Shown: one piece after another, positions 1-31,956 of the stretch
Numbering within the stretch: the first letter of the stretch is position 1
How the letters are laid out: every line of letters starts with the position of its first letter
The notes under the pieces: model-generated
Told to the model about the DNA's origin: nothing
Databases searched by the model: none
The model's input: the letters and a program-made list of their open reading frames with translations, nothing else
Made by a program: the position numbers and the translations under genes
From: a virus
IMG/VR virus record: IMGVR_UViG_3300032213_002566
Coordinates: 1-31,956 of that record
DNA: 31,956 nt
Direction: 5' to 3' (one strand)

Positions 1-123
1 TTCCCTTGTTTTTGGTGATCAGCCTTTTATGAGGGCGCAACCAGTTCAGGGCAAGCAAGGAAGCGATCTTTTGAATGACGTGAAATCTCCAGGGCAAGCA
101 GCTCCTAAATCCGATTGGAGGAA
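1..123. repeat. Terminal direct repeat, left copy
   Basis: Bases 1-123 are identical to 31834-31956. The repeat lies inside the coding region of the gene that crosses the ends, and the reading frame continues cleanly from the right copy into base 124. The simplest reading is a circular or circularly permuted genome cut at an arbitrary point, with an assembly overlap. A true short terminal repeat, as in T7-like phages, is possible but less likely inside a coding gene. Confidence 0.95.
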
Positions 124-133
124 TCATAAATAA
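1..133 (+). CDS. C-terminal end of the junction-spanning ejection-type protein
   Basis: This is the last part of the gene that begins at 29684. Reading from base 2 gives 43 codons, ending in a basic stretch (SDWRNHK) and TAA at 131-133. The stop overlaps the start of the next gene by one base (TAATG), typical of translational coupling. Bases 1-123 duplicate the window end, so only 124-133 add new sequence. The whole protein on the closed circle is 760 aa; see the entry at 29684 for its domains. Confidence 0.85.
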   Translation, partial: SLVFGDQPFMRAQPVQGKQGSDLLNDVKSPGQAAPKSDWRNHK

Positions 134-2298
134 TGCCAGTCACATTAAAAGCAATCAATGATGGTACTCTTTACGATATCCCTGACGCTGAAAGGGATGA
201 GGCGCTTGCTACGGGAAAATTCACCGAGAATTATAGGATGAAAGCTAAGAATGATGGCACTGAATATATCATCCCTGCCGATGAGATTACAGATGCCATG
301 AAAACGGGCAAGTTTGAGTTTTCAAACGTCTATGATCAGAGAAAACAAATTGAGGCCAATCCTACTAAGCCTGAATTGAGTAAGCTTCAATCGGCTGCTT
401 TGGGCGCTGGAAATGCCATGAGCTTAGGCTTTGCCGATGAAATAATTGGCGGACTAGGCGGCGATAAAAACGAAATAAGAAACCTACAAAGCGAAGGGCA
501 AAAGCAAAACCCTGGAAGTTATTTTACTGGAAGTCTGTTAGGCGGCGTAGCTTCCCCTTCAATTGTCGGATCGGCTGGCAAAACCTTAGCTACTGCAGTG
601 GGCAAGGGCATCATGGCAGGCGGCGTACTGGGCGGCGTCCAAGGCTACGGCGAAAATACTGATCCTAATGAAGTGGTTGGCGATGTAGCAAAAGGCACTT
701 TGATAGGAGCTGGAACGGGCGCTATTGGCGGTGCTATTGGTAGGGTTGCTCCCGCTGCAATAGAGGGCGGGCGAGATATTGTTTCAAAAGGCGCAAAAAA
801 GATTGGTTTAAACAAGCTTGGCGATTGGATTGAGCCAGCAAGTGACGCTGCTAGGAAATCTGTATCAGGTGAGATCACTGCCTTTAGAGAGGGCATGAAG
901 GAATCAAAGCCCGATTTTATTCCAGGTTTAAATCAAGTTAAAAAGCTATGGGACGGAGTAAAAGAAACACTAAAATCTGCAGATGCTCAAAAAGAGTTTT
1001 CTGATTTTATTTATAACAATAAATTAACCGATTTTAAGTCTATTTCCAGAATGGTCGAGGATGGTTCTATTCCACAAGATCAAGCCAAGGCATATTTAAG
1101 CTTCCTAAACAACCTATCGGACGATGAGTACATCATAACAAAGCTGAATGATGGTGATTCTGAGGTTGCTGGTTGGGTTGCCAGGCAAGCTGGCGGTAAT
1201 ACTGAAGCTAAGCAAAGATTTTTGGCTATGCCCCCAGACGAAAGGCAGGCTCTGAGGTCAATGGACCTAACCCAAGAGGCAAAAGACATAACCCCACTAG
1301 CAAGCGATGCCAAAAAGGCTATTTTTAAAGACGCTGGCAGCTTGTTCGGAAAGGCCAAGGCCGAGGCCTCGGATATGTTTGAAAACGTCACCATAGGCAA
1401 CGTGGTCGATGCGTCAAGGAAAACCGCTGAAAACTTTGATAACATGAAGGACGTGGTTGGCGGCGGCGCTGTAAATTATTTCAAGCAAGCCGAGAAAATT
1501 ATTTACCAAGGCATAGGCGACGTAGACCGTGGCTTTACTAAAGGGGCTGGATATGGTGAAGTAAGTGCGGCCGAGCAGTATGAGCGCCTTAAAAAAGCAA
1601 GAGAGCTTTTAGACTCTGGTATTAATTGGTCAAAGGACAATAAAAAGTCCCCCATTGGCGAAAAGTTTTTAAAAGACTATCGGGCCGCTATTGACGGTGC
1701 TTTAAAAGAAGTGCCCTCGCAGGTTGAGGCCGACCAGGCCTATAGCACTGCATCAAAACTAAATGAAATGATCTTTAAAAATGCTGAAATAAAGGGCGAT
1801 GTAGACCCTTATAAACTCAAGCGGGCCTTTGGAAACAGCGATCAAGCTAACCGTTTAAGAGACGGACTAGATCGGCTTCAGGATTTTGCAAATAACGCAA
1901 AAGATCCCGATGTAAGGAAAAAATCACAAGCTTTTTTAGATCAGTTTAACAAGATTTTTGAGAAAAAGCAAAGCAGCGACTCTTTAAATCAGCTTCAAAG
2001 AGAAGGCGGACCTTCAGCCTTAGCTATTCAAAACCTTCAAAGGTCTATGAGAGGCAAAGACGGCACTGTATTGCAAGAGGCGATTAATGAAACTCCGGCT
2101 TTCATGATCAGACAAGAGGCAAGGGCTGCGGACATGCAAAAAGCGATTGGCAAGGCTTACAAAGATATGACACTTCCAGAAAAGACAGCATTTAATAAGG
2201 TCTATATAGGCATCCAAAAGCAAGGCAACGCTGCAACTCCAGAGGCGATTAAGCACAACTTTGGCCTTGAGCTTGAGAAGGCGAATAAGATTAAGTAG
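133..2298 (+). CDS. Large virion protein, probable DNA-ejection/internal virion protein
   Basis: A 721-aa protein, last gene of the late structural operon. I recognise it by position and composition rather than by a named family. Residues about 5-30 and 36-62 are two copies of a short module with the core NDGTxYxIP, followed by a helical segment ending in TGKF. Residues about 90-210 contain Gly/Ala-rich hydrophobic stretches able to enter a membrane, as in podoviral ejection proteins. The remainder is charged and helical. A strong Shine-Dalgarno (GGAGG, 116-120) lies upstream and the start overlaps the previous stop (TAATG). Three consecutive genes of this type resemble the P22 gp7/gp20/gp16 or T7 gp14-16 sets in arrangement only. 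Its stop abuts the opposing gene at 2299 with no gap. Confidence 0.6.
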   Translation: MPVTLKAINDGTLYDIPDAERDEALATGKFTENYRMKAKNDGTEYIIPADEITDAMKTGKFEFSNVYDQRKQIEANPTKPELSKLQSAALGAGNAMSLGFADEIIGGLGGDKNEIRNLQSEGQKQNPGSYFTGSLLGGVASPSIVGSAGKTLATAVGKGIMAGGVLGGVQGYGENTDPNEVVGDVAKGTLIGAGTGAIGGAIGRVAPAAIEGGRDIVSKGAKKIGLNKLGDWIEPASDAARKSVSGEITAFREGMKESKPDFIPGLNQVKKLWDGVKETLKSADAQKEFSDFIYNNKLTDFKSISRMVEDGSIPQDQAKAYLSFLNNLSDDEYIITKLNDGDSEVAGWVARQAGGNTEAKQRFLAMPPDERQALRSMDLTQEAKDITPLASDAKKAIFKDAGSLFGKAKAEASDMFENVTIGNVVDASRKTAENFDNMKDVVGGGAVNYFKQAEKIIYQGIGDVDRGFTKGAGYGEVSAAEQYERLKKARELLDSGINWSKDNKKSPIGEKFLKDYRAAIDGALKEVPSQVEADQAYSTASKLNEMIFKNAEIKGDVDPYKLKRAFGNSDQANRLRDGLDRLQDFANNAKDPDVRKKSQAFLDQFNKIFEKKQSSDSLNQLQREGGPSALAIQNLQRSMRGKDGTVLQEAINETPAFMIRQEARAADMQKAIGKAYKDMTLPEKTAFNKVYIGIQKQGNAATPEAIKHNFGLELEKANKIK

Positions 2299-2526
2299 CT
2301 ATTTAAATATGCTTTGAAGATCCGAAGTGGTTAGCTGCCTGCTTTCCTCTTCGGCTGGCTCATTCATGAAGTGGAGTAATTCTTCAGGCGAGATAGCCAG
2401 CAGGTGAGATTCTCCGCTATCTAGGTGTAATTCTGTACAGCCTGTTTTTGTTTCTTCAAACCAGAGTATCTTCGAGGCATTGATGTATATAAATCGGTCT
2501 AGCATTGGAAGTCTTAAGATCATCAT
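2299..2526 (-). CDS. Small FlbD-like protein, unknown role
   Basis: 75 aa. The core (RFIYINASKILWFEE, then a short strand with LHLDSGESHLL, then SPEELLHFM) follows the pattern of the small FlbD-like fold: strand, turn, hydrophobic strand, then a Ser-Pro/Asp-Glu-Glu helix cap. FlbD proteins are linked to flagella in bacteria, but phages often carry small proteins of this shape with unknown function, so no flagellar role is claimed. The protein at 5954-6187 has a similar C-terminal half. The start is the first of two ATGs (2526, 2523); a weak AAGGG lies upstream. The gene sits downstream of the 2565-2591 terminator, so it needs read-through or its own promoter. It ends exactly against the opposing late operon. 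Confidence 0.5.
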   Translation of the reverse strand: MMILRLPMLDRFIYINASKILWFEETKTGCTELHLDSGESHLLAISPEELLHFMNEPAEEESRQLTTSDLQSIFK

Positions 2527-2564
2527 GCTTTGCCCTTTTTGATAATTATAACCTTTTTGAAAAG

Positions 2565-2591
2565 AAAAAACCCACCCTCAAAGAAGGCGGG
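2565..2591 (-). terminator. Rho-independent terminator (minus strand)
   Basis: Read on the minus strand: CCCGCCTTC, loop TTT, GAGGGTGGG, then TTTTTT. The 9-bp stem includes two G-T wobbles. It lies just past the stop of the gene at 2619-2879 and closes that transcript. Confidence 0.75.
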
Positions 2592-2618
2592 CCCGACAGG
2601 TTGTGTTTGTCTATTTTA

Positions 2619-2879
2619 TCATTTTCTTAGAGCATCGACAAGGGCTGCGACAAGCTCAACAGCTTCAGCGCCGCTTAAATCCTTGAGCTCTTCTGGAATC
2701 TCACCTGAACCCTTAACTCCGGCTTCAAGCAATTCTCTGAATTTAGCATCGTTGAAAAGTTTAGCGACTAGATCAGTCAAGTCTGACAAATCGAATCCAT
2801 CTTTCCCAGCTTTTGCAACGTAGCTACCAAGTACTACTAGGGCTACGATTGCTTCTTTAGACTCGTGTACGTCTTTCAT
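2619..2879 (-). CDS. Hypothetical small helical protein
   Basis: 86 aa, predicted almost entirely helical, acidic, without Cys or Trp. The sequence alternates hydrophobic helices (EAIVALVVLGSYVAKAG near the N-terminus, AEAVELVAALVDALRK at the C-terminus). The first helix is hydrophobic enough to contact a membrane, but Lys/Asp residues flank it closely. I do not recognise the family. The start is supported by AGAGG with a 6-nt spacer. It follows the hydrophobic-tail protein at 2916 by 36 bp, so the two probably share a transcript ending at the 2565-2591 terminator. Being near the endolysin, an accessory lysis role is possible but not shown. Confidence 0.6.
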   Translation of the reverse strand: MKDVHESKEAIVALVVLGSYVAKAGKDGFDLSDLTDLVAKLFNDAKFRELLEAGVKGSGEIPEELKDLSGAEAVELVAALVDALRK

Positions 2880-2915
2880 AAAAACCTCTTATTTGTGTGT
2901 AGGGCTATTTTACTG

Positions 2916-3560
2916 CTATTTAAAGATGCTGGCAATAGCCGACAATATTACCCTGGCAATCGCTTTAATCGCAGCAGGAATAGGAAGCCACGCCACGATG
3001 GCAGCAAGCGCACCAGCAATAACGCCGATTATCTTCATCGTTCCTGACTTCTTTGGCTCCACTTGTTTAGCCTCTTCTTTAGCTTTATCGACAGGTTTTT
3101 CCGGTTCTCTCGGATCGGTTTCTTCTTCTTTTTTTTTCACCGGCTCGGGTATCGGCTGTTTTGGGTCTGGGAGTTTTGGATTAGGTATTTTATTTGCCGC
3201 ATAGGTATTTAACCTTGAGGCTGCTTGCGCCCAAACTAGTTCCATAGTCTTGATATCTGCCAATGTGAGATCAGACATTAAGCGAATATCTCCGACTCTA
3301 GAATACTCCTCTGCGATCTTTTCTGCCCAAGCTATTTGACCTTCACGGTCTCTAGCGACTGTTGAGAACCAAAGAGTTTTAGTCGCGCCGTAAGCCCAAA
3401 TTGCTAAGATATTTTTAATCTGGAATTTTTGACAAGCATCCCAAATTCTACCGCCGAGAAGTTGTTCATGGGGAGCACGATTAGCGCCGTATTCTGTTGA
3501 CCATCTGTTTAATTCATAGACAAATAGGTTTTCAAAAACTTCATCTTTTAAGTAAAGCAT
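2916..3560 (-). CDS. Unknown protein with charged linker and hydrophobic C-terminal anchor
   Basis: 214 aa from the ATG at 3560, chosen because GGAGG (3566-3570) lies 5 nt upstream; an ATG at 3581 in the same frame lacks such a site. Residues 1 to about 120 form a compact domain rich in Trp and helices (motifs ELNRWSTEYG, IWAYGATKTLW). Residues about 125-172 are a Pro/Glu/Lys linker (repeated KP, PEP, KKEEE). The last about 40 residues are hydrophobic with a central Pro (AIVAWLPIPAAIKAIARVI), likely a membrane anchor or amphipathic hairpin. I do not recognise the N-terminal domain. Position between the endolysin operon and other small genes makes a lysis or envelope role possible. A hairpin terminator lies just before its ribosome binding site, so expression may be attenuated. 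Confidence 0.6.
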   Translation of the reverse strand: MLYLKDEVFENLFVYELNRWSTEYGANRAPHEQLLGGRIWDACQKFQIKNILAIWAYGATKTLWFSTVARDREGQIAWAEKIAEEYSRVGDIRLMSDLTLADIKTMELVWAQAASRLNTYAANKIPNPKLPDPKQPIPEPVKKKEEETDPREPEKPVDKAKEEAKQVEPKKSGTMKIIGVIAGALAAIVAWLPIPAAIKAIARVILSAIASIFK

Positions 3561-3584
3561 TTTTGCCTCCAATGGTGGCACAAT

Positions 3585-3617
3585 TTAAAAAATCCCAAGG
3601 GGGTTTAAGCCTTGGGA
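3585..3617 (-). terminator. Rho-independent terminator / attenuator before the gene at 2916-3560
   Basis: Minus strand: TCCCAAGG (3617-3610), 9-nt loop, CCTTGGGA (3600-3593), then TTTTTT. The 8-bp stem is perfect. It ends about 15 nt before the ribosome binding site of the next gene, so it can both close the upstream transcript and control the downstream one. Confidence 0.75.
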
Positions 3618-3657
3618 GCCAGTCCGCTAGGGCAAGGCCCGCATAGTCGAAAGGCTT
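3607..3657 (-). promoter_or_regulatory. Possible antiterminator structure in a structured leader
   Basis: On the minus strand, AAGCCTT (3657-3651) can pair with AAGGCTT (3613-3607), enclosing a small GGGC-CTT-GCCC hairpin. The 3' arm of this stem (3607-3613) overlaps the 5' arm of the terminator (3610-3617), so the two folds are mutually exclusive. That is the layout of an attenuator or riboswitch-type leader. No known riboswitch class is recognised. It could also simply be a stable 3' UTR. Confidence 0.35.
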
Positions 3658-3680
3658 TTGATTTAATTTATTTTAACCGA

Positions 3681-3983
3681 TTACCAAAGTTTTGTCTCTG
3701 CTGACAAAAAGTAATTATATGTAGCCTTTTCATCTTCTCTAAGTTTTGATCTAAACTCTAAAGCTAACCCGATCTTAGTCTCGTTAGGCAAATAGAGATT
3801 GATTGATTGCGTATTGAGAAAATTATATTTGTTCACTAGAAACTCAGCTTCATAGTCTAAGAAGCTTAAAAGCTCTTGGTCAATTTTCAAACCAACTTTC
3901 TTATCCCTAACGAGGAAGTAGCCAGTAGAGGCTTGGGCAAAAGTGCAAGTTAAAAGCATGGCGGTGGCTAGTAGTTTAGACAT
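3681..3983 (-). CDS. Small exported protein with signal peptide
   Basis: 100 aa from the ATG at 3983, chosen because GAGGGG (3991-3996) lies 7 nt upstream; the in-frame ATG at 3998 overlaps that site. The N-terminus (MSKLLATAMLLTCTFAQAS) is a typical Sec signal peptide with likely cleavage after AQA. LLTC loosely resembles a lipobox, but Thr at -1 is unusual, so a lipoprotein (outer spanin) is not claimed. The mature part of about 80 aa has no recognised domain. It follows the endolysin gene by 54 bp, so a periplasmic role at lysis is reasonable. Its ribosome binding site is inside a terminator-like hairpin (3984-4014), and a second terminator follows (3585-3617). Confidence 0.65.
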   Translation of the reverse strand: MSKLLATAMLLTCTFAQASTGYFLVRDKKVGLKIDQELLSFLDYEAEFLVNKYNFLNTQSINLYLPNETKIGLALEFRSKLREDEKATYNYFLSAETKLW

Positions 3984-4014
3984 AAAAAATCCCCTCATTT
4001 GGTTTAAGGGGATT
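3984..4014 (-). terminator. Terminator hairpin that overlaps a ribosome binding site
   Basis: Minus strand: AATCCCC (4014-4008), 13-nt loop, GGGGATT (3994-3988), then a T run directly followed by the ATG at 3983. It lies 23 nt past the endolysin stop. The 3' arm contains the GGGG of the Shine-Dalgarno of the next gene, so the hairpin could end transcription, block translation, or both. Confidence 0.6.
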
Positions 4015-4036
4015 ATATCATTAAAGCTTTAAATTT

Positions 4037-4990
4037 CTACACTATCACTTTTTTAAGGTACTCTCTAAAATCTTTCATGCTCATAGACAGTGAACCGCCA
4101 GGATCATCACGGTAATCGGGGAGCACCTCGTCATGACCTAACACCCTGTCAATACTGAAGTTTTTGCAATTGTCTTTCAAGTATTGCACAAGTCCGACTA
4201 GGGCTTTTTCTTGGGCATCAGTGTAAGGAACATACCAGCCGCCTGTTTGCGGCCCAACTGTCTTGCCATTTAAAAATTGTGTTGGCTGTTGTTTGAAGTA
4301 TCTGGCTTTTTCTCTAGGATATTCTGGCGCGTTTTCCCTTCGAGCATCATACCAATAGTACAGTTTTTCATTGCGCTCAGAAAGCTTACCTGGCGTCATT
4401 ACCTCAATGCCTAAGCTCCATCTGTGTTCTTCGGAAGCACAGTGGTAGCCACCCTCATTAAGCTCGTGGGTTTTGTAGACATCGCCATTGTAATCCATCA
4501 CCCAATAGGTCAAATCTGGTTCGGCTGTATTGCCGTCCGATATTACATCGTAGGGTTTTGCCGCTGCATTACTGGCCGTAAAATGAACAATAAGTCCTTT
4601 TAAGTCCATGTTCCATCTGACGGTATGCTGGATCTTAGACTCTATGATGGTCACAGGAAACTTTTTGCCCGTAGACTCATTTGGCTTAACAACCACTTCA
4701 GATGCAACGTCAAATTTCTGAAACCTATTCAATACTACTTCGCCCTTAGATTTTGCAGTAAGCAATAGAGATCTATGCCCACCATTCGTGAATGAATATT
4801 CAAGCGTCCAACTGTTCCAGGTTATCGGGCCTGCTCCTGTTAGAATTTTAGCTTCTCCTATTTTGAAGCCGTCAACAAAAATTTCGATTTTGTCGATCTT
4901 TACGCCACAAGCGCCGTTGAATGTAGCTTTATTCCCGACTTTAATGTCTTTTGAAATGTCGTCCAAAGTTACCATGTAGTTGTCAGTCAT
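4037..4990 (-). CDS. Endolysin: N-acetylmuramoyl-L-alanine amidase with N-terminal Ig-like domain
   Basis: 317 aa. It should cut the amide bond between muramic acid and L-alanine in peptidoglycan at the end of infection. Residues about 110-315 match the zinc amidase fold (Amidase_2/T7 lysozyme type): zinc ligands H136 (LIVHFTA), H286 (LGHDE) and D296 (DDPGG), and E196 (LGIEV) in the active-site strand. Residues about 5-97 look like a beta-sandwich of Ig type (strands KIEIFVDG, RSLLLTAKS) that may bind wall or help release. No signal peptide is visible, so a holin would be needed to reach the wall. The start at 4990 overlaps the preceding gene by 8 nt. A terminator hairpin follows (3984-4014). 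The N-terminal extension makes it longer than the roughly 150-aa T7 lysozyme. Confidence 0.85.
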   Translation of the reverse strand: MTDNYMVTLDDISKDIKVGNKATFNGACGVKIDKIEIFVDGFKIGEAKILTGAGPITWNSWTLEYSFTNGGHRSLLLTAKSKGEVVLNRFQKFDVASEVVVKPNESTGKKFPVTIIESKIQHTVRWNMDLKGLIVHFTASNAAAKPYDVISDGNTAEPDLTYWVMDYNGDVYKTHELNEGGYHCASEEHRWSLGIEVMTPGKLSERNEKLYYWYDARRENAPEYPREKARYFKQQPTQFLNGKTVGPQTGGWYVPYTDAQEKALVGLVQYLKDNCKNFSIDRVLGHDEVLPDYRDDPGGSLSMSMKDFREYLKKVIV

Positions 4991-5189
4991 TTTCTGCCTC
5001 TTTTGAAAGTCTGTGTAAAATGCTACTCTTCAGCCTATCTATCTTTTCATCGTCCCAAGTAAGTTCTCTTGCAGCATAATTTAAAAGCCTCTCAAAGTCT
5101 TCATATTCTACAAATTGGCCGTATGTAGAAACTTTCATAGCTTCAGGCATGTCTTTCACTGTATCAAATCTAATCGGCCACGTTTCCAT
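4983..5189 (-). CDS. Small unknown protein, tandem paralogue of the gene at 5170
   Basis: 68 aa from the ATG at 5189, which has GGAGAG upstream; a longer reading to 5294 would run back through the previous gene and is not preferred. It resembles its neighbour (5170-5376), also 68 aa: both start MxxWP, and share a D/E-DFERLL core (YEDFERLLNYA here, LEDFERLLEFA there) followed by a charged helix. The pair therefore looks like a tandem duplication that has diverged. Function is unknown. It overlaps the upstream gene by 20 nt and the endolysin start by 8 nt, so its translation is likely coupled to both. Confidence 0.7.
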   Translation of the reverse strand: METWPIRFDTVKDMPEAMKVSTYGQFVEYEDFERLLNYAARELTWDDEKIDRLKSSILHRLSKEAEND

Positions 5190-5376
5190 TTTTATCTCTC
5201 CAAATTCTATCTTGAATCGTTTCAATAATATCATGCTTAATAGCCTCGCGATCTCTGTCAGTTTGACCGGCTGCCTGAATCGCTGAAATTGCAAATTCTA
5301 AAAGCCTCTCGAAGTCTTCAAGCTTAACCAATACACCAACGTCCCTTACTTTGTATATCTTCGGCCACTCGCTCAT
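5170..5376 (-). CDS. Small unknown protein, tandem paralogue of the gene at 4983
   Basis: 68 aa. It begins MSEWPKIYKVRD and has the LEDFERLLEFA core shared with the next gene; the C-terminal half is a charged helix. A very strong ribosome binding site (AAGGAGGTGG, 5381-5390) precedes the ATG, the best in this operon. No domain is recognised. It overlaps the following gene by 20 nt and lies 12 bp after the HTH gene at 5389. Confidence 0.7.
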   Translation of the reverse strand: MSEWPKIYKVRDVGVLVKLEDFERLLEFAISAIQAAGQTDRDREAIKHDIIETIQDRIWRDKNGNVAD

Positions 5377-5388
5377 TTCTCCACCTCC

Positions 5389-5583
5389 TTAGTATCCCCA
5401 AATCTTTTTGCTTTTAACTTTCCACTTAGCCAAATGCTTCAAATCAGGAAAAGTTTTATCAATCAATCTTGAAACTGTGCTAACCGAGCAATCTAAAGCT
5501 AGTGCTACTGCTGCTCTTTCCTCATGCCGATCTAAAGCAGCTTTTACTTTTTCTCTCGTGTAAATTCTATCTCTATTATTCAT
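5389..5583 (-). CDS. Small helix-turn-helix DNA-binding protein
   Basis: 64 aa, basic. Residues about 23-43 (AVALALDCSVSTVSRLIDK) form a clear helix-turn-helix: a first helix rich in Ala, the turn DCS, and a recognition helix VSTVSRLI. The C-terminus is Lys-rich (KWKVKSKKIWGY) and could add nonspecific DNA contact. It may regulate this operon or the divergent control region at 6283-6363, but target and sign are unknown. A GAGGGG ribosome binding site lies upstream, and the ATG overlaps the stop of the membrane peptide at 5576 (ATGAATAA, 8 nt). Confidence 0.7.
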   Translation of the reverse strand: MNNRDRIYTREKVKAALDRHEERAAVALALDCSVSTVSRLIDKTFPDLKHLAKWKVKSKKIWGY

Positions 5584-5671
5584 AATCCCCTCGAATAACC
5601 TTGCAGGTATACACCGCTACGCCTATTAGCAAAAGGACCAGGACTACAATGCATCCTATGAATTTAATCAT
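5576..5671 (-). CDS. 31-aa single-pass membrane peptide
   Basis: Starts MIKFIGCIVVLVLLLIGVAV, one long hydrophobic segment (residues about 4-21), followed by a short polar tail (CKVIRGDYE). GAGG lies 6 nt before the ATG. Both ends overlap neighbours by 8 nt in the same style (ATGATTAA upstream, ATGAATAA downstream), as do other gene joints in the operon, which supports it being real despite its length. It could be a pinholin-like or accessory membrane peptide for the endolysin encoded downstream, but nothing proves this. Confidence 0.65.
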   Translation of the reverse strand: MIKFIGCIVVLVLLLIGVAVYTCKVIRGDYE

Positions 5672-5957
5672 TTTTTGCCTCGTGGTGCTCTTTGGCTATT
5701 TTTATAACGCTCTGTCGTATTTCTCCTAGCAATATATTACTGCGCCCATTTAGGTGCGGGCCAGCTAGGCGCTCAAAATAATCGTTGAGCTTAATTTCAA
5801 GCGTCTTTTTCTTTGTAAAATGTGTCGGGCGCAACTTTGCACCAAGCCCATGAGTTTCAAAGCCTCCACAACCATCGTAAACCGCTGAAACTAAGACTTG
5901 AACTTGCACCCTATCTTGGCGGGTGTCAAATTCTGAAATAGGTATTAGCTCAATCAT
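5664..5957 (-). CDS. Hypothetical protein
   Basis: 97 aa, basic, predicted mixed strand/helix. The N-terminal half is a likely beta region (DRVQVQVLVSAVYDG) and the C-terminal half is helical and charged (SVIKIAKEHHEAKND). Contains two neighbouring Cys/Gly (DGCGG). No family recognised. The start overlaps the previous stop by 4 nt (ATGA), and an AAAGGCGAG site lies upstream. Sixth gene from the end of the minus-strand operon that finishes with the endolysin. Confidence 0.6.
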   Translation of the reverse strand: MIELIPISEFDTRQDRVQVQVLVSAVYDGCGGFETHGLGAKLRPTHFTKKKTLEIKLNDYFERLAGPHLNGRSNILLGEIRQSVIKIAKEHHEAKND

Positions 5958-6187
5958 ATTCTCGCCTTTCTAGCGGCGTTTAAAAATTCGTCTAAGCTTT
6001 CCCTTAAGAAAAAAGAATGCTGGCCAGACAAAACAACCTCTGTTTTTGGTTTTTCTTTATTTAAAATATCTGCTTGATGAAATTGATTCTTTACTTCGAC
6101 AATGGCCGAAATTTGATCGGCGTCAATTAAGCCTCTAATATAGTCATGATCTGGTATTGACCAGACTAAGGTTTCAATAAGATTCAT
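5954..6187 (-). CDS. Small protein with FlbD-like C-terminal half
   Basis: 77 aa. The C-terminal half (TEVVLSGQHSFFLRESLDEFL) has the same pattern as the protein at 2299-2526 (TELHLDSGESHLLAISPEEL): a strand, an SG turn, a second strand, then Ser-x-Asp/Glu-Glu starting a helix. The two may be distant paralogues. The N-terminal half has no recognised motif. Function unknown. It overlaps its neighbours by 4 nt at both ends, so it belongs to the tightly coupled minus-strand operon. Confidence 0.6.
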   Translation of the reverse strand: MNLIETLVWSIPDHDYIRGLIDADQISAIVEVKNQFHQADILNKEKPKTEVVLSGQHSFFLRESLDEFLNAARKARI

Positions 6188-6282
6188 CTCGTCAACCTCA
6201 TTAGCAGCGCAGCGTCAAGTATGATGCCGTCTTTGGTAATTTGCGTGGGCCATGGCTTTAGGTAATAGAGTATTTTTTTCAT
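6184..6282 (-). CDS. 32-aa peptide, first gene of the minus-strand operon
   Basis: Begins MKKILYYLKPWPTQITKDG and ends LLMRLTR: basic and partly hydrophobic, with a PWP motif. GGAG lies 7 nt before the ATG, and the stop overlaps the next start by 4 nt (ATGA). This makes it the promoter-proximal gene of the operon running down to the endolysin. It could be a true small protein or a leader that couples translation of the next gene. No family recognised. Confidence 0.55.
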   Translation of the reverse strand: MKKILYYLKPWPTQITKDGIILDAALLMRLTR

Positions 6283-6363
6283 TTGATTCTCCGTTTTATT
6301 AATGGTAACTGATTAGCCTGTTGATTGAAAAAATTCAATCAAAATATTTAAGAGGACGAAAAC
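6283..6363. promoter_or_regulatory. Divergent control region with 22-bp palindrome
   Basis: 81 bp, AT-rich, between the minus-strand operon and the plus-strand early operon; both must start here. It contains TTGATTGAA (6321-6329), four A, and TTCAATCAA (6334-6342): perfect 9-bp arms, the size of a dimeric repressor operator. TTGATT at 6321 could serve as a -35 element, but I find no convincing -10 on either strand. Candidate binders are the phage HTH proteins at 6711, 8670 and 5389. Confidence 0.55.
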
Positions 6364-6726
6364 ATGGAAGATGACTGGGAAAACGCGGCGGCCGTATTTA
6401 GGTCTTTTGGTTTTAGTGTGCTAGAAAGGCCAGAGCCTAGCGATATCGGGCCTGATATGGTTGTAATTGGCAAAAAACAGGCATTTAATGTTGAGTTAAA
6501 AAAGGTTAGACAAAAACCAAATGGCACTTTAGAGGCTCAGCCAGTTTCGGAGCGACAAAAAGAAGACAGTAATATTGATTTTATTGCGGTTTGCTTCCTA
6601 AATGGGTATGTGCACGTCGATTATTTTGAGCGTTATAAGGCTACGATTAGCGATTCTGGTTATAAATACTTTACAAAGCTGAATCCTCTCGGTAGTCGGA
6701 GCTCTGAAAAATGCTTAATAAAATAA
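6364..6726 (+). CDS. PD-(D/E)XK-like nuclease or resolvase-type protein
   Basis: 120 aa, first gene of the early operon. The arrangement GPD31MVVIGKKQAFNVE44LK46 fits the PD-(D/E)XK nuclease core: an aspartate after a helix and turn, then a strand with ExK. The preceding segment (AAAVFRSFGFSVLERPEPSDI) matches the helix-strand seen in Holliday-junction resolvase-like and restriction-like members. At 120 aa it is the size of a minimal domain. Being placed with ERF, SSB and Gp157 genes, a role in recombination or host DNA handling is likely. It could be a degenerate nuclease; only the fold pattern is visible. An AGAGGA site lies 8 nt upstream. The end overlaps the next gene by 16 nt. Confidence 0.55.
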   Translation: MEDDWENAAAVFRSFGFSVLERPEPSDIGPDMVVIGKKQAFNVELKKVRQKPNGTLEAQPVSERQKEDSNIDFIAVCFLNGYVHVDYFERYKATISDSGYKYFTKLNPLGSRSSEKCLIK

Positions 6727-6878
6727 GGCGATTACTAGCCAAAACGCCGAAATCAAACCTTGCTTACCGCATAGGCCTGGTTAGCACATCAACTATAGAC
6801 AATTGGACTAAACGCGGCGTGGTGCCGGTTAAGTATCACGCTAAAATAGAGGAGGTTTACAATGAATTCTTTAAATGA
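6711..6878 (+). CDS. Small Cro/YdaS-like HTH regulator
   Basis: 55 aa, begins MLNKIRRLLAKTPKSNLAYR. The core LAYRIGLVSTSTIDNWTKRG, followed by VVPVKYHAKIEEVYN, is the typical pattern of Cro/YdaS-type regulators: helix, turn, recognition helix with xxTIDNWTKRG, then a Pro and a C-terminal helix. It overlaps the previous gene by 16 nt and the next by 17 nt, so it sits within the early operon without gaps. As the smallest regulator next to the divergent control region, it is a good candidate to bind the 6321-6342 palindrome. This is inferred from position only. Confidence 0.75.
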   Translation: MLNKIRRLLAKTPKSNLAYRIGLVSTSTIDNWTKRGVVPVKYHAKIEEVYNEFFK

Positions 6879-7404
6879 ATCTAGCGACAAGTTTTTAAGA
6901 ACCGGCGATATGCCATTAAGGTATATGGTTGAACTATTAGACAGGTCTGAAACTGAAGAGGTCTCTATAGAAGCCTTGCAAGCTATCATCAAAGCCCTGC
7001 CTTCCAAGGTCGATGGCTGTGCTCAATACCTAGATTCTTTAGACGATGAAATCGCTAGGGCCAAAGACTACTCCAAAAAGTTTAGTGACCTAGCCAAGCA
7101 GATAGAGGCCAGAAAAGAGCGTTTTGAAGGCTATTTAAAGCATTCTATCGAGTCGAACAACTTTGAGAAGCTGACTGGAGATGCCTTTCAAATGACGATC
7201 AAGAAAAACCCTGCCTCTGTCATAACAAGGCGAGAAGCAGATGCGGCTGACTCTCTGAATTACCCTAACTTTGTAGCCTCTAAAATATCCTTCTCATGGG
7301 ACAAAAAGGCCTTGAAAGAGGGCATTGAGTCGGGTGATAAGGTGGCGCTTGGGTTGGCCGAGCTGGTTCAGAAAACATCCCTTAAAGTAGGAATCAAAAA
7401 ATGA
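6862..7404 (+). CDS. Siphovirus Gp157-like protein
   Basis: 180 aa. The long charged helices in the first two thirds (EIARAKDYSKKFSDLAKQ, IEARKERFEGYLKHSI), followed by a strand-rich end with FQMTIKKNPASVI and DKKALKEGIESGD, match the Gp157 family found in early recombination operons of many phages. The family's biochemical role is not well settled; a link to phage resistance has been reported for the founding member. The gene is translationally coupled to the ERF gene (4-nt overlap ATGA) and preceded by GAGGAGG. Its place directly before ERF and SSB is the usual one. Confidence 0.7.
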   Translation: MNSLNESSDKFLRTGDMPLRYMVELLDRSETEEVSIEALQAIIKALPSKVDGCAQYLDSLDDEIARAKDYSKKFSDLAKQIEARKERFEGYLKHSIESNNFEKLTGDAFQMTIKKNPASVITRREADAADSLNYPNFVASKISFSWDKKALKEGIESGDKVALGLAELVQKTSLKVGIKK

Positions 7405-8054
7405 TCAAATCAGAAAGCATCAAAGAACTATTAACAGCCTTAGCCAAGGCGCAAGGCAAGATCTCAGCGGCTAAAAAGGACTCCACTAACCCTCATTTTA
7501 AAAGCAAGTATTCAGACCTTGCTAGCTGCTGGGATGCCATCAGAGAGCCGTTAAGCTCCAATGGCCTATCCCTATCTCAATGGGTGTCAACTTCAGAGAA
7601 GGGCATAAACCTAATCACCATGCTCGGGCATTCAAGCGGTGAATGGATTAGCTCGGAGGCCAACTTTCCCGTTAAAGATCCAAGCAACCCGCAGGCTGTA
7701 GGTTCGAGTATCAGCTACGCAAGGCGCTACTGCCTATCGGCGGCCATTTCTCTAGTGAGCGATGACGATGACGGCAATGCAGGCGCTCAAGACAGGGCCA
7801 CTCCTGAAAGGCAGATTACTAGGGCACCGACTACCCTTCCAAAGCCAGCTCTTATAAACAACACACAAATAGTCGACTTAATAAGTCAAGCAGCTACCCT
7901 AAATGTATCAGAGGCTCAGCTAATAGCATCAAATCAGGGCAAGCCTTTAGAAGAGTGGGACGTTCCAGCATACGCGAAGGCGAAAGCGCAACTTCATGCA
8001 AAAGAAACAAATCTAAGAATAGCCAAAGAGCAGGCAGAATTGGCGAAAGGGTGA
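7401..8054 (+). CDS. erf: ERF-family single-strand annealing protein
   Basis: 217 aa. Single-strand annealing recombinase of the ERF family (P22 Erf-like), promoting recombination between single-stranded ends or overlaps. The diagnostic stretch is at residues 101-126: GSSISYARRYCLSAAISLVS followed by DDDDGN. The N-terminus (LAKAQGKISAAKKDSTNPHF) and KYSDLASCWDAI are also typical. The C-terminal 70 residues are variable and helical, as usual. In a phage with no DNA polymerase of its own, this protein plus SSB probably supports recombination-dependent replication and circularisation of terminally redundant DNA. It overlaps the Gp157-like gene by 4 nt. Confidence 0.9.
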   Translation: MIKSESIKELLTALAKAQGKISAAKKDSTNPHFKSKYSDLASCWDAIREPLSSNGLSLSQWVSTSEKGINLITMLGHSSGEWISSEANFPVKDPSNPQAVGSSISYARRYCLSAAISLVSDDDDGNAGAQDRATPERQITRAPTTLPKPALINNTQIVDLISQAATLNVSEAQLIASNQGKPLEEWDVPAYAKAKAQLHAKETNLRIAKEQAELAKG

Positions 8055-8058
8055 AATA

Positions 8059-8271
8059 ATGGGCGACTGGGATTTAAAAAGCCATCGGCAAGTAGATCTT
8101 GAGGATGCGGTCGATTCTTTGAAGTATCAGCTATCACAAAGAGATCGTGAGCTGCAGTATTTGAGATGGTTTATAACTGGCGATCACAAAGTCATGGCTA
8201 AATTTGCCCAATTCGTTTTAAACGGCCGTAATGTAGAAACAACTGAAAAGGAGACAGAGGAAAATGTTTAA
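8059..8271 (+). CDS. Small hypothetical protein between ERF and SSB
   Basis: 70 aa, acidic. The middle forms a predicted coiled coil (DAVDSLKYQLSQRDRELQYL), followed by WFITGDHKVMAKFAQFVL. No family recognised. It lies 4 bp after the ERF gene and overlaps the SSB start by 8 nt, so it is part of the recombination operon and may help those proteins, but no function is visible. Confidence 0.6.
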   Translation: MGDWDLKSHRQVDLEDAVDSLKYQLSQRDRELQYLRWFITGDHKVMAKFAQFVLNGRNVETTEKETEENV

Positions 8272-8698
8272 CATCGTAGCAATCGGCACTATCGGCCGAA
8301 TAGAAATCAAATCTCTACAAAACGGCACTATCATAGCCGAGGGCTCCATTGCCTCTAATCGGCAAGTGAAGGGTGAGAAGCATACAGACTGGCTTAACTT
8401 CAAGGCCTTCTCTAAGACAGCTGAGACTCTAGGCAACTATGTGAAGGTCGGAGATCAGGCCATTTTCTCAGGCAGCCTACAGACTGAATCATGGGAAAAG
8501 GATGGTCAAAAGCAGTCTAAGACTATCATGGTGGTTGAGCGTTTTGAATTTGGTAAGAACAAAAAAGAAACTGAGCAAGCGACAACAAGCCCACAGTTTA
8601 CTCAAGGCTTTAACAAAAAAGGCGCTGATTTAACAGCTCCTCAACCATTCCAGGCGGGAGCTTTTGAAGATGTCGATCTCAGTCAAATACCCTTTTGA
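8264..8698 (+). CDS. ssb: Single-stranded DNA-binding protein
   Basis: 144 aa. An OB-fold of SSB type spans residues 1-97: the N-terminus (FNIVAIGTIGRIEIKSL), HTDWLNFKAFSKTAETLGNY around 40-59, and the IFSGSLQTESWEKDG segment around 68-81. A polar, Gln/Pro-rich linker leads to an acidic tip ending DVDLSQIPF. That tip resembles the bacterial DDIPF end that docks partner proteins, suggesting it can recruit host or phage replication proteins. GGAGACAGAGGAAA precedes the ATG. It should coat single-stranded DNA for the ERF annealing protein encoded just upstream. Confidence 0.9.
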   Translation: MFNIVAIGTIGRIEIKSLQNGTIIAEGSIASNRQVKGEKHTDWLNFKAFSKTAETLGNYVKVGDQAIFSGSLQTESWEKDGQKQSKTIMVVERFEFGKNKKETEQATTSPQFTQGFNKKGADLTAPQPFQAGAFEDVDLSQIPF

Positions 8699-9005
8699 TA
8701 TTCCATTACATGCCTATCTAAAAAGACAAAGAATCATGAAAGGCCTTTCTGTAACTGAATTGAGTGGAATAATCGGCGTTTCATCGCCTTATATCTCGAA
8801 TATAGAGCGCGCTATTGTGTTGCCTTCTTTAAAATATTTGAGGGCGTCTTCTGTTGCGCTATCTATTCCATTTGAGCAGCTTGTAAAAGCGAGAACATTG
8901 GTTAGGCTTTTAAGGTTTGGATTACTATCAGAAAAAGAGGTGGCAGAATTTGAAAGTTTTTTTGATCCAACTAGGAAGTGGAATGTGCATAAAAGAGATA
9001 TTTAA
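8670..9005 (+). CDS. XRE-family transcriptional regulator
   Basis: 111 aa from the ATG at 8670; a TTG two codons earlier is possible but GGGAG (8656-8660) suits the ATG. The HTH_3 domain covers residues about 13-68: LKRQRIMKGLSVTELSGIIG, SSPYISNIERA and LPSLKYLRASSVAL. The following 40 residues are helical and charged, with no cleavage site or peptidase domain, so it is not a LexA/CI-type repressor. It probably regulates the early operon, perhaps acting at the 6321-6342 palindrome. It overlaps the SSB gene by 29 nt in another frame. Confidence 0.8.
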   Translation: MSISVKYPFDIPLHAYLKRQRIMKGLSVTELSGIIGVSSPYISNIERAIVLPSLKYLRASSVALSIPFEQLVKARTLVRLLRFGLLSEKEVAEFESFFDPTRKWNVHKRDI

Positions 9006-9212
9006 ATGATGTATTACCTTGTAAGAAACCTGTATGCTCAAGACGGCGGGGAAATTTGGCACTCCTCGCCTGTTGCTGATGAGCTCGAGGTTTATCTAAA
9101 GATCTGCCAGGAAAACTGGCATGGTAATTTTATGATCATTCCTGAAGATAAAATGCCTAGCTGCAGGGCTAGGTTTAAAAAGTTAGATTGGCAGACTCAC
9201 TTTAAGCCTTAA
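9006..9212 (+). CDS. Small hypothetical protein, last gene of the early operon
   Basis: 68 aa, begins MMYYLVRNLYAQDGGEIW. Contains three Trp and two Cys in a short acidic-to-neutral sequence (KICQENWHGNF, MPSCRARFKKLDW), suggesting a small folded domain. Not recognised. The ATG directly follows the stop of the XRE gene and there is a second ATG at 9009. A terminator at 9239-9264 closes the operon. Confidence 0.55.
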   Translation: MMYYLVRNLYAQDGGEIWHSSPVADELEVYLKICQENWHGNFMIIPEDKMPSCRARFKKLDWQTHFKP

Positions 9213-9238
9213 TACAACAAAATTCACCGAAATTCAAG

Positions 9239-9264
9239 CAGGCCTTTTTTAAGGCCCTGTTTTT
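9239..9264 (+). terminator. Rho-independent terminator of the early operon
   Basis: GGCCTT (9241-9246), loop TTTT, AAGGCC (9251-9256), extended outward by CA/TG with one bulged C, then TGTTTTTG. It lies 27 bp after the last early gene. Confidence 0.75.
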
Positions 9265-9324
9265 GTTTCAGCTTTCAGCCTAAAAAGAAAGTTCTAAAGA
9301 ATTTCTTGCTTTTGACGATGAGTG

Positions 9325-9349
9325 TATTATAACCAGGGAGTGCTGGTTA
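9325..9349 (+). promoter_or_regulatory. Possible promoter -10 with adjacent dyad
   Basis: TATTAT (9325-9330) could be a -10 element, but no good -35 is seen at 16-18 nt. It abuts the dyad TAACCAG (9330-9336), 6-nt spacer, CTGGTTA (9343-9349), placed as an operator over the start point would be. The gene at 9371 follows by 21 bp. The rest of 9265-9370 holds only an imperfect GAAA/TTTC inverted repeat near 9287-9305. Confidence 0.3.
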
Positions 9350-9370
9350 ATAAATAAACAGGAGATTAAA

Positions 9371-9481
9371 ATGAGCGACTCGCTACTTGAATTATTTTTT
9401 TTACTTAAGATTGTTCTGATTTTCTTTTCATTTACGGTGATTTTTTTCAAGATATTGAACTTTTTCGGAAAGGAAAAATAA
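9371..9481 (+). CDS. 36-aa single-pass membrane peptide
   Basis: Starts MSDSLLELFFLLKIVLIFFS and continues with more Phe/Ile (TVIFFKILNFF) before a charged end GKEK. Almost the whole peptide is hydrophobic: one membrane segment with a short acidic N-terminus. AGGAGA lies 7 nt upstream and the stop directly abuts the next start (TAA-ATG), so it is likely expressed with the gene at 9482. The function is unknown; a small toxin, holin helper or membrane-modifying peptide are all possible. Confidence 0.65.
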   Translation: MSDSLLELFFLLKIVLIFFSFTVIFFKILNFFGKEK

Positions 9482-9717
9482 ATGAAAATCATGTTCGTGA
9501 AAGATTTAGCCGAGGCCCGCCGAGAAATGAAAAAAATGCTTGCGCCAAAGTTGGCCATAGTCTTTAGAAACTACAATGACAAAACCTTGGCGGCTTGGGT
9601 TCCAGACGGCTATTCATCGGGCTATTTCGTTACCAGAAATGACCTAAAAAAGAATCCAAATCTAATGAAGAGCTTAAGCATGACGTTCTTTTCAAAAAGG
9701 ATGCTTCTAACCCTTAA
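9482..9717 (+). CDS. Small protein whose reading frame shifts by -1 at an A6 run
   Basis: The zero frame begins MKIMFVKDLAEARREMKKML and looks like real protein up to about residue 57 (FVTRNDLKK). It then passes CTAAAAAAG (9644-9652), which holds the slippery heptamer A-AAA-AAG in the correct register. After it, the zero frame turns into unlikely sequence and runs to 9820, deep into the opposite-strand nuclease gene. The -1 frame instead continues ESKSNEELKHDVLFKKDASN and stops at 9715-9717, overlapping the nuclease gene by only 11 nt. So either a programmed -1 shift, a natural frameshift mutation, or a lost A in the assembly is present. With the -1 reading the product is about 78 aa. The family is not recognised. 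Confidence 0.55.
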
Positions 9718-10021
9718 GATTTGTCACAAAAGCAGCAAACTCGCCTACCGACCTGATCACTCTCACCACAGCGCCAGAATCCGCCAGCCTGTCAAGCCAA
9801 ACAACTTGGGCAGGCCTTAGCCTTCCCTGAGAAGTTTTCAATTCTACGGCCCAAAATAAGCCCGTGGTTGTGATCCCACAGAGATCAGGGAAACCAATGC
9901 AGCTTGACTTGCCTGAAGCCTTGCCGTGCATTCCTGACTGTCCTAGCGGTATTCGCCAATGAACTAGCCCTGACTCATTCAGCATAGCGATGCAGGCTTT
10001 CTGAAGCTCTGCCTCAGTCAT
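9707..10021 (-). CDS. VRR-NUC domain nuclease
   Basis: 104 aa from the ATG at 10021, supported by GAGAGG 7 nt upstream; a TTG 15 nt earlier is less likely. The VRR-NUC fold is clear: MTEAELQKACIAMLNE helix, then GFPD46LCGI, FWAVE60LK62, and a Gln in the GRLRPAQ72 segment, ending with VVRVIRSVGEFAAFV. D46, E60 and K62 are the catalytic PD-(D/E)XK residues. Stand-alone VRR-NUC proteins are common in phages, probably cutting branched DNA. It is encoded opposite to its neighbours with a membrane-anchored coiled-coil protein upstream (8-nt overlap). Confidence 0.9.
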   Translation of the reverse strand: MTEAELQKACIAMLNESGLVHWRIPLGQSGMHGKASGKSSCIGFPDLCGITTTGLFWAVELKTSQGRLRPAQVVWLDRLADSGAVVRVIRSVGEFAAFVTNLKG

Positions 10022-10250
10022 GTTTAAGCCTCTCAAGACTTTCTAGCCGCTGTTCTGCCCTGTTCATCCTATTGGTCAGATCGTCTATTCCTTTGATGGC
10101 AGCTTTAAGCTCATAAACCATTTCCAAAAGCTTGTCGATCTTGTCACTGAGCTTCATGTCAATCTCTTTAACTCCAGCCATTTTATCTTTAACTAACCAG
10201 CCAATCGTTCCGACGAAAAGCCCTAGTATTAATTCGGGAAGGTGTTCCAT
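10014..10250 (-). CDS. Membrane-anchored coiled-coil protein
   Basis: 78 aa. Residues about 5-20 (PELILGLFVGTIGWLV) are one membrane segment. The remainder is a heptad-like coiled coil (IDKLLEMVYELKAAIKGI, NRMNRAEQRLESLERL). This shape resembles XhlA-type and other small phage membrane coiled coils seen near holins, but the gene is far from the endolysin and is paired with a VRR-NUC gene. It overlaps the nuclease start by 8 nt. GAGG lies 8 nt before the ATG, and a promoter with a perfect TATAAT -10 sits 27 bp upstream. Confidence 0.7.
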   Translation of the reverse strand: MEHLPELILGLFVGTIGWLVKDKMAGVKEIDMKLSDKIDKLLEMVYELKAAIKGIDDLTNRMNRAEQRLESLERLKHD

Positions 10251-10276
10251 TTAGAGATCCTCATGGGTTTCCTAAG

Positions 10277-10305
10277 ATTATACAACAGGCGGCAAAACTT
10301 TGCCT
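10277..10305 (-). promoter_or_regulatory. Promoter for the coiled-coil/VRR-NUC pair, with operator-like palindrome
   Basis: On the minus strand a perfect TATAAT lies at 10282-10277, with the ATG at 10250 giving a short leader. The expected -35 position (about 10305-10300) is poor (AGGCAA). It overlaps a perfect palindrome GGCAAA-AC-TTTGCC (10291-10304), so the promoter may need an activator or be blocked by a repressor. Confidence 0.5.
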
Positions 10306-10467
10306 ATTCGCTTTTGAGATAGTTCAAAATATTTGGCGTCTAGCTCTATGGGCGTTAAAAATCCGTCGAGCGGAAATAAAATTTGTGGTAGGGTGGGGAA
10401 AATTTAAAGAAAAATCCCCTCAAGAAGGCATCTTAGGGGTTTGATCAGACTAAAAGAGGAAAGTCCA
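10306..10467. other. Intergenic region with minus-strand terminator-like hairpin and G-rich 12-mer
   Basis: Part of the 264-bp gap before the initiator gene. CCCCT-c-AAGA (10416-10425), loop AGGCA, TCTT-AGGGG (10431-10439) is a bulged stem. On the minus strand it is followed by ATTTTTCTTT, so it would stop antisense transcription coming from the replication genes. GGTAGGGTGGGG (10387-10398) is repeated exactly at 12997-13008. A promoter must be near, but only a weak pair is seen (TTGATC 10441, TCCAAT 10464, 17-nt spacer). Confidence 0.4.
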
Positions 10468-10539
10468 ATGATAGGATTGTATCCTAGACCTCCTAAAATC
10501 AAAAGGAGGTTTTTTTGTCAACCGAAAAAAATAAACTAA
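10468..10539 (+). CDS. Possible 23-aa leader peptide before the initiator
   Basis: ATG at 10468 with AGAGGAAAG just upstream. It reads MIGLYPRPPKIKRRFF and continues to a TAA at 10537-10539. The peptide is very basic. Its codons cross both arms of the terminator hairpin (10488-10510) and run past the TTG start of the initiator (10515) in another frame. A ribosome translating it would unfold the hairpin, so it is placed as an attenuation leader would be. No homology is claimed; chance is possible for so short a frame. Confidence 0.35.
   Translation: MIGLYPRPPKIKRRFFCQPKKIN
10488..10516 (+). terminator. Terminator hairpin overlapping the initiator ribosome binding site
   Basis: ACCTCCT (10488-10494), 9-nt loop, AGGAGGT (10504-10510), then TTTTTT (10511-10516). 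The stem is perfect. The 3' arm contains AGGAGG, the Shine-Dalgarno of the initiator, 5 nt before its TTG start (10515). The hairpin can therefore end transcription and hide the start site. A second small stem (TAGGAT-TGT-ATCCTA, 10472-10486) precedes it. Confidence 0.7.
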
Positions 10540-11360
10540 ACGGCTATGCAAAGTTTCCTTTGTGGCTTTTCGATGCCATGGCCGAAAACTATCTAACCCC
10601 GTTTGATTGCGTGCTATGGGTGTATATAAAAAATACAGTCCCACTTTTAAAACGGCAATCCGAGCTTTATAAAAAATTCGGCAGGTCTACAGTTCAAAGG
10701 TCTATTGCTAGGCTTTATGATTTAAAATTAATCAGCAGAGACGGCTCTGGCTATGAAACTTTTTACAATCACATTGAATTTGAGGCGGTTCAAAATGAAC
10801 CACCACCGGTTCAAAATGAACCACTTACTGGTTCAAAATGGGCTACCTACCGGTTCAAAATGAACCACTTACTGGTTCAAAATGGGCTACCTGAGCAAAA
10901 TTTAAGTGGTGCTTTCGATAATGAAAACACTGTATTGAATCCTGTGGATAACTCCCGAAAGAAAGAGAAAGAAAGTATTAAAGAAAGGGAAAGAGAAAGC
11001 GCCCCCATTTCGCTGCCGCGGGCTAATGATTCGGACTCCCTTGATGCCCCTAAATTAATCAGCCTTTGGCATGAGGAAACTTCTGGAATTTTGCCCGAGA
11101 TGAACATGCTTAAAATTTCACGACAGACGTTTGATAACATCAATGATCAATTATTAATCACTCCAGATCTACAAACCTGGAAGGACGTTTTTGGCAAACT
11201 TAAGAAATCTGACTGGGCAAGGAAAAAGAAAATTCCATTTCTGATGGCTTTGAAGCCAGATTTTCGTGACAAAGTTCTTTCAGGGTTATATGACAACGCC
11301 GATTCGACCATTCACCCCAAACAAAGAATTACGGGAGAGATCATAGATGACGGGTATTGA
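10515..11360 (+). CDS. Replication initiation protein, lambda O-like organisation
   Basis: 281 aa, TTG start fixed by AGGAGG 5 nt upstream. Residues about 8-90 form a winged helix-turn-helix as in phage initiators (KFPLWLFDAMAENYLTPFDC; RSTVQRSIARLYDLKLISRD). Residues about 91-125 are encoded by five iterons and form an unstructured linker. About 126-165 is polar and charged (KKEKESIKERERES). The C-terminal 100 residues are a helical domain (LISLWHEETSG; KLKKSDWARKKKIPFLMAL) likely to contact the helicase. It should bind the iterons inside its own gene and open the origin. The stop overlaps the helicase start by 14 nt. The N-domain, position and in-gene origin support the call; the exact family was not identified. 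Confidence 0.75.
   Translation: MSTEKNKLNGYAKFPLWLFDAMAENYLTPFDCVLWVYIKNTVPLLKRQSELYKKFGRSTVQRSIARLYDLKLISRDGSGYETFYNHIEFEAVQNEPPPVQNEPLTGSKWATYRFKMNHLLVQNGLPEQNLSGAFDNENTVLNPVDNSRKKEKESIKERERESAPISLPRANDSDSLDAPKLISLWHEETSGILPEMNMLKISRQTFDNINDQLLITPDLQTWKDVFGKLKKSDWARKKKIPFLMALKPDFRDKVLSGLYDNADSTIHPKQRITGEIIDDGY
10787..10888 (+). repeat. Five iterons: probable replication origin
   Basis: GGTTCAAAATGAACC at 10787, 10808 and 10852, and the variant GGTTCAAAATGGGCT at 10830 and 10874, start to start 21, 22, 22 and 22 bp, so all lie on one helix face. The first type is a perfect dyad (GGTTC/GAACC). Iterons 2-3 and 4-5 are an exact 44-bp tandem copy. Iterons inside the initiator gene are the hallmark of lambda-type origins. 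Confidence 0.85.
10889..10999 (+). other. DnaA box and AT/purine-rich unwinding region of the origin
   Basis: Directly after the iterons comes AT-rich DNA, then TGTGGATAA (10943-10951), a perfect DnaA box (TTATCCACA on the other strand). A strand-asymmetric purine tract follows (10957-10999), broken only by TATT. Lambda ori also has iterons followed by an AT-rich, purine-asymmetric melting region. Still coding for the initiator linker. Confidence 0.65.
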
Positions 11361-12615
11361 AACAGTTTTAGGCATAGTCATTAGAGATTTCAATGAATCT
11401 TGGAAAAACGCAAAAGCCTCCGGATTTTCAAAAGAGTTGTTTCAAGACCCAAGGCACCAAAAAATTGCCGAGTGTGTTGAGACGATGGCAGACAAAGGGA
11501 TGCCTGTAGATATGGCGACAATATGTGAGATGGTTCCTAAAGAGCTTGTTGGACTTGTCATTGATCTTACAACAAACGCCCCGTGGTCTATCAACTATGA
11601 GTTTCTAATTGATCAAACAGCAAAATGGCAAAAGCTTAAGATCATGTTTACCGATCTAGTGACTTTATCATCCAATGGATTTAGAGCCCCAATCAGCGAA
11701 TCCTATGAGGGTTATATAAATCAAATAAACGAAATCACTAAAAAAATGAACGCGCTCGTGGAAGAAAGTAGAACTACATATTCTAGGCCAGAGATAGCGG
11801 AAGCTGGCATTGACCGAATTCGAGATAGAATCGAAGATTCCATTGAGGGGAAAAAATCTGGATATCTAACAAATGTCAAAGCTCTTGATGCTTGCCTTTC
11901 GGGCCTTCAGCCTGGAAGGGTGTATGTTGTGGCAGCTAGGACAAGTGTCGGCAAAACGACATTCTCGGCTTTCCTGGCCCTTGAGGCAATGAAACAAGGC
12001 GCTAATCCATTGTTTTTCACAAACGAGATGGACAAGGAAGATTTGTTTGAAAAATGGGTTTCTAATCTAGGCAAGGTTAGCAATCAAGCCCTACAATCTG
12101 GAAACTTTACAAACGAGCAGCTAGATAGGTTTTCTTTTGGGTGTGCTGAGTTTTCAAAACTTAACTGCATGGCAGATGAGAAATCTGGATGGAACCTTGA
12201 TCAACTTATCTCAGTGTCGCACAGATCAAAAAGCAAGTCTGGAGTTGATTTAATCATCGTGGACTACTTGCAACAGGTGCGCGTCAAGGGTAGCGCCACA
12301 AAACAAGAACAGGTGTCAAAGGCGAGCGATGAGCTGAAAAAACTAGCGAGGGATTTAAACATACCTGTAATCGTCTTAGCTCAAATTAACCGAGAGTCTG
12401 AGAAATCAGGCAAGCCTATGATGCCCACACTTGCAAATCTAAAAGACTCAGGCAGCATTGAACAGGACGCCGATGTTGTCATGATTCTTCACAAAGAGGA
12501 CATTAGTTTGAAGGAAGTCGAATTGTTTGTAGCAAAAAACCGCTACGGCAAAACTGGAACCATCAAACTAAACCATATTTTCGCGATAAACTCCTATGAG
12601 GAATCCAATGACTAA
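11347..12615 (+). CDS. Replicative DNA helicase, DnaB family
   Basis: 422 aa, near the 450-470 aa usual for DnaB. Residues about 1-105 are a DnaB-type N-terminal helical domain (DPRHQKIAECVETMADKGMP). The RecA-like ATPase follows: Walker A ARTSVGKT (197-204), catalytic E227 in TNEMDKED, Walker B DLIIVDYLQQ (301-310), AQINRES (345-351), the LKDSGSIEQDADVV signature (365-378) and KNRYGKTG (397-404). It should be the hexameric 5'-3' replication fork helicase loaded at the in-gene origin by the initiator encoded just upstream. The 14-nt overlap couples their translation. No separate loader gene or primase is seen, so host primase and polymerase are probably recruited. Confidence 0.92.
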   Translation: MTGIETVLGIVIRDFNESWKNAKASGFSKELFQDPRHQKIAECVETMADKGMPVDMATICEMVPKELVGLVIDLTTNAPWSINYEFLIDQTAKWQKLKIMFTDLVTLSSNGFRAPISESYEGYINQINEITKKMNALVEESRTTYSRPEIAEAGIDRIRDRIEDSIEGKKSGYLTNVKALDACLSGLQPGRVYVVAARTSVGKTTFSAFLALEAMKQGANPLFFTNEMDKEDLFEKWVSNLGKVSNQALQSGNFTNEQLDRFSFGCAEFSKLNCMADEKSGWNLDQLISVSHRSKSKSGVDLIIVDYLQQVRVKGSATKQEQVSKASDELKKLARDLNIPVIVLAQINRESEKSGKPMMPTLANLKDSGSIEQDADVVMILHKEDISLKEVELFVAKNRYGKTGTIKLNHIFAINSYEESND

Positions 12616-12877
12616 TCTACTCTATGACAGGGCTTGCAAGGCATTCGATGCGATGCATCAAGTCGAGTCCTATCTAAAAACTTTTATCTCACAGGAAAGA
12701 TTCGAATCCCTTCACGAGGAGTTCCCTAAAGAGTTTCGGCGCGCCAGTGAGATCGAGCGAGAGATTACAGGCGACATGCCGCTTGATATTGCTGAAACTT
12801 TATACAAGGAGTGGGAGGGGTGTTGGATTACAATCGCGAGAGCTTGTAGGAATACCTCTCAGAAGAACAAAAAGTAG
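12608..12877 (+). CDS. Small helical protein after the helicase
   Basis: 89 aa from the ATG at 12608, which has GAGG 6 nt upstream inside the helicase end; an ATG at 12596 lacks a site. Helical and charged (ACKAFDAMHQVESYLKTF, EFPKEFRRASEIEREI) with Cys and Trp near the C-terminus (EWEGCWITIARACRN). It overlaps the helicase stop by 8 nt (ATGACTAA), the same joint used in the minus-strand operon. No family recognised. It could be a helicase partner, but that rests only on position. Confidence 0.6.
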   Translation: MTNLLYDRACKAFDAMHQVESYLKTFISQERFESLHEEFPKEFRRASEIEREITGDMPLDIAETLYKEWEGCWITIARACRNTSQKNKK

Positions 12878-13042
12878 TCTAGAATTGATTTTAAACCAAA
12901 AGATATACCTAGGCATGGTTTGCAAACGAAACGCAACAGAATCGAAATTATAAATCCCGACTAAATCACTCAACATTTAATCGCTTGACTACCCTAGGTA
13001 GGGTGGGGTAGGGTAGGGGTACTACTAATTTGCAGGTGTAAT
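12878..13042 (+). promoter_or_regulatory. Regulatory gap with G-quadruplex motif
   Basis: 165 bp without a gene. It contains four G-runs, GGG-T-GGGG-TA-GGG-TA-GGGG (13001-13019), a textbook G-quadruplex pattern on the plus strand, about 24 bp before the next gene. ACCCTA (12991-12996) can instead pair with TAGGGT (12999-13004) in a hairpin with loop GG. GGTAGGGTGGGG (12997-13008) also occurs at 10387-10398. TTGACT at 12985 looks like a -35, but G-rich DNA follows with no -10. TATAAA near 12950 has no good -35. Confidence 0.5.
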
Positions 13043-13201
13043 GTGAATTTTAAAGACGAAAGCCATAGGCCATTTTTAGATTCTCTGCAAAAAAGAGAGG
13101 CGGAAATAGATCGAGCGCAAATAATCGAACGACTAGACTCTATTGTAGAATTACTAACAGCTATCCACAAAGAGATTTACAGATTTAGGACGGGCGAATG
13201 A
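13043..13201 (+). CDS. 52-aa coiled-coil peptide
   Basis: GTG start at 13043 with AGGTG upstream. The sequence SLQKREAEIDRAQIIERLDS followed by IVELLTAIHKEIYRF is a strong heptad-type coiled coil. The stop overlaps the next start by 4 nt (ATGA), which supports it as the first gene of the operon leading to the terminase. Function unknown. Confidence 0.6.
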   Translation: MNFKDESHRPFLDSLQKREAEIDRAQIIERLDSIVELLTAIHKEIYRFRTGE

Positions 13202-13509
13202 ATGCAGAAACCATTGACATTGAGGCCAAAGAGGTCAAAAAAAGCTTAGTGCTAGACTCTCTAGATACCAAAATCCTAACGGACATCGGTAAGGCCCATT
13301 ATCTAATCCTATCTTTACTGGAAGCGGCTGAAAGAGATGTAAAGGGCATTCCCCTTGATGTCTCAGCTAACGCAAAAGTAATGAATCAGGAAGCCCTTAA
13401 CTCTATCGCTGTTCACTTGGAAGCCAAAGAAGGGCCAGAGGCTAGGGACACATTCCTAAAGGCTGTCACGGGCATATTTGAGCCAATCCAAGAGGAAACG
13501 AAATGCTAA
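13198..13509 (+). CDS. Hypothetical helical protein
   Basis: 103 aa, acidic. Helical throughout, with alternating charged and hydrophobic residues (KILTDIGKAHYLILSLLEAA; EALNSIAVHLEAKEGPEA). One Cys at the very C-terminus. No family recognised. Coupled to the preceding coiled-coil peptide by a 4-nt overlap and to the next gene by a 7-nt overlap. Confidence 0.6.
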   Translation: MNAETIDIEAKEVKKSLVLDSLDTKILTDIGKAHYLILSLLEAAERDVKGIPLDVSANAKVMNQEALNSIAVHLEAKEGPEARDTFLKAVTGIFEPIQEETKC

Positions 13510-13871
13510 GTTGGCTTAGTCGAGAAATTAAAGACATGTTTTATGCTTTTTGCTATTTGTTTACAAACAAGCAACCTCATGAAGTAAAAGGTATAATCAA
13601 GAAATACTCGCCTAGAGATGCCTTTGATCTTTATGATTCGTTTTTGAACAAAATAGAATTTTACGGTGCTAAGAACGCAACTATAGTAACAAGCGCTGAA
13701 AACGTTCAGATATTAATGTCTGCCGGCCTTATAATTCACGATCAAAATACCACAAAACTTTGGTTAAAAGATTTTTACGGCGATGTGGAGGTGGCTGCGT
13801 CAATATATCACGGAAATAATTACGCTAATTTAGTATATAGGGAGCTTCCGTATGAACCCAAAAAAGCTTAA
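13503..13871 (+). CDS. Hypothetical protein
   Basis: 122 aa, mixed helix and strand. The N-terminal segment is aromatic and hydrophobic (MFYAFCYLFT) and could touch a membrane; the rest is polar (YSPRDAFDLYDSFLNKIEFY) and rich in Tyr and Asn. No motif recognised. GAGGAAACGAA precedes the ATG. It overlaps the next gene by 20 nt. Confidence 0.6.
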   Translation: MLSWLSREIKDMFYAFCYLFTNKQPHEVKGIIKKYSPRDAFDLYDSFLNKIEFYGAKNATIVTSAENVQILMSAGLIIHDQNTTKLWLKDFYGDVEVAASIYHGNNYANLVYRELPYEPKKA

Positions 13872-14064
13872 TTGTAAATCAGCCGTGGCCTTTGGCGTGA
13901 AAGGAACAGACTCTCTCTCTGTCTCTTTCGAGCTTGAAATTGTAAACGGCGTAGTTACGCGAATGACTCAACTAAATGCGCCGGATAGGCCTGCGATATC
14001 ATTAGGTAAGGTTCAAAAAAGAAGCTGGGAATATTACAGGGAGCAAAAAATTGAAAGCAATTAA
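13852..14064 (+). CDS. Hypothetical small protein
   Basis: 70 aa, basic. The central part alternates as a beta sheet (SLSVSFELEIVNGVVTRMTQ), followed by a basic helix (KVQKRSWEYYREQKIE). No family recognised. GGGAG lies 7 nt upstream. It overlaps the next gene by 14 nt. Confidence 0.55.
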   Translation: MNPKKLNCKSAVAFGVKGTDSLSVSFELEIVNGVVTRMTQLNAPDRPAISLGKVQKRSWEYYREQKIESN

Positions 14065-14284
14065 TTTTCTATTTTTAATGGCATTCATCCAAACTGCAGC
14101 GGTAATTAAATACCCAAGTCTTGCGATGTCTCTTCCGCTCTGTTTTACCTTGGCCGCTTTGGTGGTAATTTTTTATCTCGAGAACCGCGAAGAAAAACAA
14201 ATAAAGGCTGTTGAGAAAAGAATCAGCCAGATAGAATCTGATTACAAATCTCTTAAAAGTTCTATGAGTCTTAAAAACCTTTAA
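14051..14284 (+). CDS. Holin-like membrane protein with coiled-coil tail
   Basis: 77 aa, TTG start supported by AGGGAG 7 nt upstream; an in-frame ATG at 14078 would cut into the first hydrophobic segment. Two membrane segments (residues about 4-20 and 27-43: AMSLPLCFTLAALVVIFYLE) are followed by a charged coiled coil (QIKAVEKRISQIESDYKSLK). A two-pass membrane protein of this length with a charged C-terminus fits a class II-like holin. It is encoded just before the terminase, as in some podoviruses, but far from the endolysin on the other strand. It is the best holin candidate in the genome. Confidence 0.5.
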   Translation: MKAINFLFLMAFIQTAAVIKYPSLAMSLPLCFTLAALVVIFYLENREEKQIKAVEKRISQIESDYKSLKSSMSLKNL

Positions 14285-14308
14285 AACATTTCTTAAGGTA
14301 AGTTATAA

Positions 14309-14683
14309 ATGGCATGGAAGGGCGTACCAAAAGGAACTCCTAAGCCTGCAAATGCTGGCCGTAAAAAGGGCACGCCCAACAAGATCACGTTCAGCTTTAG
14401 GGAAGAGCTCAAGGCTAAAAACTTTGATATTGTTCATGAGCTTGTCAAGCTATTTGCCGATCCTGAGACTTCAGTATCAGACAAGGCGGCCCTACTAAAG
14501 CTTGTTATGGAATATTCCTATTACAAGCCTGCAGCTCCAAAAGACGATGCGCCTGTCCCTAATCTATTCGCCCAAAATATGCAAGTAGCCATGATGGGAA
14601 AAAGCACTGAGCAGCTTGAGGCAGAATTTGCCGAGCATCACGTTGAGGGATTAGAGCGGGAGCTCATGGAAGATGAGGACTGA
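14309..14683 (+). CDS. terS: Putative small terminase subunit
   Basis: 124 aa, immediately before the large terminase, where small terminases are usual. The N-terminus is basic (KGTPKPANAGRKKGTPNKI), the GRKKGTPNK motif seen in many short phage DNA-packaging proteins. Helical segments follow (FREELKAKNFDIVHELVKLF; SVSDKAALLKLVMEY), then a Pro-rich hinge and an acidic C-terminus. It should recognise the packaging site and present DNA to the large subunit. The identification rests on position, length and the basic motif. It overlaps the large subunit gene by 11 nt. Confidence 0.7.
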   Translation: MAWKGVPKGTPKPANAGRKKGTPNKITFSFREELKAKNFDIVHELVKLFADPETSVSDKAALLKLVMEYSYYKPAAPKDDAPVPNLFAQNMQVAMMGKSTEQLEAEFAEHHVEGLERELMEDED

Positions 14684-16055
14684 AAAACCCTTAGACATAA
14701 ACACCATGACTGATGAGGAAATCTTTAGGTGTAATGTGCTTTTTTCCAGAGGGTCTATGGAGTTTCTACTTCATTCAACCCAAAAGAAGATGCGACAAAA
14801 ATGGATCAAGTCAGGCAGTGATGAATATTTGGTCTTTTGTTCCAGGCAGCTTGGGAAAACTCATCTAGGCTTAGACATTGCAATTGAAACTTGCTTAAAA
14901 AATCCTGGTTCAAGAGTGCTTTACTATGGTCCGGTGAAAGACAAGCTAAAAGACATCGTAAATGATGGACTCGCGCCAATTTTGTTATTTGCTCCTGAAG
15001 GTTTAATCCATAGGAAAAAAAGTGAATATCGCTGGCAGATAGGTAAATCAGAGCTAAGGCTATGCACACTAGAAAGAGCTCACATTGATAAATATAGGGG
15101 ATGGAATGCCAAGGGCTTGATAGTCATTGAAGAGGGCTGTTTTGTCGATTCTGAAGCTTTTAGTTATGCTTGGCAGTCGGTAATCAATCCACAAAGGTTA
15201 AGGCACAATCCAAAGGTGCTTATTAATACAACACCGAGCGTTGATGAGGATCACTATATTCATACTGTTTTGCTGCCAGAGCTTGAGCTTAAAAAAGCGG
15301 TCAGCAATTACACCATTTATGAGAATCCTTATCTGTCCATCGAACAGATTGAGAAGATCAAAAAGCAAGTGACAGAGGAAGTCTGGCGAAGGGAGTACTT
15401 AGCCGAGATATTCAGGTCAACTACATCCGTTGCGGTGCCTGAATTTCAGGAAAGGCATGTTGTAAAGATTGATCCGCCGGCATTCGCTAACTGGCAAACC
15501 TGCATAGACTTTGGTGGATCCCTTGATCCTCACGGCATATGGCTTAATTACTGGGACACGAAGAGAAACAAGTACGTGCTCTATAAAAGTCACTTGATGC
15601 CTCCAAACACTTCTATTCAAGAGATCAGGGATTTTTGCTTAGAATTCGAAAAAGACAAAACCAATGGACGTCACGACAGAGTGATAGACTGCTCGGGCCA
15701 GGTTTCTATAGAGCTATCCCGCCTGAAGTTTGAGCATATGATAGCACAAAAAGGCCCTGGAAGTTTCGATGCATCCCTACAGGCTCTAAGGGTTGGCTTC
15801 CAGAATGATGTGATAGAAATAAACAGCACTTGCGCCGATGGCATTAACCAGCTAAAATATGGGAAACTTAACAAAAACCGTGATGATTTTTCAAGGAATG
15901 AAAAACACCATTGTGACTTAATTGCCGCGCTGCTGTACGGCTTTAAAGCAAAGGTCATGTATGACGCTTTCCCAAGTAATTTTGGCCTTCATAAAGAGAA
16001 ATACCATAGGCAATTACAGCCTAAATCGAACCTCGCGCTGCTTGGGGAAATCTGA
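14673..16055 (+). CDS. terL: Large terminase subunit
   Basis: 460 aa. Packaging ATPase and headful or site-specific nuclease that pumps DNA through the portal. Walker A is SRQLGKT (57-63), preceded by EYLVFC; Walker B is GLIVIEE (148-154) with E153/E154; the coupling motif is INTTPS (184-189). The RNase H-like nuclease domain follows, with likely metal ligands D279 (CIDFGG), D339 (DRVIDCSG) and D415 (HHCDLIAALLYG). All key residues are present. The ATG lies inside the small subunit gene; ATG at residue 12 is an alternative start. The portal gene follows by 8 bp. Confidence 0.93.
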   Translation: MRTEKPLDINTMTDEEIFRCNVLFSRGSMEFLLHSTQKKMRQKWIKSGSDEYLVFCSRQLGKTHLGLDIAIETCLKNPGSRVLYYGPVKDKLKDIVNDGLAPILLFAPEGLIHRKKSEYRWQIGKSELRLCTLERAHIDKYRGWNAKGLIVIEEGCFVDSEAFSYAWQSVINPQRLRHNPKVLINTTPSVDEDHYIHTVLLPELELKKAVSNYTIYENPYLSIEQIEKIKKQVTEEVWRREYLAEIFRSTTSVAVPEFQERHVVKIDPPAFANWQTCIDFGGSLDPHGIWLNYWDTKRNKYVLYKSHLMPPNTSIQEIRDFCLEFEKDKTNGRHDRVIDCSGQVSIELSRLKFEHMIAQKGPGSFDASLQALRVGFQNDVIEINSTCADGINQLKYGKLNKNRDDFSRNEKHHCDLIAALLYGFKAKVMYDAFPSNFGLHKEKYHRQLQPKSNLALLGEI

Positions 16056-16063
16056 GGCCATTT

Positions 16064-18007
16064 ATGGCTAATCAGTATTGGGCCCGCGCACCTGAATCAG
16101 AGATTGCTAACGAAATAACCCATAAATGGGAAAAGCATCAAAGATGGCTTTCGGTCACTGGCTACGGTGAACGAGCACAAAAGATGTATGACATGTTTTA
16201 TGGCGACTTCGGCATCTCTATAGATAGCGATAAAGTCAAAGCGAAAATGTCAGTGAACCACTTCAAATCACTGGTTCAAAGACTTCACTCGATCACCACT
16301 CAAAGTAAGCTGCAATATGTTCCAAAGAGCAGAAATAGCGATGCGGCTGCGATGAATGAGACAGACCTAGCCAAAGGCCTTTTGGAATATTACGCCGATG
16401 AAAAAGACATGAATTTAGTCGTGTCTCGCATGGTTGAAATCGGCCTTGTTATGAGTGATTCATACGTTTATGCTCCGTGGGACAAACATCAAGGCGAGCT
16501 AACTGTCGAAGGTGAGACGATCAGAAACGGCGATCAAGCTTTTTACTTGCTAAATCCTTTTGATATTGCAAGGCATCCTACCCTAGAAAATAGCCCTTAT
16601 TTTATAGTAAAGCTGGCTGTTAATAAGTACGACTTAGCGGCTCTTTATGCTGATGATGAAAAAAAGCAAGACGCCATTAAAGCGGTGTCGATAGAATACC
16701 CAGGCTTTGCGAATGGCTATCTAAATACTCCGTTTAATCAAAATGTCGCGGGATATGATGATGATGATTCAATCTATGTCTACCATTTACTCCACGATAG
16801 AAGCCCAAGCCTGCCAAAAGGTCGGTACACTTTAATTGCCGGCAAAACAGTTTTAGAAGATACGATACTTCCATATAAAACATTGCCAGTCGTTAGATTT
16901 GCCCCTGGTAGAACGGAAGGGACGGTTACAGGGGATTCTATAGCAACATCGCTTTATGGCATTCAGCAAGCGATTGATAGGCTTTACTCTTCAAATCTTA
17001 CAAATAATTTACATTTTAATAACCAGTCCATTTGGTCGCCGAGTGCGGTTGATATTAGTCGTCTCAGTGAAGGATACAATCTAGTCGTTTCAGCCCAAAA
17101 GCCAGAGCCACTTCAGCTAACAGGCTCAAGCCCTGAGTCTTATAAGCTACTGGCTGGCTATGAAGCGGTGATGCAAACTATCTCGGGAGTGAATGCCACT
17201 ACTAGGGGCAATCCTGAATCTAGTCTGAAGTCAGGAACAAGCTTAGCTTTGATGCTTTCTATCTCGGTAATGAGTGCCGACAGTATTCAAAAGAACTATG
17301 TAAGATCTGCGGCCGACCTTGGAACGATAGTTATCCACAATATTCAAGCTTTCGCCACAGAGAAGCGAATAGCATACATCGGCGGCGCTTCTAAGAAGTC
17401 TCAGGCCAAAGAATTCAGCTCAAAAGATGTAATGAGCATCGACCGAGTGACTATTGATATCGGCAATCCACTGCTTTCAAACTATGCAGGCAGGCAAGAA
17501 ATGATTCAGCAATGGATGCAATTTGGCATCGTCAAGGATCCAAAGGTAATCGTGGAGTTCCTTAGAACTGGCCAAATTGATTCTATCACTGAAGATGATT
17601 TTAAAGATGGCCTCTTGATTAGGTTAGAGAATGAGGCATTGAGAAGAAACGCCAATCCGCCCGTGATGATCACTGATAACCATCCTGAGCATATTATGAA
17701 GCATAAAGCTTTGGCGAATGATCCAGAAATCAGAATGAATCCTGAGATCATGAAAAATCTTTTAGATCACATTCAAGAGCATATTGCTTCTATGAAGTCC
17801 ATTGACCCCGACCTTGCGGCGATATTAGGCCTTCAGCCATTACCTTCTCAGTCTATGCCTCCTCCAGGACCACAAGCTGGGATAGGATCTCCTGATAGCG
17901 GAATGCCTAGCCTTCCAAACGTTCCAAGCAACGCGCCACCCGAGGCACAGCAAGCTCTTGATCAAGCAGTTCAAGCAGTTCAACCAATTGAAGGACAAAT
18001 AGCATGA
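16064..18007 (+). CDS. Portal protein
   Basis: 647 aa. Forms the ring at the capsid vertex through which DNA is packaged and ejected. Recognised by position between terminase and scaffold, length, and features of podoviral portals: YGERAQKMYDMFYGDFG near the N-terminus, the QAFYLLNPFDIARHPTLE segment, LPVVRFAPG (around 282), GTVTGDSIATSLYGIQQAID with the long helix after it, and SGVNATTRGNPESSLKSGTS. The C-terminal 60 residues are Pro/Gln/Ala-rich and flexible. It overlaps the scaffold gene by 4 nt (ATGA). GAGG lies upstream. Confidence 0.85.
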   Translation: MANQYWARAPESEIANEITHKWEKHQRWLSVTGYGERAQKMYDMFYGDFGISIDSDKVKAKMSVNHFKSLVQRLHSITTQSKLQYVPKSRNSDAAAMNETDLAKGLLEYYADEKDMNLVVSRMVEIGLVMSDSYVYAPWDKHQGELTVEGETIRNGDQAFYLLNPFDIARHPTLENSPYFIVKLAVNKYDLAALYADDEKKQDAIKAVSIEYPGFANGYLNTPFNQNVAGYDDDDSIYVYHLLHDRSPSLPKGRYTLIAGKTVLEDTILPYKTLPVVRFAPGRTEGTVTGDSIATSLYGIQQAIDRLYSSNLTNNLHFNNQSIWSPSAVDISRLSEGYNLVVSAQKPEPLQLTGSSPESYKLLAGYEAVMQTISGVNATTRGNPESSLKSGTSLALMLSISVMSADSIQKNYVRSAADLGTIVIHNIQAFATEKRIAYIGGASKKSQAKEFSSKDVMSIDRVTIDIGNPLLSNYAGRQEMIQQWMQFGIVKDPKVIVEFLRTGQIDSITEDDFKDGLLIRLENEALRRNANPPVMITDNHPEHIMKHKALANDPEIRMNPEIMKNLLDHIQEHIASMKSIDPDLAAILGLQPLPSQSMPPPGPQAGIGSPDSGMPSLPNVPSNAPPEAQQALDQAVQAVQPIEGQIA

Positions 18008-18882
18008 GTGAAGGACAAGCTGCATCCACTCCACCCGTAGCGGCGAGCGATGCACCGGCAAGTGAAGCAGTTTCAAGTGAAGTTCAAGCGACAGAAACCA
18101 CAGCCCAAGCGGAAAGGCGCAAGCTAAAAGCTAAGGTGAACGGTCGAGAGGTCGACGTATACGAAGACGATGTGCTTCGAGATTATCAGAAATATTTGTC
18201 TGCCGATGAAAAATTAAGGGAAGCGGCAAAACAAAGAAAAGAAATAGCCGAGTTTCAGCATCTTTTGATGACTGATCCAAAGAAAATACTTATGGACCCG
18301 CGGCTTCCCATAGACCTAAAAGAGTTTGCTATGGAAATACTCACTCAAAAGATTGACGAAGAAATCAAATATGCTGACCCTAGAGATAGAGAGATAGACG
18401 ATCTTAGAAAGAAGATAGAAGCCCGTGAAAATCAGGATAGGGAAGTTGAAGAAACCAAGGCGGAACAAGAGAAGCGCCAATTAGTTGAACAGCGCCGAGA
18501 GGTCATTGCTAACACCCTCTCAAAAGCTATGGAACTAAGTCCTCTTTCTAAAGAGCCTGAAGTGGCGGCGCAAACATTAAGAGAAATGGCCCTTCACATG
18601 AGGCTATGCAAGGACGCTGGCTATGATGTGAGCCCTGAAGAGCTTGCAAGTCACGTTGAAAAAAAGAACATTAAAACCTATCACACTTTGGCAAATAAGC
18701 TTGAGGGAGATGACCTAATCTCATTTCTAGGCGAGGATATCGTCCAGAAAATCAGGCGAGCTGACCTTTCTAGAATTAAAAAAGCGAGAGAAGTGGAAGC
18801 ACCGCAAGTTGCCAGCTCTTGGGAAGCAAGATCACCTAGCCAAAGATCATTTGTTGACCCTCACGAGTTGAGGTCAAGATAA
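18004..18882 (+). CDS. Capsid scaffolding protein
   Basis: 292 aa. The N-terminus is Ala/Ser/Glu-rich and disordered. Residues about 40-80 (KAKVNGREVDVYEDDVLRDY, then SADEKLREAAKQRKE) match the motif common to phage scaffold proteins. A long charged coiled coil follows (DLRKKIEARENQDREVEETK), then a helical C-terminus rich in basic residues. It would assemble the procapsid and be removed before packaging. It lies between portal and major capsid protein, the normal place. No protease gene is seen, so the scaffold is probably released whole. A terminator follows at 18919. Confidence 0.8.
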   Translation: MSEGQAASTPPVAASDAPASEAVSSEVQATETTAQAERRKLKAKVNGREVDVYEDDVLRDYQKYLSADEKLREAAKQRKEIAEFQHLLMTDPKKILMDPRLPIDLKEFAMEILTQKIDEEIKYADPRDREIDDLRKKIEARENQDREVEETKAEQEKRQLVEQRREVIANTLSKAMELSPLSKEPEVAAQTLREMALHMRLCKDAGYDVSPEELASHVEKKNIKTYHTLANKLEGDDLISFLGEDIVQKIRRADLSRIKKAREVEAPQVASSWEARSPSQRSFVDPHELRSR

Positions 18883-18918
18883 AAAAGCTTGCAATTTAAA
18901 AAAACAGTTCGTAAAATT

Positions 18919-18943
18919 AGAGTAGATCAAATCTACTCTTTTT
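18919..18943 (+). terminator. Rho-independent terminator after the scaffold gene
   Basis: AGAGTAGAT (18919-18927), loop CAA, ATCTACTCT (18931-18939), then TTTT. A perfect 9-bp stem. It separates the packaging/scaffold transcript from the capsid gene. Confidence 0.85.
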
Positions 18944-19016
18944 CATTTCTACCCTCGGGCGAATTGAAAACCAAAAAAGATCATTCTACCAATTGGCGAA
19001 TGAATCAAAGATCACG

Positions 19017-19045
19017 TTTTCAGTGAAACTAATCAAAACTATCAA
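19017..19045 (+). promoter_or_regulatory. Candidate promoter of the major capsid gene
   Basis: TTTTCA (19017-19022), 17-nt spacer, TATCAA (19040-19045): each matches sigma-70 consensus in four of six positions, giving a start point near 19052. It lies between a terminator and the capsid gene, where a promoter is needed. The rest of 18944-19016 shows nothing else. Confidence 0.35.
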
Positions 19046-19073
19046 AAAACACTTATTTTAAAGGGTAATAATC

Positions 19074-20321
19074 ATGGCTTTAGGCGCAAACACACCTACA
19101 AATTTAGCTTCTCGATTTAAGCAGCGTTACAACAAAGAGATCTCGCAAATTGTTCCAATGACGGCCGACATTTTAAGAACAGTAAAATTTCGAAACGACT
19201 TAGCACTAGGCGCTTCCGCTGAATTTGACGTTCAACTTGCACCAGAACTAGGATTTTCACAAGGTCAAGGATCTGTTACTCTTAACGGTGCCAACACTCA
19301 AGCAACTGCTCGGGCAACTGTTGGTGGCTACTCTTTGATTCTTCAGTCTCAAGTTTCTTATGATGCTATTGCAAGAGCTAAAAGCACAGATCAAGCATTT
19401 GCTTCGTTCTCTGATAGTAAGTTTATTCCAATGGTTGACTCGTTCAGAATGAGAGAAGAATACCATGCTCTTTTAGGACGCGATCAAGGCCTAGGGAAAA
19501 TTACTGCTAACTCTTCGGGCACACTTACCATTTCTGAAGATACGTTTATCCCAGCCCTTGCATCTTCTTTGATCGGCGCGGTACTTCAAGCTTGGACCGC
19601 TAAACTGACCGCAACTACGGCATCTGGCTCTCAGCATAACGGTGACTTGACAGTAACAGCGGTGAATATCACTAACCGAACCATCACGGTTTCTGGAACT
19701 TCAGCGGCTGTTGTCGCTAACGATTACCTTTATTTCAAAGGCGACTACACAGTGACTAGCCGCATCGGACTACTTTCAATCGCCCAAAACTCTGGGTCTC
19801 TTTTTGGAATATCAGCAACAACTTACCCATTATGGTCGGCAAACACCTATTCTTTAGGAACTTCTGCAATAACTCTAGGCAAAATCCTGGACGGTGCGGC
19901 AAAATCGGCTGAAAAAGGATGTGTTGGCAAAAAGCTTGTTTGCTACGTTCCAGTTTCAGCTTTCCAAAAGCTCGTTTCCGATGAAGCGGCTCTTGTTACA
20001 TACGGCGCAAGCAAGTCCAACAAGGCTGAAAACGGGTTTGAGTACTTAACCTTTTTAGGCGCAAGTGGAACTATAGAAGTCAAGCCCCATTTATTTATCC
20101 CAGACGGCGTTTCTCTTCTATGGTGTCCAGAATACACTTATGTAATCGGCTCAACAGAAGCGACCGCACAAATTGCTAAAGACGGTGATATTATCTTCGA
20201 CCTTGAATCAACTTCAGCTAAAGAAATGCGAATGTTCTCTGATACCGTGGGCGTATTCTGTGAAAGACCAGGGTTTATGGTGTACATGACTCGCTCAGAT
20301 TCTTTAAAACTTTCAGCTTAA
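19074..20321 (+). CDS. Major capsid protein
   Basis: 415 aa, shell protein, probably HK97 fold. The N-terminal arm (NLASRFKQRYNKEISQIVPM) is followed by a P-domain-like segment (QSQVSYDAIARAKSTDQAFA). The middle (about residues 170-230) is an inserted beta-rich region of Thr/Ala/Ser (TVTAVNITNRTITVSG). Towards the C-terminus come KLVCYVPVSAFQKLVSD, KPHLFIPDGVSLLWCPEYTY and ERPGFMVYMTRSDSL, where the A domain and C-terminal strand are expected. It follows portal and scaffold and has terminators on both sides, so it may be expressed at its own level. AAAGGG lies upstream. Confidence 0.85.
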   Translation: MALGANTPTNLASRFKQRYNKEISQIVPMTADILRTVKFRNDLALGASAEFDVQLAPELGFSQGQGSVTLNGANTQATARATVGGYSLILQSQVSYDAIARAKSTDQAFASFSDSKFIPMVDSFRMREEYHALLGRDQGLGKITANSSGTLTISEDTFIPALASSLIGAVLQAWTAKLTATTASGSQHNGDLTVTAVNITNRTITVSGTSAAVVANDYLYFKGDYTVTSRIGLLSIAQNSGSLFGISATTYPLWSANTYSLGTSAITLGKILDGAAKSAEKGCVGKKLVCYVPVSAFQKLVSDEAALVTYGASKSNKAENGFEYLTFLGASGTIEVKPHLFIPDGVSLLWCPEYTYVIGSTEATAQIAKDGDIIFDLESTSAKEMRMFSDTVGVFCERPGFMVYMTRSDSLKLSA

Positions 20322-20345
20322 TTTTAAAATGTGAACTAACAAACG

Positions 20346-20377
20346 GGCTAGCTGGCTAAATCTGGCTAGCCTTTTTT
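20346..20377 (+). terminator. Rho-independent terminator after the major capsid gene
   Basis: GGCTAGC (20346-20352), 12-nt loop, GCTAGCC (20365-20371), then TTTTTT. GGCTA occurs three times in the hairpin, so other folds exist. The next gene begins 18 bp later with no room for a promoter, so the tail genes depend on read-through. Confidence 0.85.
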
Positions 20378-20394
20378 CTAAAAAGGAAATTTTT

Positions 20395-20937
20395 ATGCCC
20401 ACTTTGTCCGTAATAATCAATACTCCAAAAGACGCAACAGAGTTTACAAGATCAGGCCAGCCAAATAGCAACCTAAATAGAATTGAGAACTTGATTAGAG
20501 GATTTAAACTAGGCTCTCAGCTCGGCTCGGTGTCTGTCTATGCTGCAACAGCTAACCCAGTTGCCGCTACTGGGACTATTACACTATCAACGGTTGTAGC
20601 AACTAACACAGTAACCATCGGCCAGACAGTTTTTACTTTTACAGCTTCGCCATCAAGCAATACGGCGACAGCGGTAGATGTGTTAGTGACGGGCGGTGAT
20701 ACAGTAGCAGCAGCAGCTCTAGCAGCGGCGATCAACAACAACACTTTAGGTGCCGGTGCTTACATAGTAGCAACTTCAGCCCTTGGAGTGGTAACTATCT
20801 CTTGTAGAATCCCTGGGACGATTGGAAATAACATCGCGCTTGCTAAGTCAGGTGCTCCTATCACTCTGTCGGCATCATATATGACCACAGGCGCTGGCGG
20901 CCCTGCCGGTGCTCCGGTTGTTATAGGAAGGAACTAA
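20395..20937 (+). CDS. Beta-rich virion protein, possible capsid decoration protein
   Basis: 180 aa. Residues 1-45 are polar. From about 55 comes a beta-sandwich of Thr/Ala/Val strands (ATGTITLSTVVATNTVTIG, TVFTFTASPSS), a helix (DTVAAAALAAAINNNTLGAG), then GVVTISCRIPGTIGNNIALA. This repeating fold occurs in several phage capsid decoration and tail proteins; the exact role is not determined. Position just after the capsid gene favours decoration. AAGGA precedes the ATG. The stop overlaps the next start by one base (TAATG). Confidence 0.6.
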   Translation: MPTLSVIINTPKDATEFTRSGQPNSNLNRIENLIRGFKLGSQLGSVSVYAATANPVAATGTITLSTVVATNTVTIGQTVFTFTASPSSNTATAVDVLVTGGDTVAAAALAAAINNNTLGAGAYIVATSALGVVTISCRIPGTIGNNIALAKSGAPITLSASYMTTGAGGPAGAPVVIGRN

Positions 20938-21293
20938 TGAGCAACGTAGCCTTACTTACTACACTTAGTTATAACTCGACGGCGGTAGTTGCTTCGACTA
21001 CCGTTCCATTTACGGCTGACTATTCTAAATTGATCAGCGCACAAGCGGTTTGGACGTCTACCACTCTTACCGGCTCTTTGACGCTGCAATACTCGCTAGA
21101 CAATACCAACTGGCAAGATTTTGCAACAACCACGTCGATCGTTAATACATCGTCAAACGTCTTTTGGAACGTGAATAGCACAGTAACAGCTTTGGCTGTT
21201 GGTGTTGACGCGGTTTATTGGCGCGTTAATGTGGTCAGAACCTCCGGCACTTATGACACTTTGAAGATTTACTTTGCCAACATTTCGAGGTAA
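20937..21293 (+). CDS. Small beta-sandwich virion protein
   Basis: 118 aa, Thr/Ser/Val-rich, no charged clusters. The strands (GSLTLQYSLDNTNWQDFATT, VYWRVNVVRTSGTYDTLKIY) suggest a compact beta-sandwich of the type used in decoration or fibre modules. The phrase SLDNTNWxDF recurs in many phage proteins of unknown role. AGGAAGGA lies upstream and the start overlaps the previous stop. It is probably a structural or decoration protein encoded between the capsid and fibre genes. Confidence 0.6.
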   Translation: MSNVALLTTLSYNSTAVVASTTVPFTADYSKLISAQAVWTSTTLTGSLTLQYSLDNTNWQDFATTTSIVNTSSNVFWNVNSTVTALAVGVDAVYWRVNVVRTSGTYDTLKIYFANISR

Positions 21294-21295
21294 TC

Positions 21296-24172
21296 ATGTC
21301 AACTTCAGTTACCTTTAACGGCTCAACATATTCAATCCCTGTTGTCGGCGAACGGCAATGGGGTACGAATGTCTCTAACTTTCTAATCGCTGTTGCTGGC
21401 AACGCTTTAAGCAAGGCTGGCGGCTCTTTTGTGCTAACAACTGCAGATGTAAACTTTGGTACTACATATGGCCTTGTAGTCCCATACATCAAAAACAGTG
21501 TAGGAAATATTGCAGCGAGTGGAATCATTCGCTTTGCCAATTTAGACACCATAGCCTGGAGGAATGCGGCAAACAATGCTGACATTGCTTTAAGGCTAAA
21601 CGCTTCTGACAGACTGCAGATTGGCGGCGTGGATATTCCTTCGATCTCCTCGACAGATACGCTCACAAATAAGACCATGTCGGGCGCATCTAATACGTTT
21701 ACAAACCTTCCTGTTGGGACAACTGGGATTACTGCTATAGCTAACGGTGGAACGGCTGTTTCAGCACTTCCAACGGTTCAAGGAGCTTCAGCCTTCGCAG
21801 CTTGGGATGCTAACCAAAACCTTTCTGCAAATAACATAGTAAATAATTATACAACAACAGCAACGGCTGCCGGTACAACTACCCTAACCGTAGCAAGTAA
21901 AATAAATCAGTTTTTCACTGGAGCAACAACTCAAAACTGTGATCTCCCCGTAGCTGCTACTTTAGCTTTAGGCCATCAGTTTAGAATAACTAACCTATCA
22001 ACGGGAGTGGTAACGGTAAGATCAAGTGGCGCTAATACAGTTATAGCTATGCAGCCTCAAGATAGTGCTATCATAACTTGTATTTTAGCTTCTGGCACAA
22101 GTGCGGCATCATGGTCTGTTGACTCTGAACTGTCTGCAAACTCCGCTACAGGCGCATTAGGTTTACCAGCCGGAACAGCGGCACAAAGACCGACAGCGGT
22201 AGCAGGTCAAGTTAGACTTAATACTGATTCAAACAGCTTTGAGGGCTATGCGAATGGAATATGGTCGTCAATTGGCGGCGGCTTAAATGAACTTCCACAA
22301 AAGAATTACTTAAAAACATACAGTGAAGCGAACGTGGCTCCCAGTTATGCAGGCTCTACTATTGCAGTAGGCGGAAACTTAGTTGATCTGGTTTCATTCC
22401 ATAGATCAAACTCCTCAAATACCATAACAAGCAGCGCGTCAACCTTGCTAAGAGGGAGTAACAACTATCTAACCTCAATGGCAGATACCAACTCAACGGG
22501 TACGGCGTTTATACAATTCCCATCATTCGCTTTAGAGGGCACTGACCTAGGAAAGCCTATTTCAATATCTTTTGATGTAAATGGTGTCACGGCCGATGGA
22601 AACTGGGACGTTGTAGTGGTTCGCTACACTTCAGCGGGCGTATATGGGAGCATAATTTCAGTGGCAGGCAATGCATCAAGTGGAACTACTCCAGTAAGTG
22701 CTAAACTTCCAACTGGCACGACCACATTTAACGGCTTTTTTGTGCCTGATAGCACTACGGCCTCAGATGTATACTGTGTGAGGCTAAGGCACTTAGTGAG
22801 TAACGCCGCTATTCGTGTAGATACTCTCTTCGTAGGCTCTCAGCCAATTAGAGTAGGCGCGGCGATTACAGACTGGCAGAGTTACACTCCGACATTTACG
22901 GGGTTTGGGACAGCATCCAATGTTGGCTTTCTTTGGCGAAGAAACGGAGATTCTGTAGACATTGCAGGGGTGGTTCAGACTGGAACCTCTACCGCCGTAA
23001 CACCACAAATCACGCTTCCTACTGGACTCACCGTTGATACTACAAAAATAATGTCAACTATTGCTCGTGTGGGTGAGATAAAATCAGACGCCATTACTAG
23101 AAACAACTTTATGGCAATAGTTGGTGGTGCCTACACAACATCCTTTACAGTGGCGGCGGATAATACGCCTAACACAGTGGTTGCCTCTGCAAGTGCTACT
23201 TTTGGTACAGGAACCTACTTAAAAATCCAGGCTACCATTCCAATCACCGGCTGGTCCTCCAACGTAACCATGGCAGATCGGGCGGTTGAGGAATTTTGCT
23301 CGAATTCTGACGTAACCTCAACGGCGTCAGTTATAACATCTGGGAGCCAAGCAGGAATTGATGGCGTTCAATTTAGCTCGTCTTGGGCTGTAGGTACGGC
23401 CTACTCAAGAAACGTAGACTTCTCTACAGCATATCAACCAAATGATACAGTCGTCTTAGAAATTAAGGATAACAATAGAAACTGGGTGCCAGCGCAAGCA
23501 TTATTTCCACCAATCAGACAAGGTTCAAATAACTTCGGTATTCAATGGTACACAACGGCCGCCAATCCAAATCGCGTTTTGGTTGAATTCGGCGCAGGCG
23601 GACAAACGCCTAGTAATGCTACTTACGCAAGCAACGGCACGGCATGGTCGGCTTTGAACGCCGCTGGGTGGAGATGGCGAGTCCGCAAAGTCTCAGCCGG
23701 CGCACAAGTTGGCTATCCAATAGATGTCGCTAACCTAGTAAATAACACACCGTCTTATTTAGCTTGGTCAGGACAAAACGGCTATGGATCAACTAATACA
23801 TGTATCAGAAAGTTTACTACTGCAACGGCCGCAACTGGCACTAACATTACCACGGCAAACGATGCAACTAATGGAGCATCCTTTACTGTTAACAAAACTG
23901 GAATGTACTCGATTGTTTATTGTGATGCCTTAACCGCTGGGGGAAATATTGGGCTTAGTAAAAACTCAGCACAATTAACAACAAACATCGCAAGTATTAC
24001 AGCGGCCAACAGACTGGCAATAGCAAGCCCGACAGCAAACGATGTATTTGCTTGTGTCTCGGGAGTGTTTTATCTAACCGCTGGGGATGTAATTAGGTGT
24101 CACACAGATGGTTCAGGCGCAACAACGTCAACAACTAGAACAGTATTTAGCATGGCTCACGTCACGACATAA
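21296..24172 (+). CDS. Tail fibre / receptor-binding protein
   Basis: 958 aa, modular and poor in charged residues. Residues about 1-75 are a virion-anchoring N-terminus starting STSVTFNGSTYSIPVVGERQ. Then come NADIALRLNASDRLQIGGVD and a fibre shaft (TLTNKTMSGASN), and the turn VRLNTDSNSFEGYANGIWSS typical of phage fibres. Residues about 340-520 form a jelly-roll-like domain (FIQFPSFALEGTDLGKPISI). A further module begins near 526 (ITDWQSYTPTFTGFGTASNV). The last about 120 residues are C1q/TNF-like (ASFTVNKTGMYSIVYCDALT; FYLTAGDVIRCHTDG) and likely form the trimer tip that binds the host surface. No chaperone gene follows, and no self-cleaving chaperone domain is seen. Confidence 0.8.
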   Translation: MSTSVTFNGSTYSIPVVGERQWGTNVSNFLIAVAGNALSKAGGSFVLTTADVNFGTTYGLVVPYIKNSVGNIAASGIIRFANLDTIAWRNAANNADIALRLNASDRLQIGGVDIPSISSTDTLTNKTMSGASNTFTNLPVGTTGITAIANGGTAVSALPTVQGASAFAAWDANQNLSANNIVNNYTTTATAAGTTTLTVASKINQFFTGATTQNCDLPVAATLALGHQFRITNLSTGVVTVRSSGANTVIAMQPQDSAIITCILASGTSAASWSVDSELSANSATGALGLPAGTAAQRPTAVAGQVRLNTDSNSFEGYANGIWSSIGGGLNELPQKNYLKTYSEANVAPSYAGSTIAVGGNLVDLVSFHRSNSSNTITSSASTLLRGSNNYLTSMADTNSTGTAFIQFPSFALEGTDLGKPISISFDVNGVTADGNWDVVVVRYTSAGVYGSIISVAGNASSGTTPVSAKLPTGTTTFNGFFVPDSTTASDVYCVRLRHLVSNAAIRVDTLFVGSQPIRVGAAITDWQSYTPTFTGFGTASNVGFLWRRNGDSVDIAGVVQTGTSTAVTPQITLPTGLTVDTTKIMSTIARVGEIKSDAITRNNFMAIVGGAYTTSFTVAADNTPNTVVASASATFGTGTYLKIQATIPITGWSSNVTMADRAVEEFCSNSDVTSTASVITSGSQAGIDGVQFSSSWAVGTAYSRNVDFSTAYQPNDTVVLEIKDNNRNWVPAQALFPPIRQGSNNFGIQWYTTAANPNRVLVEFGAGGQTPSNATYASNGTAWSALNAAGWRWRVRKVSAGAQVGYPIDVANLVNNTPSYLAWSGQNGYGSTNTCIRKFTTATAATGTNITTANDATNGASFTVNKTGMYSIVYCDALTAGGNIGLSKNSAQLTTNIASITAANRLAIASPTANDVFACVSGVFYLTAGDVIRCHTDGSGATTSTTRTVFSMAHVTT

Positions 24173-24220
24173 CAAACAACAAGGAAACAACATGCAAGCA
24201 TTAATTTTAAGGAGGAAAAT

Positions 24221-24508
24221 ATGAAAATGAATCTTAAGAAAATGGTTGATGAAGCTGACAATGGAATTTTAGATGAAATCATCGGCAGATCAGAAAAGAA
24301 AATGGTTGAGCCTTTTAAGAAAAAGGAAACTGTCATTGCTGTTGCCAAGCCTGAAGAAGAGATGAAACTTCATCCAGAGGATGCGGAAACCGAAGGCGAG
24401 AGCGGCCAGCATGAGATGGATGAAGCCAATGCTCCAGCTATTCCACAAGAGGACATGGAAATGCTAATGGAGCTTTACTCTAAAATCAAAGGTTCCAAAG
24501 GAGAGTAA
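24221..24508 (+). CDS. Small acidic protein
   Basis: 95 aa, very acidic in its second half (PEEEMKLHPEDAETEGESGQ), with a basic first half (KKMVDEADNGILDEIIGRSE) and a helical C-terminus (EDMEMLMELYSKIKGSKGE). Strong site AAGGAGG upstream. Not recognised. Between fibre and adaptor it may be an assembly chaperone or minor virion protein, but only position suggests this. A 10-codon frame at 24192 ends on its ATG and is too short to judge. Confidence 0.6.
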   Translation: MKMNLKKMVDEADNGILDEIIGRSEKKMVEPFKKKETVIAVAKPEEEMKLHPEDAETEGESGQHEMDEANAPAIPQEDMEMLMELYSKIKGSKGE

Positions 24509-24511
24509 GCT

Positions 24512-25372
24512 ATGCCTTACGATACTCAAAGATTAATCAGCCAGGTTAATATCAAGGCAACCTTGCCTCAAGGCAGGTATACCGATAGCGAGATATTAGA
24601 CACTTCTAACGATATTCTAATGTCTCAAATGGTGCCTTTAATTCTTAATCTAAAAGAAGAGTACTATGTAGCTAAAGCGAGTCAAAGCATTGTGGCAGGC
24701 ACTAGCTCCTATGCTGTCCCTTCTAACAGCTTTGGCCTATCGCTTCGGGAAGTAAAAATCCTGACTAGTACGAACCTGGTAGATCTTCAAAGGATTGATC
24801 CAGGTGATATCGACACGACAAACACAGGGACGCCCAACAGTTTTTACTTGGAAGGCCAGAATGTGGTTTTGTATCCCACTCCTCAAGCAAGTGGAGACAC
24901 GCTAGTTTTGTCTTACTACAAAGCGCCGAGTGAATTAGTGCTTACTACTGCGACAGCGACTATTACGGCGATTGCCTCGGGCGTTGTTTCGTGTGTCCCA
25001 CCCTCTGCTTGGACTACTGCAAATAGCTTTCAATTTACGTCTAGAGAAAATGGTCATAGGGTTTTAGGCTCTGCGCTAACTGCATCGGCTTTAACCACAA
25101 GCTCCATTACGTTTTCGGTGTCAGATATCCCTAGCACTTTGGCGATAGGTGATTCAGTTTCTCTAAATGGTTTTGCCAGCTATCTTGAGATCCCAGACAA
25201 CTGCTTTCCGCTAATGGTTCAAATGGTAGCAAATGAATTCTTAGAGAATCTAGGTGACGCTGGCCCGCTTCAAATCGGATTGCAGAAAGCCGAGCAGCTC
25301 AAAGCAAACGTAGTCTCATTTCTAGGTGTCAGGGTGCTAGGAGCTCCTAAACGGTCAACCATTTCTCTTTAG
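24512..25372 (+). CDS. Head-tail adaptor (tail tubular protein A-like)
   Basis: 286 aa. The pattern fits adaptors of short-tailed phages: an N-terminal helical segment (RYTDSEILDTSNDILMSQMV), then YAVPSNSFGLSLREVKIL, YLEGQNVVLYPTPQASGDTL followed by VLSYYKAPSEL, a beta-rich insert, and a C-terminal helix block (LEIPDNCFPLMVQMVANEFL). The FYLEGxxVVLYPTP-xxx-LxLSYY motif is common in such proteins. It would sit under the portal and join it to the nozzle encoded next. GGAGAG precedes the ATG. Confidence 0.75.
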   Translation: MPYDTQRLISQVNIKATLPQGRYTDSEILDTSNDILMSQMVPLILNLKEEYYVAKASQSIVAGTSSYAVPSNSFGLSLREVKILTSTNLVDLQRIDPGDIDTTNTGTPNSFYLEGQNVVLYPTPQASGDTLVLSYYKAPSELVLTTATATITAIASGVVSCVPPSAWTTANSFQFTSRENGHRVLGSALTASALTTSSITFSVSDIPSTLAIGDSVSLNGFASYLEIPDNCFPLMVQMVANEFLENLGDAGPLQIGLQKAEQLKANVVSFLGVRVLGAPKRSTISL

Positions 25373-25379
25373 GTGAATC

Positions 25380-28124
25380 ATGCCCCAAAGTCTTAACTTA
25401 ACAATAAAAGGCCTTCACACGTCGAATAGCGATATTTCTGGCGTGCCTCCAGGCTCTTTATCCATTGCAAATAACTTGGATCTTACAAAGCTTAACCTTG
25501 CACAGTGTCGAAGGGGATTCGGCCAGCTAGGTACTGGCCTTCCATCGGCAGGCTATCGAGCCACTCGCTTATTTGACTACTCGGGCTATATTTTTGCCAT
25601 TTATAATTCGACTCTAAATTACTACTCCTCAGGTTGGGTGACTAACGGAGCTCTAATCAAGCCAGCGAATGCTTTAGTGTCAAGGTTTACTAACCTATCT
25701 CAGAATCTTTATATCACATCCTCCACAGGTGTTAAGAAGATCGACTCCGCAACTGGAACACTTTACAGCGCGGGAATCCCAAACGCGCTTGATATGGCCT
25801 TGACTGCCGACTTAACAGTGGTCGGAACGGCTGTATCAAACAACAAAAAAGTTGCATATAGGCATTTTATTGGGCGGTATGACGCGAATAACAACTTTGT
25901 CCGTGGCGGTGTTTCAGGTCGGGTGACATACGATAATGCGGGCTCGGGAAACACCAGAAACGTAGTGGTTAAAGGCTTCATTCCAACCACCATAGACAAT
26001 ACTTACATAGCTCAAATCTATCGCTCTGATGAATTTGCAACTGGTTCAACGGGAGTCATAGACGATGAGCTTCAGCTTTGTTATGAGATTCCCATAGATA
26101 GTAACATGTTTTCCACGGCCATTAAGACGATCTCTTCAGTGGACACAGTGGCTGAAACTTTAACAAGCAACTCTCATGGCTACAAAAATGGCACTATCGT
26201 ACAGATAGCGGCATCAACCACTCTTCCCGCCCCGTTTGTCGCTTTAACTGATTATTTTGTTATAGGTGTTACTACGAATACGTTCCAACTGGCAAGCACT
26301 TTCGGTGGCACTGCTATCAATATAACCACCACGGGGAGCGGTACGATTACCACTCGCGGCGTTAATGCTTTTTGCTTTTATGACATCACACCTAATGCCC
26401 TTTTAGGGAGCACTATCTATACAGCGCCGAGCCAGCAAGGCCTTATAAATAACAATGCTCCTCCCCCGCTATGCTCGGATCTTGCAAACTTTAAAAACTT
26501 TCTGTTTTACGCAGACACTGAATCACTTCATAGATTTAGCTTTACGCTTATTTCCGTGAAGTCTGGGGCAAGTGGCGTCCTTGATATAGGAAACACAATT
26601 ACTATTGGCTCTGAAGTCTACACGGCGGCCGCGGCTGAAAACGTGGCATCTAAAAACTTTAAGCTAACAAGCGGCGTTTCTACGGCTTCGGATATCGACG
26701 CCACAATCAAGAGCTTTATTTCAGTAGTGAACCAAGGAAGCTCACTATATTACGCCTATTCTGCCACGGTTTCAGATGATGACTTGCCTGGAAAGGTGAG
26801 GATAGAAGCTAGAACTTTGGGGGCTTCTTCATTTAGTGTGGTCTCAAGCAATCAAGCAGCTTTTAACCCACAGCTTACAAGCGCCGCAACTACCAACCAA
26901 ACTTCTAAGAGCGATGCTTTCAGGAACGGTTTAATGTTTTCTAAGCAATCTGAAGGCGAGGCGGTGCCGATCAAAAATCAATTAAGGGTTGGAAACTCTG
27001 ATGACCCAATCTCTAGGATAGTCACAATTAGGGATTCGCTTCTAATATTTAAGGCAAAAGATGGCACTTATATTCTTCGCGGTGACAATGAAACAAATTT
27101 CTCTGTGCAATTACTAGACGCAACAGCAAAGTTAGTGGCGCCAGAGTCTATTGCCATTCTCAACTCCCAAGTCTACGGCCTATTTGAGGCAGGTATTTGC
27201 TCGGTGTCTGATACATCGGTTGAGGTAGTTTCGGACGCCATAAAGAACAAATTACAGGCGCTTTATGGTCAGGCCTTGGTTCAGATAAAGGCCTATTCTT
27301 TTGGCGTAGGCTATGAGACAGAGGGCAACTACATTCTATCAGTTCCAGAAACCTCTGGAGCTACTTACGCAACAAAGCAATACGTTTACAACGTATTCAA
27401 TAGAAATTTTTGGGAGTGGAATTTGTCTGTTGGCTCCGGTTTGGTTTCTTCCAGTGACGGGAAGCTTTACTTCGGCTCAGCTGCAGACAACAGGATCATG
27501 AAAGAGTTTAAAGATTTTACCCAAGACGACTTCAGAGACTACGAGGCAAGCCTCACCCTGTCTTCCTATGTTACCACGACGCTGACTATTTCAGGGACAG
27601 CGGCGATGACCGCTGGAGATTTGCTTGTACAAACTGGCTTGGATCCGTCTTACATTGTATCTGTCAACTCAGCTGCAGGAACCTGTGTGGTTGATCTTTC
27701 ACAAAGCTGGAACACTGGCCTTCCGGTGCTTCATTACAAAGCGATTGCTTGCACTATGGAATGGAATCCCGACTTTGCAGGAAACCCTGCAGGGATGAAG
27801 CATTACCAAACCCTTAACATGCTATTCAACAGCGCGTTAATTAAAACCGGAACACTCACATTCTCAGGGGACACTAACCCAGGCGTCAATCAGATTACCA
27901 TTACAGGACCGAGCAGCTCGGGTGGTTGGGGATATTCAGCTTGTGACGATGGCCCATGGGGAGGAGATAGTGCTCCTCTGCCAATTAGAGTCGGCATACC
28001 CCGCTTAAACGCTAGGGCTAACAACTTAACAGTGAAGTTTGAGCATAGAATAGCTGGGAGTGACTGGAAACTAGGCGGTGTTGCGCTAGACTTCCTTCCA
28101 ACAAGCACAAGGACGGCTAGGTAA
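25380..28124 (+). CDS. Tail nozzle / tail tubular protein B-like protein
   Basis: 914 aa, directly after the adaptor, as in podoviral tail modules. Recognisable features of the nozzle/stabilisation family: an N-terminus that defines paired values (LTKLNLAQCRRGFGQLG), a YSGYIFAIYNSTLNYYSSG strand set, IVTIRDSLLIFKAKDGTYIL, and ESIAILNSQVYGLFEAGICS. These resemble the beta-propeller part of nozzle proteins. Additional beta-rich insertions (about 250-310 and 395-480) make it longer than T7 gp12. It should form the short conduit through which DNA leaves. The stop overlaps the next start by one base (TAATG). Confidence 0.75.
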   Translation: MPQSLNLTIKGLHTSNSDISGVPPGSLSIANNLDLTKLNLAQCRRGFGQLGTGLPSAGYRATRLFDYSGYIFAIYNSTLNYYSSGWVTNGALIKPANALVSRFTNLSQNLYITSSTGVKKIDSATGTLYSAGIPNALDMALTADLTVVGTAVSNNKKVAYRHFIGRYDANNNFVRGGVSGRVTYDNAGSGNTRNVVVKGFIPTTIDNTYIAQIYRSDEFATGSTGVIDDELQLCYEIPIDSNMFSTAIKTISSVDTVAETLTSNSHGYKNGTIVQIAASTTLPAPFVALTDYFVIGVTTNTFQLASTFGGTAINITTTGSGTITTRGVNAFCFYDITPNALLGSTIYTAPSQQGLINNNAPPPLCSDLANFKNFLFYADTESLHRFSFTLISVKSGASGVLDIGNTITIGSEVYTAAAAENVASKNFKLTSGVSTASDIDATIKSFISVVNQGSSLYYAYSATVSDDDLPGKVRIEARTLGASSFSVVSSNQAAFNPQLTSAATTNQTSKSDAFRNGLMFSKQSEGEAVPIKNQLRVGNSDDPISRIVTIRDSLLIFKAKDGTYILRGDNETNFSVQLLDATAKLVAPESIAILNSQVYGLFEAGICSVSDTSVEVVSDAIKNKLQALYGQALVQIKAYSFGVGYETEGNYILSVPETSGATYATKQYVYNVFNRNFWEWNLSVGSGLVSSSDGKLYFGSAADNRIMKEFKDFTQDDFRDYEASLTLSSYVTTTLTISGTAAMTAGDLLVQTGLDPSYIVSVNSAAGTCVVDLSQSWNTGLPVLHYKAIACTMEWNPDFAGNPAGMKHYQTLNMLFNSALIKTGTLTFSGDTNPGVNQITITGPSSSGGWGYSACDDGPWGGDSAPLPIRVGIPRLNARANNLTVKFEHRIAGSDWKLGGVALDFLPTSTRTAR

Positions 28125-28519
28125 TGGCAAAAATAAGTTCTATCAAAAGGTTTTTCACCGAGGATTTCCCCTCAGATGTGAGGCCTTGGATTTCTGAAAA
28201 GCTTTTAGTTCCTCTCAACCAGTTTATAGATCAATCGGTGGGATGTTTAAACGGTGCTTTGACCATCAATGATAATTTAAAAGCAAAAAGGTATGATATA
28301 GTAATAGCTAAGAGTCAAGTCTATCCAATTAAGCTGCAATGGGCGTTAAATGAAGTGCCAACGGCCGTTTTCTTAGCTAGATTTGTAGCAGATGACAATA
28401 CAACTCCGAGTGCGGCTGTATCCGTTTACTGGTTATATGACGCTAATCAGATATCAGTGACGCTAATAGGTTTAGATACGACAAAAAAATACTTTTTAAG
28501 ACTAATCGCCCAAGTTTAG
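28124..28519 (+). CDS. Conserved-type small phage structural protein
   Basis: 131 aa. It begins MAKISSIKRFFTEDFPSDVR and has PLNQFIDQSVGCLNGALTIN. The string RFxxEDFP...LxPLNxFI is familiar from short proteins encoded beside podoviral tail genes. The second half is beta-rich (VSVYWLYDANQISVTLIGLD). Its role is unknown; a minor tail or head-tail component is likely from position. It is coupled to the nozzle gene by a one-base overlap. Confidence 0.65.
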   Translation: MAKISSIKRFFTEDFPSDVRPWISEKLLVPLNQFIDQSVGCLNGALTINDNLKAKRYDIVIAKSQVYPIKLQWALNEVPTAVFLARFVADDNTTPSAAVSVYWLYDANQISVTLIGLDTTKKYFLRLIAQV

Positions 28520-28527
28520 GAGAAAAA

Positions 28528-29670
28528 ATGGCTAACCAATTAAACCCACTTGATGACGAAGAAAACAAACAAACCACTTCCACTCAAAGCGGCGTCATTG
28601 GCGGCGGCTCTAACATGTCAGGCGGTGCTACTGCAGGCAGTGGTTGGACAAACCTTAACCAATATCTTGATGCCAACAAAGGCGCGGGTGAACAGATAGC
28701 AAATGCTGCTGTTGGGGATACTGCAAATCAATTTGCTTCAAATAAAAGCTCTATTGATACTTGGTCAAAGGGCTTACAAGATCAAATCGGAGCGACAAAG
28801 CAAGCCGATACAGCTCAGGCGCAGCAATTCTCAGGACAAGCGGCTAACGCTGGCTCTAACTTTGGCCAAGCGGCGCAACAGCAATCTTTTGACAACTGGA
28901 GAAAAGCCACAGAAAATAAACCTAAGCAGTTTGAAGATCAGATGGGATATCAAGATGCCTACGGAGCACAGTCTCGCATAAACGACAGTCTGAATTTGAT
29001 TAAAGACCCAAATAATCAAAGCAAAATTGTGGCTGACACCTTTAGGAAAAACAATCCTACCTATTCGAGCGGAATGGGGAAGCTAGACACTTTTCTAGCA
29101 ACTGCAGACGGCGGTAATTCCTTAAATCAAAAGCTTTCTGGTTTAGCTGGCCAGTATTCAGGCGACTATCTAGGTGATTCTAAGAATGCCTACGGCGCGG
29201 GCGTAACAGACTTAACAAACACAATGGGAAAAAACCGAGAAGATGTGATGGGCGCGATCACTAACCAGTACAATACTCTTAAAGGTCAAGCTGATACTGG
29301 TGTAGCTCAAATGAATAGAGGGCAAAACACAAACTGGGCTGGCAAGACGATAGCAAGCGCAAACGATGCGAGCTATGGTGATGTTTTGGATCAAAACAAG
29401 CTTGCAGATTTAGAGGCTCTTTCGGCTCTTTCTGGGCAATCTTTTGACCAAGGTCAGAAAAACAAAACATTTAATGCCGGTCAATATGCAGCTCCAGGCG
29501 CGACAGTAGTCGCTCCAGTGGTTGCTAGTGAAGATCGTCCAGCTAGAAGAGATGATTTACCAAGCAATCCACCGATGCGAACATCTAGCCCGAGCGAAAA
29601 TTATATTGACAGTCGTGTCACTGCTACGGGTAAAAAAATTGACAAATGGATAAAGCCAAGAATTCGCTAA
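28528..29670 (+). CDS. Gln/Asn/Gly-rich virion protein, probable ejection protein
   Basis: 380 aa. First of three consecutive large proteins with low-complexity, helix-prone sequence. The N-terminus is polar with a Gly/Ser/Thr stretch (GVIGGGSNMSGGATAGSG). Ala/Gln-rich helices follow (QAQQFSGQAANAGSNFGQAA), then FRKNNPTYSSGMGKLDTFLA and LEALSALSGQSFDQGQ. The tail is Pro-rich and basic (KWIKPRIR). Such composition is usual in internal virion proteins that leave the particle before the DNA. No enzymatic domain (transglycosylase or lysozyme) is visible. AGGAGAAAAA precedes the ATG. Confidence 0.6.
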   Translation: MANQLNPLDDEENKQTTSTQSGVIGGGSNMSGGATAGSGWTNLNQYLDANKGAGEQIANAAVGDTANQFASNKSSIDTWSKGLQDQIGATKQADTAQAQQFSGQAANAGSNFGQAAQQQSFDNWRKATENKPKQFEDQMGYQDAYGAQSRINDSLNLIKDPNNQSKIVADTFRKNNPTYSSGMGKLDTFLATADGGNSLNQKLSGLAGQYSGDYLGDSKNAYGAGVTDLTNTMGKNREDVMGAITNQYNTLKGQADTGVAQMNRGQNTNWAGKTIASANDASYGDVLDQNKLADLEALSALSGQSFDQGQKNKTFNAGQYAAPGATVVAPVVASEDRPARRDDLPSNPPMRTSSPSENYIDSRVTATGKKIDKWIKPRIR

Positions 29671-29683
29671 AAGGGAGCATAAA

Positions 29684-31956
29684 ATGGGATTTTTAGACGG
29701 TCTTTTTGGTAAGCCAAAAGAAACAAACAAAGACGCCGAGAATGCGGCTAGGGCTGAAGCTCTTAGGCAACAGGGTATCAACACCCAACAGTTTGTCTCA
29801 GGCGGTGCTCCGGTTTATGACCAAGGGCAACAGTACACATTTAATGAATTAGGCCAGCTTGAACAGCTTGGGCCTTCAGAGATGCAAAACATTCAAACCG
29901 ATCCACGTTTGATGCAAGCACAGTATGATGCCCTTCGAGAGCTTGAGACTAGAGGTAGAGAAGGCTTCACTGCTAGGGACGAATTAGACCGCCTTAAGAC
30001 TAAGCAAGATGTGGCCAAAGAGAACGCCGGTCGGCTAGGCGCTATTCAACAGAATATGGCTGCTAGAGGCATGGGCGGCTCAGGGATGGACTTGGTAGCC
30101 CAGCTTCAGGCAAGCCAAGCAGCGACAGACAGAGAAGCCCTAGCAGGCCTTGAAAGGAATGCCGCTCAGGAAGCCAATCGCGCTAATAGTTCAGCTCAAG
30201 CGGGAGGCCTTGCCGGTAATATTCGAGGTCAAGGCTTTCAGGAAAATTCAGCCAAGGCTCAAGCGCAAGATGCTATCAACAGATTTAACACTACCAACTC
30301 AGTCAATCGTTCGATGTACAACAACCGCGGTTTGAATGATGTTAATCAGCAAAATACCGGCAGATACAACCAAGTCTCAGACTTGAATACTCAAGGCAAA
30401 TATGGCTTTAGAAAAGATGTCTTAAGCGCTAACAACGCTCAATATAACCAAAATTACAACGCGGCTACTGAAGATCTTAACGCGAAACGAATCAAGGATG
30501 AACAGGCTGCAGCTAGAAAGCGCGGGACGATGGGCGCTATTGGAACCATCGCAGGCGGTGCGGCCGGTGCGTATTATGGCCAAAGCCCTGAGGCTGTTGC
30601 TGCAGGCGCGCAAGTGGGTGGATCCGTAGGCGGCGCATTTGCTCATGGCGGTATGGTCAAAGCCAAAGATTGCTACGCTTCGGGCGGAATGATTCCAGGT
30701 GAGGAGGTCTATCCCTGGGATGACACTGCCAATGATACGGTGCAAATTCAGGCAAGCCCTGGCGAGATAGTCATTCCAAAATCAATCGCTAATGATCCCA
30801 TAGCCAGCGCTCAATTTGTAGATAGAGAAAATAGAAAGCAAATGGAATCGGCCAGATCTAGACAAGATTACATGGGCCTTGGAAATGTCTTAGGGAAAGC
30901 AGCTACCGATTATGGCAACTCTCAAAATCAAGGTGTTGTGTTAGCCAACAGGATGCAGGATCTTGGGCAAAAACCTGCAATGTATCAGACTGAGAAAAAG
31001 CAGTTTGATAGCTCTGTGCTAGACAATTTAGGGAAACAGGGAGTGGATAGGGCGACTCAAGATGCGGCTCAAAATGAGAAGTCATTAGCTCAAGGCTTCC
31101 AAATGAAGCAAATGGCGGCCGATCAAGATCCAAACAGCCAGAAAGCTCAACAAGCAAATCTACTTTACAAAGCGGTGCTTTCTAACAAAGCAAAAGAAGC
31201 AGAAATTGCAGGCGACAAGGCAACTGCCGATCAAATTAGAGGCCAAATTAAAAGCATGCAACCAATGGCGGCTAAGGATGCAATGTTTCAAATGGAAGGA
31301 ATTAAGAATCTTGATTACAAAGATATCATTTCAAGCATGGCAACACAAAGAACGGCTGATAATAATCTAAGGCTTGAGGGTATGAAGCTTGCGGGCGAGC
31401 AAGGCAAGGAAGCGAAAAAAGATGAGCAATACAAAACAGGTTTGACTCTTGATTTGCAAAAACAGGTGGCAGGCGATCAAGTTGTTAAAGATGCGGCGCA
31501 AGTTAATAAAACCCTATCTCAAGTTGAACAGGGCCTTAACAGTAGAACTCAAACTGCCTTTGACGATCAAAAACTAATTGTTTCATTTAACAAGGCGTTA
31601 GATCCTGGCTCGGTGGTTAAAGAATCAGAATTTGCTTTGACGGCGGCTGGCGCATCCTTGATTGAGCGGGCAAAACAAGCGGCAGAGCAATATAAAACAG
31701 GTACTCGCCTTTCCCCTGAAATGAGGACGCAGTTAATTCAAACAATGAGAGACTTAAGGGATGGCTACAACAATTATTTGCAAGGCCACTTATCTAAGTA
31801 TCAAAACACAGCAAGCAAGCTTGGGCTAGACCCTTCCCTTGTTTTTGGTGATCAGCCTTTTATGAGGGCGCAACCAGTTCAGGGCAAGCAAGGAAGCGAT
31901 CTTTTGAATGACGTGAAATCTCCAGGGCAAGCAGCTCCTAAATCCGATTGGAGGAA
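29684..31956 (+). CDS. Large ejection-type virion protein, continues across the genome junction
   Basis: Partial in the window; on the closed circle it ends at 133 and is 760 aa. The N-terminus is Gln/Ala-rich and helical (LRQQGINTQQFVSGG). Around residue 283 comes a Gly/Ala membrane-like stretch (MGAIGTIAGGAAGAYYG). Residues about 320-365 hold repeated GGM, a Cys (KAKDCYASGG) and the phrase SPGEIVIPKS. The xSPGEfVvPK phrase is common in phage tail and internal proteins. The rest is long helical sequence (EKQFD...; KEAEIAGDKATADQIRG). It is the middle gene of three ejection-type genes. GGGAG lies 8 nt before the ATG. Confidence 0.65.
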   Translation, partial: MGFLDGLFGKPKETNKDAENAARAEALRQQGINTQQFVSGGAPVYDQGQQYTFNELGQLEQLGPSEMQNIQTDPRLMQAQYDALRELETRGREGFTARDELDRLKTKQDVAKENAGRLGAIQQNMAARGMGGSGMDLVAQLQASQAATDREALAGLERNAAQEANRANSSAQAGGLAGNIRGQGFQENSAKAQAQDAINRFNTTNSVNRSMYNNRGLNDVNQQNTGRYNQVSDLNTQGKYGFRKDVLSANNAQYNQNYNAATEDLNAKRIKDEQAAARKRGTMGAIGTIAGGAAGAYYGQSPEAVAAGAQVGGSVGGAFAHGGMVKAKDCYASGGMIPGEEVYPWDDTANDTVQIQASPGEIVIPKSIANDPIASAQFVDRENRKQMESARSRQDYMGLGNVLGKAATDYGNSQNQGVVLANRMQDLGQKPAMYQTEKKQFDSSVLDNLGKQGVDRATQDAAQNEKSLAQGFQMKQMAADQDPNSQKAQQANLLYKAVLSNKAKEAEIAGDKATADQIRGQIKSMQPMAAKDAMFQMEGIKNLDYKDIISSMATQRTADNNLRLEGMKLAGEQGKEAKKDEQYKTGLTLDLQKQVAGDQVVKDAAQVNKTLSQVEQGLNSRTQTAFDDQKLIVSFNKALDPGSVVKESEFALTAAGASLIERAKQAAEQYKTGTRLSPEMRTQLIQTMRDLRDGYNNYLQGHLSKYQNTASKLGLDPSLVFGDQPFMRAQPVQGKQGSDLLNDVKSPGQAAPKSDWR
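31834..31956. repeat. Terminal direct repeat, right copy
   Basis: Exact copy of bases 1-123. Joining the copies gives a 31,833-bp circle and restores one uninterrupted reading frame (29684 to 133). Confidence 0.95.

Follow-up and report, generated by a model that had tools for sequence, protein, structure and literature searches.

The stretch of DNA analysed here (the window) is the whole of the IMG/VR record IMGVR_UViG_3300032213_002566, positions 1-31,956, and its segment 10787-10999 very probably represents the replication origin of the phage, of the kind known from lambda and P22. A preliminary description had proposed that the initiator gene contains a lambda-type origin, and this proposal is now supported by dyads with the lambda core, by a phasing that is independent of the reading frame, by the linked exchange of iterons and protein domain, and by a gene order like that of P22. 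Of the features typical of lambda/P22-type origins, the window displayed phased iterons inside a gene, adenine-centred dyads, an AT-rich and strand-asymmetric region, and a helicase gene downstream (Table 1). As an origin, this is one more case of the lambda/P22 type, found in an uncultivated phage. The added value lies in a natural experiment, in which three sister phages carry three pairs of N-terminal domain and iterons, and in the observation that in more than 40 initiators (among the matches listed in a survey of viral contigs) the outer arms of the iterons go with the N-terminal rather than the C-terminal domain.

Table 1. Coordinates of the features described in the window.
Feature	Position	Strand	Details
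Single-strand DNA binding protein (SSB) gene	8264-8698	+	PF00436, E 1.3e-18
Initiator leader	10414-10519	+	two hairpins; TTG start at 10515
Replication initiator gene	10515-11360	+	281 codons, TTG start; weak PHROG matches
Exchanged cassette (N-terminal domain plus iterons)	10529-10968	+	unalignable between ~91% identical flanks
N-terminal winged-helix-type domain, putatively iteron-binding	10542-10760	+	residues about 10-82
Iteron 1	10787-10801	+	GGTTCAAAATGAACC
Iteron 2	10808-10822	+	GGTTCAAAATGAACC
Iteron 3	10830-10844	+	GGTTCAAAATGGGCT
Iteron 4	10852-10866	+	GGTTCAAAATGAACC
Iteron 5	10874-10888	+	GGTTCAAAATGGGCT
Perfect DnaA box	10943-10951	-	TTATCCACA (top strand TGTGGATAA)
Purine/A-rich tract	10957-10999	+	93% purine (40/43), 70% AT
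C-terminal part of initiator, putatively helicase-recruiting	11000-11357	+	88% identical in L011
DnaB-like replicative helicase gene	11347-12615	+	PF03796, E 1.5e-63; PF00772, E 6.3e-07

Replication genes and iterons of the window

The initiator had two PHROG matches, both weak, to a replication initiation protein and to a DnaD-like loader, and at E 0.01 it gave no match either in Pfam, including PF04492 (Phage_rep_O), or in the phage genome collection. The preliminary description had placed a DnaB-like helicase after it, and the profile matches bear this out; the start of the helicase gene overlaps the end of the initiator gene by 14 bases. Genes for a Gam-like protein, an Erf-type annealing protein and the SSB are situated on the 5' side of the initiator gene. 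In the record, whose completeness is unproven since its last ORF runs past the record end, no DNA polymerase of family A or B was detected, and this negative result is consistent with theta replication by the host polymerase, as had been suggested. The description had also called the phage podovirus-like, a label that may be right and has a P22-type portal match as its sole support. The best named relative of the terminase (14673-16055) belongs to a phage of Silvanigrella aquatica, with 26% identity, and may be taken as a weak hint to the host.

Five phased 15-mers had been described inside the initiator gene, and this was confirmed here, with start-to-start spacings of 21, 22, 22 and 22 bp. 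When up to three mismatches were allowed, the iteron pattern occurred 17 times against 6.25 expected, a figure reached in none of 100 shuffles, and an 11-mer was present in five copies within 200 bp, compared with a maximum of two in 20 simulated windows. The exact 15-mer was found nowhere else in the 31,956-base record, and a literature search disclosed no paper on this 15-mer and, among the papers listed, no report of TCAAAATGA paired with iterons. The iterons are hyphenated AAA-centred dyads (GGTTCA-AAA-TGAACC), the right arm of which is decayed in two of the five copies. The sequence had been described as unrecognised, which does not hold, since it carries a core, TCAAAAYGA, common to the annotated lambda iterons (ATCCCTCAAAACGAGGGA). 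Alignment on the centre of the A-run shows that lambda CCCTCAAAACGAGGG and window GGTTCAAAATGAACC share this core, whereas the outer arms differ between the two, each being self-complementary.

Exchange among sister phages

The N-terminal, putatively DNA-reading domain and the iterons have been swapped together as one cassette between sister phages. A blastn comparison of the window with L013, repeated with the full record, showed that the closest relative (L011/L013) has 91% DNA identity at positions 10351-10528 and 10969-13038 and none between them. The replaced segment of L011 carries three repeats of its own, ACTATGGCGGAAACGTACATA, spaced 22-23 bp; the C-terminal halves of the two initiators are 88% identical, and their N-terminal domains are homologous, with 30% identity. 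In a second relative (L172), the terminase of which is 81% identical, the N-terminal domain is also homologous to that of the window and is accompanied by dyads of the GGTGGAAAATCCACC type at 22 bp, and the initiator has an unrelated C-terminus and the opposite orientation. No DnaB helicase was found in the 36-kb record of this phage. The whole replication module of L172 (4193-5695) is replaced and inverted, and its initiator, which is a different one, adjoins a DNA methyltransferase-like ORF.

DnaA box, purine tract and GC skew

The perfect DnaA box reported at 10943-10951 is indeed present. Exact boxes were observed twice in the window compared with 0.13 expected, and with one mismatch permitted there was no excess over chance. 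A perfect box lying between the iterons and the purine tract, in a window where so few are expected, would suit a DnaA-dependent origin, in which host DnaA would bind at this site and assist in opening the tract, in the manner of iteron plasmids. However, a second perfect box occurs at 17331-17339, within the portal gene and probably by chance, and only one of 46 related loci (among the matches listed), namely that of the window itself, had a perfect box near the iterons. Moreover, the box is absent from both L011 and L172, and that of the window sits in the stretch that is replaced in L011. On these data, the box was rejected as a conserved part of the origin and is probably not essential to it, and we consider dependence on DnaA unlikely.

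In the lambda/P22-type origin that we favour, the best candidate for the melting region would be the purine tract at 10957-10999. The purine richness described for it was corroborated: no other 43-mer of the window is as rich in purines, and the tract is partly kept in the sister phage. The AT-rich DNA reported between the iterons and the DnaA box proved unremarkable, its 65% AT being equalled or exceeded by 15% of 54-mers. GC skew, which had been put forward as a check, showed no switch at the site; the cumulative minimum, at 6199, tracks gene direction, and skew was rejected as an origin marker.

Survey of related loci

Public viral contigs were scanned for three phased copies of TCAAAAYGR, which yielded at least 119 matches, and a complete scan with TGAAAAYCR, a dyad of matching composition used as the control, yielded 33. 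Once near-duplicates were removed, 73 arrays (among the matches listed) remained, 48 of which were located at nt 200-560 of ORFs 180-420 codons long; for the control dyad, the figure was 5 of 23. In a set of 50 proteins, made up of these 48 iteron-bearing ORFs plus those of L011 and lambda O, 39 matched PHROG 428 (replication initiation; among the matches listed) and others were O-like or DnaD-like, so that most fell into replication-initiation families. Since the loci were picked by the core, its conservation is no evidence, and what evidence there is in the set consists of position, spacing, frame and arms.

The 126 iteron spacings of 49 ORFs (among the matches listed; position bounds of nt 190-560) were distributed 44/42/40 modulo 3, and those of a control repeat set 22/3/3. 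Such an even spread over the three frames indicates selection on the DNA and not on the peptide. This bears on the idea that the repeats are a tandem repeat at the protein level, a linker such as VQNEP, whose DNA has no role. It is true that the iteron-encoded stretch is a low-confidence linker in the AlphaFold2 model, and that 18-bp repeats kept in frame occur at a few loci, L005 among them. Against this, three reading frames are used by the five iterons of the window, which are translated as VQNEP, VQNEP, GSKWA, RFKMN and VQNG, and both the uniform spacings modulo 3 in the 49 ORFs and the complementarity of the arms across the dyad are at odds with a purely peptide-level repeat, an idea that we find scarcely credible. 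In L005 (11565-11734), at least 10 in-frame 18-bp copies of the iteron core (VQNGP/VQNEP) stand at the end of an ORF whose appearance is not that of an initiator. Phased TCAAAAYGA arrays without a long ORF across them were found in L020, L041 and L105, and these may be origins of the same type that lie between genes.

The arms proved complementary across the dyad at 171 of 276 positions (46 initiators, among the matches listed), compared with a mean of 89.5 and a maximum of 115 of 276 in 2000 shuffles of the arms between loci. In the 44 initiators in which both domains could be measured (among the matches listed), arm similarity was related to the similarity of the N-terminal domains (partial rho 0.285, reached in 0 of 1000 permutations), and no such relation was seen for the C-terminal domains (partial rho -0.005, 536 of 1000), in permutations from which kinship among loci was incompletely removed. 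As an example, L044, L033 and L047 have the same type of N-domain and a nearly identical iteron, with C-terminal similarities of only 0.05-0.18 between pairs. In some cases, as in L101 and L033, closely alike N-domains are accompanied by different arms.

The A content was 0.35 just before the array and rose to 0.47 in the first 20 nt after it and 0.45 in the next 20 (46 loci, among the matches listed), which is consistent with an opening region. The same 46 loci (among the matches listed) displayed no rise in purines after the iterons; the purine tract was therefore rejected as a general feature, and the purine bias is the window's own and not that of the set.

The initiator protein and its leader

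The AlphaFold2 model of the initiator was good only for residues about 10-80, with block pLDDT of roughly 60-85. In this part, helices at residues 16-23, 29-40, 48-55 and 57-69 are followed by strands at 73-76 and 79-82, a modelled topology that fits a winged helix, although Foldseek gave no significant match in the PDB for the initiator model. A sequence search of solved structures yielded none for the N-terminal domain or for lambda O. The protein may function like O, although membership of the O family is not supported by Pfam.

The leader contains a CCCCT..AGGGG hairpin (10416-10439) and an ACCTCCT..AGGAGGT hairpin (10488-10510), the second of which pairs the Shine-Dalgarno sequence, and it folds better than its shuffles (z -2.66). 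It is kept in two relatives (L011, 2873-2980, and L172, 5640-5745) with one compensatory change per stem, a weak sign matched in 68 of 500 shuffles, and has no match in Rfam. RNA-level control of the initiator is possible on the basis of these sequences. A short overlapping reading frame is contained in the leader (ATG at 10468 in the window), the start codons of the initiator genes are weak (TTG, TTG and CTG in the window, L011 and L172, respectively), and the leader accompanies the initiator gene even where this gene is inverted.

These hairpins suggest a regulated initiator gene, and dyad repeats have the typical shape of an operator, so that the repeats might instead be where the initiator regulates its own or the helicase gene, replication beginning elsewhere. 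However, they are situated within the coding region, some 270-370 bp from its start, and promoters near them are no commoner than chance. Moreover, dozens of initiator genes (among the matches listed) have repeats at the same position, with the same phasing and with A-rich DNA downstream, in agreement with the annotated origins of lambda and P22. We consider an operator very unlikely.

Proposed mechanism and comparison with known systems

For the replication origin that we prefer, we infer a course of events that extends from binding by the initiator, and its stoichiometry as a dimer, through melting and helicase recruitment to the use of the host polymerase. The initiator would bind the five phased 15-bp dyads within its own gene through its N-terminal winged-helix domain, probably as one dimer per dyad, and the complex formed with the array would strain and open the A/purine-rich tract. 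The C-terminal domain would recruit the DnaB-like helicase, the product of the gene that follows and overlaps that of the initiator, after which the host primase and polymerase would take over.

On a broader scale, we see evenly balanced chances that many otherwise unrelated phage initiators share one iteron grammar, made up of an AAA-centred dyad, an inner half-site TCA as in lambda and outer arms specific to the N-domain, and that the winged-helix domain and the in-gene iterons form a portable cassette that recombines freely over unrelated helicase-recruiting domains. If this were so, the pairing of an initiator with its iterons could be deciphered from sequence like a code. Both the recognition of iterons by phage initiators and the exchange of origins become directly testable, and in many uncharacterised phages the iteron pattern offers a means of locating the origin by sequence.

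Among the closest parallels is lambda, where ori-lambda is known to consist of in-gene iterons and an A-rich purine-asymmetric tract (PMC6022878, PMC7466680). In lambda gene O (J02459, 38686-39585), as in the window, the iterons are in the middle of the gene, are hyphenated dyads with a TCAAAAYGA core joined by adenines and spaced 20-24 bp, and have the A-rich purine-asymmetric tract on their 3' side. The two differ in the outer arms (CCC..GGG in lambda, GG..CC in the window), in the number of iterons (four and five, respectively) and in the next gene, which encodes a P-type loader in lambda and a DnaB-like helicase in the window. It is P22 (BK000583) that has the gene order of the window, with an in-gene origin in 18 and then the overlapping gene 12 for a DnaB-like helicase, which is 25% identical to that of the window over most of its length. 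However, the P22 iterons (TTTACCAGATCGGTAAA) do not have the AAA-centred TCAAAAYGA core, unlike those of the window, and gp18 does not convincingly resemble the initiator of the window. No phased dyad iterons were observed in the stretch of the TP901-1 rep gene that was inspected.

Linked exchange has a precedent in the PLE satellites of Vibrio cholerae, in which the DNA-binding N-terminal domain RepA_N and the iterons swap over a conserved C-terminal domain, and for which the cognate pairing of RepA_N and iterons has been shown experimentally (PMC8263062). Since that exchange was already known, neither the kind of origin nor the linked exchange described here is new in principle. Selection by an origin-cutting nuclease, Odn, is also known for PLE and, by comparison, the exchange of origins may offer an escape from origin-targeting defences (PMC8263062). 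The PLE origin is intergenic with iterons of about 30 bp, whereas in the window the iterons are carried inside the initiator gene.
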